Positions 1-64,000 of a stretch of 64,000 bases of DNA are shown one piece after another. Position 1 is the stretch's first letter, and every line of letters begins with the position of its first letter. Source of the stretch: Candidatus Accumulibacter sp. ACC003 (GTDB lineage Bacteria; Pseudomonadota; Gammaproteobacteria; Burkholderiales; Rhodocyclaceae); NCBI RefSeq assembly GCF_907163085.1, contig NZ_CAJQTX010000004.1, positions 204,956 through 268,955 on the forward strand, written 5' to 3'. The notes below the pieces were generated by a model. That model ran no database searches. It saw only the letters and a program-made list of their open reading frames with translations, and was not told the DNA's origin. The position numbers and the translations under genes were made by a program.

Positions 1-2
1 TT

Positions 3-83
3 TTCGTCGAGCTGCTGAAGAACGAGAAGACGCAGCAGCGCATCCGGCACACGCTGGAAACCGGCAAGCCGCTACGTAACTAA
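3..83 (+). CDS. 3' end of a gene, probably 3-hydroxyacyl-CoA dehydrogenase/enoyl-CoA hydratase
   Basis: The window opens inside a reading frame whose last 26 codons end in GKPLRN before a TAA stop. It lies 28 bases before the thiolase gene on the same strand. A C-terminus of this kind next to a thiolase fits a FadB/FadJ-type beta-oxidation protein, but the fragment is too short to prove it, so the identity is inferred mainly from context. Confidence 0.4.
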   Translation, partial: FVELLKNEKTQQRIRHTLETGKPLRN

Positions 84-111
84 GCAACTGCGCGAGCAAG
101 GAGAAGAGAAC

Positions 112-1314
112 ATGAGCAAACAGATTCAGGAGGCCTACATCGTCGCCGCGACGCGGCTGCCGGTCGGCCGTCGCAAGGGCATGCTGGGGAACGTTCGTCC
201 CGACGACATGCTGGCGCACGCCATCGCCTCGGTGGTCGCGCAGGTGCCGGCGATCGATCCGGCGCTGGTCGAGGACGTGATCGTCGGCTGCGCGATGCCC
301 GAAGCCGAGCAGGGGATGAACGTCGCGCGCATCGGCCTGCTGCTCGCCGGCCTGCCGAACACCGTTGCCGGCGTCACCGTCAACCGCTTCTGCGCCTCCG
401 GCTTGCAGGCGGTGGCGATGGCGGCCGATCGCATTCGCCTCGGCGAAGCCGAGGTAATGATCGCCGCCGGCACCGAAACGATGTCGCTGATGAACCAGAT
501 CACGGGCAACAAGATCGCCCTCAACCCGGCGATCTTCGCCAGGGACGAGAACTACTCGATCGCTTTCGGCATGGGACTGACCGCCGAGAAGGTCGCCGCG
601 CAATGGCAGGTTTCGCGCCAAGACCAGGACGCTTTCGCCGTCGCCTCACACCAGAAAGCGTGTGCGGCGATCGCCGCCGGGAATTTCAAGGCCGAGATTT
701 CGCCGTACGCGGTCAGCTTGCGGCTGCCCGATCTGCAGAGCGGCGAAGTGACCGTCAAGCACTATTTGGCCGAGAACGACGAGGGGCCGCGCTCGGACAG
801 CAGCGTTGAGCGCCTCGCCCGCCTGCGGCCGGCTTTCGCCGCGCGTGGCTCGGTGACCGCCGGTAACAGCTCGCAGATGTCCGACGGCGCGGCGGCGGTA
901 ATGGTCGTTTCGGAAAAGATCCTCAAGGAGTTCAATCTGCAGCCGCTGGCGCGCTTTGCCGGTTTTGCGGTGGCAGGCGTTGCTCCCGAGATCATGGGTA
1001 TCGGCCCGGTTGAAGCGATACCCCGGGTTCTCAAGCTGGCCGGGGTGCGCCAGCAAGACGTGGACTGGTTCGAGCTCAACGAGGCTTTCGCCGCACAGGC
1101 GCTGGCCGTGATCCGTACGCTCGACCTTGATCCCGCCAAGGTCAATCCGCTCGGCGGCGCGATCGCTCTCGGCCACCCGCTCGGCGCCACTGGCGCGGTC
1201 AGAACGGCGACGCTGGTGCACGCGCTGCAGCGTACCCGCCAACGCTATGGCATGGTGACGATGTGCATCGGTACCGGGATGGGCGCCGCTGGCCTGTTCG
1301 AAGCGGTTCTATAG
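112..1314 (+). CDS. fadA: acetyl-CoA C-acyltransferase (3-ketoacyl-CoA thiolase)
   Basis: A 400-residue thiolase, the usual family length. It catalyses thiolytic cleavage of 3-ketoacyl-CoA, or the reverse condensation, in the cytoplasm. The nucleophilic cysteine is C94 in NRFCASG. The catalytic histidine is H355 in GHPLGATGA, and the second cysteine is C385 in CIGTGMG near the C-terminus. The ATG follows an AGGAGA Shine-Dalgarno. The partial gene just upstream is probably the beta-oxidation dehydrogenase partner, so the pair likely forms a fatty-acid oxidation operon. The sequence alone does not separate a degradative FadA from a biosynthetic acetyl-CoA acetyltransferase, although the context favours degradation. 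Confidence 0.93.
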   Translation: MSKQIQEAYIVAATRLPVGRRKGMLGNVRPDDMLAHAIASVVAQVPAIDPALVEDVIVGCAMPEAEQGMNVARIGLLLAGLPNTVAGVTVNRFCASGLQAVAMAADRIRLGEAEVMIAAGTETMSLMNQITGNKIALNPAIFARDENYSIAFGMGLTAEKVAAQWQVSRQDQDAFAVASHQKACAAIAAGNFKAEISPYAVSLRLPDLQSGEVTVKHYLAENDEGPRSDSSVERLARLRPAFAARGSVTAGNSSQMSDGAAAVMVVSEKILKEFNLQPLARFAGFAVAGVAPEIMGIGPVEAIPRVLKLAGVRQQDVDWFELNEAFAAQALAVIRTLDLDPAKVNPLGGAIALGHPLGATGAVRTATLVHALQRTRQRYGMVTMCIGTGMGAAGLFEAVL

Positions 1315-1327
1315 CGAAGCGAGATCG

Positions 1328-1359
1328 CCCCGCCGGACGCCAGTCTGCGCGGGGTTTTT
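1328..1359 (+). terminator. probable intrinsic terminator after the thiolase gene
   Basis: A ccccgc/gcgggg stem (1328-1333 with 1349-1354) is followed directly by five T residues, 14 bases after the thiolase stop. The loop is long (15 nt), so the call is moderate. The rest of the gap to 1687 shows no convincing gene. Confidence 0.45.
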
Positions 1360-1687
1360 CATTGATCGCCGCTGACCGTGCCGGTGCGCAAGGCTGGCCG
1401 ACTTTTCCCTTGACCGGGTCTGCTCCTGGTGCGGGCGGCGTCGCCTGTGGCGTCATCGTTCAGCAACGGATTGAACAGCCGCTTCTCGCCAGCTGCCGGA
1501 CATGGCGACGGATCGGCCGCAGTCGCCGATGCGGCCGCCTGGCGGTCTCGGCTCAGCAAGCGGGCCAAGCCGCCGACGCTCGGCGGCAAGCGCCAAGGCG
1601 ATCGAGCGGGCGCCTGCGCAAGATGAGTGTTGAGGCCGCTGAAGTGTCTGGCATAATGGCCGGCAAACACGGTCACCGGGGCGGGCA

Positions 1688-2314
1688 ATGGATCTTGAGC
1701 TACTGGGCGGTCTGGGCTGGCGCGAAGTACTGATCGCCGTCATTGCGCTGCTCGTCGGCTACATAGTCGTCATCTTCCTGCGGATGCGGCGGCTGCAGCG
1801 CGAACTGCGCGGCGCGGCACTGCCGCCGCTGGCCGCGCAGTCGGCACTGGCCGCTTATAGTGGCATCCAGCAGTCTGCCACCGAGGTCGCCGCCGTGCCA
1901 GCTGTTGCCGTCGCCGAGTCGCCGGCCGCGGCGAACGCCGTTGTCGACGAGCCCGTCGCGCTCGCCGAATCGCCCGTGCCGGTTGATTCCGGGGCGGCCG
2001 ATTTCCCCTGGAATGAGCCGCCGCCGGAGATTCCTGGACAGGCCCTGATCGATATGCTGCAGGTGGATGTCGATCAGTTGCGCTGCGAGATCGAGCAACT
2101 ACGCGACGATCTGCACCGCGCTCGCGAAGACTTTCGCCAGCAGCTGGCGCAGTTTTCGGGATCGCCACAAGCCGCTTCACCGCTCTACAACGATGCCATG
2201 CAGATGGCGGCCCAGGGGCAGGACGCGAGCACCATCGCGCAGCACTGCGGTATCGCGCGCGCCGAGGCCGACCTGGTGGTGGCGCTGGCACGGAATCGCA
2301 ACGATGGCCCTTGA
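1688..2314 (+). CDS. DUF2802 domain membrane-anchored protein
   Basis: A 208-residue protein with one N-terminal membrane segment at about residues 12-33, followed by a basic patch (RMRRLQRELR). An Ala/Pro/Val-rich linker comes next, then a charged coiled-coil stretch at about 115-150. The C-terminal helical domain (about 160-205, YNDAMQMAAQGQDASTIA) has the form of DUF2802, a small family found mainly in beta- and gammaproteobacteria. Function is unknown. The AQHCGIARAEADLVVAL end resembles a helix-turn-helix-like fold. The next gene overlaps by 11 nt, so the two are probably co-translated and may act together at the inner membrane. Confidence 0.75.
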   Translation: MDLELLGGLGWREVLIAVIALLVGYIVVIFLRMRRLQRELRGAALPPLAAQSALAAYSGIQQSATEVAAVPAVAVAESPAAANAVVDEPVALAESPVPVDSGAADFPWNEPPPEIPGQALIDMLQVDVDQLRCEIEQLRDDLHRAREDFRQQLAQFSGSPQAASPLYNDAMQMAAQGQDASTIAQHCGIARAEADLVVALARNRNDGP

Positions 2315-3140
2315 CACCAAGGCGCGGGCGATGGCGACGCGACCCGCTGGCAAAGGCAAGGAGGCGGCCAGCGCCGTCGCGGCCCAGCCGCTGGCACCGG
2401 CGCCAGCGGCGGCGCAGGCCAAGCTCAAGCGCTCGCTGCTCTGGCGAATGGCTCTCGCCGGCCTGATGATCCTGGCGCTTCTCGGCGCCCTGGCGCTGTT
2501 CGATTACGCCAACGCGCCCGATGACGAGCTCGCCACCAGGCCGCAGTTCCCCGAGCCGGTACCGGTCAGGAAGCCGGTGCTGCCGGTGACCGTCGTCGAT
2601 GCACCTGCCGATCCACCTGCCGATGCGCCTGCCGATGCGCCTGCCGATGCGCCTGCCGATGCGCCTGCCGAGGCGGCGACCGATGCCGCCGCCGCGACGC
2701 CGCTACCGACGCCGTCGCCTACCGAGACCGTGCCGGCAGCGGCGGCTGTACGGCGCAAGGCGACGCCCGGCAAGGAAGACCCGCGCAGCGAACCGCCGCC
2801 ACGTCCGGAGTTTGCCGCGCAGCCGGCGTTGCCGCCGCCCGCCAGGCGGCCGAATGCGCCGGCTGCGGCGGCCGCCGCCAGCCAGTCGGTCGGCGGCTCA
2901 GCGTTGGCGGTGCCGCCCCTGACGTCGGGTTATGTCTTCCCGTCCGGGATGTTTGCCGACCTGCGTCGGGCCGAGGAGTGGCAGGCGATGCTGGCCGAAG
3001 AAGGCATTCCGTCGACCATCGAAGCACGCTTGCAGATCGGCCCGTTCAAGAGTCGTGCCGACGCTGAGGCGGCGCGCCGGAAACTGAACAAGCTGGGTCT
3101 TGAGACGCTCAAGGGTGTGCACAAGGTCGGCAAACCCTAG
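2304..3140 (+). CDS. SPOR domain-containing membrane protein
   Basis: The ATG at 2304 overlaps the previous stop, which makes a far better start than the long upstream extension of the same frame. The 278-residue product has a basic N-terminus and a single membrane helix at about residues 48-67. A long Pro/Ala-rich periplasmic linker includes a PADA repeat at about 99-122. The C-terminal SPOR-like domain is at about 205-275 (SGYVFPSGMFADLRRAEEWQ, then IGPFKSRADAEAARRKL). SPOR domains bind denuded peptidoglycan, often at the septum, so a cell-envelope or division-related role is inferred. It is likely in an operon with the DUF2802 gene. Confidence 0.8.
   Translation: MALDTKARAMATRPAGKGKEAASAVAAQPLAPAPAAAQAKLKRSLLWRMALAGLMILALLGALALFDYANAPDDELATRPQFPEPVPVRKPVLPVTVVDAPADPPADAPADAPADAPADAPAEAATDAAAATPLPTPSPTETVPAAAAVRRKATPGKEDPRSEPPPRPEFAAQPALPPPARRPNAPAAAAAASQSVGGSALAVPPLTSGYVFPSGMFADLRRAEEWQAMLAEEGIPSTIEARLQIGPFKSRADAEAARRKLNKLGLETLKGVHKVGKP
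2598..2669 (+). repeat. 12-bp tandem repeat coding PADA units
   Basis: Six consecutive 12-bp units of the type gatgcgcctgcc encode DAPA/PADA repeats in the linker of the SPOR protein. The last four units are identical, so unit number can probably vary without breaking the frame. Confidence 0.85.
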
Positions 3141-3146
3141 GACGCC

Positions 3147-3485
3147 TCAATCACCGGTCGACTGTAGTTGGCGCTGCAGGCGCCGCGCAAAAACGCTCAT
3201 CTCTTTGGCGGCCTGGACGTCGCCCTTGCCGTCGGCAACGATGATTCCCTGCTCATACGCGGCCAGTGCTTCGGCGGGGCGAGCCGCTTCGCTCAGTGCC
3301 TTGCCGAGAAGCTTCCAGGCGGCGGAATGGCCGGCGTCGCGCTCGACCGCCTCGCGCAGGCGCAGCGCGGCCTGTTCGAATTCGCCGCCTTTCAGATGTT
3401 CGTTGCCCAGCGAATAGCGGAGCAGGGCGCCATCGCGCGCACCACCGAGCAGTTTTTCGAGATTGGCGATCATCGCCGTCGTCAT
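3147..3485 (-). CDS. small tetratricopeptide-repeat protein
   Basis: A 112-residue protein made almost entirely of TPR-like helix pairs. [20 protein letters not shown] and [20 protein letters not shown] carry the typical W/L-G-A-P spacing. No signal peptide or membrane segment is visible, so it is cytoplasmic and probably a protein-protein adaptor. It is convergent with the SPOR gene (7 bases between stops) and divergent from ridA (59 bases apart), so the promoters of both probably lie in that gap. The specific partner is unknown. Confidence 0.7.
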
Positions 3486-3544
3486 TTACTATCTCCGTCG
3501 TTAACCATGGCTTTTCAACGCAGCACATTGTAGAGGACAGCACG

Positions 3545-3928
3545 ATGAGCAGAACGATCATTTCAACAAGCGACGCGCCGGCGGCGATTGGCCCCTACTC
3601 GCAGGCGGTACGAGTCGGCGATACGGTATACCTGTCGGGTCAGATCGGCCTCGACCCGGTCAGCATGAACGTCGTCGACGGCATCGACGCGCAGATTGTT
3701 CGCGTTTTCGACAACCTCAAGGCCGTTGCCGAAGCTGCCGGTGGTTCCCTCGCCGACATCGTCAAGCTGAATGTGTACCTGACCGATCTGGCGAACTTCG
3801 TGAAGGTCAACGAGGCCATGAAGAGCTATTTCAGCGAGCCCTTCCCGGCGCGCGCAGCGGTCGGCGTCGCCGCCTTGCCACGCAATGCACTGGTTGAAGC
3901 CGATGCGGTGCTGGTGCTCGGCGCCTGA
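3545..3928 (+). CDS. ridA: RidA family reactive enamine/imine deaminase
   Basis: A 127-residue YjgF/YER057c/UK114 protein of full family length. It carries the N-terminal [12 protein letters not shown] motif, the central [10 protein letters not shown], and the C-terminal [20 protein letters not shown] with the arginine that binds the substrate carboxylate. RidA hydrolyses 2-aminoacrylate and related imines made by PLP enzymes, protecting those enzymes. The ATG at 3545 begins [14 protein letters not shown]. The longer upstream reading frame is out of register with the TPR gene on the other strand and is not needed. The stop overlaps the recG start by one base, so the two genes are translationally coupled. 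Confidence 0.93.
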
Positions 3929-5982
3929 TGCCCCTGGCGGACGAGATCGATGCGCCAGACGCGCTGCGCAGCCGGCTGCGCAAGCTCGGCCTCGAGCGGC
4001 GTGACGATCTCGTTCTGCACCTGCCCTTGCGCTACGAGGACGAGACGCGTGTCACGGCGATCGGCGACGCGCCGTTCGGCGTGCCGCTGCAGCTCGAGGT
4101 GCTGGTGCACGAGGTTTCGGTCAGGCTGGCGCCACGCCGGCAGTTGCTGGTGCAGGTCAGCGACGCCAGCAACGCTGGCCACGATCTCCTGCTGCTGCGT
4201 TTCCTGAGCTTCTACGGCAGCCAGCAGCGGGCGCTCGAAGCCGCCCGCGACGATCACCAGCGGCTGCGCGTTTTTGGCGAGATCCGCGACGGTTTCCTCG
4301 GACCCGAGATGGTGCATCCGCGCTACCGCGTGTGGCGTGCCGACGAGGCGCTGCCAAGCTCGCTGACGCCGGTCTATCCGACCACTGCCGGCCTGGCGCA
4401 GAGCGCCCTACGCAAGCTCATCGCACGCGCGCTGGCGGCTGCCGATCTCGGCGAGTCGCTGGACGCCGCCTGGTGCAGCCGGCACGCACTGCCGTCGTTC
4501 GCCGCGGCGGTCAGCCTGCTGCACTCGCCGCCGCCCGACGTTTCGGCAGCAGCCTTGCAAAACCGCAGCCATCCGGCGTGGCGGCGAGTCAAGTTTGACG
4601 AACTGCTGGCGCAGCAGCTGTCGCTACGCCGTGCTTACCTGGCGCGCCGCCGCAAGGGGGCGCCGGTGCTGCCGGCCAGCGCCAGCCTGGCGAAGCGCCT
4701 GCAGGATGCACTGCCCTTTGCCCTGACCGGCGCGCAGCAACGCGTCGTTGCCGAGATCGCCGCCGACCTGAAGCAGCCTTACCCGATGCAGCGTCTGCTG
4801 CAGGGCGACGTCGGTTGTGGCAAGACGATCGTCGCCGCGCTGGCCGTTTGCCAGGCCGCCGAAGCGGGCTTTCAGACGGCTTTCATGGCGCCCACCGAGA
4901 TTCTGGCGGAGCAGCACTACCTCAAGCTGCGGGCCTGGTTCGAGCCGCTCGGCGTCGACGTCGTCTGCTTGTCGGCGCGGCTCGGCGCCGGCCTCAGGCG
5001 GGCGACGCAGCGGCAGGCGGCGACTACCGCGCAACTCGTCGTCGGCACGCATGCCTTGATTCAGGAGGGGCTTGATTTCAGCCGTCTCGGCCTGGCGATC
5101 GTCGACGAGCAGCATCGCTTCGGTGTCGTGCAGCGTCTCGACCTGCGGCGCAAGGGAGTCAACCCGCACCAGTTGATGATGTCGGCGACGCCGATTCCGC
5201 GGACCTTGGCGATGAGCTATTACGCCGACCTCGACGTCTCGGTGATCGACGAATTGCCGGCCGGTCGCTCGCCGGTGCGCACCCGGCTGTTCTCGGCGAC
5301 GCGCCGCGACGAAGTCGTCGCCGCGGTGCGTGCGGTCGTCGCCGCCGGGCGGCAGGCTTATTGGGTGTGCCCCTTGATCGAGGAGTCGGCCAAACTCGAA
5401 CTGCAGGCGGCGCTCGATACCTACGCCGCGCTCAGCGAGGAGCTTGCCGACTTGCGCATCGGCCTGGTGCACGGTCGCTTGCGCAGCCAGGAGAAAGCCG
5501 CAGTGATGGCCGCCTTCGTCGCCGCCGAGGTCGACGTGCTGGTGGCGACGACGGTGATCGAAGTCGGCGTCGACGTGCCGAACGCCAGTCTGATGGTCAT
5601 CGAACACGCCGAGCGTTTCGGTCTCGCGCAGCTCCATCAGCTGCGCGGGCGCGTCGGCCGCGGCAGCCACGATTCGCACTGCGTGCTGCTCTACCAGCAG
5701 CCGCTGTCGGCGCTGGCGCGCGCGCGCCTGAAGATCATTTTCGAGCACCGTGATGGTTTCGAGATCGCTCGCCAGGATCTGCAGCTACGCGGGCCCGGCG
5801 AGCTCGTCGGCAGCCGCCAGTCGGGCGTGCCACTGCTGCGCTACGCCGACCTCGATAGCGACGGCGAGCTCGTCGAAATGGCGCAGCAGATGGCCGCGCA
5901 GCTGTTGCGCGACGACCCCGAGTGCGTCAGCCGCCACCTGCGGCGCTGGCTCGGCAGTCGCGAGGAGTTGCTGAAAGCCTGA
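3928..5982 (+). CDS. recG: ATP-dependent DNA helicase RecG
   Basis: A 684-residue protein of normal RecG length. The N-terminal wedge/OB region (about 1-230) precedes the superfamily 2 helicase core. Walker A is GDVGCGKTIVAALA. The DEQHRFGV box with its characteristic H-R-F-G extension is diagnostic of RecG, and motif III is MSATPIPRTLAM. Motifs V and VI are ATTVIEVGVDVPNA and LHQLRGRVGRG. RecG remodels stalled forks and branched recombination intermediates. The start overlaps the ridA stop (TGATG arrangement). The gene is convergent with the chemoreceptor gene downstream. Confidence 0.97.
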   Translation: MPLADEIDAPDALRSRLRKLGLERRDDLVLHLPLRYEDETRVTAIGDAPFGVPLQLEVLVHEVSVRLAPRRQLLVQVSDASNAGHDLLLLRFLSFYGSQQRALEAARDDHQRLRVFGEIRDGFLGPEMVHPRYRVWRADEALPSSLTPVYPTTAGLAQSALRKLIARALAAADLGESLDAAWCSRHALPSFAAAVSLLHSPPPDVSAAALQNRSHPAWRRVKFDELLAQQLSLRRAYLARRRKGAPVLPASASLAKRLQDALPFALTGAQQRVVAEIAADLKQPYPMQRLLQGDVGCGKTIVAALAVCQAAEAGFQTAFMAPTEILAEQHYLKLRAWFEPLGVDVVCLSARLGAGLRRATQRQAATTAQLVVGTHALIQEGLDFSRLGLAIVDEQHRFGVVQRLDLRRKGVNPHQLMMSATPIPRTLAMSYYADLDVSVIDELPAGRSPVRTRLFSATRRDEVVAAVRAVVAAGRQAYWVCPLIEESAKLELQAALDTYAALSEELADLRIGLVHGRLRSQEKAAVMAAFVAAEVDVLVATTVIEVGVDVPNASLMVIEHAERFGLAQLHQLRGRVGRGSHDSHCVLLYQQPLSALARARLKIIFEHRDGFEIARQDLQLRGPGELVGSRQSGVPLLRYADLDSDGELVEMAQQMAAQLLRDDPECVSRHLRRWLGSREELLKA

Positions 5983-6037
5983 AGCGCCGGCCGCTGGTGA
6001 AACGAGCTCGGCAGCGCCCTGGCTGCAGTCGCTTCAC

Positions 6038-7678
6038 TCAAGCGACACGAAAATACGCGACGGCCTCGCGCAACTGACTGGCCAGGCCGTTGAGCGCGAG
6101 CGCCGAGTTGGCGTTGCCCTGCATCGTCGCGTTGGTTTCCTCGGTCATCGAGGCGATGTTCTGGATGTGGCGGGCGATGTCGTTGGCGACCGTCGCCTGC
6201 TCGCGCGTGGCCATCGCCACGCCTTGTACGCGCTCGCTCGACTCGAGTGCCTGGCTGTGGATCGATTCGAGCATGGTGCTCGCTTCACGCGCTTTTTCCA
6301 GGCTTCGGTCGACCTGCGGTGCGGCTTCGTCCATGCCCCCGACGGCCAACTCGGTATCGGCCTGGACGCTGACCACCATGGTGCTGATTTCGCCGGTGGC
6401 TTTGCTCGTTCTCTCGGCGAGCTTGCGGACCTCGTCGGCGACGACCGCGAAGCCGCGACCCTGCTCGCCGGCGCGCGCCGCTTCGATGGCGGCGTTCAGT
6501 GCCAGCAGGTTGGTCTGTTCGGCGATCTCCTTGATCACCCCGGCGATGCCGCCGATCTCTCTCGAGCGCGTCGCCAGCTGGCGGATTTGTCCGGACGAAC
6601 GCGCGACGATTACAGCAACCTTCTCGATCTCCTTGGCCGACGCGCTGACCAGCGCGCGACCTTGCTCGGCGCAGCTCGCTGCGCTGCTCGAGTTCTTCCC
6701 GGTGGCGTCGGCGTTTTGGGCCACCTCGTTGATGCTGGCCGTCAGTTCCTCGATCGAAGCGGCGGTCGCCGAAGTCGAGTTGGCCTGTTCCTCGGCGGCG
6801 CGACGCGTCTCGTCGGTGGCCAGCGAAATCTCGCTGGCGCTATTGGCCAGGCCGCTGGCCAGCTGACCGATCTCGGCGATGATGCTGCGCAAGCGGCTCT
6901 GCATCTGGGCGATCGAGTGCATCACGCTGCCGCTGGCCAGCCGCTCGGCGTTCAACTGCCCGCCGAGGTCGCCACTGGCGATGCGCAGGGCGATCGCCGA
7001 CGCCTCGGCGGGTTCGCCGCCGAGCTGGCGCAGGACGCTGCGCCCGATCCACAGCGACACGCCGACCAGGACGGCGATGACCAGGGCGATGATCAGCAGC
7101 GAGTTGATCGCCACGCTGCGGAACTCGCGGTCGACGTCGTCAAGATAGATGCCGGTGCCGATGACCCAGCCCCAGGGTTTGAACTGCAGCGCGTAGCTGA
7201 TCTTGGGAACGGGCGTGTCGCTGCCGGCCTTGGCGAAGGAATAGTTGACGACGCCTCCTTTGTCGCTGGCCTGCGCGACGCGGACGATGTCCTGGATGAA
7301 CAGCTTGCCATCGGGATCGCGCAGGTCGGTAGAGTTGCCTCCCTCGAGCGCCGGCTTGGTGGCGTGCATCACGAAACTGTGCTGGGCGTTGAGGACGAAA
7401 AAGTATTCGCCGTCCTCGTAGCGCATCTGGCGCAGCGTTTCAAGCGCCTGTTTCTTGGCGTCCTCTTCGCTCAGCGCGCCGCTTTTGGCGAGCTCGTAAA
7501 AGCGCGCGACGCTGCCGCCGGCGACTTCGACGAGCGCGTGGATCTTGCTCTGGCGGTCGGCCAGCATGTTTCCGCGCAGGTCGTTGAGTGAGTACAGACC
7601 GAGCGCGACGAGGCCCGTTATGGCCGCCGCCAGGACGATCAAAAAGCGCGTCTTGATACTCGAATTACTGAGCTTCAT
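6038..7678 (-). CDS. methyl-accepting chemotaxis protein with sCache-type sensor
   Basis: The start at 7678 ([19 protein letters not shown]) is preferred because it puts the first membrane helix at the N-terminus. This gives 546 residues. Order: membrane helix (about 10-30), a periplasmic single Cache-type domain with DGEYFFVLN and [15 protein letters not shown], a second membrane helix ([19 protein letters not shown]), a HAMP-like linker and the cytoplasmic signalling helices. The conserved hairpin tip is [20 protein letters not shown]. It should sense a small ligand in the periplasm and signal to CheA/CheW. No C-terminal CheR-binding pentapeptide is seen (it ends in YFRVA). The ligand cannot be told from sequence. 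Confidence 0.92.
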
Positions 7679-7718
7679 GGTGACTCTCCAGTTGGCGACC
7701 CCCGCTGCTTGCGGCTTA

Positions 7719-7867
7719 CTGTGAAAGTCGCGTACGCGACTCACGAAACTCCCGTCTCCCCTTGCGGGAGAAGGTCCAGGGGAAGAGGGAAACGGTCATG
7801 ACTTTCATGATCTGGGGTATCTCAACCTGTCATGACCGTTAGCGTAAAGGTCGCGGACGCGACTCCC
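7719..7867. repeat. palindromic repeat cluster upstream of the chemoreceptor gene
   Basis: Two near-perfect palindromes, gtcgcgtacgcgac (7727-7740) and gtcgcggacgcgac (7850-7863), flank an 11-bp inverted repeat (aacggtcatga at 7791-7801 and tcatgaccgtt at 7830-7840). Related pieces occur at 41042-41055 and near 41190. The rest of the stretch to the PEP-CTERM promoter (7868-8300) has no supportable gene. Confidence 0.6.
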
Positions 7868-8312
7868 ATCTTAACGGCAGTCGCCAGGGGAAACTTTAGG
7901 GGTAGTGGCAAAAATCGCGGCGCCGGTGCCGAAGCGATTGGCGGCTCCTTTGGCGTCGCCGACGGCAGCGTACTACTTTTGCGGGACTTCAATGCCGTGC
8001 GCAGTCAGCGACTCGCGGTTCAGCTCCCGGCCTACGTCTTTGGTCGCAGGCTGTGCCAGGACGATCGAGCGCGCTTCCGCCTGCTCTTCGCCCGGCGGCG
8101 GCACGGCTATGAAGGCCCGATCGTGGGCGTTCAAGGGGGCGGCGGTCAGTGGGAAATGTCGACCGACTCGTCGCCGCCGCCCCGCTGCAGATTGCTGCAA
8201 AGGAGTGGCGCGGCCTTGCTGGCGGCGTTCGAGTGTCGGATTTTTTTACACTCGCCAACTGAAAAAGTTCCGTGATCTATTTAACAGTCTGTTTTTAAGA
8301 GAGTAAAAATGA

Positions 8313-8328
8313 TTGGCACAAGTATTGC
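8313..8328 (+). promoter_or_regulatory. sigma-54 (RpoN) promoter of the PEP-CTERM gene
   Basis: ttggcac, five bases, then ttgc. The GG (8315-8316) and GC (8327-8328) are separated by exactly 10 bases, as in the -24/-12 consensus. It lies about 115 bp before the PEP-CTERM start codon, leaving a leader of roughly 100 nt. Exosortase-type EPS systems often carry the PrsK/PrsR two-component pair, a sigma-54 activator, so this promoter may connect the gene to that system. Confidence 0.8.
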
Positions 8329-8443
8329 TTGTGAGTAATCGAGCCTGCTAGAAAGCTGGGCCAACAAGTGCAAACTGACCGTTCCGATAGGAAAAACGGA
8401 CAGACTGTGTTTCCGACCTTAAGTACCCCTGGAGGAATAAATA

Positions 8444-9028
8444 ATGATGAAGAAAACCCTGATCGCGGCTGGACTTGCTCTCGGCGCCGCCGTCTTCGCC
8501 GGTCCGGCTTCCGCCGTACCCATCGAAGTCATCTTCAACGTCGTTGGTCTCGGCACCTTCACTGCCGATACTGGCGACGTGACGAATGCGACCACCATTA
8601 CCAGTGGCGCCCCTAATCTGGTTGCCGCCATCATCGCGAATAACATCGGCCTGGTCGGCGGCACCGCCGTTACTCTGGCTCCGGGCGCGCTGCCCGTGAC
8701 CGTTGGCGGAGTGTTCACGAAAGAGTTTGAGACTGGCTTGGGGACGTTTTTGGAAACACTGACAGTAACGTCGATCACCCCGGGGGCGAACTCCCTGGGG
8801 GTGTTGGCGGTAGGCACGATCAGCCAGATCGTCGGAGTTGGATTCGATCCGACGCCGGTATACTGGTCGGCCGCTTACACACAGAACGCTGGGCAGGGCG
8901 GGCAGATCAACGGGTCGTTCAATAACTCCACCACGCCGCCGCCGCCGGTGAACATCCCGGAACCCGCTACTCTCGCCCTCCTCGGTGCTGGTCTGGTCGG
9001 TTTGGCTCTCCGCCGCCGCCGCGGCTAA
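8444..9028 (+). CDS. PEP-CTERM sorting domain exported protein
   Basis: A 194-residue protein with a Sec signal peptide (MMKKTLIAAGLALGAAVFAG, cleavage probably after PASA at about residue 24). Its C-terminal sorting signal starts IPEPATLALLGAG at residue 171, followed by a hydrophobic stretch and RRRRG. PEP-CTERM proteins are processed by an exosortase (XrtA/EpsH type) and are linked to extracellular polysaccharide. The middle (about 25-165) is Thr/Val/Gly-rich with low complexity and no recognised domain, so the role is probably structural. A strong GGAGG lies 8 bases before the ATG. No exosortase is encoded in this window. Confidence 0.9.
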   Translation: MMKKTLIAAGLALGAAVFAGPASAVPIEVIFNVVGLGTFTADTGDVTNATTITSGAPNLVAAIIANNIGLVGGTAVTLAPGALPVTVGGVFTKEFETGLGTFLETLTVTSITPGANSLGVLAVGTISQIVGVGFDPTPVYWSAAYTQNAGQGGQINGSFNNSTTPPPPVNIPEPATLALLGAGLVGLALRRRRG

Positions 9029-9231
9029 CCCACCGCGGGCAGTCAGTAGTTTACGATCGACTTGCCGGTTTTCCGGCATCCTGATCGCTGCGGCAGGTCT
9101 TGATCCAATCGCCGGCAAGGTAGTGCAAGGCAAGCGGATCGGGATCTGCCCCAGTCTTTTTCCAGTTCGCCAGCCAACCCTCCGTCAGACGGCCGCGCTC
9201 GTGTCTGCGTTTGCTCGGCGGCGCGCAGCCC

Positions 9232-9744
9232 TCACGACGCCGCGAGCTGCTCGCGTAGCGCCTCAATGCGCCGGCGATTGGCGCCGAAGTCGTTGCGTCC
9301 GAGACGCGATGCCGAGCGCACCTGGATGACACCGTTCCTTGCGTCGTACCAGAACTCGACGTCGTCTACGAATTTCATCAGCGGCGACGTGTACTGCGCA
9401 TAAAGATAGTTGCTGCGGCTTTCGACGACGGTCACTGCCGGGTCGGCTTGCAGCAGGACTTGCAGCCTGGCGATGCTGGCCAGGCCATCGCCGTGCACCG
9501 GCAGCGGCGCAATCTGCGCAAGCTGCGCCTGTTCGTGCTGCTGCTTATGCTTTGACCAAAGCAGCGCCTGGCTGCTGACACTGTTGGGCGTTGCCGAAGG
9601 CGGCTTGAGCCGGCCATCATGGACGCCGAGGTCGTCGGGGCGCGTGCCCTGGAGCAGTCCGAGCTGGCCGACGAGCACCGCCAGCGCGCTGACCGCCGCG
9701 AGGCCGATGAGGAGCCACTGCAAAAGCTTCATGACCAGCTTCAT
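9232..9744 (-). CDS. DUF1499 family protein
   Basis: Start set at 9744 (MKLVMKLLQWLLIG), which gives 170 residues with an N-terminal membrane helix or signal anchor (about 5-30). The upstream extension of the frame has no protein-like composition. The C-terminal half carries DUF1499 features: VTVVESRSNYLYAQYTSP, FVDDVEFWYD, GVIQVRSASRLGRNDFGANR. DUF1499 proteins are small and envelope-associated, with unknown function. A decayed partial copy lies about 1 kb upstream at 10545-10697. An alternative start at 9732 would shorten the protein by four residues. Confidence 0.75.
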   Translation of the reverse strand: MKLVMKLLQWLLIGLAAVSALAVLVGQLGLLQGTRPDDLGVHDGRLKPPSATPNSVSSQALLWSKHKQQHEQAQLAQIAPLPVHGDGLASIARLQVLLQADPAVTVVESRSNYLYAQYTSPLMKFVDDVEFWYDARNGVIQVRSASRLGRNDFGANRRRIEALREQLAAS

Positions 9745-10544
9745 GAGCACGCCATCCCCCGCTTGTGAAGGTCTTGCCAGCGATTGACCAATAAGCCAGC
9801 CAGGCAAGCGCCAGCAGCCACTGTCGCCTGGCGTCAAGCTGCTTTCTTGCGACAGGATCAACAGGTCCGATCCGTCGATTTTCTCCGAGTTCGTCAAGCT
9901 GAGTTGTGGAAAACCACACGATTCATCCGCGCCGCGGGCACTTTTTGGCAAGATATTTGCAGCGATCGATTCCCTGCCAGCTTGCGCGGGTGCTTTGCTG
10001 GAAGCAGCGAAGACGCATCGCCACGGCTGCCGATCTTCCTGCCGCCGCTCATCGTCACGCCGATCGACTTTTGCCTGAGGGTCGCTGATCGCTCGCTGAA
10101 AGTGCTGATAGTCAGCCTGAGCGCGGCTTTGTTGCCTTCGCTCGTGCTTGGAGCGCCGTCGGCGCCAGCACCCCGGGAGACCTTCCTGAGTCCCGTTTTG
10201 TCGATCCACTGAAACACGATCGCCAGGTCTGCGCTGCTCTATAATCGGCCTCTTGCTGGTCGCAGCAGCGGTTGCCGACGAACTACAGGCCGCCTTGACC
10301 GCGCTCGCCGTCAAGCAAGCGAGGTCCCCTCGCGGGCCTCGAGTTCAGCTTCGGCAAGTCGACACTGGAGCGCTGCTCGTACCGGGCACTGCCAACAGCC
10401 GATTGGCCAAGCTCAGGAAGGGACGGGGTGGCAACAGCGGCCGTTTCCCCTGCATGCGCGCACAGACCATCGAACTGCTGACCACCCTGTACCGCGAACG
10501 GCCCGGCTGGACCGCACAATCTTGGAGGGGGAGGCCGGTTGCGC
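9745..10544. other. gene-poor stretch
   Basis: Several overlapping frames are open here because of high GC, but none shows a recognisable domain, a good start site or natural composition. Between the DUF1499 remnant and 10979 there is also a short gaatgtg-type simple repeat at about 10700-10728. Nothing else could be supported. Confidence 0.5.
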
Positions 10545-10697
10545 CGCGCGCCGCCGACGCCGACCGCAGCTGGGTGACGCCGGTCGTCGGGTCAAACCAG
10601 AAATCGACGTCGTCTACGAATTTCAGCAGCGGTGACGTGTCACTTGTCGTAAGGATAGTCGGCGTGCCTTTCGACGACGGTCGCTGCTGGCTCGAGC
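10545..10697 (-). pseudogene. decayed fragment of a second DUF1499 gene
   Basis: In minus-strand translation, SPLLKFVDDVDFWFDPTTGV followed by TQLRSAS matches SPLMKFVDDVEFWYDARNGV and IQVRSAS of the intact gene at 9232-9744. Homology continues on the promoter-proximal side (VVE- equivalent) but in a shifted frame. The C-terminal LGRNDFGANR part is lost. This is a partial duplication that has decayed. Confidence 0.7.
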
Positions 10698-10979
10698 GCG
10701 GAATGCGGAATGTGGAATGTGGAATGCGCCTGACAAGAGGCGTGAAACGCCCTGACCGTTTGCCGCAGACCGGCGCAATGGCTTTGGCAAGATTGTCGGT
10801 GAGGGTATTTGCGGCGCCTTCGCTCGCAAGGGCTGCCGACAATGAGTCACCGACGAGCTACGGCTTTGCCGCAATGGATCATGACCATGAGCAAATCACG
10901 TCTTGCCGCCGCGCGCGGCGGCGGCGACCAAAAGCCCGCTCGCCACAATGCCAGGGAGTGGCGAGCGTACGACACCCCG

Positions 10980-11942
10980 TCATGAAAATGATAAGGCGTG
11001 CGGCTCGGCGATTGGCCCTTCGGCGCCATGGACGGCGTTGGAGTACATGAATTGCACCGGGATGCGCTTGCTGCTCGTCGCCACCTGCACCTCCTGAAAT
11101 ACCAGATCGAGGCTGGACGCCGCGAAGATCGGCTGGTCTCCGACCTCGCGCCCACTGCGCGATGTCCAGCCGAGAAAGTCGTTCGTGCCGTGGGCGATGG
11201 CGTCGTTCACGTCCGCGTCGGTGCGGAACTCGTTGATCTCATGGTAAAGCGTTGCAACGACGTTCTTCCACGGGCGGTTGAACACGGCAATACCATTTTC
11301 CGAGTGGTCCGGCCGGATTTCGGAGTAAACGTTTGCCGAGTAGTAGAGCGTCCTCTTCTTGTCGTCGGCCGGATCGTTGAAGTGCAGAGACCCGTGGTAG
11401 CCGCCCAAGCCGTTGGTCGAGGACGAATTGCCGAGTTTCAGGACACTACCAGCGGGCAGGAGCAGATTGAAGATGGTCGTCGGCAGGTCGTTTCGCGAAA
11501 TACGCCCATCGACGTACAGAGCCTTGACAATGGCCTGCACGTCCGCCTCGTCGAGCTGTTGTGGTTTCGCCTCGTTGAGGATGAACGATTCTCGCATCTC
11601 GCAGCTGATGGCGGCGCCGGGGAAATACTGGACCATCACATTGTTGAGGCTGCGGTCGCGCATCGCGAGATCGATCGCGCGGTCGATGGAATCAATGTCG
11701 CTCGCCTTCCACGAGGTCGCGTCGCCCAGATAGACGTTTTGGAATTCGATCTGCGGCAGCACCCGGCCGCCGTGAAAGATGAGGTCTTCGAGCGGCGCGG
11801 GGCTGATTCCCGGGGCGATAGCCTTGGGCATCGGCCAAGCCTTGGGCAGCGCGCTTTGCGCGTAGTACTGCTTCTCGGCGGGTGAATTTTGCCGCACCTG
11901 AATGCGCATCGGTTGCAGAACGGGGTATGTGGCATTAGCCAT
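10980..11942 (-). CDS. uncharacterised protein of the oxidase/peroxidase cluster
   Basis: A 320-residue protein without a signal peptide or membrane helix. I do not recognise the family with certainty. The C-terminal half contains TLYHEINEFRTDADV, GWTSRSGREVGD and, at the end, PVQFMYSNAVHG. The H-E-x-x-E element followed by a G-W-x-x-x-S-G-x-E-x-G-D segment and a final Q-x-x-x-S-N-A resembles the layout of the plant EXORDIUM/PHI-1-like family, which might bind metal. That is a resemblance, not an assignment. It is the last gene of a four-gene minus-strand cluster, 71 bp after the GMC oxidoreductase gene, and probably shares its transcript. Confidence 0.6.
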   Translation of the reverse strand: MANATYPVLQPMRIQVRQNSPAEKQYYAQSALPKAWPMPKAIAPGISPAPLEDLIFHGGRVLPQIEFQNVYLGDATSWKASDIDSIDRAIDLAMRDRSLNNVMVQYFPGAAISCEMRESFILNEAKPQQLDEADVQAIVKALYVDGRISRNDLPTTIFNLLLPAGSVLKLGNSSSTNGLGGYHGSLHFNDPADDKKRTLYYSANVYSEIRPDHSENGIAVFNRPWKNVVATLYHEINEFRTDADVNDAIAHGTNDFLGWTSRSGREVGDQPIFAASSLDLVFQEVQVATSSKRIPVQFMYSNAVHGAEGPIAEPHALSFS

Positions 11943-12013
11943 GGTGTCGTCTCCTTCTTCAGTAAGCTGTCAACAAACATCGTGATGCGGGCCAGGTGGC
12001 CCGACGGAGTGGC

Positions 12014-14578
12014 CTAGGGAAGCGGCTTGATGCGGAGGTTCCGGAACTGCACTCGGCCGCTGTGAAACTGCAGTCCGAGGAAGCCGCTAGCTCGCTTGCC
12101 CGCCGGTAGGTCCGCTTCGCAGACCAGTTTGCCATTCAGCACGACGCGGATCCTGGGACCGCGGGCGCTGATCTCAAAGGTGTTCCAGTAACGGTTTCCG
12201 AGGTCGGGCGCGTCCGGCGAGGCGACGTTGGCAGCCCACTGCTGGGCCGGGGCGGTGCCGTACAAGGCGCCCGTTTTATAGCGCGAGTTGCCAAAAATCG
12301 AGCGCCCCGTGTCGGCGAAGTATTGCTTGCCCGTTTCGTCGATCTGGACTTCCGTGCTCGCCTCGTAGAAAGCGTTGAACTGCGCCTGATCGGCGAAATT
12401 CACAGCGCTCGGGTCGGGGGTGCGCAAGAGGATCCCCGAGTTCGCCATCGCGTCGGTCCCCTGAAAGCTGCGGAAGGCCTTCCACTCGATGGCCAGTTCA
12501 AAGTTGCCGAAGGTCACCGGCAAGTAGTACAGGCCGATGCCCTTGGTCGGGTTGGTTGCCAGTAGGCCGTTGTTGGCACTGTCGAGAACGATCATGCCGG
12601 CGTACGGCGCTTGCCGCCAACCGGCGGACTCGAGCAGCGACTGCGCTGTCAGGCCGCTGAGGCCGATTGGGCCGGTATAGCCGGCATGGCGCGCGACGAT
12701 GTCGGCAGCGACCTTGCGCGCCAGGGCGACACCGGTGAGTACCGGATTGGCCGAGCCGACGGTCGGGAACAAGGCCTGGTCGCAACAGTAGGCGTTGCTG
12801 ACGTGATGAAAGTGCCCGTTGACATCGGTCACCGACGAGTCGGGATCGTCGCCCATCCACAAGGTGCCTGCATCGTGGAACGTCGTCCCGACGCCCTGCG
12901 TTTTGCTGAGTGTACCGAGCGTGAAATCCCCCATTCTGTAATCTGGTCCCCGCCCGCTCGCCAGCGAGCGGGCGATCGCGTGGCCGGTGTCGTGCATGTC
13001 CTGCCAGATCTCGGCATTGGTGTGGTCGCCGCGATTGAACTGCACCCAGGCCCTGGCGTGGCCGAACTCCCCATCGCTGTCGTTGGCCCCGGCGAGATCG
13101 ATGTAGTCAAAGTTTGCGTCGCGTAGCGGGCTGCCGCGACCGCCAGAGACCTCGCCCGAAGAACGGAGCACGATCCGGATCTTGTCGCTCTGGAAACCAT
13201 CGGCGATCTGCTGCTGGATGCCCAGGTCGGGGACCATTTTGTACAGGTTGCGGTCTGGGCCGTCCGCGTTGGTGGCTGCGTAGAACTGATACTGATACCT
13301 GCCGAACTTCCCGTCGCATTGAATGTGCAACGCCGCCAGTTGCAGTTCCTCAGCCAATTCGAAACCGGGCCACTGCACCCTGACCCAGTTGGCAAACTGC
13401 GCCCGATCGACGTCGAAGGAAATGTCAAAGCGATGATGGAACATGAAATTGCGCCCCATCAACTCGTCACCGGGCGCCCGCAAGCCGGATCCCTCGAGCG
13501 AGAACGACTCCAGCGCCAAGCGCGTCGACTCGATGGCGCTCATCGCCAGGACGACTTGGCAATGCGGCGCGATGAACAGGCTGCGGTCGGCGTTACCGAC
13601 GCGAACGTCGATGCGGTTGATGACGCGCGTCCCACGTTCCGGCGCCTCGTTGTCAGCCCTGAAGCCGAGGCGGACGACGTGGCAGTTGGGCACCAGCGCG
13701 ATGCGCAGGTCGCTCTCGCGCCCGTCGCCGTGGTCCTCACGGATCGCCGCCGTCAGCTCCGGCACGCTGGAGTACTTGTCCGGCGAGAACAGTCCCGAGA
13801 TGAACGACTGCGTTTGCACGGCAATGGGTGACGGCAGGACCTGCGTGATCCGCGCGTCGATCGTCGCCTTTTTCTGATCGAGGAAGAAGCGCAGCGCCTT
13901 GTTCAGGCCGACCTTTTTCTCGTCCTCGCCGCAAATCTCTACCGGGTCGAAGATGAAGTCATCGGCGGGGACGACGCCGATCTCGTATTCGATCGTCTCG
14001 TAGCCGCTGAGTGGCTCGCCGCGACAAAGCTCTGTCCCGGTCACCGGGTCATCGTGCGCGATCGGTCGCAAGCCGACGGGCTCCCGGGCGTTGACGGTCA
14101 TCAAATAGGCGCTGACCTCGTCCGGCCACTGCTGCAGATCCTTGGCCTGCAGGCGCGGGCACCAGCCGCCCCAAAACACCCCCTTGCCGCCGACACAATA
14201 GGCCTGGCCGACGAACTTCTGGTTGCTCCGCCAGCCGATCCCCCATACTTCATCGCGAACCTGGGGGTTGGCACCCGCGCCAACGTACTCCGTCCCGCCT
14301 GGGACGTTCAGCCCCAGATTCGGAAGGTTCTGCGCATGTTCCGGAATCAGAAATGGCCCCGCTTCCAGGACGAGGACGCGTAGCGCTTTGAGTTTGTTGC
14401 CGAATTTGCGTTCTGTAAGGTCGTAGATCTTGGCGGCGCAGTAGCCGCCGTACATGCCGGCGCCGAGGACGACGACGTCGATTCCCTCCGGGCTGGATGT
14501 CGCCTCGTCCCAGGTATTGTTGTGGTAACGTCCGAGGACGTCTCTTGTGAACGTGGTGGATTCGCTCATCAAAGGCAT
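12014..14578 (-). CDS. GMC oxidoreductase fused to a C-terminal DUF1080 (LamG-like) domain
   Basis: The start at 14578 (MPLMSESTTF) has GAGAGGA upstream and is preferred to the longer frame, giving 854 residues. The N-terminal FAD-binding Rossmann motif is GAGMYGG (residues 39-45), followed by RVLVLEAGPF. The GMC C-terminal region contains TTFHDAGTLWMGDDP and ALFPTVGSANP. After about residue 650 a beta-sandwich DUF1080/3-keto-disaccharide hydrolase-like domain follows (GNFELAIEWKAFRS, NSGILLRTP, TEVQIDE, NTFEISARGPRIRVVLNGK). GMC enzymes oxidise alcohols or sugars. Many pass electrons to oxygen and make H2O2, which the two peroxidases encoded beside it could use. The DUF1080 part suggests a carbohydrate substrate. 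No Sec or Tat signal is seen. Confidence 0.85.
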   Translation of the reverse strand: MPLMSESTTFTRDVLGRYHNNTWDEATSSPEGIDVVVLGAGMYGGYCAAKIYDLTERKFGNKLKALRVLVLEAGPFLIPEHAQNLPNLGLNVPGGTEYVGAGANPQVRDEVWGIGWRSNQKFVGQAYCVGGKGVFWGGWCPRLQAKDLQQWPDEVSAYLMTVNAREPVGLRPIAHDDPVTGTELCRGEPLSGYETIEYEIGVVPADDFIFDPVEICGEDEKKVGLNKALRFFLDQKKATIDARITQVLPSPIAVQTQSFISGLFSPDKYSSVPELTAAIREDHGDGRESDLRIALVPNCHVVRLGFRADNEAPERGTRVINRIDVRVGNADRSLFIAPHCQVVLAMSAIESTRLALESFSLEGSGLRAPGDELMGRNFMFHHRFDISFDVDRAQFANWVRVQWPGFELAEELQLAALHIQCDGKFGRYQYQFYAATNADGPDRNLYKMVPDLGIQQQIADGFQSDKIRIVLRSSGEVSGGRGSPLRDANFDYIDLAGANDSDGEFGHARAWVQFNRGDHTNAEIWQDMHDTGHAIARSLASGRGPDYRMGDFTLGTLSKTQGVGTTFHDAGTLWMGDDPDSSVTDVNGHFHHVSNAYCCDQALFPTVGSANPVLTGVALARKVAADIVARHAGYTGPIGLSGLTAQSLLESAGWRQAPYAGMIVLDSANNGLLATNPTKGIGLYYLPVTFGNFELAIEWKAFRSFQGTDAMANSGILLRTPDPSAVNFADQAQFNAFYEASTEVQIDETGKQYFADTGRSIFGNSRYKTGALYGTAPAQQWAANVASPDAPDLGNRYWNTFEISARGPRIRVVLNGKLVCEADLPAGKRASGFLGLQFHSGRVQFRNLRIKPLP

Positions 14579-14674
14579 GGTGAAAATCCTCTCTGCTGAA
14601 AAACTGTCGGGAAGACGCCGGCAGCGAACCGCGCCGCTGCGACGCGGCACGCCGCTGGACAGGGTGAAACCGCC

Positions 14675-16279
14675 TCAGGAAGCGCCTAGTCCCCGCAAGA
14701 AACTGAGTGATGGCGAGAAGAAATACTCGCCGCCCTTGAGCGTCACAAACTGGCCGAACTGGTCCTCGCTGGCGATGCTCGGTTGGACGGTCGCTTTCCC
14801 CCATTCGCTGGGCCAGTTCAGGGGTGATTGCGCCGCTTCGCCGATCAGGGGATCAAGCAACTTGTCCTGCTTCTGCCCGATTACGGCATCGAGCCCCGTG
14901 CGTGCCGCGGCGGGTGGGCTGGGTTGGCCCGCAACAGTGTCAATGGCCGGTTTGAGAAACAGCGGATTGTTGCACCAGAATCTCTGGATAAATTCGAACT
15001 GTTCCCAGATGTCGGACTGATAGCACATGAACAACAGCCCGACACCATTGCTCGGCAGTTCATCCAGATCTTCAGAGGTACTCAACGGACCGCCGTAGGT
15101 AATCCCGCGACGGGCAATGCGGTGACCGAGCTCTTCCTCGTCATTCTGGGCCAGAACTCCCCCGGCCTTGACCGATTCCAGTCGCGGATTGCTCTTGCGG
15201 ACATGCGCATGGAAAGGGCATTTGCGGCCGTCAGGATCGCCGTGATAATTGAAATCATTCGGAATCGTCGGGTTCGAAGACTCCGCCCAGATACCGTCAC
15301 CCGGTTGTAGAACTGCCGGCGTGCCGTCTTCGTAGCGGCCGACGGCGAGCGCTCCAGCGAGTTCTCTCGGCAAACCCAGCGCCTTGGCCAGCCTGGCCTC
15401 CGCGGTCTTGAATCCGCGCACGTTCTGTTCGAGTTTTCTGAATACCAGGAAACTGCCAAAACTTATCGCCGGGCGGCCATTGGGGTCGGCGACCAACACC
15501 AGGTTCAAGGGCGCTCCAGCATGCGGCCAATACTTGCCGCTGCTTTCCGTCGCCTTGTCCTGCACGAAAAGCGGCTGGCTCACGCCATCGGCGTAGCCGA
15601 AATGCTCGACGACGTTGCCGAACGATTTCTGAATATCTGTGGCATTGACCGTTGCTTCGAATTTCCGGCGCAGCGTCAAGCCGCTCTCGACGGTCTCGAT
15701 AGTGGCGATATCGTGCAGTTGCTGCCGAACAGCCAGTTCAGCCGCCGTCAAATCAGACGGGTTGTCGTCAGCAAGAATGATCAACGCGTCCAGAACGCCA
15801 GCAAAGCCGTCTTGCCATTGCTCGGCGGGCGGATCAAGAAGCGCCTCCCGGCGACTCTTCAGCCCAGCCTGGAAGCTATCGGAATAAAACGGCAGCTCAT
15901 CGCCGCCGATGGTCAGTGTCGATGGGCGCCCCTGTGGATTTGCCCCGTACGGCTGGCTGGCTTTGGCTACACCCAGATAATCGTAGCCAGACGCCGACAG
16001 CGCGAAGTGCGCAAATAAACCAGCATCGATCCCACTCTCTTTTTGTGCCTTGGCGCCGTCCAACTGGTCTTTGGCCGAGGTAATCAGGGTCTCGGCAAAC
16101 CTTGAAATCCATTCTTTCACCGCCAGCAATTTGCCGGGCTTGAAAGCAATGAAAATGTGGACCGCATGGTCTCTGCCGTGGCCGTTGAGAATATTTCCCT
16201 GTAGATCGGCAAGGAAATCACCGAGATCCGGATCGTCCAGTGCAATCGGTCCGGTATTGCTGGCAAGGTCTAGTGGCAT
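14675..16279 (-). CDS. DyP-type heme peroxidase
   Basis: Start at 16279 (MPLDLAS), preceded by GGAG at good spacing. An in-frame GTG at 16300 would add seven residues. At 534 residues it is long for bacterial DyPs and resembles the extended class. Hallmarks: LQGNILNGHGR near the N-terminus, the GXXDG motif as GYADG (228-232, catalytic D231), the proximal heme histidine in HVRKSNPR (H359) and the distal arginine in ARRGITYG (about R391). It oxidises bulky aromatic substrates with H2O2. There is no export signal. It lies between the GMC oxidoreductase (96 bp) and the haloperoxidase (about 180 bp) on the same strand. Confidence 0.92.
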   Translation of the reverse strand: MPLDLASNTGPIALDDPDLGDFLADLQGNILNGHGRDHAVHIFIAFKPGKLLAVKEWISRFAETLITSAKDQLDGAKAQKESGIDAGLFAHFALSASGYDYLGVAKASQPYGANPQGRPSTLTIGGDELPFYSDSFQAGLKSRREALLDPPAEQWQDGFAGVLDALIILADDNPSDLTAAELAVRQQLHDIATIETVESGLTLRRKFEATVNATDIQKSFGNVVEHFGYADGVSQPLFVQDKATESSGKYWPHAGAPLNLVLVADPNGRPAISFGSFLVFRKLEQNVRGFKTAEARLAKALGLPRELAGALAVGRYEDGTPAVLQPGDGIWAESSNPTIPNDFNYHGDPDGRKCPFHAHVRKSNPRLESVKAGGVLAQNDEEELGHRIARRGITYGGPLSTSEDLDELPSNGVGLLFMCYQSDIWEQFEFIQRFWCNNPLFLKPAIDTVAGQPSPPAAARTGLDAVIGQKQDKLLDPLIGEAAQSPLNWPSEWGKATVQPSIASEDQFGQFVTLKGGEYFFSPSLSFLRGLGAS

Positions 16280-16460
16280 GATTTTCTCCGTTTTCGTCAC
16301 AAATTAGAAAATGACTCAGCGCTAATGTCTCGTCGGTAGATTGCTTGACCGGCAATCGCCGCGTGCCGGCTATTCAAAAAGGGCTGCAGGAACGAGGGCG
16401 TCCGACGTCCATGCGCAGGCGGGAAATGATCTCCCGCCCGAGCACCATTTTTTCGTCACA

Positions 16461-18221
16461 CTAGGAGCGCGTGACCTTGCCATGCTTGATCAAAACCAGG
16501 CGGCGGTTGAAGTCGGTGAATGTGAAGGACGCACCGCTCTCGGCGTATTCCAAAGTGCGTTTGCGCAGTATTTCGATTCCCACCTGCTCGCCGAGACGCA
16601 GGCTGCGGGTATTGTCGGTCCGCCAATGGACGCCACCGATGCTGCGTCCCATCGCCACGTTGCTGGCGAGCTTGTTGAGTTCACCGCCAACGCTTAGGTC
16701 CCCTGAGTAATCGCCGGGTTCGCCAAAAATCGCGTCCGTTTCTCCCTCTTTTCCGACCTCGTTCGATTCAAATGGGCCGGGTTGCAGAAGGCCCCGCAAT
16801 CTCCCTGCTTCCACAGGTTCCTTGGAACTCGCATCTGCCATTGCTTCTGCGATCAAGTCGCCAAGCGACTCGTCTTCCTTGAACCACGCCTTGAGTACGG
16901 TGACACAGGCGCCAGCGACGGTCGCGTGACCGGCTCCGTACGCGGGATGAGACGGCGAACCGGCCGAGAAAGCCATGGGCAGGAAGTAGGTGTTATTCTT
17001 GCTGAAAATCAATTGTGCAACGCTTGACGTCTTGATCAGATCGGGCAGGCCGTAGTCGCGCTTTACGGCGGCAGACCCTGGCGCTGCGTACCCTACCTTT
17101 TCCATCTGCAGTAAACCGCCATAGGCTTCCGGGCGTGCTCGGCGATGGACCAGCCACTTCTGCCGCCATACGACTTTCAGTGCGCGGCTGGCGACTTCGG
17201 AGACCAGCGCCAGCAAGTCGGGCCCACCGAGAGTGGCGAACTTGCCCTGGCGCGTGTAGCCCTCATAGGGATTGCCAGCATCGACCGACGCGCCGATGGC
17301 ATCAAGGAACAAGGCGGCGTTGAAGTAGGCTTGATGCAGTGCGTCGCGATTGACGAAGCGCGCGAGGTCGCGCAGCGTCGAGATGTAGCGCCTTTTTAGC
17401 GATGCCGGATAATAGCGGGCGTTTTTTGGCGGCAGCTGATCAGCGTAGTAATTACATTTTCCATAGTCGCGACCATGCTGGTCTTGTCCGGTATTCTGGG
17501 CGCGCAGCCAGTCGGTGTGCGTAATGAGGAAGTCCTTGTTCCTGATATACGGGACTTGCCGTGGATCGATGGTTTGCACGCCGTATGGGATGGGGCGGAG
17601 GAAGAACTGGCTGATCAGCGGACCAAATTCTTCGCCCTTCAATCCGCAGCGAAAGAGCGTCTCGGCGCGGATGTCGAGCACCTCACCAGAGCCACCTTCT
17701 GAGGGAAGATCGGTGTGGAGGTTTATGGCACCGGCGGCCTGGTCTTCATTGAGGGCCTGCTGATACGCGGCGCGTATCTCGGTAATCGCTTGCGCCACCA
17801 AGGTATCGTTCGAGAAGTCGGCGAGAGGCAGGTCGCGCAACAAAGCCATCCAGTACAACTCAAGCATTTCGGCGGCGGTGCTGGTCGACAGGATGCCGGG
17901 TGCTGGTGGCATTTCGAGCGCTTGCGGGTCCGGGCCATGTGTTTCAGACGATGCGCCGGACATCGGGCTGACGAACTTGGCTGAACCTGGATCGCCACGC
18001 GCTACGCCCTCGAAATCAGTCGGCTCACCCCTTGCGACGGCCAGGCAGATGTCCTTGAATTCCTTGTAGGCATTGATCTTGGTATTGATATTGTCAACGA
18101 CTTCGCCATAATCGTTGTGCGGCAAGGTCTTGTGAAAATTGCCGATGTAAAGCTTTGTTGCAGCGCCTTTACCGAGTTGGTGCTCAATGGATTCGTCTTG
18201 ATTGGGTGCAGGATTGGGCAT
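16461..18221 (-). CDS. vanadium-dependent haloperoxidase (PAP2 superfamily)
   Basis: A 586-residue protein starting at ATG 18221, six bases after GGAGG. The three vanadate/phosphate-binding motifs are present: K355-x7-R363-P364 (KWLVHRRARP), PSHPAYGAGHA (423-433, with the acid-base histidine H432) and GRSIGGVHWRTD near the C-terminus with the vanadate-coordinating histidine. The P-S/T-H-P-x-Y-x-x-G-H form matches algal-type bromoperoxidases better than the phosphatases. It oxidises halides with H2O2. No signal peptide is visible. It is the first gene of the minus-strand cluster. An acid phosphatase activity cannot be excluded from sequence. Confidence 0.88.
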   Translation of the reverse strand: MPNPAPNQDESIEHQLGKGAATKLYIGNFHKTLPHNDYGEVVDNINTKINAYKEFKDICLAVARGEPTDFEGVARGDPGSAKFVSPMSGASSETHGPDPQALEMPPAPGILSTSTAAEMLELYWMALLRDLPLADFSNDTLVAQAITEIRAAYQQALNEDQAAGAINLHTDLPSEGGSGEVLDIRAETLFRCGLKGEEFGPLISQFFLRPIPYGVQTIDPRQVPYIRNKDFLITHTDWLRAQNTGQDQHGRDYGKCNYYADQLPPKNARYYPASLKRRYISTLRDLARFVNRDALHQAYFNAALFLDAIGASVDAGNPYEGYTRQGKFATLGGPDLLALVSEVASRALKVVWRQKWLVHRRARPEAYGGLLQMEKVGYAAPGSAAVKRDYGLPDLIKTSSVAQLIFSKNNTYFLPMAFSAGSPSHPAYGAGHATVAGACVTVLKAWFKEDESLGDLIAEAMADASSKEPVEAGRLRGLLQPGPFESNEVGKEGETDAIFGEPGDYSGDLSVGGELNKLASNVAMGRSIGGVHWRTDNTRSLRLGEQVGIEILRKRTLEYAESGASFTFTDFNRRLVLIKHGKVTRS

Positions 18222-18643
18222 TTCGAAACCTCCGAGTGATGATGGTGGTGAACGTTATCGCCCTTCAATGCCACCGCAAATGCCAGGCTGGGCGAAAAAC
18301 GCCGGCGCGGATTGGCTGCTTTATTGCTCGGCAACCCGAGTTCGTGACTTGTCTTCGTGAAACAGGCAACGGGAAGAAAATAAGCGGGGCGAAGCGAAAA
18401 TCAAGTTCTGGCGGTAGGCGGCGTGGAGAAACTATGCCAATCCTGCGGCCACCAGTCAGAGCTCATCGCGGCGCCGATTATTCAATGAATCGAGTTGAAG
18501 TGGTGGCGCTCGCAGAAGACGAGCATCTTTCCGGGAGCAGGGCGGCGAAGAAAATGCCGCCGAGTGGACAGCAATATCCTGCGGGTGGAATTTCAGTGCG
18601 TCGTCGGCGCGTTGCCGCTGGCCGCGCCAGGGTCTGTGATGCG
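18222..18643. other. intergenic region upstream of the haloperoxidase cluster
   Basis: About 420 bp holding the likely promoter of the minus-strand oxidase/peroxidase cluster. No gene, clear sigma-70 box or repeat was recognised. The long plus-strand frame across it runs antisense to real genes and looks spurious. Confidence 0.4.
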
Positions 18644-19012
18644 CTACTGGGCGGCGACCTTCGCGGCGCGTTTCGGCGTTCGCCGCTCGGATTTCTTTTT
18701 CAATCCCAGTGCAGCGACGTGGTCGGAGTCGGGGCCGTATTGGGCGATGATCTGGTCTTTGGCGCCGAGGACGACGTCGTGGAAGGTCCACTGCGCGCTG
18801 ACGAGTGCGTCGCGGGCGGCGGCGACGGTGTTCTGGGTATTGAGCAGCGTTTCCTGTGCGACGCGCATGGCGTCGTATTTGCTGATCAACTCGGGCAGGC
18901 TGTAGGCCGGGTTGGCCGGTTGGTAGCCAGTGATCGTCTTGAGCGCGACCAACGCGTCGCTGTCGGCCTGGATAATGTGCGCCTGCATGCGGCTATTCGA
19001 GATTCTTGCCAT
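18644..19012 (-). CDS. small uncharacterised alpha-helical protein
   Basis: A 122-residue protein with start taken at ATG 19012 (MARISNSRMQAHI); an in-frame GTG lies four codons upstream. It is predicted to be almost entirely helical (SLPELISKYDAMRVAQETLL, TVAAARDALVSAQW) and to end in a basic tail KKKSERRTPKRAAKVAAQ. The segment AQYGPDSDHVAALGLKKKSE looks like a conserved C-terminal motif. No function is assigned. It is upstream of, and on the same strand as, the haloperoxidase cluster but separated by about 420 bp, so it is probably a separate unit. Confidence 0.6.
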   Translation of the reverse strand: MARISNSRMQAHIIQADSDALVALKTITGYQPANPAYSLPELISKYDAMRVAQETLLNTQNTVAAARDALVSAQWTFHDVVLGAKDQIIAQYGPDSDHVAALGLKKKSERRTPKRAAKVAAQ

Positions 19013-19161
19013 ATGGCCCCCCACACGAGAAAGCGGTTGCGATGCGAATGTTTTCTAGTCAATGAGTTTTAGTGGGGAGAGGGGGAGTTTTCAAGATTTT
19101 TTTCGCCACATAAAAAATCGTGATGATCGCCGCTGCCGGCCCGGCAATTGCCGGCGTCGTG

Positions 19162-19428
19162 ATGGCAGTAGCACAACTCGTCATCGTCGTCGCCGCGTTG
19201 CTGATGGCAATAGCAGAACTCGTGATCGTGGTAGCAGCGCTGATGATGGCAATAGCAGAACCCGTGATCGTCGTCGCAGCGCTGATGATGGCAATAGCGG
19301 AACTCGTGATCGTAGTCGCCGCCCCGATGATGGCAATAGCAGAACTCGTGATCGTCGTAGCCGCTCTGATGATGGCCATAGCAGCGCTGGTGATCGTCGT
19401 CGCAGCGCGCGTGATCGCCATGCCAGTC
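19162..19428. repeat. 42-bp minisatellite, about six copies
   Basis: Units of 42 bp start near 19177, 19219, 19261, 19303, 19345 and 19387, each close to ctcgtgatcgtcgtagcagc followed by gctgatgatggcaatagcaga. Because 42 is divisible by three, several frames stay open. One plus-strand frame encodes hydrophobic VIVVAALMMAIAE repeats, one minus-strand frame encodes Cys/His-rich CYCHHQRCDDDHEF repeats, and a second minus frame encodes Ala/Thr/Ile repeats. None has a convincing start, so coding status is undecided. Confidence 0.85.
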
Positions 19429-19657
19429 ATCAAAGCCTCGTCGCGAGCGGCCGTTGCCGACGGCGCCGCAGGCCGACGCGCGCTCGCACGCGTCGCTACG
19501 CTGGTAGGCCGACGCCTTGCTCGATCGCCTTCGCCCGGCTATAGTCGCGCCGCGGTCTGCGTACCGCTTGTGTTTTCTTGTTAGCGGCGCCGCCTGGCGG
19601 GCCGTGTTCAAGCTGCGGCAGACTCCCTGCCGTGGCGGGTCTCTATAGGGAGTTGTC

Positions 19658-20527
19658 ATGTTGCATTGCACGCGCCGTTTGGCGCTTACCGGCGCGCTCG
19701 TCTGCGCGCTGGCCATCAGTTTTCTTCATCCGGCAGCCGCCGCCGAAGCCGTTCTGCGCGTTTCGGCAATTCCCGACGAGGCGCCGACCGAGTTGCAGCG
19801 CAAGTTCGCGCCGCTCGGCCAGTACCTCGAGAAGGAACTGGGAATGAAGGTTTCCTTCGTGCCGGTCTCGGACTACGCGGCGGTCGTCGAGGCGCTGGCC
19901 AGCGACAAACTCGACCTGGCGTGGCTTGGCGGCTTCACCTTCGTGCAGGCGAACATTCGCAGCAAGGGCACGGCGATACCGTTGGTGCAGCGTGAGCAGG
20001 ACGCGCGCTTTACTTCGAAGTTCATTACCGCCGACCCCACCATCAAGACTCTGGCCGATACCAGGGGCAAAGTCTTCGCCTTCGGCTCGCCGTCGTCGAC
20101 CTCGGGTCATCTGATGCCGCGCTACTTTCTGATGGCCGCCGGCATCGATCCCGATGTCGATTTCAAGAAGGTCGCTTTCTCGGGTGCGCACGACGCGACG
20201 GTCGCTTTCGTCGCCGCCGGCCGCGCCGACGCCGGGGTACTCAACGCGTCGGTATGGGAGAAGCTGGTCGAGGAGAAAAAGGTCGATGCCAAGGTCCGTG
20301 TCTTCGCCACGACGCCGCCTTATTTCGATTACAACTGGACGGTGCGCGGCAATCTTGACCCGGCGCTGATCAAGAAGATTGCGGCAGCTTTCCTGAAGCT
20401 CGACGCGGCCAATCCCGAGCACGCCGAGATTCTCGCACTGCAACGCGCCAGCAAGTTCATCCCGACGAGCAAAGAGAATTATCTGGGGATAGAGCAGGCG
20501 GCAAAGGCCGCCGGCTTGCTGAAGTAA
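19658..20527 (+). CDS. PhnD/selenate-type ABC transporter substrate-binding protein
   Basis: A 289-residue periplasmic binding protein with a signal peptide (hydrophobic 9-25, cleavage near AAAA about residue 29) and GGGAG six bases before the ATG. The fold is phosphonate-binding PhnD type: [20 protein letters not shown], then [20 protein letters not shown] and [17 protein letters not shown]. This DEAPTEL subgroup resembles proteins annotated as putative selenate ABC transporter binding proteins rather than true phosphonate binders. The ligand is therefore probably an oxyanion and is not certain. ATPase and permease genes follow immediately, forming a three-gene operon. Confidence 0.85.
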
Positions 20528-20532
20528 GGCGC

Positions 20533-21360
20533 TTGTTCCGCCTGCAAGACGTTTCGCTGGCGCACGCCAACGGCTTTGTCGCCCTGCGCGAGATCGCCCT
20601 GGCGGCGCGCGCCGGCGAGCAGATCGCCATCGTCGGCGCGTCGGGCGCCGGCAAGACCAGCCTGTTGCGCGTCTTGGGCGCCGCGCTGCGGCCGTCGTCC
20701 GGCCAGCTGGCGGTGCTCGAGCTCGACCCCTGGGCCGCGTCGGCGGTCGAGCTGCGGCGCTTGCGCGCGCGCATCGGCGTCGCGCATCAGGCGCCGCCGC
20801 TGCCGCCGCGCCAGCGCGTGGTCACCGCGGTGCTCGCCGGTCGGCTCGGGAGCTGGCCGTGGTGGAAGGGCGTCGCGTCGCTGGCGTATCCGCTCGATAT
20901 CGCCGGCGCGGCGGCGGCGCTGGCGCGACTCGATCTCGACGAGCGCCTGTTCGACCGCTGCGACCGCCTCTCGGGCGGCCAGTTGCAGCGCGTCGGCGTC
21001 GCCCGCGTCCTCTACCAGCAAGCGCAACTGATCCTCGCCGACGAGCCGGTGTCGGCGCTCGACCCGACGCTGGCGCGGCAGACGCTGCAGGTGCTCAGCG
21101 CCGACGCCGTGGCGCGTGGCGCGACGCTCGTCGCCAGCCTGCACGCCGTCGATCTGGCGCTGTCGTGTTTCCCGCGCATCGTCGGAATTCGTGACGGTCG
21201 TGTCGCCTTCGACCGGCCAGCCGCCGCCGTCGACGCGGCGCTGCTGCGCGAGCTGTACGCCAGCGACAGCGGTCCGTCGCCGGCGTCGTCAGCGTCGGCA
21301 CCAGGGCCCGCGCCGCGCGCCGCGGCCAACGCAGCGCCGCCTGGCGGCTGCTGGCGATGA
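20533..21360 (+). CDS. PhnC-type ABC transporter ATP-binding protein
   Basis: A 275-residue ATPase starting with TTG five bases after the binding-protein stop. Walker A is GASGAGKTS, the signature is [15 protein letters not shown], Walker B is [13 protein letters not shown], and the H-loop is SLHAVDLAL. It resembles PhnC of oxyanion importers. The last 35 residues are an Ala/Pro/Ser-rich tail without a domain. The stop overlaps the permease start (ATGA), so the two are translationally coupled. Confidence 0.9.
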
Positions 21361-22961
21361 TGCGGCGGCGCGACCCGGCGGCGCCGGCGCGCGCTGCCGG
21401 CGTGTTGCTGGCGTTGCTCGCGCTGTGGCCGATGGCGGTGCTCGGCGAGTTCCGTCCCTGGCTGCTCTTCGAGGCCCAGAACCTGCGCGTGATCGGCGCT
21501 TTCCTGGGCGGCTTTCTGCCACCGGCGAGCGGTCACGAGTTCCTCGGCTACCTCGTACAGGCGACGCTGGAGACGCTGGCGATCGCCAGCGCCGGTATCG
21601 CGCTGGCCTTCGTCGTCGCCGTGCCGCTGGCCATCGCGACGACGCAGGCGCTGTCGATTTCGCGACTCGGGCCGGGCCCCGGCCGCCGCCGTGGCGACTT
21701 GCTGCGGGCCGGCCTGCGGGTGCTGCTGGTTGTCTTGCGCGGCATTCCGGAGCTCGTCTGGGCGCTGCTTTTCGTGCGCGTCTTCGGCCTTGGTCCGGCC
21801 GCCGGCGTGCTCGCCCTGGCGCTGACCTACGGCGGCATGCTCGCCAAGGTCTATGCCGAGATTCTCGAATCGGGCGAGCAGCGGCCGGCGCGCGCGCTCC
21901 TCGAAGCCGGCAGCAGTCGCCTGCACGCGCTGTGCTACGGCCTGCTGCCGGGCTGCGCGCAGGAACTGACCTCCTACACCGTCTATCGCTGGGAGTGCGC
22001 GCTGCGCGCGTCGGTGGTGATGGGTTTTGTCGGCGCCGGTGGCCTCGGGCAGTTGCTCGACCAGTCGATGAAAATGCTCAACGGCGGCGAGGCGGCGAGC
22101 ATCCTGCTGACCTTTTTGATGCTGGTGCTGGCCGCCGACGGCTGCTCGTCGTTTCTCCGTCGGCAGCTCGCCGACGCCGGCAGTCGCCAGCGCGCGCTAG
22201 CGGTCGGGCCGCTGGCGCTGGCCGGGCTGGTGCTGCTCGTCGGCGCCGTGGTGGCCAGCTTCGTTGCGCTTGACCTCGGTCTGGGCGCCTTGCTGACGCG
22301 CGCCGCGGCGACGTCGCTGGGCGATTTCCTGGTGTTGTTCTTCCCGCTCGATCTGTCGCCTGGCTGCTTGCAGAAGGTCGCCTGGGGATCGCTGGAAACG
22401 CTCGCCATCTCGGTGCTCGGCTCCTTGCTCGCCGCGGTCGGCGGCGCCCTGCTGGCCTTGCCGGCGTCGGGCCGGCATGGGCCAGCGCTGGCGCAGCTGA
22501 CGCGCCTGCTGCTCAACACCTTGCGCTCGGTTCCCGAACTGGTGTGGGCGACGCTGATGGCGCTGGCCGCCGGCCTCGGGCCTTTTGCCGGCATCCTGGC
22601 GCTGGCCCTGCATACCAGCGGCGTCCTCGGGCGGCTGTTCGCCGAAGCCTTGCAGAACGCGCCGCCGACGCCGCGCGACGCGCTCGTCGAAGCCGGCGCG
22701 CCGGCCGCCGCGGCCTTCCTCTACGGCACGCTGCCGGCGGTGACGCCGCAACTCGTCGCCTACGCGCTCTACCGCTGGGAAATCAATATCCGCATGGCGG
22801 CGATTCTCGGCTTCGTCGGCGCCGGCGGTCTCGGCCAGCTGCTCTACGTCGAACTGTCGCTGTTTCACTACGCGCAGGCGAGCACGCTGATCGCCGCGAT
22901 GTTGCTGCTGTCGGTGATCGTCGATGCCGCGAGCGCCTGGCTACGTCGCCGGCTCGGTTAA
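21357..22961 (+). CDS. fused two-domain PhnE-type ABC permease
   Basis: A 534-residue protein, twice the usual PhnE length. It contains two homologous permease halves, each with an EAA-type loop. The first has [18 protein letters not shown] and [15 protein letters not shown]; the second has [18 protein letters not shown] and [17 protein letters not shown]. Each half is predicted to have about five or six membrane helices. A single polypeptide can thus supply the whole transmembrane dimer. It belongs to the operon starting at 19658. Duplication followed by fusion is the simplest explanation. Confidence 0.9.
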
Positions 22962-23087
22962 GGGCGCTGGGGGAGGGTGGTGGAAGAGTGGCACCAGCGC
23001 GCTTGCCGAGCGACCACCGCGCTGCAGCGTGCGCCGCGAGCGGTCTCACCCGGATGAGCCCCGACGCCATCCGGGCGGCCGGGCGGC

Positions 23088-23747
23088 TTACTTCGGCTGC
23101 GGCACGACGCGCAGATACGGTTTGAGCGTTTTCCAGCCGCCCGGGTACTTGGCCCTGGCGGCTTCGTCGGAAACCGTCGGCGGGATGATCACGTCGTCGC
23201 CCGGCCGCCAGTTCACCGGCGTGGCGACGCTGTGTTTGGCGTTCAGCTGGATGGCGTCGAGCGCGCGCAGGACCTCGTCGAAATTGCGTCCGGCGCTCAT
23301 CGGGTAGGTCATTGTCAGCTTGATCTTCTTGTCCGGGCCGATCAGGAAAACCGAGCGCACCGTCGCGTTATCGACCGCCGTGCGCTCGGCGGCCTGGCCG
23401 CTGGCGTTCGGGTGGATCATGTCGTAGAGCTTGGCGACGACCAGCTCGGTATCGCCGATCAGCGGGTAGTTCAGCGCCGCCCCCTGCGTTTCGGCAATGT
23501 CGCCAGCCCAGCGCTGGTGGTCGCTGACGCTGTCGATCGACAGGCCGATGACCTTGGTATTGCGCTGATCGAATTCGGGTTTGAGGCGCGCCAGGTAGCC
23601 CAGCTCGGTGGTGCACACCGGTGTGAAATCCTTCGGATGCGAGAACAGGATCGCCCAGCTGTCGCCCATCCATTGATGGAAGTGGATCATGCCCTCGGTG
23701 CTCGGGGCGGTGAAATCGGGCGCTTCGTCGCCAATGTGTAGTCCCAT
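23088..23747 (-). CDS. 1-Cys peroxiredoxin (Prx6 type)
   Basis: Start at 23747 (MGLHIGDEAPDFTAP), eight bases after AAAGGAG, giving 219 residues; the longer frame lacks a ribosome site. The peroxidatic cysteine is C45 in PKDFTPVCTTEL. The long C-terminal part (WRPGDDVIIPPTVSDEAARA) is typical of the Prx6/AhpC-TSA 1-Cys group. It reduces H2O2 and organic peroxides. It lies about 120 bp downstream of the persulfide dioxygenase gene on the same strand and may be co-transcribed. Confidence 0.93.
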   Translation of the reverse strand: MGLHIGDEAPDFTAPSTEGMIHFHQWMGDSWAILFSHPKDFTPVCTTELGYLARLKPEFDQRNTKVIGLSIDSVSDHQRWAGDIAETQGAALNYPLIGDTELVVAKLYDMIHPNASGQAAERTAVDNATVRSVFLIGPDKKIKLTMTYPMSAGRNFDEVLRALDAIQLNAKHSVATPVNWRPGDDVIIPPTVSDEAARAKYPGGWKTLKPYLRVVPQPK

Positions 23748-23870
23748 GCGGTACTCCTTTCGATCTGCGTGAGGAATCTGCTTAAACCGTCGCCAGCAGT
23801 GCTGGCGTTTCAAGGCGGCGGCAGTGGTCGGCGCGTGGCCCTGCGCCGGCGTCGCTGCCGTTCATAGGAC

Positions 23871-24929
23871 TCAGCTTTGCGCTCCCGAGTTCAGCGGATA
23901 GCCGGCGACGCGCCAGGCCTTCATGCCGCCGTCGAGCGCCACCACGTGCGCGAAGCCCATCTCGTGCAGGGTCGCCGCCGCCAGCGTCGATACCTGGCCG
24001 AGTTCGCAACAGACCAGGATGCGGCGCGTCGGGTCGGGCAGTTCCTGGTTGACGCGCAACTCGAGCTGACCGCGTGGCAGCAGGCGCGCGCGCGGGATGT
24101 GGCCGCCCTCGTAGGCGTCGCGCTCGCGCACGTCGAGGACGATCAGCTCGTCGTCGCCGGGCTCGCCGAGCGCGGCCGCTTGAACGCGCGCCCGGAGTTC
24201 CTCGAGCGCCATGAAGGGCACTTTCGCCGCCGCCTCGGCGAGCAGCTGGGCGACCGATTTGCCGCCGCTCATATTGGTCCGCAGCGCTTCGGTGACGTGC
24301 GTCGGCATCGACAGGTTGAGGTTCTGCATCAGGTCGACGAAGGTCGCGCGGTCGCGTGCCTGCAAGCGCGGATTGGTCGCCAGCTCCTTGCCGATGGTCG
24401 ACTGCTGGCGGCCCTTGTAGTCGTGCGCCGGCAAGACCCTGGTCTCGGGGTCGAGCGTCAGGATGCGCCGAAAGAGGCTGTCGTGCAGTGCTTCCGGGTC
24501 GCCACTCGGCAGGTCGGTGCGGCCGGTGCCACCGATCAGCAGTGTGTCGCCGGTGAACAGGTGGCGGTCGATGTGCAGGCACATCGAGTCGCTGGTGTGG
24601 CCTGGCGTATAGATCACGCGCAGGCGCAGTTGCCCGATCAGCAACATCTCGCCGTCACCAATTCGCAGGTCGACAAACGGCGCTGCGCTGCTGCGGTGCA
24701 TCACCACCGGCACCGCCAGGCGCCGCGCCAATTCGCGCGTCGCCGAGAAATGGTCGGCGTGGGTGTGCGTATCGATCAGGTAGCGAATCCGCAAGCCGTC
24801 ACGCGCCGCCAAGGCCAGGTAGTGGTCGATCTTGCTGATCTCGGGATCGATCAGCGCCGCCGAGCTGCTGTCGTCGCAGCCGACCAGGTAGGACTGGCAG
24901 CCGCCAGTGGCAATTTGTTCGAGAATCAT
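23871..24929 (-). CDS. persulfide dioxygenase (ETHE1-like metallo-beta-lactamase fold) fused to rhodanese
   Basis: Start at 24929 (MILEQIATGGCQSYLVG), seven bases after AGGAGG, giving 352 residues. Residues 1-235 are the MBL fold with THTHADH, TPGHTSDS and FTGDTLLIGGTGRTD, the ETHE1 pattern for mononuclear iron. Residues about 255-352 form a rhodanese domain with LDVRERDAYEGGHIPRA and the active-site loop LVCCELGQVS. Such fusions oxidise glutathione persulfide to sulfite and move sulfane sulfur between substrates. The neighbouring peroxiredoxin fits a sulfide/redox stress role. Expression is probably monocistronic or with that peroxiredoxin. Confidence 0.9.
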   Translation of the reverse strand: MILEQIATGGCQSYLVGCDDSSSAALIDPEISKIDHYLALAARDGLRIRYLIDTHTHADHFSATRELARRLAVPVVMHRSSAAPFVDLRIGDGEMLLIGQLRLRVIYTPGHTSDSMCLHIDRHLFTGDTLLIGGTGRTDLPSGDPEALHDSLFRRILTLDPETRVLPAHDYKGRQQSTIGKELATNPRLQARDRATFVDLMQNLNLSMPTHVTEALRTNMSGGKSVAQLLAEAAAKVPFMALEELRARVQAAALGEPGDDELIVLDVRERDAYEGGHIPRARLLPRGQLELRVNQELPDPTRRILVCCELGQVSTLAAATLHEMGFAHVVALDGGMKAWRVAGYPLNSGAQS

Positions 24930-25555
24930 CAGCGCCTCCTGTAGCGTGTTGCCGCCCGAATGCGGCGTCTGCGCCGAGCCTGGCCCGAAGGGCGACGTTG
25001 GCTGGCGCTGCGCTGTAGACCCTGAAGAAACCCTCAGCGCAATCTCCGCGCAGAAATGGTAACGCAGATCGGCACGGCCGGCGGCAATGTCCGTCGCCGA
25101 CGTTCTGGCGACGCGCCAACGGCCAGCCAACGCGCGTCATCGCGTGTGATCGGTGATCGCCGAGCTGAGCTTCGCGCTGATCCTGATGATGATCGGCAGC
25201 TATCGCCTGACCTTCGAGTTTTCGTCTCCGGGTTTCGGCCTGGCCGGTCGCGTCGGCGCGATTTGTCTGCAGCTCTTCGATCGCGACCTTCGCCCGCTCG
25301 ACGATTCGCCGTCGTTCGCGTCGCTGCCAATCGACGAGTGGCTGGGTGAGTAAGTGAAAAATCTGTGGAAAAGTCTGTGGAAAAGTCTGTAGAGCGGCCG
25401 GCGCAATATTCGCCGCCATCAGCAGGAGAAGCGCCCTGATCGTCGACTTCGATCCGCGCCTCGGCAGCGTTCTGCTGCTGTTGCGGATCGGGCTGGCGGC
25501 GCTGCAAGCGACGCCAGCCGCCGCCAAACGCTGAACGCGGCGCAGCGCGCCAGCG
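24930..25555. other. gene-poor stretch
   Basis: About 626 bp with no gene that can be defended. A 66-codon plus-strand frame at 25153 (GTG start) has a hydrophobic N-terminus but no ribosome site. A short tandem repeat, gtggaaaagtct, occurs at about 25365-25390. Confidence 0.4.
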
Positions 25556-26455
25556 TCAGGGTGAGCGTGGCTCGGCGTCGCTGGTGGCCAGCAGAAAATC
25601 GATCGCCTGCCGCCACCAGGCGGCGTCGAGACGGTAGAACCAGTCGTTGTGGTCGGCGCCGTCGATCACCGTCAGCCGCTTCGGCTGGCCGAGCGCCGCG
25701 TACAGTGCCCGACCGTACGGCGCTGGCACGATGCTGTCGTCGGCGGCGATCAGCAGCTGCACCGGCCGGTCGAAGGAGCGCAGCCTGGCGACGCTGTCGT
25801 AGTGGTCGCGCAACAGCCAGTGCACCGGCAGCAGCGGGTAGTGGTGCGCGGCGACGCTCGCCAGCCGGTCCCACGGCGTGATCAGCAACAGACCGCTGAC
25901 CAGCGTGCGCTGCTGCGCGCTGGCCGCGGCGGCGACGCCGGCGCCCAGCGATTCGCCGATCACCAGCAGCGGCGCACCGTACAGCTGCTGCGCCAGGGCG
26001 ATGCTCTGGGCGGCGTCGGCGACCAGGCTCTCCTCGCCGAGGGCACCGGCGCGCGGGCCGTAAGCCGGATACTCGGCGAGGATCACTCGCAGACCGAGGT
26101 GGCTGAGCGCCTCGACGTAGAAGCGGCGGTGGCCGGCGTGCCCGGCGTTGCCGTGGAAAACCAGCACCGTGGCGCGCGCCGGGCCGTCGGCTTCGGCCAG
26201 CAAGCCGCGGAAATCGGTAGCGTCGGGCCACGGCGAGAGGCCGTCGGAGGCCATCTCGGCGACGCTGGCGCGTTCGGGAAAGTAGAGCAGCTGGTCCTGG
26301 AACATGCTGACTCCGGTCAATACCAGCAAGCAGACGACGAGCAGGCTGATCGCGCCGAGCGCCGCGCGGCGCGCGCCGGCCCAGGCGCTGCCGCGGTGCG
26401 CGTCCGAACGGTGCTGCGGCGAGCAGGCCGGAGCGCGCTCACTTGCGGCCGACAT
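25556..26455 (-). CDS. membrane-anchored alpha/beta hydrolase
   Basis: A 299-residue protein with one N-terminal membrane helix (about 33-52) and a serine hydrolase domain. The oxyanion-side motif VLVFHGNAGHAGHR is present, the nucleophile elbow is GESLGAG, and a late IAADDSIVP aspartate and GADHNDWFY histidine complete the triad. The pattern resembles the BEM46/YfhR group. The substrate is unknown. It overlaps the end of the ClpX-like gene by 17 nt, which suggests a shared transcript. A shorter start near MFQDQLLYFP would remove the anchor. Confidence 0.8.
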   Translation of the reverse strand: MSAASERAPACSPQHRSDAHRGSAWAGARRAALGAISLLVVCLLVLTGVSMFQDQLLYFPERASVAEMASDGLSPWPDATDFRGLLAEADGPARATVLVFHGNAGHAGHRRFYVEALSHLGLRVILAEYPAYGPRAGALGEESLVADAAQSIALAQQLYGAPLLVIGESLGAGVAAAASAQQRTLVSGLLLITPWDRLASVAAHHYPLLPVHWLLRDHYDSVARLRSFDRPVQLLIAADDSIVPAPYGRALYAALGQPKRLTVIDGADHNDWFYRLDAAWWRQAIDFLLATSDAEPRSP

Positions 26456-27440
26456 AGCGTGCGTCCTCGAACAGCGAGGTGATTTCGACGCGGCCGATCT
26501 CGGGATGATCGGGGACGATGTAGAGGATAGGCGTGATCAGTTCCTCGAAAATACCGCGCAGGCTGCGCGCGCCGGTCTTGTACTCGATGGCGATTTCGGC
26601 GATCTGCTCGAAGACGCGCGCGCCGATGCGCAGTTCGACGCCTTCGCCGCGGAAGATCTCGACGTACTGCCGGTAGATCGAGTTCTTCGGCACGCTCATG
26701 ATGCTCACCAGCATTGGTTTGCTCAGCTGGTGCAGGTTGGCGATCACCGGCAGGCGGCCGGTAAACTCGGGAATCAGGCCGAACTCGAAGAGGTCGGTCG
26801 GCTTGACGCGCTTGTTCAGGCGGTCGAGGATGTTCTGGTTGTCGTCGGCGGTGGTGGCGATGAAGCCGAAGCCGTGCGTCTTGGACATGATGTTCTCGAG
26901 GCCGACGAAAGCGCCGCCGCAGATGAACAGGACGTTGCTGGTGTCGATGTACTGATTGTCCTTGAGCTTGACCGGCGAGCCTTCCATGATCTTCAGCAGC
27001 GCGTGCTGGACGCTTTCGCCGGAAATCGCTCCCGATTGCGAGTTGGTCGCTTTCAGCTTGTCGATTTCGTCGATGAAGATAATCCCGTGCTGCGCCTTGG
27101 CGATGTCGGCGTCGGCCTTGTCGACGAGTCGCTGCAGCACCGCCTCGATTTCCTCGTTGACGTACTTGGTCTGCGCCAGCGAGGTGGCGTCGGCGGTCAC
27201 GAAAGGAACGCCGAGCATCCGCGACAGCGTGTCGCAGAGCAGCGTCTTGCCGGTTCCCGAAGGTCCGACCAGCAGCACGTTGCTCTTGGCGATGCTGCCC
27301 TTGTCGGGCGCGAAGGTGGCGATCTTGCGGTAATGCGAGTAGACCGCGACGGCGAGGACCTTCTTGGCTTCCTCCTGGCCGATGACGTACTGATCGAGGT
27401 AGCGGACGATCGCGCTGGGTGTGGTTTCTTTGGCTAGCAA
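26439..27440 (-). CDS. ClpX-like AAA+ ATPase lacking the zinc-binding domain
   Basis: A 333-residue AAA+ protein close to ClpX in its ATPase core. Walker A is GPSGTGKT (59-66), Walker B is IIFIDEIDK (120-128), and TSNVLFICGGAFVGLE and GRLPVIANLHQL are clear. It lacks the roughly 60-residue N-terminal Cys4 zinc domain that ClpX uses for adaptors. The substrate-gripping pore loop GYVG of ClpX is replaced by KYVN (92-95). The region of the ClpP-contact IGF loop reads HGFGF. It is therefore a divergent ClpX paralog that may unfold proteins independently of ClpP. It is encoded upstream of, and overlapping, the hydrolase. Confidence 0.88.
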   Translation of the reverse strand: MLAKETTPSAIVRYLDQYVIGQEEAKKVLAVAVYSHYRKIATFAPDKGSIAKSNVLLVGPSGTGKTLLCDTLSRMLGVPFVTADATSLAQTKYVNEEIEAVLQRLVDKADADIAKAQHGIIFIDEIDKLKATNSQSGAISGESVQHALLKIMEGSPVKLKDNQYIDTSNVLFICGGAFVGLENIMSKTHGFGFIATTADDNQNILDRLNKRVKPTDLFEFGLIPEFTGRLPVIANLHQLSKPMLVSIMSVPKNSIYRQYVEIFRGEGVELRIGARVFEQIAEIAIEYKTGARSLRGIFEELITPILYIVPDHPEIGRVEITSLFEDARYVGRK

Positions 27441-27554
27441 GCGGCGGGCTCCGTGGTCAGCGAAGGTGGTGGGTGATTGCTGCAGGGCCTTATCTTAGGC
27501 TCAAAGGCGGCGGCTGGCCTGATCAATCGGACTCTACGGGTGCTCGTCGGGGGG

Positions 27555-28760
27555 CTACGCAGGCGGCGTCGGGTCTGGTCGGCGGTGGATCAGCACCAGG
27601 TAGGAGAGCGGCGCCAGCGCCGTGCAGATCGCCACGCCGGCGGCCAGCGCGCCGCTGCCGCCGCTCAAGCCGTGGCCGACGGCGATGCCGACCAGCGCGG
27701 CGATGCTCATTTGCACGAAACCCATCAGCGCCGAAGCCGAGCCGGCGATCGTCGGGTACGGCGTCAGCGCCCTGGCGATGGCGTTCGGCATCACCAGCCC
27801 GGTGGCCAGCGTACAGAAGAACATCGGCCCGAGAAGCGCCGCGATGCTGTGCACGCCGGCGAACTCGAGCGCCGCCATGAGTGCGCCGGCAAGCGCTCCC
27901 AGGCCGGCGCCGCAGACCAGCAGCGTGTCGCCGCCGAAGCGCCTGACCAGCCGCCCCGAAGTGACCGAGCCGAGCACATAGCCGGCGACGACCAGGCCGA
28001 AGCACATCCCATAGATCTGCGGCGACAGGCCATAACGGTCGACCAGGATGAATGACGACGCCGAGATGAAGGCGAACAGCGCGCTGTACGAAAACGAGAA
28101 GGTCAGCACGTAGCCGAGGTAGCGGCGGTCGGCCAGCAGTCGCCGGAAGGTGGCGAAGAGCTGCCGAGGATTGGTCGCGCCGGCGTGCCGATGGACGTTG
28201 CTCTCGGGCAGCAGGCGGGCGACGGCGAAGCCCTGCAGCAGGGCAATCAGCAGCAGCACGATGAAGTTCGATTGCCAGCCGAAGAGAACCGTCAGGAAAC
28301 CGCCCAGGGTCGGCCCGAGCAGTGGCGCGATGGCCATCGCTCCGCCCATGTAGGCGATGATCCGCGCCGACTCGCTGCTACCCCAGACGTCGCGAACGAC
28401 CGCGCGCGCGAGCACCGGGCCGGCACAGGCGCCGAGCGCCTGCACGAAGCGCGCGGCGATCAGCGTCTCGATGCTGTTCGCCAGGACGCAGGCGACCGTT
28501 GCCAGGCCATAGATCGCCAGCCCGCCGAGCATCAGCGGCCGGCGGCCGAAGCGATCGGATAGTGGGCCGTAGAAAATCTGGCCGCAGGCAAAGCCGGCGA
28601 GAAAGACCGACAGCGTCAGTTGCACGCCGGCGGCGTCGCTGGCAAAGACCCTGGCCAGCGTCGGCAGCGCCGGCAGGTAGAGGTCGGTCGACAGCGGGCC
28701 CAGCGCGACCAGCGTCGTCAGTAGCACCGCCAGGCCGAACGTCGGGGGTGGCGCGCTCAT
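27555..28760 (-). CDS. Bcr/CflA family drug-resistance MFS transporter
   Basis: A 401-residue protein with about twelve membrane helices. The MFS motif A is present as GPLSDRFGRRP, and STDLYLPALPTLA near the N-terminus, with RAVVRDVW in helix 4, is typical of Bcr/CflA exporters. It should export drugs such as bicyclomycin-type compounds or metabolites by proton antiport. The start ATG at 28760 begins MSAPPPTFG. It lies 22 bases after the DUF455 gene on the same strand and probably shares its operon. Confidence 0.92.
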   Translation of the reverse strand: MSAPPPTFGLAVLLTTLVALGPLSTDLYLPALPTLARVFASDAAGVQLTLSVFLAGFACGQIFYGPLSDRFGRRPLMLGGLAIYGLATVACVLANSIETLIAARFVQALGACAGPVLARAVVRDVWGSSESARIIAYMGGAMAIAPLLGPTLGGFLTVLFGWQSNFIVLLLIALLQGFAVARLLPESNVHRHAGATNPRQLFATFRRLLADRRYLGYVLTFSFSYSALFAFISASSFILVDRYGLSPQIYGMCFGLVVAGYVLGSVTSGRLVRRFGGDTLLVCGAGLGALAGALMAALEFAGVHSIAALLGPMFFCTLATGLVMPNAIARALTPYPTIAGSASALMGFVQMSIAALVGIAVGHGLSGGSGALAAGVAICTALAPLSYLVLIHRRPDPTPPA

Positions 28761-28782
28761 CGGGCGGCGCGGCGCTGCCGGC

Positions 28783-29580
28783 TCATGATGGTGCCTGCAG
28801 GAGCGCTGCCAGCTCGTCTTCGTCGAAGCCGGCGGCGCGCCGCGCGGCGAGGTTGAAGGGGCCGCGCAGGCGCGGCGCGCGGTAGCGTTGCGCGAGTTCG
28901 GCGTAGCACGCCAGCGGTTCCAGCTGGCGTTGTCCGCAGAGCCAGCGGTACCAGCGATTGCCGATCGCGACGTGGCCGATTTCGTCGTGCAGGATGATTT
29001 CGAGGATTGCCGCGCCGCGCTGGTCGCCGACGCTCAGCAGCTTGTCGCGGATCGGTGGCGCGGCGTCGAGACCGCGCGCCTCGAGCGTCCGCGGCACCAG
29101 CGCCAGGCGTGCCAGGAGGTCGTCGCGGGTCCGCTCGGCCATCTCCCACAAGCCGTCGTGCGCGGGAAAATCGCCGTAGGTGAAGCCCAGCGTTTGCAGG
29201 TGTTCGTGCAGGAGTTCGAAGTGCTGCGCTTCTTCGCGAGCGACGCCGAGCCAGTCGGCGTAGAAGTCGGCGGGCAGGTCGTCGAAGCGCCAGACGACGT
29301 CGAGCGCCAGATTGACCGCGTTCAACTCGATGTGCGCCAGCGAATGAAACAGCGCCGCGCGCCCGGCGACGCTGTTCACCGGCCGGCGCGCGAGTTCGGC
29401 CGGCGGCACCAGCGCCGGTGTGGCGCTGCGCCCGGGCAGCGTTTCCCTGGCCAGTCGCTGCTGATCGGGGGCGGCGAACGAGTGCGCGTCGGCGCTCTTC
29501 GGGATCGCCTTGACGGCCGCGCACTTTTCCGGGTGCGTGCGCAGCAGCAAGGCGTCGAGCGCGAGTTGGCGGAGATTCAT
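28783..29580 (-). CDS. DUF455 ferritin-like protein
   Basis: Start at 29580 (MNLRQLALDALLL), overlapping the previous stop by four bases (ATGA), giving 265 residues. The middle has the carboxylate-bridged di-iron signature: SLAHIELNAVNLALD, EEAQHFELLHEHL and ILHDEIGHVAIG, with E/H ligands in ferritin-like spacing. DUF455 proteins are related to the MiaE-type ferritin-like hydroxylases. The substrate is unknown. The longer frame upstream is the shifted reading of the preceding gene and is rejected. Confidence 0.85.
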   Translation of the reverse strand: MNLRQLALDALLLRTHPEKCAAVKAIPKSADAHSFAAPDQQRLARETLPGRSATPALVPPAELARRPVNSVAGRAALFHSLAHIELNAVNLALDVVWRFDDLPADFYADWLGVAREEAQHFELLHEHLQTLGFTYGDFPAHDGLWEMAERTRDDLLARLALVPRTLEARGLDAAPPIRDKLLSVGDQRGAAILEIILHDEIGHVAIGNRWYRWLCGQRQLEPLACYAELAQRYRAPRLRGPFNLAARRAAGFDEDELAALLQAPS

Positions 29581-30170
29581 GGCGCGCTGCCCGGGCTCGC
29601 TGCAGGTGTTTCCTGCGGCGAGCTGACGAAGCCGTAGCGTTGCGCCACCTGCGCGCGAAGCAGCGTCTGCAGCGGCAGGCGAGCGCCTTGCCAGGCCAGC
29701 GTCAGCGCGCTGCCGCCGGGCTGCGCGATCGCCGCCAGCAGCGCGTCGTCGTCGGCGGGCCGACCGTCGGCGAGCTGCAGGCAGTCGAGCAGCGCCGGCA
29801 GGTCGCGGTCGCAGAGCAGCGCGATGCCGGCGGCGGTCTCGAGCAGCAGATTGCCTTCCTCGTCGATCGCCGCGGCACGGATTTCGCCGACTTCTTCGCC
29901 GAGCTGCGTTTCGAGCCGATCGGGCGCCGCCAGGCGCAACACCCACGGCGTATATTCGAGTTCGACGAAAACACGCTGCGGCCCGTTCTGCACGAAGTAG
30001 TTGCCGTCGGCATCGTGCGCGTACTGCCGATTGAGGAAGTCGATCAGGCCGGCGTGGCTCAGCGCCTCGCCGCGCAGCCGCCAGCGGCCGCGGCGGTCGA
30101 GCGCCAGCCAGCCGTAGCACGCCGGCACGTTCGGCCAGCGCAGCATGGCGCTGAAGTCAGGACTCGGCAA
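29577..30170 (-). CDS. DUF2946-like uncharacterised protein
   Basis: A 197-residue soluble protein. Recognisable features are VPACYGWLALDRRGRWRLRG and IDFLNRQYAHDADGNYFVQN at the N-terminus, then QRVFVELEYTPWVLRL. This arrangement is found next to DUF455 in other Rhodocyclales and is commonly annotated DUF2946-like; the family number is from memory and uncertain. It is translationally coupled to DUF455 by a 4-base overlap, so the two probably work together. No catalytic residues are identified. Confidence 0.65.
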   Translation of the reverse strand: MPSPDFSAMLRWPNVPACYGWLALDRRGRWRLRGEALSHAGLIDFLNRQYAHDADGNYFVQNGPQRVFVELEYTPWVLRLAAPDRLETQLGEEVGEIRAAAIDEEGNLLLETAAGIALLCDRDLPALLDCLQLADGRPADDDALLAAIAQPGGSALTLAWQGARLPLQTLLRAQVAQRYGFVSSPQETPAASPGSAP

Positions 30171-30242
30171 GGTCTTGCCTGGTCGGTGACGGCTCTTGCC
30201 GGGCGAGTCGTTGGTCGCGCAGCCGCGATGCGCTACGCTTCG

Positions 30243-30725
30243 TCAAAGCAGTTCTTCGATGTCGGCGGCGATGCTCTCGGGCGTCGTTGCCGACGCGTAG
30301 CGCGTGGCCACCTCGCCCTGGCGATCGACCAGGAACTTGGTGAAGTTCCACTTGATTCCCTCGCTGCCGAGCAGGCCGGGCGCGGCTTTTTTCAAGTAGC
30401 GGTAGAGCGGGTGCGCGTTGTCGCCGTTGACCTCGATCTTGGCGAACATCGGGAAGCTGACGCCGTAGTTCTTCTCGCAGAAGCTGGCGATTTCGTCGGC
30501 GCCGCCGGGTTCTTGCGAACCGAACTGGTTGCACGGAAAGCCGAGCACCTCGAGGCCGCGTTCGTGATAGCGCTGGTAAAGCGCTTCAAGTCCCTCGTAC
30601 TGCGGCGTGAAGCCGCAGTTGCTGGCGGTGTTGACGATCAGCAGAACCTTGCCGGCGTAGTCGCCAAGCGATTGGCTGCCGCCGGCGAGGCGATCGGCGG
30701 TGAATTCGTGGATTGCTGCGGTCAT
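30243..30725 (-). CDS. glutathione peroxidase (Cys type)
   Basis: Start at 30725 (MTAAIHEFTADRL), eight bases after GGAG; the ATG at 30731 is too close to that site. This gives 160 residues. The catalytic tetrad is visible: C37 in NTASNCGFTPQY, the glutamine of FPCNQFGSQEPG, and W/N in KWNFTKFLVD. It reduces peroxides with thioredoxin or glutathione in the cytoplasm. It precedes the DUF2946-like gene on the same strand by about 70 bp. Confidence 0.93.
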   Translation of the reverse strand: MTAAIHEFTADRLAGGSQSLGDYAGKVLLIVNTASNCGFTPQYEGLEALYQRYHERGLEVLGFPCNQFGSQEPGGADEIASFCEKNYGVSFPMFAKIEVNGDNAHPLYRYLKKAAPGLLGSEGIKWNFTKFLVDRQGEVATRYASATTPESIAADIEELL

Positions 30726-30938
30726 GGCCATGTCTCCGGAGCGTGCTGGTCTTGGGAATAGCGAAGTCACGCAGTGTACCGAGAAACGGCGTGTCGTGCG
30801 TCAGCCGCCGAGGCGTGCGATCGCTGCGCTGACGAGCAGGCGGCGGCTGACTTATCATTGACCGGCACGACGATTGGTGATCGATAACGGGCTGGCGGCG
30901 CGTCGGCGCGGCGGTTTCCTGATCAGCGGGGTACGACG

Positions 30939-31541
30939 ATGAACGCGGCGTTTCGCCTGTCTTCCCTTGTGGCTCCAGCGCTGTGGCTGCTGGTCGCTTG
31001 CGCGACGCCGCCGGACCCGGGCGACGCGCCCGTCGCTGCTGGCGAAAGCTCGTTCGACGCGGCCAACCCGGCGATCCATCTCGCCGACCCCGGCGACAAC
31101 GAGGTGGTCGTGGTGATCAACAACAACGCCGTTCTCGGCAATCACGCCGGGCTCTTTGCCGGCGCGCGCCTGAGCGATCCGGCCGGCAGTTACCGCAACG
31201 TTCGCGCCGCGAGTGGCGACCGGCGGCCAGCGAGTCTGGCCGATTACGTCGCCTATCAGATGGTCGATGGCCCGCTGATCCGCATCTATCGCTTTACGCT
31301 GCCGCCGTCGCAGTTTGCCGCCGTCGTCGCGCGCCTGCCCGAGGCCGACCGCGCGATGCCGCTGTTTTGTGGCGCGGCGGTGCACAACGCGATCGCCGGC
31401 ATCGGTCCCTTCAAGGGCCTCGCGGCGACCTGGTGGACGTCGCCGGCCGAGCTGGCGCGGCGGCTCGATTCGCTGATCGCCGCGCCGCCCACCGAGCACA
31501 GCGTGGGCACTTGCCTGTGGCCCGACGGCCGGCGCTGCTGA
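30939..31541 (+). CDS. putative lipoprotein of unknown function
   Basis: A 200-residue protein with a lipobox: MNAAFRLSSLVAPALWLLVA followed by the lipidated cysteine (C21). The mature part has VVVVINNNAVLGNHAGLFAG and FCGAAVHNAIAGIGPF, and two further cysteines (FCGAAV and GTCLWP) that could form a disulfide. The NHAGLF and VHNAI segments look conserved, but no family is recognised. It is divergent from glutathione peroxidase and convergent with gcvP. Confidence 0.7.
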   Translation: MNAAFRLSSLVAPALWLLVACATPPDPGDAPVAAGESSFDAANPAIHLADPGDNEVVVVINNNAVLGNHAGLFAGARLSDPAGSYRNVRAASGDRRPASLADYVAYQMVDGPLIRIYRFTLPPSQFAAVVARLPEADRAMPLFCGAAVHNAIAGIGPFKGLAATWWTSPAELARRLDSLIAAPPTEHSVGTCLWPDGRRC

Positions 31542-31546
31542 GGCGC

Positions 31547-34435
<2,889 letters not shown>

Positions 34436-34468
34436 GGATTCTTCCGGTGGCGGTGCGAGTTACTCCGC

Positions 34469-34852
34469 TTAAGCGGCGTCTACGAGCTGTTGGTAAGCGG
34501 CGGCGTCGAGCAGCGTCGCAACGTCGTCGGCAGCGGCCGGCGTGATTTTGAACAGCCACGCCGCGTAAGCGTCCTGGTTGACCAGCTCGGGCGAGTCGGC
34601 AGTCGCCTGATTGACGGCGACGACGGTGCCGGCTACCGGCGCGTAAACGTCGGAAGCCGCCTTGACCGATTCGACGACGGCCACTTCCTGTTCGACCGCG
34701 AATTCGGCGCCGACAGCCGGCAATTCGACGAAGACCAGGTCGCCCAGCAACTCCTGCGCGTGGTCGGTAATGCCGACGGTCAGCGTGCCGTCGGCTTCGC
34801 TGCGGATCCATTCATGGTTTTTGGTGTACTTGAGGTCGGCGGGGATATTCAT
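34469..34852 (-). CDS. gcvH: glycine cleavage system H protein
   Basis: A 127-residue lipoyl carrier protein of standard length. The lipoylated lysine is K64 in [14 protein letters not shown], and the N-terminal [10 protein letters not shown] is typical. It shuttles the aminomethyl group between P, T and L proteins. A GGAGAA site precedes the ATG. It sits between gcvT (57 bp) and gcvP (33 bp). Confidence 0.97.
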
Positions 34853-34909
34853 GGGTTCTCCTGGAAAATGAGCTTGCGTGAGAAGAGTGGGATTATCAAA
34901 AGGATGCCA

Positions 34910-36001
34910 TCAAACGAGAACCTGGCCATGGCGAACGAAGCAGGGTTTGACGACGCTCGCGGCGAGCAGCTTGTCGCGGATCGCCACCTCGACGCGATCG
35001 CCGATCGCCACGGCCAGCGGCAGGCGAGCCAGCGCGATCGCCTGCTGCATCGTCGGCGAGAAGCTGCCGCTGGTGATTTCACCCGTGCCGTGCTCGCTGA
35101 TCACCTGCTGGTGCGCACGCAGGACGCCGCGCTCGCTTAGCACCAGGCCGAGAAACTGGACCTGCGGCGGTCGGGCAAGCAGCGCCGCCTTGCCGACGAA
35201 GTCGCGCGGCGAAACGAGGTCGACGGTCCACGCCAGGCCGGCGTCGAGCGGCGAGACGCTCTCGTCCATGTCCTGGCCGTAAAGATTCATGCCGGCTTCC
35301 AGGCGCAGCGTGTCACGCGCGCCGAGGCCGCAGGGCTGTACGCCGGCAGCGGCGAGAGCTTCCCACAGGCCGGCCGCCTGGTCAGCGGGCAGCGCGATCT
35401 CGTAACCGTCTTCGCCGGTATAGCCGGTGCGGGCGATAAACTGCTCGCCGCTGAGCGCGGCGAAGAAGGGCTGCAAGGCCTCGCACGCCGCGCGGCAGCC
35501 GGGCTGCGCGTCCCAGACCTTCTGGCGCGCGTTCGGGCCCTGCACGGCGATCATCGCCAGCGCGCCGGCGCCCTCGCGACGCGGCGTCAGCGTCACCGCC
35601 AGCTGCCAGTCGTCGAGGCGGGACTTCATCCACACCAGATCCTTGTCGGCGGTGCCGGCGTTGATCACCATCCGGTAGTTGCCGTCGGCCAGGTAGTAGA
35701 CGATCAGGTCGTCGATCACGCCGCCGTCTTCGTTGAGCATCGCGCTGTACAGCGCCTTGCCGGCGACCGTCAGCTTGTCGATATTGTTGGCGATCAATCG
35801 CCGCAGGAAAGCCGCCGCGTCGGCGCCCTCGATATCGACCGAGCACATGTGCGAAACGTCGAACATGCCGGCGTCGCGGCGCACCGCATGGTGCTCGTCG
35901 ATCTGCGAGCCGTAATGGACAGGCATCTCCCAGCCACCGAAATCGACCATCCGCGCGCCACTTCGGCGATGGATGTCATTGAGGACAGTTTTCTGCATCA
36001 T
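34910..36001 (-). CDS. gcvT: aminomethyltransferase, T protein
   Basis: The start at 36001 ([20 protein letters not shown]) is preceded by AAGGAATTGAT, giving 363 residues; the longer frame reads through the riboswitch and is rejected. Folate and substrate-binding features include [21 protein letters not shown], the [13 protein letters not shown] segment and [14 protein letters not shown]. It transfers the methylene group to tetrahydrofolate and releases ammonia. It is the first gene of the gcvTHP operon. Confidence 0.97.
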
Positions 36002-36044
36002 ATCAATTCCTTGGGAGAGTTTATTGAAGCGGATTCCGGAAACG

Positions 36045-36076
36045 AAAAAGGGGCGAACTCGGATTGAGTTCACCCC
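36045..36076 (-). terminator. riboswitch-controlled intrinsic terminator before gcvT
   Basis: On the minus strand an 11-bp stem (36066-36076 with 36050-36060, one G-U pair) with a 5-nt loop is followed by five U residues. It starts directly after the second glycine aptamer and ends 44 bases before the gcvT start, so it is the likely expression platform. Confidence 0.85.
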
Positions 36077-36265
36077 CCTGTCCATGTACCTGAGAGATTG
36101 TCGGGGCGGCGAAATAAATCGCCGCCACCTTGCCCCATCGGTGGGCGCTGCACCAGTGGCGCGCGCCGCTCTCCAGAGTTCATTGCACGAACGGTCCTTT
36201 TGCCTGAGCGTTTCCGGGTGGATTGCGCCTTCGGCGGCGGTGCGACCGCCCTCTCCCATTCGCGG
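36074..36265 (-). promoter_or_regulatory. tandem glycine riboswitch
   Basis: Read on the minus strand it contains the first-aptamer elements gggagagg, gccgaaggcgcaa and ctcaggcaaaaggaccg. A linker with actctggagagc leads into the second aptamer (gatggggcaag, then aatctctcaggtacatgg). This is the classic two-aptamer glycine riboswitch. It lies just upstream of gcvT and is followed by an intrinsic terminator. By analogy it should turn the operon on when glycine binds. Confidence 0.95.
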
Positions 36266-36269
36266 CGCA

Positions 36270-36299
36270 ACTATAGCGCGCCGCAAGCATTGCTCGCAA
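36270..36299 (-). promoter_or_regulatory. sigma-70-type promoter of gcvTHP
   Basis: Minus-strand TTGCGA (36294-36299), an 18-bp spacer and TATAGT (36270-36275) place transcription start at the first bases of the riboswitch. The insertion sequence at 36317 stops 17 bp before the -35 box, so the core promoter is intact but anything upstream has been displaced. Confidence 0.6.
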
Positions 36300-36555
36300 G
36301 CGCAGCCGCCGCCCCGCAGCCCTGACGCATGACCTCCCCGAATCGACAGCACTTGCCGGTTACGCCCACTTTCGCCGCCGAGGCGGCCAGATGGGGGTTG
36401 GCTAGCGGCAAGGGAGCGCTTGCGGCGCGGGGGTTTGGTGTTCAGTCAGTGGGACAGGAGAGGTCGAGGGAGCTCCGTTACGATCGCCAGGCGAGCCTTT
36501 CCCGGCGCGGGGTGCGCCGCGCTTGGGAAGATGTGTTGGGCAGGCCTGGGCAAGG

Positions 36556-38076
36556 TTATTCGAGTTGCAGCAGGAACGGTTCGGCGAGAAGCAGACGCAG
36601 GCGTGCTGGGTCAAGCCAGGGCGCAGCACAGGAATTACGGATGAAGGCGATGGCGCCGCGCACACCGAGTTCTTGATACAGGTTGCGTAACTGCCGGGTG
36701 AAACGTGCCAGGGTATTGAACACATGCGCCAGGCGCATGAGGAGGTGATAGCCTTTCATGGCATTCCAGTCGAGGGCAAAGGCATGCTCGTAGTGGTAGC
36801 CCTGATGTTTTTCGACGAGGAAGCCCGCTTCGATGCCCCAACGGTGGCGGGCACCGAGGTTGCAGCGCTCATGGACATTGTCTTGTCTGAGCGGTTGGCT
36901 GGAGAGCCAGGCGTGGCGCGATGTTTCGGTGACGGTCCTGGCCTGTTCATCGATCTTTTCCCAGCTTTCCTCACAGACCACCAGGTTCAGCTTGAGACGC
37001 TGACGCCCGTTGGCCGCGAAGGCGTAGTCGATGTCGTTGACCCAGCTGAAGTGTTGTCGGCGCCTTCCCCAAGCGCGCTGCACGGCTTGTGGCTTCAGGG
37101 CGTGGAGTGCGCGGAACTCCTGCCAGACCGTGGACAAATCCTTGTCCTTAAGCACGATCATGAACTGCCAGTGGGCGCGCAAGCAGCGCTGCATCACCGG
37201 CCCGTTGGCGTAAAGGCCGTCGAGCAGGAGCAGGATCGGCAGGCGGGGGAACAGCGTCTTGAGCCGGTCGCTCAAGCGCACAAAGCCGCGCAGCTCGCAG
37301 TCCTGCTTTTGCGCTTCGGTATCGCCCAGCGCGTGTTCGAGGAACTCGCTGAGCAGTGGGACGACCAGGCCGTTGTGGAAAGCCAGGCTGGCCTCGAGGA
37401 CGTAGACGAAGTACTGGGTGTGGCGGGTTTCCTCCTTGCCGACGGTGCGCTGGAGGAGTTCCTCCGCCCAGAGGGTGTCGCCGGCGACCTTCTGCGAGCC
37501 GTCGATGGCGATGGGGTAGCAGTGGTTGATCAGATAGCGGCGGAAGCTCTTGCCGCGGATCAGCCGCTTCACCAGATCGACGTGGGCCTGCTCAAGGTGG
37601 TCAAGGTCGATGTCGCGCAGCAGCCGAAACAGGGTGTCGGCGTGTGGTAGGGTCTCGATCTCCGGGAACAGCAGGTGGAGGTTGGCCATGAACTGGGGAC
37701 GGGATATTTCGCGGTTGGTCTCGCGCCGAGAGGAGAACTGAAAGACGAACATCAGCAGACCGTAAAGCAGCAGCGCGGTCAGCTTGTGGCGGCGCTTCCT
37801 GGGGTCTCTCGGGTCGGGAATTTGTTCCAGTTGCTCGAGCAAGGCGGGTAGCTCTTTGCGCAGGAGACGCGTCTTTTTGCTCACGGCGTCCTCGCGGGCC
37901 TCCCTTTCCTCGCCGACGGTCGCGAAGGCTGAGCATCGGTTGGGCAGAGAAGTGGGGGAGTGGAGGACTTGTCCACTCGCGCGCCGTTTCGCGTTCAGTG
38001 CCTTTTCCTGCCGTTTCTTCTCTGAGCGCAGCTCCTTGAGGGCAGCGCGTGTCGGGCGACGGCAGGGTTTGCTCAT
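36556..38076 (-). CDS. IS4-superfamily DDE transposase
   Basis: Start at 38076 (MSKPCRRPTRAALKEL), whose ATG overlaps the TGA of the DruA-like gene (ATGA), giving 506 residues. The large frame extending further upstream is an antisense/shifted reading and is rejected. A basic N-terminus is followed by IPDPRDPRKRRHKLTALLLY. Catalytic acids are likely in AIDGSQKVAG (D), LLLDGLYANG (D) and RWGIEAGFLVEK (E, with the R-x3-E-x6-K of the YREK signature). It should catalyse excision and insertion of this element. Confidence 0.88.
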   Translation of the reverse strand: MSKPCRRPTRAALKELRSEKKRQEKALNAKRRASGQVLHSPTSLPNRCSAFATVGEEREAREDAVSKKTRLLRKELPALLEQLEQIPDPRDPRKRRHKLTALLLYGLLMFVFQFSSRRETNREISRPQFMANLHLLFPEIETLPHADTLFRLLRDIDLDHLEQAHVDLVKRLIRGKSFRRYLINHCYPIAIDGSQKVAGDTLWAEELLQRTVGKEETRHTQYFVYVLEASLAFHNGLVVPLLSEFLEHALGDTEAQKQDCELRGFVRLSDRLKTLFPRLPILLLLDGLYANGPVMQRCLRAHWQFMIVLKDKDLSTVWQEFRALHALKPQAVQRAWGRRRQHFSWVNDIDYAFAANGRQRLKLNLVVCEESWEKIDEQARTVTETSRHAWLSSQPLRQDNVHERCNLGARHRWGIEAGFLVEKHQGYHYEHAFALDWNAMKGYHLLMRLAHVFNTLARFTRQLRNLYQELGVRGAIAFIRNSCAAPWLDPARLRLLLAEPFLLQLE

Positions 38077-38978
38077 GGCCGGGAGCTCCCAGGGGCGGCA
38101 CACAGCCGGTCGCGACAATCGGCGCTCAGCGGTTTGAGCCACACCTGGCGGGGCGTGCTGCGATACGACTGGCCGGGGCGGGCCAGCCCGCGCCCGCTGG
38201 TTGCCCCGAGCAACTGCCAACCGGCCGCGCGGTAACAGGTGCCGGTATAGTGACGAGGATCGACGAAAGTCTCCAGCAACAGGGGCTCGAAGCCCCAGTG
38301 ATCGAGCCAGTCCGCGCGTGCGCGGCGCGCGAGTTGTCCGAGCACATGACTGGCCAGATGCGGCACCCGGACGTGGGGAAAGATCAGGAAGCGGCTGTTG
38401 TTCACCACCCGCGCCAGGTTCTCGCGGCGGGCCTGGGCCGTCCAGCCGATCCAGCGGTCGCGCACGGCGACCGCGCGGGCAGCGCCGGCCAGCAGGACGC
38501 TGCCGAGCCGCCGGTCGCCCGCCGTGATGAAGTAGCGCAGGCGGTAGCCGAAGGCCCCCTGGAAACCCAGTGGGTGCCAGCGCGCCACCAGCGCATCCCA
38601 CTGCGCCACCAACGCCGCGTCGCGAACGACTTCCAGGCAGACCGGTGCGAGTGCCGACAGGGCGCAGTGCACGGGAAGCTCCCCGGTGACCGTATCTACG
38701 GGTGCCGCGGGCGGCGCGCAACGGCGTGCTGACGACGGCCTTATCGCCGGCAGTGTCAGCAGCCCGGCCGCCTGCAAACGCTCCAGAAACTCCAGGCAGG
38801 CGCTGATCTTCGCCGTCCCTGTCAGAGTGGTCCACCCCAGGTGCTCGCAGACCGTCGCCGCCAACTCCTTGCGCGCCAATCCCGGCAGCCACGCCACCGT
38901 CCCGCACACCTCGGCGATCTCCGCGGCGCTGAATACGCGACCGCAGTGCACCCACTCCTCTTCGCTCGTTGCAACCAC
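38073..38978 (-). CDS. DruA-like DUF4338 protein encoded by the insertion sequence
   Basis: Start chosen at GTG 38978, seven bases after GGAGG, giving about 301 residues. It shows the DUF4338 pattern seen in DruA of the Druantia anti-phage system: AVRDRWIGWTAQ, VNNSRFLIFPHVRVPHLASH, LLLETFVDPRHYTGTCYRAA and GWQLLGATSGRG. The same motifs appear in the domain fused to the ISAs1 transposase at 53900-54523. The N-terminal region (about 1-110) resembles a helix-turn-helix-like segment with CGTVAWLPGLARKELAATVC. Its role in transposition is unknown; a DNA-handling accessory function is inferred from strict coupling to the transposase. Confidence 0.8.
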   Translation of the reverse strand: MVATSEEEWVHCGRVFSAAEIAEVCGTVAWLPGLARKELAATVCEHLGWTTLTGTAKISACLEFLERLQAAGLLTLPAIRPSSARRCAPPAAPVDTVTGELPVHCALSALAPVCLEVVRDAALVAQWDALVARWHPLGFQGAFGYRLRYFITAGDRRLGSVLLAGAARAVAVRDRWIGWTAQARRENLARVVNNSRFLIFPHVRVPHLASHVLGQLARRARADWLDHWGFEPLLLETFVDPRHYTGTCYRAAGWQLLGATSGRGLARPGQSYRSTPRQVWLKPLSADCRDRLCAAPGSSRP

Positions 38979-39175
38979 CACGATACCTCCGGCTGAAACG
39001 TGGACCAATGACCCTCCACCTATCCTGCCAGAAGTCCCCCCGGCTGTCTAGCTCCCTTGTGCGAAACCTTTTTTGCCTGCCCACCGCAACGCCTTGCCAG
39101 TACTGGGCTGGCGCAGTCATGCTTCAGCGCTGGCCGCCCCGGCCGCCATGCGCAAGTCGCCATGGCCAGCTGCAG

Positions 39176-40021
39176 CCCGTCATGGCGAGTAAGCAATCCA
39201 TGGGATGCGCCGCCGTCTTGGCCGCAGTGCCGACGCCGCGGCTTCCTGGACTGCCGCGGCGCTACGCTCCTCGCAGTGACGGCGGAGGTGACGAAGACGG
39301 CGACGGTGACGGCGCCAGCACCAGCGCCAGCGCCAGTGATTGCCCCGGAGCCACAGCCCGTCATTGCGAGCAAAGCGAAGCAATCCATGGGATGCGCCGC
39401 CGTCTCGGCCGCAGTGCCGACGCCGCGGCTTCCTGGACTGCCGCGTCGCTACGCTCCTCGCAGTGACGGAGGAGGTGACGAAGACGGTGACGGAGACGGC
39501 GACAGCACCAGCGCCAGTGACTGCCGCGGAGCCGCAGCCCGTCATTGCGAGCAAAGCGAAGCAATCCATGGGATGCGCCGCAGTCTCGGCCGCAGTGCCG
39601 ACGCCGCGGCTTGCTGGACTGCCGCGTCGCTACGCTCCTCGCAGTGACGGCGGAGGTGACGGAGGGGGTGACGGAGACGGCGACAGCACCAGCGCCAGTG
39701 ATTGCCCCGGAGCCACAGCCCGTCATTGCGAGCAAAGCGAAGCAATCCATGGGATGCGCCGCAGTCTCGGCCGCAGTGCCAGCGCCGCGGCTTCCTGGAC
39801 TGCCGCGTCGCTACGCTCCTCGCAGTGACGGCGGAGGTGACGGAGACGGTGACGGTGACGGTGACGGTGACGGCGACAGCGCCAGCGGTGACTGCCGCGG
39901 AGCCGCAGCCCGTCATTGCGAGCAAAGCGAAGCAATCCATGGGATGCGCCGCAGTCTCGGCCGCAGTGCCGACGCCGCGGCTTCCTGGACTGCCGCGTCG
40001 CTACGCTCCTCGCAGTGACGG
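39176..40021. repeat. array A: five copies of a MITE-like palindromic repeat, period about 181 bp
   Basis: Units begin near 39176, 39357, 39538, 39719 and 39909, each with cgtcattgcgagcaaagcga. Each ends about 110 bp later with the imperfect inverted counterpart gctacgctcctcgcagtgac. Spacers of about 70 bp are rich in gacggtgacg-type runs. The ends match a widely distributed bacterial palindromic repeat (gtcattgcgag...ctcgcaatgac). All frames are open because of composition, but there is no sign of a real gene. Confidence 0.88.
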
Positions 40022-40051
40022 CGGAGGTGACGGAGACCGCGATAGCGAGAC

Positions 40052-40181
40052 CTTCCCCGCCGAATTTATTCACCAGAACCTGACGAGCGAGCCCAGCATC
40101 GTCCATGCCGTCTCCATGCACGCTGTGCAGAAGCGGCTCTCGGCTGGCTCCAGTGGTATCGACCCGCGGCTGATAGCACGC
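40052..40181 (+). pseudogene. decayed fragment of fcl (GDP-L-fucose synthase)
   Basis: The translated PAEFIHQNLTSEPSIVHAVS followed by HAVQKRLSAGSSGIDPRL matches [20 protein letters not shown] and [18 protein letters not shown] of the intact fcl gene at 58073. Many substitutions remove key residues. It covers only about 43 codons and sits between array A and a decayed EPS-regulator copy. Confidence 0.8.
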
Positions 40182-40258
40182 ACCACGCCGCCGCCCGAGA
40201 TCCCCTGCGCCGCCGACCCCCCAAAAAACCCGGACTGCACCCGCGACGACAATCGCCC

Positions 40259-40306
40259 TTGCCCCTTCCCATAACATGCCTTAATATCACCGTTCATCCG
40301 TTGAAC
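40259..40306 (+). promoter_or_regulatory. promoter-operator of a decayed EPS regulator copy
   Basis: TTGCCC (40259-40264), a 17-bp spacer and TAATAT (40282-40287), then the inverted repeat gttcatccgttgaac (40292-40306). The same layout occurs upstream of the regulator at 63885, so this is a conserved promoter with an overlapping operator, here left without an intact gene. Confidence 0.7.
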
Positions 40307-40311
40307 AAATA

Positions 40312-40402
40312 AGCCTGACGCACGCCGAGCAAGTGCACCTGCGAATCCTCCGAATCGTCGAGGAAGCGCAGCGGAAGAAACGGCAGCGCTGACTTGTAGA
40401 AC
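40312..40402 (+). pseudogene. internally deleted EPS-associated MarR regulator
   Basis: The sequence reads like the first 20 codons of the intact regulator at 40654 (TPAEQVHLRILRIVEE equivalent), then jumps to the 3' end and flank of that gene. The start codon ATG has become CTG. Most of the helix-turn-helix is deleted. Confidence 0.75.
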
Positions 40403-40424
40403 GCCGTTACGGTGAAAGTCGCCG

Positions 40425-40563
40425 GCGCCGCCAACGCGCAAGGAATAAGCGCTCCGGCCAGGCGCCGGTTCGGTCGAACCCGGGGAGGGCAGCGCCCACC
40501 TCGGTACGCGTACCACATGCTGAATGCTCAAGCATTCCGGTATGGCGGTAGCGTGCCCGGATA
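40425..40563 (+). repeat. 139-bp direct repeat, copy 1
   Basis: Matches 41256-41394 at a constant offset of 831 bp with only scattered differences. It contains acgcgtaccacatgctgaat and ttccggtatggcggtagcgt. Together with the regulator sequences before each copy it shows that a block (regulator plus flank) was duplicated. Confidence 0.85.
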
Positions 40564-40575
40564 GCACGCCGCCCA

Positions 40576-40637
40576 GCCAGCTGGTGCGCGATGCCGAACT
40601 GGACAAACGCTTTGCCGACAGCCTCGTGCAGGTCACC
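40576..40637 (+). pseudogene. short internal fragment of an Rpn/DUF4351 gene
   Basis: About 60 bp matching the intact gene at 41731-41792 (coding LVRDAELDKRFADSLVQVT versus VVRDAELGKRFADTLVQVT). It replaces the promoter-operator that precedes other copies of the EPS regulator. Confidence 0.8.
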
Positions 40638-40653
40638 CATTGAACAACAAGAC

Positions 40654-41016
40654 ATGACGCCGGCCGAGCAAGTGCACCTGCGAATCCTCAGAATTGTCGA
40701 GGAAGAGCCACAGATCAGCCAGCGGCAGCTCGCTGAACGGCTTGGCGCCAGCCTGGGCAAGACCAATTACCTGCTCAAGGCGCTGCTCGACAAGGGTTAC
40801 ATCAAGGCCGGCAACTTTCTGCGCGCCGAAGACAAACTGAAATACGCGTACCTGCTCACTCCCGAGGGCCTTCTCGCCAAGCTGCGCCTGACGCGCAACT
40901 ACCTCGCCCGGAAGGAAGAGGAGTACGTCGCGATGAAAGTGGAAATCGAAGGTATGCGAGCCGAACTGGCCGCGCAGGACGAGCAGGACGATCAGGGAGA
41001 GCAAGCGAAGCACTGA
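40654..41016 (+). CDS. EPS-associated MarR-family transcriptional regulator
   Basis: Start at ATG 40654 (MTPAEQVHLRILRIVEEEPQ), giving 120 residues; the longer frame starts in an Rpn fragment. Residues 5-75 form a winged helix (ISQRQLAERLGASLGKTNYL, LLDKGYIKAGNFLR, YLLTPEGLLAKLRLT). A helical/coiled tail follows (LARKEEEYVAMKVEIEGMRAEL). This is the MarR-like family linked to exopolysaccharide loci with exosortases. The usual promoter-operator is missing upstream, so expression is uncertain. Near-identical sequence starts again at 63885. Confidence 0.85.
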   Translation: MTPAEQVHLRILRIVEEEPQISQRQLAERLGASLGKTNYLLKALLDKGYIKAGNFLRAEDKLKYAYLLTPEGLLAKLRLTRNYLARKEEEYVAMKVEIEGMRAELAAQDEQDDQGEQAKH

Positions 41017-41255
41017 CTTGCCGAACGCCGTTACCGTGAAGGTCGCCTCCGCGACTCACGAATCGCCCTTCGTCCCGACGCAGACAAAGCTTCGACGAGT
41101 GAGCAGGAGAATCCACGGCGCATGCTTCCGGCCCGCCGAGCGATCCCCGCGGGCAAGCCGGAGGGATGCACGCGGCAGCTGAGGCAAACGGTCATGACTT
41201 TCATGATTGCAGGCCGCTCGACAGTTCAGGACCGTCGAGCGGCCTGAAAAAGCAA
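41017..41255. other. flank of the EPS regulator with palindromic repeat pieces
   Basis: Contains gtcgcctccgcgac (41042-41055) and acggtcatgactttcatgat near 41190, both related to the repeat cluster at 7719-7867. No gene is seen. The stretch 41395-41583 before the Rpn gene likewise shows no gene and probably holds its promoter. Confidence 0.5.
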
Positions 41256-41394
41256 GCGCCGCCAACGCGCAAGCAGCAAGCGCTTCGACCAGGCGCCGAT
41301 TCGGTCGAGCCCGGGGAGGGCAGTGTCCACCTCAGTACGCGTACCACATGCTGAATGCCCAAGCATTCCGGTATGGCGGTAGCGTGCCCGGATA
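41256..41394 (+). repeat. 139-bp direct repeat, copy 2
   Basis: Second copy of the block described at 40425-40563, here downstream of the intact EPS regulator gene. Confidence 0.85.
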
Positions 41395-41583
41395 AGCCGC
41401 CGGCAAGCCACACACGCCGCCCGACAGTTCAGCCGCCAACGTGCGGCCCGCCACTCGCCAAGCCACGAATGAGCCTCCCCCAACGCTCATCAACCGTCCG
41501 GCCTGTTACGCAAACGTCGGCTGGAATCTCGGGATTGCGCGGCAAGAAGCACTTCGGCTGACCGACAACGATTCTTCGCTGCC

Positions 41584-42573
41584 ATGACCCAATTGCCCGC
41601 CGACGACTACGACAGCCCCTGGAAAGACGTACTCGAACACGCCTTTCCCGAGTTCATGGCCTTCTACTTCCCCCAAGCCCACGCCCAGATCGACTGGGAC
41701 CAGGGGCATGAATTCAAGTCCACCGAACTACGCCAGGTGGTGCGCGATGCCGAACTGGGCAAACGCTTTGCCGACACCCTCGTGCAGGTCACCCTCGAGG
41801 ACGGCCAGCGCCGCTGGGTCTACATCCATATCGAAATTCAGGGCCAGCGCGACAGCGATTTCGCCCATCGCATGTTCACCTACAACTACCGGCTCTATGA
41901 CCGCTTCGCCACCCCCATCGCCAGCTTGGCCGTACTGGCCGACGAAAGCGAAGGCTGGAAACCCGACCGCTACGGTTTTGAAGTCCTCGGTTGTCGCCAC
42001 AGCCTGGAATTCCCTGTCGTCAAATTGCTCGACTACGCCGATCGCGTTGATCAGCTTGAAAGCGACCACAACCCCTTCGCCCTGGTCACCGCCGCCCACC
42101 TGCGCACCCGGCAAACCAAACACGACCCCGAAGCGCGCTACCAGGCCAAACGTAGCCTCGTCCGACTGCTCTACCGCCAGGGCTGGGATCGCCAGCGCAT
42201 CCTCGACCTCTTCGCCGTGCTCGACTGGATGATGCGCCTGCCGGAAGGCCTGGAAGACAAACTGTGGCAAGATATCGAGCAAATTGAAGGAGAGCGCAAA
42301 ATGCCCTACGTCACCAGCGTCGAACGTCGAGCCACCGAACGAGGCATGCAGCAAGGCATGCAGCAAGGCATGCAGCAGGGCATGCAGCAAGGCATGCAGC
42401 AGGGCATGCAGCAAGGCGAAGAAAAGGTACTCGAACGCCAACTTACTCGCCGCTTCGGCCCCCTCAGCGAAGTTAGCCGACAGCGGCTCAAGAGCGCCAC
42501 GCTGGAACAGCTTGAACGCTGGACCGACAACATCCTGGATGCCACCACCCTGGAAGAAGTCTTCAAAGACTGA
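41584..42573 (+). CDS. Rpn-like PD-(D/E)XK nuclease with DUF4351 tail
   Basis: A 329-residue protein. The N-terminal two thirds form a nuclease-like domain: WKDVLEHAFPEFMAFYFP, then FADTLVQV with the likely catalytic D and VYIHIEIQGQRD with the E-x-Q pair. A linker of six M-Q-Q-G repeats (about 253-276) follows. The C-terminal DUF4351 reads LERQLTRRFGPLSEVSRQRL then TLEQLERWTDNILDATTLEE. Rpn-type proteins are recombination-promoting nucleases, often annotated as putative transposases. It has paralogs at 43539, 48569 and 59273. Confidence 0.85.
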   Translation: MTQLPADDYDSPWKDVLEHAFPEFMAFYFPQAHAQIDWDQGHEFKSTELRQVVRDAELGKRFADTLVQVTLEDGQRRWVYIHIEIQGQRDSDFAHRMFTYNYRLYDRFATPIASLAVLADESEGWKPDRYGFEVLGCRHSLEFPVVKLLDYADRVDQLESDHNPFALVTAAHLRTRQTKHDPEARYQAKRSLVRLLYRQGWDRQRILDLFAVLDWMMRLPEGLEDKLWQDIEQIEGERKMPYVTSVERRATERGMQQGMQQGMQQGMQQGMQQGMQQGEEKVLERQLTRRFGPLSEVSRQRLKSATLEQLERWTDNILDATTLEEVFKD

Positions 42574-42617
42574 TCATTTTTTGGGCAATGGATGCCCATT
42601 TTTTTCCTGGCGGTACT

Positions 42618-42642
42618 GTAGGAGCCCGATTCATCGGGCGAT
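42618..42642. repeat. REP-like palindrome
   Basis: gtaggagcccgattcatcgg followed by gcgat. The cccgat/atcggg core forms a hairpin. Other copies are at 47964, 61081, 61151 (inverted) and 63786 (inverted). Confidence 0.8.
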
Positions 42643-42672
42643 AACGGCACTGTCCAACCGCCCGAGATCGCT

Positions 42673-42810
42673 CACCGCCCGCTGGACTGCCACGTCGCTA
42701 CGCTCCTCGCAGTGACGGAGGAAATGACGGAGGAGGAGGCGGCGACAGCGCCAGTGATTGCCCCGAACCCGAAGCCAGTCATTGCGAGCAAAGCGAAGCA
42801 ATCCATGGTC
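42673..42810. repeat. isolated halves of the MITE-like palindromic repeat
   Basis: A right half (gctacgctcctcgcagtgac at about 42697-42716) and a left half (attgcgagcaaagcgaagca at about 42781-42800) in the same order as between units of arrays A and B. This is a one-junction remnant of such an array. Confidence 0.75.
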
Positions 42811-42833
42811 TGGCCAGCGGTCTCGGCTGTTCC

Positions 42834-43338
42834 GCAGGTGCAGCCCAACGAAATCTACAACCCCTTCGCCCTGGTCACCGCCGCCCACCTGCGCACCCGG
42901 CAAACCAAACACGACCCCGAAGCGCGCTACCAGGCCAAACGTAGCCTCGTCCGACTGCTCTACCGCCAGGGCTGGGATCGCCAGCGCATCCTCGATCTCT
43001 TTGCCGTGCTCGACTGGATGATGCGCCTGCCGGAAGGCCTGGAAGACAAACTGTGGCAAGATATCGAGCAAATTGAAGGAGAGCGCAAAATGCCCTACGT
43101 CACCAGCGTCGAACGTCGAGCCACCGAACGAGGCATGCAGCAAGGCATGCAGCAAGGCATGCAGCAGGGCATGCAGCAAGGCGAAGAAAAGGTACTCGAA
43201 CGCCAACTTACTCGCCGCTTCGGCCCCCTCAGCGAAGTTAGCCGACAGCGGCTCAAGAGCGCCACGCTGGAACAGCTTGAACGCTGGACCGACAACATCC
43301 TGGATGCCGCCACACTGGAAGAAGTCTTCAAAGACTGA
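42834..43338 (+). pseudogene. chimera: gmd sliver joined to 3' part of an Rpn/DUF4351 gene
   Basis: Positions 42834-42861 match gmd (coding QVQPNEIYN). From there the sequence continues as the Rpn gene of 41584 from codons for NPFALVTAAHLRTRQTK to the stop. It carries four instead of six M-Q-Q-G repeats and is otherwise nearly identical. The nuclease half is missing. The gmd junction is the same as at 46218. Confidence 0.88.
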
Positions 43339-43538
43339 CCATTTTTTTGGGCAATCGGTGACCCTGTTCTGCCTCGGCCTCCTACCCGGTCAGCCGTGCG
43401 TTCGACGACTTGCCGACGTCCAGCGAAGATCGTTGAGCGTCGGGGGCAAAGACCTCCTCATCGCCATGTCTGAAACGAATAGAACGCAAAGTCCTCGCAG
43501 CCGCGTTATCGTGAACATTTTGCGTTGAGCAGGCACCC

Positions 43539-44537
43539 ATGGACAACGAGGCATCAGCGAGCGACGACTACGACACGCCGTGGAAAGACGCGATTACGCG
43601 CTACTTTCCCGAGTTCATGGCCTTCTATTTCCCGTTCGCCCACGCCGAAATAGACTGGCAGCAAGCATACGTCTTCCTCGATCAGGAACTCGCCCAGATC
43701 GTGCAGGATGCCGAACTCGGCAAGCGCCTGGTGGATCGCCTCGTACAGGTAAGCACTCGGGACGCGGGCGAACAGTGGGTATACATCCACGTCGAAGTTC
43801 AGGGACAGCATGACGCCAACTTCCCTGAGCGCCTGTTTACCTACAACTACCGGCTCTACGACCGCTACCGCCGCCCGGTTGCCAGCCTCGCCGTGCTGGC
43901 AGACGACGGCGAAAGCTGGAAACCGACTCACTTCGGTTACCAGCTGTTCGGCTGCGAAGTCGGTATCCGCTTCCCGGCTGTCAAGATCCTCGACTACGCA
44001 GGTCAGGCCGAAGCTCTCCTCAGCGATCCCAACCCCTTCGCCCTGGTCACCGCGGCACACCTATTCACCCGCCAGACAAAGGGTGACCCTGAACAACGCT
44101 ATGCGGCAAAATGGCGGCTAGCCAAGCTGCTCTACGAACGCAACTGGGACAAACAGCGCATCATCGACCTTTTCAGCGTCATTGACTGGCTGATGCGCTT
44201 GCCGACCGAACTCGAGAAGCGGCTGATGGACGAAGTCTACACATTGGAAAGGAACGTCACCATGCCTTACGTCACCTCTGCCGAACGCTTCGGAATCGAG
44301 AAAGGCTTGCAGCAAGGATTGCAGCAAGGTCGCCAGGAAGGTCGCCAGGAAGGTCGCCAGGAAGGTCGCCAAGAGGGTGAGGCCGCACTCCTGCAGAGTC
44401 TGCTCGCCCGTCGCTTCGGTGCCCTGCCTGATGCTGTTCGCGCCCGACTGGACAAGGCCACCGTCGAGCAGCTCGAAAACTGGGCGATCAAGGTGCTCGA
44501 TGCCGAAACATTGGACGAAGTCTTCGCTCCGCGTTGA
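43539..44537 (+). CDS. Rpn-like PD-(D/E)XK nuclease with DUF4351 tail
   Basis: A 332-residue paralog of the 41584 gene: DDYDTPWKDAITRYFPEFMA at the N-terminus, RLVDRLVQVSTRDAGEQWVY and IHVEVQGQHD carrying the D and E-x-Q residues. The linker has two L-Q-Q-G and four R-Q-E-G repeats, then DUF4351 (LLQSLLARRFGALPDAVRAR, VEQLENWAIKVLDAETLDEV). The ATG follows gagcaggcaccc without a strong Shine-Dalgarno. Array B begins about 60 bp after its stop. A close but frameshifted relative is at 59273. Confidence 0.85.
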   Translation: MDNEASASDDYDTPWKDAITRYFPEFMAFYFPFAHAEIDWQQAYVFLDQELAQIVQDAELGKRLVDRLVQVSTRDAGEQWVYIHVEVQGQHDANFPERLFTYNYRLYDRYRRPVASLAVLADDGESWKPTHFGYQLFGCEVGIRFPAVKILDYAGQAEALLSDPNPFALVTAAHLFTRQTKGDPEQRYAAKWRLAKLLYERNWDKQRIIDLFSVIDWLMRLPTELEKRLMDEVYTLERNVTMPYVTSAERFGIEKGLQQGLQQGRQEGRQEGRQEGRQEGEAALLQSLLARRFGALPDAVRARLDKATVEQLENWAIKVLDAETLDEVFAPR

Positions 44538-44599
44538 CGGCGAAAGCGACGGAGGCGCCGGAAACAACCCCAGCGACTGCCCCGGCTCCGAAGCCGTAA

Positions 44600-47166
<2,567 letters not shown>

Positions 47167-47179
47167 AGGAGAACCGTTC

Positions 47180-47407
47180 ATGCTAAAGAGCTATGAAGCG
47201 ATCTATGACCACGGGCAGATAAGGTGGTTGTCCGACAAACCCCCTGTGGACGAGGCTCGTGTCATCGTCACCATGCTTCCCCCGCAAGTTAGTACAGCAT
47301 CCGAAACTTGTCGGACGCCATCGGCTCGTATTGCAGGAAAGGGGAGAATTCTCGGTGATATCGTCGCGCCGGTAGCACCCGAAGGCGATTGGAACGCCCT
47401 CAAGTGA
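47180..47407 (+). CDS. antitoxin of a type II PIN-domain module
   Basis: A 75-residue protein starting eight bases after AAGGAG (MLKSYEAIYDHGQIRWLSDK). It resembles small antitoxins with an N-terminal beta-strand region and a Pro-rich C-terminal toxin-binding part (ILGDIVAPVAPEGDWNALK). Its TGA overlaps the GTG start of the PIN toxin. It should neutralise the toxin and repress the operon. Confidence 0.75.
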   Translation: MLKSYEAIYDHGQIRWLSDKPPVDEARVIVTMLPPQVSTASETCRTPSARIAGKGRILGDIVAPVAPEGDWNALK

Positions 47408-47799
47408 TCGTTCTTGACACTCACGTCTGGGTGAATTGGATTCTTCTGGGCGAATCTGCGCTAAGCAGGCCAATCCTGGCTGCAATGAAATGGCAGTCAT
47501 CAATGGCCGTTTCGGCTATCTCCTGCTTTGAAGTGTCGCTGCTCGTCAAGCAGCGCAAACTGGAATTGCCCTTGCCCGTTGGGGAATGGCTAACAGAAGC
47601 GCTCTCAGCGTCTGGCGTCGATTGCCTACCGGTTACCTGCGAGATTTCGCGTTTGTCCGTCTCGCTCCAGGACATACACAAAGACCCGGCGGATCGCATC
47701 ATTATTGCCACCGCCATCAGCCACAATGCGTTGCTCGCCAGTGTCGATTGCGTATTTCCAGAGTACTCGGAACTCGCTGGGCGCTTGGTCGCCCGCTGA
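47404..47799 (+). CDS. VapC-type PIN domain ribonuclease toxin
   Basis: A 131-residue protein from GTG 47404 (overlap GTGA with the antitoxin stop). PIN acidic residues: D5 in VLDTHVWVNW, E43 in ISCFEVSLL and D97 in KDPADRIIIATA. VapC toxins cleave tRNA or rRNA. The later VDCVFPEYSEL end is typical. The module is embedded between a gmd/fcl pseudogene pair and an fcl fragment, consistent with insertion or retention during rearrangement. Confidence 0.88.
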   Translation: MIVLDTHVWVNWILLGESALSRPILAAMKWQSSMAVSAISCFEVSLLVKQRKLELPLPVGEWLTEALSASGVDCLPVTCEISRLSVSLQDIHKDPADRIIIATAISHNALLASVDCVFPEYSELAGRLVAR

Positions 47800-47820
47800 T
47801 TCACTGAATCATCACCAACC

Positions 47821-47905
47821 ATGGCTCAAACCGCAAAAATCTACGTCGCTGGCCATCGCGGCATGGTCGGTTCCGCCATCGTCCGGCAACTCAGCCTTCA
47901 ACGCG
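47821..47905 (+). pseudogene. 5' fragment of fcl
   Basis: ATG at 47821 followed by [20 protein letters not shown] and RQL, the N-terminal NAD(P)-binding segment of GDP-L-fucose synthase, after which homology stops. A REP-like palindrome follows at 47964. Confidence 0.85.
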
Positions 47906-47963
47906 AAGCCCCACGCCCAAAAGAATACCAACGATCATCCTCAGTCGAGCCCGCCACACCTCT

Positions 47964-47988
47964 GTAGGAGCCCGATTCATCGGGCGAT
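47964..47988. repeat. REP-like palindrome
   Basis: Same sequence as at 42618-42642, between the fcl fragment and the gmd/fcl chimera. Confidence 0.8.
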
Positions 47989-48040
47989 AAACGCCCCAGT
48001 CCCCCAAAGCAATCCAACCCCCCAACAAACCAGCCGATAA

Positions 48041-48418
<378 letters not shown>

Positions 48419-48568
48419 AAAATACATGAGTGCATGAACTGACACCGCTGATGTGACATGCGGATTACCTGCGCCGCTGATCAAGCGCCATTCATAAACA
48501 CCCCGCGCCGTCATTGCGAGCGCAGCGAACAAACCAGAAATTGCCACGTCAGCCAACGAAGTCAGCCC

Positions 48569-49603
48569 ATGACAAACCACCCGCACGACACCGGCTACAA
48601 ACTTCTGTTCTCGCACCACCGCGTAGTGGAAGACCTGTTGCGCGGGTTCGTCGGTGAAGATTGGGTAGAAGGACTCGACTACAGCACTCTTGAAAAAGTC
48701 AGCGGCAGCTATATCAGCGACGACCTGCGCGACCGAGAAGACGACGTTATCTGGCGCATCCGTCACCACACCGAATGGATCTACATCTACCTACTGCTCG
48801 AATTCCAGAGCACGGTAGACCCCTGGATGGCCCTGCGCATCATGGTCTATACCGGCCTGCTCTACCAAGACCTGATCAAGAGCGGAGAAGTCAAACCCGG
48901 CCAAAAGCTTCCTTCCGTCTTCCCGCTCGTGCTCTACAACGGCCGCCAACACTGGACTGCCGCACGCGACGTCAGCGAACTTATTGAAAACCCGCCGGGC
49001 AGCCTCAAACGCTACCATCCCACCCAACGCTACTTCCTGATTGAAGAGGGCACCCTGGAAGAAACGGCGTTGGCCGACACCGACAACACCGTAACCAGCA
49101 TCATCCGGCTGGAAACCAGCGCACTACCCGAAGATGTGCGGCGAGCGGTATCCTCACTACAGGCACGGTTGCGCCACCCAGAATACGCCAGCCTCAGACG
49201 CGCATTCGTGGTCTGGATCAACCGCATCGTACTCAGGCGGCTGATGCCAAGCCAAGAAATCCCGGAAGTCAACGAACTACAGGAGATAGACACCATGTTG
49301 GCGGAACGTGTAGAAGAATGGACAGAGCAATGGAAACGAGACGGCCTACAACAAGGCCTACAACAAGGCCTACAACAAGGCCTACAACAAGGCCTACAAC
49401 AAGGCCTACAACAAGGCCTACAACAAGGCAAGCTAGAAGGCGAATCAGCCGTTCTGCAACGCCAACTCGCCCGCCGTTTTGGCCCGTTATCGCCCGAAAC
49501 CCATGCTCGCCTGACCCATGCCAGCCTCGCTCAACTTGAACAATGGGCCGACAACATCCTCGATGCCAACACGCTGGAAGACGTGTTCAAAGTCAGGAAC
49601 TGA
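48569..49603 (+). CDS. Rpn family recombination-promoting nuclease with DUF4351 tail
   Basis: Start at ATG 48569 (MTNHPHDTGYKLLFSHHRVV), giving 344 residues; the upstream in-frame part is repeat DNA. The domain matches the PF04754-like Rpn fold: DDLRDREDDVIWRIR with acidic residues and YLLLEFQSTVDPWMALRI carrying E-x-Q. It then has YTGLLYQDL and FPLVLYNG. Seven L-Q-Q-G repeats (12 bp each) form the linker. DUF4351 follows (LQRQLARRFGPLSPETHARL, LEQWADNILDANTLED). This is a different subfamily from the 41584/43539 genes but shares the linker and tail design. Confidence 0.88.
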   Translation: MTNHPHDTGYKLLFSHHRVVEDLLRGFVGEDWVEGLDYSTLEKVSGSYISDDLRDREDDVIWRIRHHTEWIYIYLLLEFQSTVDPWMALRIMVYTGLLYQDLIKSGEVKPGQKLPSVFPLVLYNGRQHWTAARDVSELIENPPGSLKRYHPTQRYFLIEEGTLEETALADTDNTVTSIIRLETSALPEDVRRAVSSLQARLRHPEYASLRRAFVVWINRIVLRRLMPSQEIPEVNELQEIDTMLAERVEEWTEQWKRDGLQQGLQQGLQQGLQQGLQQGLQQGLQQGKLEGESAVLQRQLARRFGPLSPETHARLTHASLAQLEQWADNILDANTLEDVFKVRN

Positions 49604-49636
49604 AGCGAAACCGTGGTCTGTCCGTTCGCAGTACTG

Positions 49637-49805
49637 GTGCCAAGCCAAGAAATCCCGGAAGTCAACGAACTACAGGAGATAGACACCATGTTGGCGGAAC
49701 GTGTAGAAGAATGGACAGAGCAATGGAAACGAGACGGCCTACAACAAGGCCTACAACAAGGCCTACAACAAGGCCTACAACAAGGCAAGCTAGAAGGCGA
49801 ATCAG
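49637..49805 (+). pseudogene. tandemly duplicated 3' part of the Rpn gene, left piece
   Basis: Repeats the preceding gene from codons for PSQEIPEVNELQEIDTML to KLEGES, with four instead of seven L-Q-Q-G repeats. It is cut at 49805 by the 2816-bp element. The remnant continues at 52622-52709 and 54618-54705. Confidence 0.9.
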
Positions 49806-50044
49806 CAGCCCTGACGCATGACCTCCCCGAATCGACAGCACTTGCCGGTTACGCCCACTTTCGCCGCCGAGGCGGCCAGATGGGGGTTGGCTAGCGGCAA
49901 GGGAGCGCTTGCGGCGCGGGGGTTTGGTGTTCAGTCAGTGGGACAGGAGAGGTCGAGGGAGCTCCGTTACGATCGCCAGGCGAGCCTTTCCCGGCGCGGG
50001 GTGCGCCGCGCTTGGGAAGATGTGTTGGGCAGGCCTGGGCAAGG

Positions 50045-51565
50045 TTATTCGAGTTGCAGCAGGAACGGTTCGGCGAGAAGCAGACGCAGGCGTGCTGGGT
50101 CAAGCCAGGGCGCAGCACAGGAATTACGGATGAAGGCGATGGCGCCGCGCACACCGAGTTCTTGATACAGGTTGCGTAACTGCCGGGTGAAACGTGCCAG
50201 GGTATTGAACACATGCGCCAGGCGCATGAGGAGGTGATAGCCTTTCATGGCATTCCAGTCGAGGGCAAAGGCATGCTCGTAGTGGTAGCCCTGATGTTTT
50301 TCGACGAGGAAGCCCGCTTCGATGCCCCAACGGTGGCGGGCACCGAGGTTGCAGCGCTCATGGACATTGTCTTGTCTGAGCGGTTGGCTGGAGAGCCAGG
50401 CGTGGCGCGATGTTTCGGTGACGGTCCTGGCCTGTTCATCGATCTTTTCCCAGCTTTCCTCACAGACCACCAGGTTCAGCTTGAGACGCTGACGCCCGTT
50501 GGCCGCGAAGGCGTAGTCGATGTCGTTGACCCAGCTGAAGTGTTGTCGGCGCCTTCCCCAAGCGCGCTGCACGGCTTGTGGCTTCAGGGCGTGGAGTGCG
50601 CGGAACTCCTGCCAGACCGTGGACAAATCCTTGTCCTTAAGCACGATCATGAACTGCCAGTGGGCGCGCAAGCAGCGCTGCATCACCGGCCCGTTGGCGT
50701 AAAGGCCGTCGAGCAGGAGCAGGATCGGCAGGCGGGGGAACAGCGTCTTGAGCCGGTCGCTCAAGCGCACAAAGCCGCGCAGCTCGCAGTCCTGCTTTTG
50801 CGCTTCGGTATCGCCCAGCGCGTGTTCGAGGAACTCGCTGAGCAGTGGGACGACCAGGCCGTTGTGGAAAGCCAGGCTGGCCTCGAGGACGTAGACGAAG
50901 TACTGGGTGTGGCGGGTTTCCTCCTTGCCGACGGTGCGCTGGAGGAGTTCCTCCGCCCAGAGGGTGTCGCCGGCGACCTTCTGCGAGCCGTCGATGGCGA
51001 TGGGGTAGCAGTGGTTGATCAGATAGCGGCGGAAGCTCTTGCCGCGGATCAGCCGCTTCACCAGATCGACGTGGGCCTGCTCAAGGTGGTCAAGGTCGAT
51101 GTCGCGCAGCAGCCGAAACAGGGTGTCGGCGTGTGGTAGGGTCTCGATCTCCGGGAACAGCAGGTGGAGGTTGGCCATGAACTGGGGACGGGATATTTCG
51201 CGGTTGGTCTCGCGCCGAGAGGAGAACTGAAAGACGAACATCAGCAGACCGTAAAGCAGCAGCGCGGTCAGCTTGTGGCGGCGCTTCCTGGGGTCTCTCG
51301 GGTCGGGAATTTGTTCCAGTTGCTCGAGCAAGGCGGGTAGCTCTTTGCGCAGGAGACGCGTCTTTTTGCTCACGGCGTCCTCGCGGGCCTCCCTTTCCTC
51401 GCCGACGGTCGCGAAGGCTGAGCATCGGTTGGGCAGAGAAGTGGGGGAGTGGAGGACTTGTCCACTCGCGCGCCGTTTCGCGTTCAGTGCCTTTTCCTGC
51501 CGTTTCTTCTCTGAGCGCAGCTCCTTGAGGGCAGCGCGTGTCGGGCGACGGCAGGGTTTGCTCAT
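50045..51565 (-). CDS. IS4-superfamily DDE transposase (element copy 2)
   Basis: Protein identical in the translated sequence to that of copy 1 (506 residues, start MSKPCRRPTRAALKEL, acids in AIDGSQK, LLLDGLYANG and RWGIEAGF). Its ATG overlaps the stop of the DruA-like gene. Two intact copies mean the element could still be active. Confidence 0.88.
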   Translation of the reverse strand: MSKPCRRPTRAALKELRSEKKRQEKALNAKRRASGQVLHSPTSLPNRCSAFATVGEEREAREDAVSKKTRLLRKELPALLEQLEQIPDPRDPRKRRHKLTALLLYGLLMFVFQFSSRRETNREISRPQFMANLHLLFPEIETLPHADTLFRLLRDIDLDHLEQAHVDLVKRLIRGKSFRRYLINHCYPIAIDGSQKVAGDTLWAEELLQRTVGKEETRHTQYFVYVLEASLAFHNGLVVPLLSEFLEHALGDTEAQKQDCELRGFVRLSDRLKTLFPRLPILLLLDGLYANGPVMQRCLRAHWQFMIVLKDKDLSTVWQEFRALHALKPQAVQRAWGRRRQHFSWVNDIDYAFAANGRQRLKLNLVVCEESWEKIDEQARTVTETSRHAWLSSQPLRQDNVHERCNLGARHRWGIEAGFLVEKHQGYHYEHAFALDWNAMKGYHLLMRLAHVFNTLARFTRQLRNLYQELGVRGAIAFIRNSCAAPWLDPARLRLLLAEPFLLQLE

Positions 51566-52467
51566 GGCCGGGAGCTCCCAGGGGCGGCACACAGCCGGTC
51601 GCGACAATCGGCGCTCAGCGGTTTGAGCCACACCTGGCGGGGCGTGCTGCGATACGACTGGCCGGGGCGGGCCAGCCCGCGCCCGCTGGTTGCCCCGAGC
51701 AACTGCCAACCGGCCGCGCGGTAACAGGTGCCGGTATAGTGACGAGGATCGACGAAAGTCTCCAGCAACAGGGGCTCGAAGCCCCAGTGATCGAGCCAGT
51801 CCGCGCGTGCGCGGCGCGCGAGTTGTCCGAGCACATGACTGGCCAGATGCGGCACCCGGACGTGGGGAAAGATCAGGAAGCGGCTGTTGTTCACCACCCG
51901 CGCCAGGTTCTCGCGGCGGGCCTGGGCCGTCCAGCCGATCCAGCGGTCGCGCACGGCGACCGCGCGGGCAGCGCCGGCCAGCAGGACGCTGCCGAGCCGC
52001 CGGTCGCCCGCCGTGATGAAGTAGCGCAGGCGGTAGCCGAAGGCCCCCTGGAAACCCAGTGGGTGCCAGCGCGCCACCAGCGCATCCCACTGCGCCACCA
52101 ACGCCGCGTCGCGAACGACTTCCAGGCAGACCGGTGCGAGTGCCGACAGGGCGCAGTGCACGGGAAGCTCCCCGGTGACCGTATCTACGGGTGCCGCGGG
52201 CGGCGCGCAACGGCGTGCTGACGACGGCCTTATCGCCGGCAGTGTCAGCAGCCCGGCCGCCTGCAAACGCTCCAGAAACTCCAGGCAGGCGCTGATCTTC
52301 GCCGTCCCTGTCAGAGTGGTCCACCCCAGGTGCTCGCAGACCGTCGCCGCCAACTCCTTGCGCGCCAATCCCGGCAGCCACGCCACCGTCCCGCACACCT
52401 CGGCGATCTCCGCGGCGCTGAATACGCGACCGCAGTGCACCCACTCCCCTTCGCTCGTTGCAACCAC
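51562..52467 (-). CDS. DruA-like DUF4338 protein (element copy 2)
   Basis: Same protein as in copy 1 except for one visible substitution in the N-terminal region (EGEWVHCG instead of EEEWVHCG). The GTG start after GGAGG is chosen as for copy 1. The motifs VRDRWIGW, NNSRFLIFP and LLLETFVDP are kept. Confidence 0.8.
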   Translation of the reverse strand: MVATSEGEWVHCGRVFSAAEIAEVCGTVAWLPGLARKELAATVCEHLGWTTLTGTAKISACLEFLERLQAAGLLTLPAIRPSSARRCAPPAAPVDTVTGELPVHCALSALAPVCLEVVRDAALVAQWDALVARWHPLGFQGAFGYRLRYFITAGDRRLGSVLLAGAARAVAVRDRWIGWTAQARRENLARVVNNSRFLIFPHVRVPHLASHVLGQLARRARADWLDHWGFEPLLLETFVDPRHYTGTCYRAAGWQLLGATSGRGLARPGQSYRSTPRQVWLKPLSADCRDRLCAAPGSSRP

Positions 52468-52621
52468 CACGATACCTCCGGCTGAAACGTGGACCAATGA
52501 CCCTCCACCTATCCTGCCAGAAGTCCCCCCGGCTGTCTAGCTCCCTTGTGCGAAACCTTTTTTGCCTGCCCACCGCAACGCCTTGCCAGTACTGGGCTGG
52601 CGCAGTCATGCTTCAGCGCTG

Positions 52622-52709
52622 GCGAATCAGCCGTTCTGCAACGCCAACTCGCCCGCCGTTTTGGCCCGTTATCGTCCGAAACCTATGCTCGCCTGACCCA
52701 TGCCAGCCT
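52622..52709 (+). pseudogene. Rpn remnant, middle piece between two insertion sequences
   Basis: Continues the duplicated Rpn fragment (ESAVLQRQLARRFGPLSSET, then YARLTHASL) from the target duplication of the 2816-bp element to the 10-bp duplication atgccagcct of the ISAs1 element. Confidence 0.9.
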
Positions 52710-54617
52710 CACGGTAAATTTGTTCTCGTGCCGGGATCAAGGTGATACGTGGCCTGTAGAATTTTTGGTCATGCGCAGGTAGTCGAAGACCAATCGGATG
52801 TTGCGGTTGAGGTGGCGCATTTTTTCGGAAATGCTGGTTTTGCCGTCGGAGAAGTGGTGCAGGATTCCGACGGCAAAGCGGCGCAGGCGTGACATGTTCT
52901 CGGGTCCGTAACCAGTCCGAATACGGCTACGGTCCTCGTCGTAGTTCCAGTCGATGACGTAGTGACAGCGGTTCTCTATCGACCAATGGCCGCGATTGAT
53001 GGCGAGGATTTGCTGTGGGCTGGCCTGTTCTGGAGGGCGACTGGTGATCCCGAGAGCGATTTCGTGCGTCCGCTTGCCGCTCTTCTTGTGCAGCACTTCG
53101 CGCTCGATCAAGAACACCTGGCCGACATACGGGAAGTCGAGATAGGCGTTGAGGGCATTGCTGCACCAAATACGCCGAGTCTCGATCCGACCATGGTCAG
53201 GTGGCGAAACCGCCACGAAGTCTGCCCCCTTCCGATCCTGGAAGAGGAGCGCGATATCGGCTTGCAGTGTTGGCTGATTGCCTTTGACCGTGAAGTGATA
53301 GTGCGCCTTGCGCTCCACCAGGTAGGTCGCCAGCTTGCGCTGTGTCAGTAGCGCGTCGGCGGTGATGTCCTTGCCCTGAATATCGATCGCATCGAGCAGG
53401 GGTATGAACATCCCGATTTCATTGGTCTGCTTGAGCTCGTCCCCGCCATTTACGGGCAAGGTGCCGACTTTTTTTGGGTGTGACACACGCCGGTCTGATG
53501 CCCGACCACGCTCATGATGTGTGCTTGCTGACCGTGCTCGTCATGGGCATTGCGCATGGTCTTGCCGTCGACCGCCAGACTGGGGTCGTCTTGAGCATAG
53601 GCCTTGTTCCACTGCTGACACGCTTGATCGAGCGCCATGGGATCGACACGGATCAGGACGTCACGAATGATGAACTCGCTGGGTACGCGGTAAACGCCCT
53701 TCTCGCGACGACAGCGGAAACGCTCGCGTGCTTTCGGTGTGAGGTCTTTGGCCCACCCGGCGATGGCTTTGTAGCCCCGCATTCCGCACAAGACCGCCGC
53801 CGTGGCGATGGCCAGAACGGCAGGAAGGGGGTGACGCCTTCCTTGCGCGCGCCGCGGGTCGGCGATGCCGGCAAAGAAATCGGGAAGCGTGCGCATCTGT
53901 TCGGCGGTGAGCATCATCCTGGGCGCTCCTGTGCGATAGCGGGGGTTGAGTATCGAGCGGGAAAGTTGGCCGCGAGCGTCCGCCTGCAAGGGGCGAACAA
54001 AGACAACTTTGGGCGACGTCGGGTGGGCGCTGTAGCCTTCTCGGGTGCGGCGAAAGCCTTGCGTCAGCCCCAGAGGCGTCCAGTTCGCGGCGCGATAGAC
54101 GGTCCCCTGGAAGCGCGAGGGGTCCACAAAGGTCTCCAGCAGTAACAGCGGCTTCCCGAAATGCGCCTGCCAATCCTCGGCGACCCGTCGCTCGCACAGC
54201 GAGAGCACCTTGGAGCCGAGATTGGGGTAATGCCAATCGGGAAGGATCAGAAAGCGACTGTTGTTGGCGACCAGGCCCAAGCGATCGTACTGATGCCGAT
54301 AGTCCCAGCCGATCCAGCGGTCACGAACGCCGCATTTCCAGGCCGCCGCAGAGAAACTCAGCAGGGCCGTCCACTTTTCGCCGTAGGTGGCCACGTACCA
54401 AAGCGTGTGCCCGATCTTCGCCAGGTCGCCCAGGTAGTGATGCTCTGCCATCAACTCCCGATAGCGAGCCTCTTCGCTCTTGCCCACCAAGCGAACACGC
54501 AATGCACCAAGAACGCTTTCCATGCGCCATTTATACGGACTTCCGGCGCAGATGTCCAGGGGGAAGAACTAACTGCTTGATTGCCCGTGCGTTGCCTGAG
54601 AGGACAAATCCACCCTG
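52710..54617 (-). mobile_element. ISAs1-family element with DruA-transposase fusion (1908 bp)
   Basis: Imperfect inverted ends (cacggtaaatttgttctc at the left; gaggacaaatccaccctg at the right). A perfect 10-bp target duplication atgccagcct is at 52700-52709 and 54618-54627, matching the uninterrupted site at about 49519 in the neighbouring intact Rpn gene. It holds one minus-strand gene. Confidence 0.92.
52737..54523 (-). CDS. DruA-like (DUF4338) domain fused to ISAs1 transposase, with a -1 frameshift
   Basis: Residues 1-200 form a DUF4338 domain: CGVRDRWIGWDYRHQ, ANNSRFLILPDWHYPNLGSK, LLLLETFVDPSRFQGTVYRA. From about 203 the ISAs1 transposase follows: RTLPDFFAGIADPRRAQGRR, LAVDGKTMRNAHDE (D), DAIDIQGKDITADALLTQRK (D) and RGHWSIENRCHYVIDWNYDE (E). 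The frame changes at 53468-53474, where the minus strand reads A AAA AAG. A -1 shift joins HTQKK to VGTLPVNGGDELKQTNEIGM. It could be programmed or a lesion. The first frame alone ends at 53450. Confidence 0.85.
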
Positions 54618-54705
54618 ATGCCAGCCTCGCTCAACTTGAACAATGGGCCGACAACATCCTCGATGCAAACACGCTGGAAGACGTGTTCAAAGTCAGGAAC
54701 TGAAG
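54618..54705 (+). pseudogene. Rpn remnant, right piece
   Basis: Completes the duplicated fragment (ASLAQLEQWADNILDANTLE, then DVFKVRN stop). It is followed by the same flank as the intact gene (gaagcgaaaccgtggtctgt), showing that the duplication included that flank. Confidence 0.9.
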
Positions 54706-54727
54706 CGAAACCGTGGTCTGTCCGTTC

Positions 54728-55160
54728 GCCGTAAAGCAGTAAGTCTAGCGGGTTGAAGTCCCGTCCGGGGAGTTGTCCGTACGCCCCGGTAGCATGAGGA
54801 AGCGGCGCTGTGGTAACACGGGGTCGTGAGTTTCCCAACAGCAAGAGAGCAGACCGTAACGCAAGTGAACCTATGTGTAGCCTCGTAAAACGAATTGGGA
54901 AAGCCGCCCCTGTGGGCAGAAAGGGAAGGCCGTTGGATCGGCGCTGGAACAACGGAAGTGGCGTCAATCGACTCACGGGGCAGCACGGTCGGCATGTTCT
55001 CGAAGATTTACTGCCCAGTGCTGGAGACCCGTCTCCGGGGGTAGGGAGGCCGCCGACGGCTGCGCGCAACGACCCAAACGCGACATTTCGCACGCATCTG
55101 CGTGAATGGCAGCTGATTGAGGCAAACCGACCATCATTTGGGGAGTGTTGAATACGTGAA
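54728..55160 (+). other. unexplained segment, possibly the 5' part of a group II intron
   Basis: No gene is apparent. agcgggttgaagtcccgtcc, aacgcaagtgaacctatgtg and gaattgggaaagccg resemble conserved stretches in domain I of bacterial group II introns. No reverse transcriptase frame or domain V hairpin could be identified, so a remnant is the most that can be said. Confidence 0.35.
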
Positions 55161-55185
55161 TGCAAGACCTGACACCTTTTGTTGC

Positions 55186-56884
55186 GTAACCGTTCACACC
55201 CCCTTAACAAACGCCGCCAACGCCATGCTTTTGCGGCATAATTCGTGACCATGACGACCACACGATAGCCACGCCGAGATGCGCCTGAGCAAGCATGATC
55301 TCTTCCAGATGGACGACGAGTGGCTGAAGAAGCTGCCGGCGGAGCTGTTGCTGGAAGTGTCGAAGCGACTGCTGCACGACGTCAAGGAGTTACAGGATCG
55401 GCTGAATCAAAACCCGGCCAACAGCTCGCGGCCGCCGAGTACAAAGGCACCGTGGGAGAAGGGGCGCGAGCCAGCCGGGGAGAACGAAGCGCCAGTCAAG
55501 CCAGGTGCTACAGAAACGGCAGAGAGTTCGGCGCCAGCGCCAGAGACTACGCCGCCGGCGCCAGAGACGTCGCCGCCGGTGACCGAACGTCCATCGCCCC
55601 GAAAAGGCACGGGGAAACCCCCGGGCAGGCAAGCGGGCAGTCCGGGCCATGGTCGCACGCAGAAACTGGTGGTTACTGACAATTGCATGCACCGACCCGA
55701 GACCTGCGCGGTTTGTGGTGGAGCGTTGGCGGAGGAGGCCGAGTCGCAGGCTTACACGGCCTGGGACGAGATCGACATCGCGCCGCCCGTCGAGGGCGCC
55801 ATCGGACTGATGTTCAACGTGACGCGTCACACGCTGCTTGAAGTACGCTGCGCTTGCGGCCACGTCAGCCGTGCGAAGCCCTGGCGGGCGCCGAACGACG
55901 CCCAGTGGGGGAAGGTTGAGCTGGGCGAATGGCGCTTGGTGGGTCCTCGTCTGGCCGGTGTCATCGTTCTGCTCGCGCTGCGAATGCGCCTGTCGCGAGC
56001 GCGTATTCGCGAGCTCCTGCAGGACGTCTTCGACCTGACGCTGAGCACCGGCGTGATCGATGAGACGATCCGGGAAGCCGGCCGTGCCAGCTTCCCGCTG
56101 GAGGACGCCCTGGTGGCCGATATCGTGCAGGTGGCGCAATTGCACGTCGATGAAACGTCGTGGCCGGAAGCCGGCGTGCTGCTGTGGTTGTGGGCGCTGG
56201 TCAGTACCTCTACGGCGCTGTACCTCATCGGCCCACGCACCCGGGAGATGCTCGATAACGCCCTGCAAGACGGCTATACCGGCATCCTCATCAGCGATGG
56301 GTACGTGGTCTACCGGACCTGGGAAAACTGCCTGCGCTGCTGGCCGCACCTGCTGCGCAAGTTGCGGGGGCTGGCCGAATCGAGTGATGGCCGGGTGTCC
56401 CGGGTTGGGCAGGAGATGGAAGGTATCCTGACAGCGCTGATGGACGCCATCTACGCGGCGCGGATCGAGCCGTCGCCGCAAGCCCTGCCCGAGCGCTACG
56501 CCGCCGAGGTCAAACGATTCCGACACCTGTGCGAGGGGCATCAGACGGATGAACATCCGGCCCTGCGCCGTGTCGTGCGCGAATTCCTCTACGACTGGAA
56601 AGTCATCCTGCGTCCTCTCGCGGAGCCCCTGTTGCCGCTCTCCAACAACGCCGCCGAGCAGGCGCTGCGACACTGGGTCATTTCGCGCAACATCAGCCAT
56701 GGCACCCGTTCCGAAGAAGGGTCCCGCGCCTCCGCCCTCTTGGCCAGTGTCATCGAGACCTGCTGCCGCCGCGGCACCTCCGCCTGGCAGTACCTCGGCA
56801 CCGTCATCGCTGCCGCTCGCAAAGGCTTACAGCTTCCCGCTCTCCCCGCTATCCCGGCTGCGGCGTAGGGGAGTGAACGATTAC
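55186..56884 (+). mobile_element. IS66-family element (1699 bp), transposase only
   Basis: Terminal inverted repeats start gtaaccgttcacaccccc (left) and end in the counterpart gtgaacgattac (right). A perfect 8-bp target duplication, tttgttgc, is at 55178-55185 and 56885-56892, the size expected for IS66. It carries the transposase gene alone, without tnpA/tnpB accessory genes, as in the ISBst12-like subgroup. Confidence 0.93.
55279..56868 (+). CDS. IS66-family transposase
   Basis: A 529-residue DDE transposase. The N-terminal NSSRPPSTKAPWEKGRE and GRQAGSPGHGRT segments and a zinc-binding motif (CAVCGGAL, CACGHV) precede the catalytic core. Catalytic acids are likely in LHVDETSWPEAG (D) and LISDGYVVY (D), with E in PLSNNAAEQALRHWVISRN. 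The Ala/Pro/Thr-rich insert near residues 70-110 (APETTPPAPETSPP) is unusual but common in the family. Confidence 0.95.
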   Translation: MRLSKHDLFQMDDEWLKKLPAELLLEVSKRLLHDVKELQDRLNQNPANSSRPPSTKAPWEKGREPAGENEAPVKPGATETAESSAPAPETTPPAPETSPPVTERPSPRKGTGKPPGRQAGSPGHGRTQKLVVTDNCMHRPETCAVCGGALAEEAESQAYTAWDEIDIAPPVEGAIGLMFNVTRHTLLEVRCACGHVSRAKPWRAPNDAQWGKVELGEWRLVGPRLAGVIVLLALRMRLSRARIRELLQDVFDLTLSTGVIDETIREAGRASFPLEDALVADIVQVAQLHVDETSWPEAGVLLWLWALVSTSTALYLIGPRTREMLDNALQDGYTGILISDGYVVYRTWENCLRCWPHLLRKLRGLAESSDGRVSRVGQEMEGILTALMDAIYAARIEPSPQALPERYAAEVKRFRHLCEGHQTDEHPALRRVVREFLYDWKVILRPLAEPLLPLSNNAAEQALRHWVISRNISHGTRSEEGSRASALLASVIETCCRRGTSAWQYLGTVIAAARKGLQLPALPAIPAAA

Positions 56885-56929
56885 TTTGTTGCGCGTTAGC
56901 TCTCTTCTACCAAAGCTGCCCAAATCACC

Positions 56930-58060
56930 ATGCCTACCACGAACGACAACAAGGTAGCCCTCATCACCGGCATCACCGGCCAGGACGGCGCCTATCTCGC
57001 CGAGTTTCTGCTCAACAAAGGCTACGAGGTCCACGGCATCAAGCGCCGCTCGTCGCTCTTCAACACCGACCGCATCGACCATCTCTACCAGGATCCGCAC
57101 GAAACCGACCGCAAGTTCATCCTGCACCACGGCGACCTCACCGATTCCAGCAGCCTGATCCGCATCATCCAGCAGGTGCAGCCCGACGAAATCTATAACC
57201 TCGCCGCGCAAAGTCACGTCGCCGTCAGCTTCGAAGAGCCCGAATACACCGCCAACGCCGACGGCGTCGGCGCCCTGCGCATCCTCGAAGCGATCCGCAT
57301 CCTCGGCCTGGAAAAGAAAAGCCGCTTCTACCAGGCCAGCACCTCCGAACTCTACGGCCTGGTGCAGGAAACCCCGCAGAAGGAGAGCACCCCCTTCTAC
57401 CCGCGCAGCCCCTACGCCGTCGCCAAGCTCTACGCCTACTGGATCACCATCAACTACCGTGAGGCCTACGGCATCTACGCCTGCAACGGCATCCTCTTCA
57501 ATCACGAAAGCCCGGTGCGCGGCGAAACCTTCGTTACCCGCAAGATCACCCGCGCCATCGCCCGCATCGCCCTCGGGCTGCAGGATTGCCTCTACCTCGG
57601 CAACCTCAGCGCCCTGCGCGATTGGGGCCACGCCAAGGACTACGTTGAAATGCAGTGGCTGATGCTGCAGCAGGATCAGCCGGAGGACTTCGTCATCGCC
57701 ACCGGTGTGCAATACAGCGTCCGCCAGTTCGTCGAATTCGCCGCTGCCGAACTCGGCATCACCATCCGCTTTGAAGGCGAGGGCGCGGAGGAGGTCGGCA
57801 TCGTCGCCAAGGTGGAAGGGGACAAGGCCAAAGCCAAGCTTGGCGACGTCATCGTCAAGGTCGACCCGCGCTATTTCCGCCCCACCGAAGTCGAAACCCT
57901 GCTCGGCGACCCAACCAAAGCCCGCGAAAAACTCGGCTGGACGCCACAAACCAGCCTGCAGGAACTGGTCAAGGAAATGGTTCTCGCCGACTACAGCTCA
58001 GCCAGGCGCGACGCGCTGGTCAAACTGGCCGGCTTCAAGACCTTCGACCATCACGAATGA
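56930..58060 (+). CDS. gmd: GDP-mannose 4,6-dehydratase, intact copy
   Basis: A 376-residue short-chain dehydrogenase/reductase with the NAD(P) motif [17 protein letters not shown], the [16 protein letters not shown] segment and the catalytic YAVAK preceded by TSELYG. It converts GDP-mannose to GDP-4-keto-6-deoxymannose, the first step to GDP-L-fucose. The fcl gene follows by 12 bases. The IS66 insertion lies 37 bp upstream of the 8-bp duplication and probably separates the gene from its original promoter. Confidence 0.96.
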
Positions 58061-58072
58061 GCGGTTCAGATC

Positions 58073-59218
58073 ATGCCTGAACCCAGAATCTACGTCGCCG
58101 GCCACCGCGGCATGGTCGGCTCAGCCATCGTGCGCCAACTCACCGGTGATCACCAGTGCAGCCCGGCAGGCGAAACCGAATCCACCGCACCGCAGATCAT
58201 CACCCGCGCGCACGCCGAACTCGACCTCACCAACCAGCAGGCCGTCAATGCCTTTTTTGCCGAAGAGCGGCCCGACCAGGTCTACCTGGCCGCCGCCAAG
58301 GTCGGCGGCATCCACGCCAACAACACCTATCCGGCCGAATTCATCTACCAGAACCTGATGATCGAAGCCAACATCATCCACGCCGCCCACACCTACGGCG
58401 TGCAGAAGCTGCTCTTCCTCGGCTCCAGTTGTATCTACCCCCGACTCGCCCCACAACCGATGCGCGAAGAGGTCTTGCTCACCGGCACCCTGGAACCCAC
58501 CAACGAACACTACGCCATCGCCAAGATTGCCGGCATCAAGCTCTGCGAAAGCTACAACCGTCAATACGGGCGTGACTACCGCAGTGTCATGCCCACCAAC
58601 CTCTATGGCCCGGGCGACAACTACGATCTACAGAACAGCCACGTGATCCCGGCGATGATTCGCAAGTTTCATCTCGCCAAGCTCGCCGCCGAACGCAACT
58701 GGTCGGCCATAGAGGAGGACGAAGCCAGGCACGGTGCCATCCCGGAAGACCTCAAGCGCCAACTCCGCGCGAGCTGTACCGGAAAGCTTGAACCCTGCCT
58801 CTCGCTCTGGGGCAGCGGCACCCCGCGGCGCGAATTCCTCTACGTCGACGACATGGCTGCGGCCAGCGTGCACATCATGAGCCTCGATCAGAAGACCTAC
58901 GCCGCCCACACCCAGCCGATGCTCGCCCACATCAATGTCGGCAGCGGCGACGACCTCAGCATCCGCGAACTCGCCGAAACCGTGGGCAAAGTCATCGGTT
59001 ACCAAGGCCGGATCGAATTCGACCGGAGCAAGCCGGACGGCGCACCGCGCAAGCTTATGGATAGCTCACGGCTCAACGAGCTTTGCTGGCGTTCCAAAGT
59101 GGGCCTGGATCAGGGGCTCGCCAGTGCCTATGCGGACTATCACAAGGTGATCCCGGCCCTGAGATCGCTCTCTGTCCGGGCATCCTCGTCGTGTTCTACA
59201 AGCAACTACCCGCCGTAG
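58073..59218 (+). CDS. fcl: GDP-L-fucose synthase, copy 1
   Basis: A 381-residue epimerase/reductase: [47 protein letters not shown] with the catalytic Ser-Cys, and the [20 protein letters not shown] Tyr-Lys pair. It makes GDP-L-fucose from the Gmd product. The last 24 or so residues ([20 protein letters not shown]) do not match the ending AYADFVGG of the second copy, so the C-terminus has been replaced by read-through into unrelated DNA. Confidence 0.94.
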
Positions 59219-59272
59219 GTCTGCGCCCGGTAGAGTAGTCGTTCTGCACGGAACCGACGACAAGGCACAGCC

Positions 59273-60270
59273 ATGGACAACCAGACCTCACCCAACGACG
59301 ACTACGACACCCCGTGGAAAGACGCGATCACGCGCTATTTCCCGAGTTCATGGCCTTCTACTTCCCGTCGGCGCACGCAGAAATCGACTGGCAGCAAGCG
59401 CACGTCTTCCTCGACCAGGAACTCGCCCAGATCGTCCAGGATGCCGAACTCGGCAAGCGGCTGGTTGATCGTCTCGTCCAGGTCAGCACCCGCGAAGCGG
59501 GCGAGCAATGGGTCTACATCCACGTCGAAGTCCAGGGACAGCACGACGCCAATTTTCCCGAGCGCCTCTTCACCTACAACTACCGGCTCTACGATCGCTA
59601 TCGCCGCCCGGTTGCGAGCCTCGCCGTGCTCGCGGACGAAGGCGAAAACTGGAAACCGACCCACTTCGGCTACCAACTATTTGGCTGCGAAGTCGGCATC
59701 CGCTTCCCGACCGTCAAGATTCTCGATTACGCTGACCAGGCCGAAGCCCTCCTGGCGGACCCCAACCCCTTCGCCCTGGTTACCGCGGCGCACCTGTTCA
59801 CCCGCGAGACAAAGGGTGACCCCGAGCAACGCTATAGGGCAAAATGGCGGCTGGCCAAGCTCCTCTACGAACGCAACTGGGACAAGCAGCGCATCATTGA
59901 CCTGTTCAGCGTCATCGACTGGCTGATGCGTTTGCCGACAGAACTCGAGAAGCGGCTGATGGACGAAGTCTACACACTGGAAAGGAACGTCACCATGCCC
60001 TACGTTACCTCTGCCGAACGCTTTGGCATCGAAAAAGGATTGCAGCAAGGATTGCAGCAAGGACTGCAACAAGGATTGCAGCAAGGAGAGCAACAAGGCA
60101 TGCAAAAAGGGGAAGCCACCCTCCTGCAGAGCCAACTCGCCCGTCGCTTCGGTACCCTTTCTGATGCCGTCCGCGCCCGACTGGCCAACGCCACAGTTGA
60201 GCAGCTCGAAAGCTGGGCGCTCAACATCCTTGACGCCAAATCGCTGGACGAAGTTTTCGATCAGGGTTGA
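59273..60270 (+). pseudogene. Rpn/DUF4351 gene with an early frameshift
   Basis: Closely related to the gene at 43539. The start MDNQTSPNDDYDTPWKDAIT is in one frame, and FPEFMAFYFPSAHAEIDWQQ onward is in another. One base is missing near 59338 (gctatttcccgag versus gctactttcccgag). The rest, including HVEVQGQHD, four L-Q-Q-G repeats and DUF4351, is intact to the stop at 60270. A sequencing error is possible. Confidence 0.85.
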
Positions 60271-60288
60271 AGGCAGAAACCGAACGCC

Positions 60289-60588
60289 ATGCGACTGACC
60301 TCCGAGCAGATTGAATCGATCCACAAGCTCGCCGTGCAAGTGGCCGGCGAGGCGGTTCGCACACGCGTCTTTGGCTCCAGGCTCGATGACGCCGCACGCG
60401 GTGGCGACCTCGATCTCATGATCGAACTGAACGAGCCCGTCACCAACCCCGCGCTTCTGGCGGCCCAACTCTCCGCAAAAGTCTCGCGCACGCTGCACGG
60501 CCGCAAGGTCGACGTGCTGATCAGTGCCCCCAACCTCAGGCGTCTGCCCATCCATGAAGTCGCCTACCGGGAAGGTGTCTTGCTGTGA
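60289..60588 (+). CDS. MNT-type minimal nucleotidyltransferase antitoxin
   Basis: A 99-residue protein with the G-S-x10-D-x-D signature of polymerase-beta nucleotidyltransferases: FGSRLDDAARGGDLDLMIEL (G29-S30, D40, D42). MntA-like antitoxins AMPylate or otherwise modify their HEPN toxin partner. Its stop overlaps the GTG start of the HEPN gene (GTGA). It starts 18 bases after the Rpn pseudogene. Confidence 0.88.
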   Translation: MRLTSEQIESIHKLAVQVAGEAVRTRVFGSRLDDAARGGDLDLMIELNEPVTNPALLAAQLSAKVSRTLHGRKVDVLISAPNLRRLPIHEVAYREGVLL

Positions 60589-61064
60589 TCCTGGACCACA
60601 AACTGGCCGAACGCATGCAGTTTCTGATCCGGGTCGTGCGCAAGGAATGCCGGCACCTCCAGACGACAGACCAGCGGCTGTTTGCCGTGCAATTCACGTC
60701 AGACACCGCCGCGCAACTTGATTCAGACCCAGACCTGGCCGAGCGCGTCGATGCCTTCGCCAGCAGATATGCCCGCCTGCAGGACACCGTGGGAGACAAG
60801 CTCTTGCCGCTGTTCCTGCGTGCTCTCGGTGAAAATCCGGGTGCGGTGATAGACAACCTCGACCACGCCGAGCGCCTGGGCATCCTCGACTCGGCCGACG
60901 AATGGCTGGCCATGCGCAAGATCAGGAATCAGATGGTTCATGAGTACATTGAAGACCTCGACGTGCTCACCAGCGCTCTGCTGACGGGACACGCCTATGT
61001 TCCGGTGCTGATTGCCGCAGCCGACGCCATGCTTGCAGAAGCCGAGCAACGCGGCTGGGTCTGA
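60585..61064 (+). CDS. HEPN-domain toxin partner
   Basis: A 159-residue all-alpha protein from GTG 60585. It has the R-x4-H ribonuclease motif in RKIRNQMVHEY (R114, H119). HEPN/MNT pairs form type VII-like toxin-antitoxin modules in which the HEPN toxin cleaves RNA and the MNT partner inactivates it. The N-terminal helical segment HKLAERMQFLIRVVRKECRH is typical. The pair sits between two gmd/fcl copies. Confidence 0.85.
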   Translation: MILDHKLAERMQFLIRVVRKECRHLQTTDQRLFAVQFTSDTAAQLDSDPDLAERVDAFASRYARLQDTVGDKLLPLFLRALGENPGAVIDNLDHAERLGILDSADEWLAMRKIRNQMVHEYIEDLDVLTSALLTGHAYVPVLIAAADAMLAEAEQRGWV

Positions 61065-61080
61065 ACGCACAGACCCCCCT

Positions 61081-61175
61081 GTAGGAGCCCGATTCATCGG
61101 GCGATGACGACGCCCCGCGCTCTCGAAGCGCCCGAGATCACCAGCCGCCCATCGCCCGATAAATCGGGCTCCTAC
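61081..61175. repeat. pair of REP-like palindromes in opposite orientation
   Basis: gtaggagcccgattcatcgg... (61081-61105) and the inverted form atcgcccgataaatcgggct... (61151-61175), 45 bp apart, so the pair can form a larger hairpin (BIME-like) after the HEPN gene. The remaining DNA to 61463 shows no gene and should hold the promoter of the following gmd copy. Confidence 0.8.
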
Positions 61176-61463
61176 ACGTTGGCAGGCGCGTTGACCTGTC
61201 GGCCGGCACGTTACCCAACGCCGACCACCGCCGCCGAACCCTGTCCAAACCACGCCAATGCTTCCCGGCCACGCACCATCAACCAAGCGCACGACTTGCG
61301 ATAGATGTCACGGCATGGACCAACAGCTCCGCGCATGCTTACGCACAACTTGACAACAAAGTCAGAATCCAGCTTCAAGCAAGGCCCCGCCAGACAATCA
61401 TGTCCGTAAGCATCTTCTTCCCGACAAGCTCCCCAGGCCAGGTCCAAATCCAAGGACTCCACC

Positions 61464-62592
61464 ATGACCCCCACCAACAAAATCGCCTTGATAACCGGCA
61501 TCACCGGCCAAGACGGCGCCTACCTCGCGGAGTTCCTGCTCAACAAAGGCTACGAAGTCCACGGCATCAAGCGCCGCTCGTCGCTCTTCAACACCGACCG
61601 CATCGATCACCTCTACCAGGATCCGCACGAAACCGACCGCAAGTTCATCCTGCACCATGGCGACCTCACCGATTCCAGCAGCCTGATCCGCATCATCCAG
61701 CAGGTGCAGCCCGACGAAATCTATAACCTCGCCGCGCAAAGCCACGTCGCCGTCAGCTTTGAAGAGCCCGAATACACCGCCAACGCCGACGGTGTCGGCG
61801 CCCTACGCATGATGCTCGAAGCCATCCGCATCCTCGGCCTGGAAAAGAAAAGCCGCTTCTACCAGGCCAGCACCTCCGAACTCTACGGCCTGGTGCAGGA
61901 AACGCCGCAGAAGGAAAGCACGCCGTTCTACCCGCGCAGCCCCTACGCCGTCGCCAAGCTCTACGCCTACTGGATCACCATCAACTACCGTGAGGCCTAC
62001 GGCATCTACGCCTGCAACGGCATCCTCTTCAACCACGAAAGCCCGGTACGCGGCGAAACCTTCGTCACCCGCAAGATCACCCGTGCCATCGCCCGCATCG
62101 CCCTCGGCCTGCAGGACTTGCCTCTACCTCGGCAACATGAGCGCCCTGCGCGACTGGGGCCACGCGCGCGACTACGTCGAAATGCAATGGCTGATGCAGC
62201 AGCAGGACCATCCCGAAGACTTCGTCATCGCCACCGGCGTGCAATACAGCGTTCGCCAGTTCGTCGAATTCGCCGCTGCCGAACTCGGCATCAGCGTTCG
62301 TTTTGAAGGCGAGGGCGTGGACGAGGTCGGCATTGTGGCCAAGGTCGAGGGTGGCAAAGCCAAAGCCAAGGTCGGTGACGTGATCGTCAAGGTCGACCCG
62401 CGCTACTTCCGCCCCACCGAAGTGGAAACCCTGCTCGGCGACCCCAGCAAAGCCCGGGAAAAACTCGGCTGGACGCCACAAACCAGCCTGCAGGAACTCG
62501 TCAAGGAAATGGTTCTCGCCGACTACAGCTCGGCAAGGCGCGACGCGCTGGTCAAGCTGGCGGGCTTTACCACCTTCGACCACCACGAGTAA
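61464..62592 (+). pseudogene. gmd: gmd copy 2 with a one-base frameshift
   Basis: Full-length homology to the gene at 56930, starting [21 protein letters not shown] single extra base near 62116 (gcaggacttgcc versus gcaggattgcc) breaks the frame after about 217 codons. The second frame continues [20 protein letters not shown] to FTTFDHHE. An extra codon gives LRMMLEAI instead of LRILEAI. The same extra base is present in the truncated copy at 46631. Confidence 0.85.
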
Positions 62593-62597
62593 GCGCG

Positions 62598-63644
62598 ATG
62601 AGCCAAGCGAAAATTTACGTGGCGGGCCACCGTGGCATGGTCGGCTCGGCCATCGTCCGCGTGCTCGCAAGCCAGGGGCAGAGCCACATCGTCACCCGCA
62701 CTCACGCCGAACTCGACCTGACCGAGCAGGCTGCCGTACGTGCCTTCTTCCAGGCAGAAAAGCCGGAGCAGGTGTACCTCGCGGCGGCCCGGGTCGGCGG
62801 CATCCACGCCAACAACACCTACCCCGCCGAGTTCATCTACCAGAACCTGATGATCGAAGCCAGCGTCATCCACGAAGCCTGGCAGGCGGGCGTGCAGAAG
62901 CTCTTGTTCCTTGGCTCCAGCTGCATCTATCCAAGGCTTGCAGCGCAGCCCATGAGCGAAGATGCGCTGTTGACGGGCACCCTGGAACCGACCAACGAAC
63001 CCTACGCGATTGCCAAAATCGCCGGCATCAAACTCTGTGAAAGCTATAACCGCCAGTACCGCACCGATTACCGCAGCGTCATGCCGACCAACCTCTACGG
63101 CCCGCGCGACAACTACGACCTGCAGAACAGCCACGTCATTCCGGCGATGATCCGCAAGTTTCACCTCGCCAAGCTCGCTGCCGAACACAACTGGCAAGCG
63201 ATTGAGCGGGATGAAGCCAGGCACGGCCCCATCCCAAAAGACTTGAAACGCCAACTCCACGATACCTGTACCGGGGTTCTTGGACCTTCTCTCTGCCTCT
63301 GGGGAAGCGGCACCCCCAGGCGCGAGTTCCTCTACGTAGACGACATGGCCGCAGCCAGCGTGCACGTCATGAATCTTGATCGAGATAGCTACCTCGCCCA
63401 CACCGAACTCACGCTCTCGCACATTAACATTGGTGCCGGCGACGACCTCTCGATCGCGGAACTGGCTCAAGTTGTGGCCAAACTCATCGGTTACGGCGGC
63501 CGCATCGATTTTGATTCCGGAAAACCCGACGGAGCACCGCGGAAGCTAATGAACTGCTCGCGTTTGCATGCTCTGGGATGCCGTGCCACCGTAGGGCTCA
63601 AAGAAGGGCTTGCCAAAGCGTACGCGGACTTCGTAGGGGGATGA
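62598..63644 (+). CDS. fcl: GDP-L-fucose synthase, copy 2
   Basis: A 348-residue intact enzyme ([54 protein letters not shown]) with the normal ending [12 protein letters not shown]. It starts five bases after the gmd stop. It differs from copy 1 at many positions, so the two are diverged paralogs rather than a recent duplication. It is the better candidate for the functional gene. Confidence 0.95.
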
Positions 63645-63785
63645 GCGAAGCTTCCCCGCAACTGGCCGGCTAAGGCGGACAGGTGCGCGTACGTGACTCC
63701 CGGCTTGACGATGGCGCGCGCGATGACCCTTCGGGCGATAACAGCGACCGAGCCCCCGAAATCGTAAGCGATCACCCACACCCCG

Positions 63786-63810
63786 ATCGCCCGATGAATC
63801 GGGCTCCTAC
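63786..63810. repeat. REP-like palindrome, inverted orientation
   Basis: atcgcccgatgaatcgggct followed by cctac, between fcl copy 2 and the EPS regulator promoter. Confidence 0.8.
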
Positions 63811-63828
63811 ATGGTGTGACAAGCGCTC

Positions 63829-63876
63829 TTGCCCCTTCCGGCGACATGCCTTATCATTTGCGTTCATATATTGAAC
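63829..63876 (+). promoter_or_regulatory. promoter-operator of the EPS-associated regulator
   Basis: TTGCCC (63829-63834), a 17-bp spacer and TATCAT (63852-63857), followed by the perfect inverted repeat gttca-tatat-tgaac (63862-63876) just before the start codon. The position downstream of -10 suits autorepression by the MarR-type product. The same arrangement is at 40259-40306. Confidence 0.75.
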
Positions 63877-63884
63877 AAGAAGAG

Positions 63885-64000
63885 ATGACCCCGGCAGAAG
63901 AAGTTCACCTGCGTATCCTCCGGATCGTCGAGGAGGAGCCACAGATCAGCCAGCGGCAGCTCGCCGAGCGTCTCGGCGCCAGCCTGGGCAAGACCAACTA
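63885..64000 (+). CDS. EPS-associated MarR-family regulator, 5' part (cut by window end)
   Basis: ATG at 63885 encodes TPAEEVHLRILRIVEEEPQI, then SQRQLAERLGASLGKTN, nearly identical to the intact regulator at 40654. An agaagag sequence precedes the start. The intact promoter-operator suggests this is the functional copy, and that an EPS/exosortase gene cluster may follow beyond the window. Confidence 0.88.
   Translation, partial: MTPAEEVHLRILRIVEEEPQISQRQLAERLGASLGKTN

Follow-up and report, generated by a model that had tools for sequence, protein, structure and literature searches.

Insertion sequences of the ISAs1 family duplicate 8-10 bp of their target. A slippery A-run motif is used in the IS3 and IS1 families, where OrfA and InsA act as a brake on transposition. 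Phage Mu Mom modifies adenine at N6, and its residues were reportedly studied by Karambelkar and others in 2020. The DUF4338/DruA family is given as a family of unknown function in one source (PMC7251935) and as a GNAT in another (PMC10853773). Transframe products are described in a 2012 paper as reported until then for IS1 and IS3 only (PMC3281130). Among the matches listed in our literature search, neither a link between DruA and transposases nor an ISAs1 frameshift appears in the titles and abstract openings; most subscription papers, as well as preprints, lay outside the search, so absence in print is not established. The 64,000-nucleotide stretch of Candidatus Accumulibacter sp. ACC003 DNA analysed here, referred to as the window, contains an insertion sequence of ISAs1 type that combines a Mom-like domain with a frameshift and is designated element A.

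Element A occupies positions 52710-54617 on the minus strand (1908 bp), an extent shared by its copies in the genome. Comparison of the copies defined the left terminal inverted repeat CAGGGTGGATTTGTCCTC (54600-54617, minus strand), the right terminal inverted repeat CACGGTAAATTTGTTCTC (52710-52727, plus strand) and the right copy of a 10-bp target duplication (52700-52709). The left copy of the duplication (54618-54627, AGGCTGGCAT on the minus strand) was read by eye. The fetched loci of this genome contain 23 full-length copies of the element, the window included. Inspection by eye revealed an exact 10-bp repeat around 21 of them, a repeat with a mismatch around one and a 9-bp repeat around another. 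The 23 copies represent 12 distinct sequences, the biggest identical set comprising nine. Element A thus shows the terminal inverted repeats and the target duplication, within the 8-10-bp range, of an ISAs1 element. The locus L020 (contig C4, 274000-284000) is a near-identical duplicate of window positions 52200-55300 and shares its flanks and target duplication, so it is not a separate insertion; it adjoins a degraded copy of element B, described below. At the locus L040, two element A copies stand in tandem and have one common 10-bp repeat.

The original prediction regarded the region 52737-54523 as one protein, in which a DruA-like domain is fused to an ISAs1 transposase. The region was instead found to consist of two overlapping ORFs in a -1 relation, which meet at the sequence A_AAA_AAG. 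ORF and profile searches showed that ORF1 (53450-54523, minus strand, 357 aa) encodes a DruA domain, a DDE_Tnp_1_assoc domain and the region AVDGKT, whose Asp we take to be the first catalytic Asp. The DruA or Mom-like GNAT domain spans residues 1-190 (53954-54523, minus strand), and the DDE_Tnp_1_assoc domain spans residues 215-305 (53609-53881, minus strand; PF13808, E 1.4e-20). ORF2 lies in the -1 frame (52737-53486, minus strand) and encodes the C-terminal half of an ISAs1 transposase. It matches DDE_Tnp_1 and, at 135.8 bits against a cut-off of 70, the ISAs1 model NF033564, which bears out the predicted family; the ORF1 portion scores 50.8 bits, below this cut-off. The usual ISAs1 layout of one transposase ORF with no added domain is not found here. 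Its DruA domain and its division into two ORFs, the second at -1 to the first, make element A an ISAs1 variant.

The slippery heptamer was located from sequence and conservation at 53468-53474 on the minus strand, on the A-run 53469-53475. The sequence of the junction is CACACCCAAAAAAAGTCGG, with the frame 0 codons CAA AAA AAG, and in this frame ORF1 terminates with SAPCP and a stop codon. A backward slip of one base on A_AAA_AAG would give the sequence ..QKKVGTLPV..TNEI, which aligns with QEKV..SNEI of the canonical ISAs1 transposase of the same genome. By arithmetic, the joined product would comprise 595 residues, and the unshifted relative L054 comprises 582 from its first Met.

The conservation of this arrangement was assessed in relatives identified by a search of genome contigs. 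The fusion is not peculiar to this genome: at least 456 related stretches were confirmed, and the best 80 of them show 56-96% identity, mostly across query residues about 5-356. The records that carry it are named for several phyla and are mostly metagenome bins; Methylotuvimicrobium buryatense 5G contributes three of the loci. The best 80 of the at least 456 stretches and the window gave 81 loci, in which the slip site was located by alignment and not by motif. One locus ends short of the slip site and four have no adjoining ORF2, leaving 76 ORF1-ORF2 pairs. In this set the frame relation is -1 in 72 pairs, +1 in three and in frame in one (L121, with a run of eight A). The heptamer AAAAAAG is present in 69 of the 72 -1-frame pairs of this best-80 set, always in the slippery phase X_XXY_YYZ; it is missing from L139, L141 and L158. 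A 0-frame stop codon follows within 18 codons of the heptamer in 68 of these 69 sites. Elsewhere in ORF1, lysine is encoded by AAA 442 times and by AAG 443 times. The in-phase heptamer in 69 of the 72 -1-frame pairs makes programmed -1 frameshifting the preferred account of how the putative 595-aa fusion would arise. In the stretch 3′ of the heptamer that was tested, no covarying hairpin was detected, and the folding energy was like that of control stretches. The hairpin register suggested by folding (sum 34) was rejected, its pairing not exceeding that of column shuffles (z -1.3); among 14 registers, sum 39 scored highest (z 2.5). A downstream stimulatory structure is not always needed for programmed -1 frameshifting.

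Other origins of the two-frame arrangement were weighed against these data. Decay or sequencing error could be considered, given that L139, L141 and L158 have no heptamer, three relatives are shifted by +1 and one copy of element A in this genome has a run of six A. The frameshift is, however, common to the other 22 of the 23 copies here, in which the run of seven A is intact. These copies lie at different targets, and no more than nine belong to one identical set. Together with the heptamer in 69 of 72 pairs of the best-80 set, this conservation rules out decay as the family-wide cause, which makes this explanation extremely improbable, though it may apply to single copies. The full product might also be produced by slippage of RNA polymerase on the A-run. 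At least seven A are present at 66 of the 69 sites of the best-80 set, and one extra A would give an in-frame fusion such as that of L121. In the remaining three sites the heptamer is preceded by C or G, which indicates that the kept feature is the heptamer and not a run of seven. These sites with only A6G retain the ribosomal phase, as do all 69, and polymerase slippage is regarded as rather unlikely. That the two halves of the transposase are made as separate chains is likewise judged unlikely, because the unshifted relatives L054 and L200, a plasmid copy from Candidatus Thiodictyon syntrophicum that is broken further on, read through the slip place as a single chain. L054 is placed outside the shifted clade (support 99/95), so the fusion of DruA with the transposase probably preceded the frameshift. 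Programmed -1 frameshifting therefore remains the preferred reading for element A, whose in-phase slippery heptamer is kept among relatives.

The N-terminal part of ORF1, about 190 residues, matches the Pfam family DruA/DUF4338 (PF14236) with an E value of 2.7e-25 and 89.6 bits, above the cut-off of 27, and covers profile positions 50-220 of 297 only. Structure prediction gave a Mom-like GNAT fold, and among solved structures phage Mu Mom (PDB 8bv8) is the nearest to it. By sequence, the domain reaches 14.8 bits with the Pfam Mom profile (PF25680), below the gathering score of 27.1, and the DruA domain of element B has no match to it at E <= 1. A search of PDB sequences with the DruA profile returned one match, a short plant protein at E 0.12, which was taken as chance. 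The remaining structural matches are protein and small-molecule N-acetyltransferases. In the VIA-align comparison Mom stands well apart from them for both window domains; plain Foldseek ranks the GNAT 3owc (1.3e-5) above Mom (2.2e-5) for the domain of element B. Residues H29, Y30, R90, S104, D134 and Y143 of the window domain align with H58, Y59, R111, S124, D149 and Y159 of Mom, of which N121 is also among the matched residues. The pairing of R90 with R111 and of S104 with S124 rests on common spacing, since hhalign displaces the segment containing R90 by seven residues.

Among 57 aligned domains, R90 is invariant (57/57), S104 is kept in 55 with Thr in the other two, and H29 and Y143 are kept in 55 each. 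Pro takes the place of Tyr30 in five of the 57, element B and three IS4-type fusions among them. Asp134 is replaced in three of the four IS66-linked domains, by Glu in L001 and L064 and by Gln in L074, and by Glu in the IS4-type domains L058 and L165, the former of which also has no Tyr143. In domains that have lost one of the Mom residues, catalysis may be altered or lost. DruA-like proteins have been reported by structure in Synechococcus phages (PMC12774648); considered with the likeness to Mom, they may belong to one GNAT group.

A second DruA protein is encoded in element B, a 2816-bp insertion sequence with a 9-bp target duplication (49806-52621, minus strand), in which DruA and transposase are separate. 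The fetched loci contain 15 full copies of it, two of them inside the window, the second at 36317-39132 on the minus strand. The DruA protein (51562-52497, minus strand) comprises 311 aa with a predicted N-terminal three-helix domain, and the transposase (50045-51565, minus strand) comprises 506 aa from an ATG at 51565 that overlaps the DruA stop codon. The motifs VRDRWIGW, NNSRFLI-P and LLLETFVDP, which had been noticed in both window DruA domains, are indeed present in both, and the pair shares 43% identity across 169 residues (BLASTP E 2e-34, 116 bits, against 26 bits for the best of 200 shuffles). The element B protein matches Pfam DruA at E 2.4e-25, equal to the ORF1 domain, and the similarity between the two domains survives profile and structural comparison. 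Both predicted layouts of the domain, separate and fused, are present in the window, except that the fusion requires a -1 frameshift. The description of the two transposases as unrelated is accurate in part. The ISAs1 model NF033564 does not match the element B transposase, and BLASTP yields no alignment of it with that of element A (best E 0.33). However, the element B transposase also contains a DDE_Tnp_1_assoc domain (PF13808, E 4.8e-13). Because the two share this N-terminal domain family, the window pair is a poor example of unrelated transposases.

The generality of the link was assessed in two samples drawn with the DruA family profile and unbiased to element A, one covering 398 genomes from the phylum and the other 274 from the class. 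A DruA match was found in 17 and 16 genomes, respectively, each count including the genome studied here. Outside this genome, 44 distinct DruA genes exceeded the cut-off after rows of one protein had been merged and sorted by hand. They comprise 12 full-length or long Druantia-type genes, seven fragments, six genes that lie close to or at the end of a contig, 18 genes linked to a transposase and one gene without (L177). A transposase thus adjoins or is fused to DruA in 18 of the 19 short genes with enough flank (1.5 kb); L177 has no recognisable transposase within its 1.5-kb flank. The 18 linked genes are spread over 11 genomes and cannot be counted as independent. Their partners are ten ISAs1 transposases (three each in G249 and G247, one each in G234, G377, G352 and G414), three of IS66 (two in G234, one in G040), three of IS4/Tn5, one of ISKra4 and one weak DDE_Tnp_1 match. 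Profile matches identified the partner of L056 as IS66 (NF033517, 1.4e-57) and that of L164 as ISKra4 (NF033572, 1.9e-73); the remaining partners were assigned by tblastn with the transposases of the genome studied here. The weak partner, at L070/L216, scores 17.6 bits against a DDE_Tnp_1 cut-off of 23 and has a weak likeness to element B (7.7e-8). Three Druantia-type genes have neighbours of another kind: L163 lies beside a TniQ gene, perhaps as cargo of a Tn7-like element, and the ORFs that come after L161 and L201 contain a NurA domain. L171, L178 and L213 are long DruA proteins of more than 1000 aa. Two of them resemble an AAA ATPase model, with scores under its cut-off, and L171 has weak PADLOC matches to SspF and DndF.

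The genome studied here carries an unusual burden of DruA. The profile search returned 83 places in 5.39 Mb, most of them within multi-copy insertion sequences that fall into four or more kinds; neighbours were checked in the fetched loci only. Frame length assigned 25 places to element A, 32 to IS66-linked DruA, 21 to element B and four to IS4/Tn5-type fusions, one standing apart. Of the IS4-type fusions, two were scanned, and each consists of a single chain (764 and 741 aa). The IS66-linked DruA gene and its transposase gene overlap by 4 bp. Considered with the ATG/stop overlap in element B, this suggests translational coupling of DruA with both transposases. Outside the multi-copy types, the locus L018 contains a DruA ORF of 183 aa (14382-14933, minus strand), for which the tree gives the IS66-linked L056 as closest relative. 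Among all loci analysed, L083 has an IS4/Tn5-type DruA fusion nested within an ISAs1-type DruA fusion. The window also contains two Transposase_31/DUF4351 (Rpn-like) genes with QQGLQ repeats (48458-49603 and 59314-60270, plus strand), the second below the Transposase_31 cut-off.

A tree of 49 rows was built from 44 of the 57 aligned domains, 13 ISAs1-shift rows having been left out as thinning, and from five of eight Druantia proteins. All transposon-linked domains fall on one side of a branch with 100/100 support that separates them from Druantia. The ISAs1-shift domains form one group (99/95), to which the element B domain is not sister. Neither the IS66 nor the IS4 domains make up one side of a branch. 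The starred branches imply a minimum of two partner changes (gains or losses) for each of IS66 and IS4/Tn5, with 13 inner branches open and gains, losses and swaps not told apart. These changes, and the presence of DruA beside or inside IS66, IS4/Tn5 and ISKra4 transposases, lend weight to the general functional link that had been proposed from the window. Selection was compared among relatives at 68 loci, where 400 pairs were drawn and 206 retained, all with a transposase-C identity of 0.6-0.985. Pairwise identity averages 0.65 in DruA and 0.66 in each of the two transposase parts, and median dN/dS is 0.185 for DruA and 0.183 and 0.179 for the transposase parts (65-71 pairs with dS under 2). 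Purifying selection on DruA equals that on the transposase. The sequence comparisons indicate that DruA is part of the transposition machine.

We hold with some confidence that element A is an ISAs1-group insertion sequence with recent activity, which gained an N-terminal Mom-like GNAT domain and obtains its full product by a -1 frameshift; putative DNA acylation is less certain. Ribosomes that slip back one base at A_AAA_AAG would produce the 595-aa DruA-transposase. Those that do not slip would meet a stop within a few codons and release the 357-aa protein, consisting of DruA and the transposase N-terminus without the rest of the catalytic domain, which by analogy with OrfA and InsA is likely to be a brake on transposition. 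The DruA domain may act, like Mom, as an acyltransferase on a DNA base and would be held near DNA by the transposase. In place of fusion, separate DruA proteins have a small helical domain of their own, with three helices predicted at the N-terminus as also in the IS4-type fusion L015, and this domain is probably DNA-binding. Modified DNA at the element ends, in the target or in an intermediate could be shielded from cleavage or regulated in its use. As a tentative extension, such a Mom-like acyl mark may accompany at least four transposase families (ISAs1, IS66, IS4/Tn5 and ISKra4), the domain having been gained or swapped several times and its dose being set by the frameshift in ISAs1.

DruA might alternatively be a non-catalytic module for DNA binding or base flipping, in which a repurposed Mom fold assists the transposase in holding the ends or the target. 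Fusion and gene overlap would keep it at the transposase, the three-helix domain of the separate proteins fits such a role, and some members of the family have lost Tyr30 or Asp134. The retention of R90, S104, H29 and Y143 across divergent domains argues against this possibility, which we consider somewhat unlikely. Many GNATs acylate proteins, and N-acetyltransferases acting on proteins and small molecules fill the other structural matches, so the substrate might be the transposase itself or a host factor. This is distinctly unlikely, as Mom stands clear of the other VIA-align rows for both window domains and the sequence profiles favour Mom. It is very unlikely that DruA is defence cargo of the Druantia type hitch-hiking on transposons. 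Such a role would agree with the 12 Druantia-type genes among the 44 sampled, with the TniQ neighbour of L163 and with the PADLOC DruA matches of L201, L163 and L171, the three tested (E 2.3e-114, 4.5e-80 and 3.6e-115). ORF1, however, has no PADLOC match at 1e-3, the element B protein, L001 and L015 reach only 18.1-18.5 bits, the 100/100 branch parts transposon DruA from Druantia, and the dN/dS of DruA equals that of the transposase. Mom-like acylation of DNA thus remains the reading that we put forward for DruA, tentatively.

DUF4338/DruA is hereby given a biochemical hypothesis, Mom-like DNA acylation, and an anti-phage defence protein is linked to the biology of insertion sequences. Pairs of ORFs that resemble broken transposases may be working frameshift elements. 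If the modification is true, it would constitute an epigenetic step within transposition of these families. The interest of the system lies in the hypothesis of a DNA-modifying partner common to several transposase families.

Element A resembles the ISAs1 family (NF033564) in transposase homology, inverted repeats and 10-bp duplication and is set apart by the N-terminal DruA domain and by the A_AAA_AAG junction between two frames; this genome also carries a canonical ISAs1, which has one 393-aa frame and no DruA. With IS3 and IS1 it has in common a pair of overlapping ORFs that meet at a slippery A-run, whereas its transposase is of another family. The DruA domain of element A and Druantia DruA belong to one Pfam family, but the former covers only part of the profile, lies across a long branch and has no PADLOC DruA match at 1e-3. 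Phage Mu Mom is the best structural match through its GNAT fold and the aligned residues H58, Y59, R111, N121, S124, D149 and Y159; unlike Mom, the window domain falls below the Pfam Mom cut-off, resides on a transposase and not in a phage gene, and has a putative activity. Mom domains of jumbo phages are described as typically fused to restriction-type nucleases (PMC7824862). In both cases a Mom-family GNAT is attached to a DNA-cleaving enzyme, which in element A is a DDE transposase. As a transposase also cuts DNA, a Mom-like domain on it fits the pattern of the jumbo-phage nuclease fusions.
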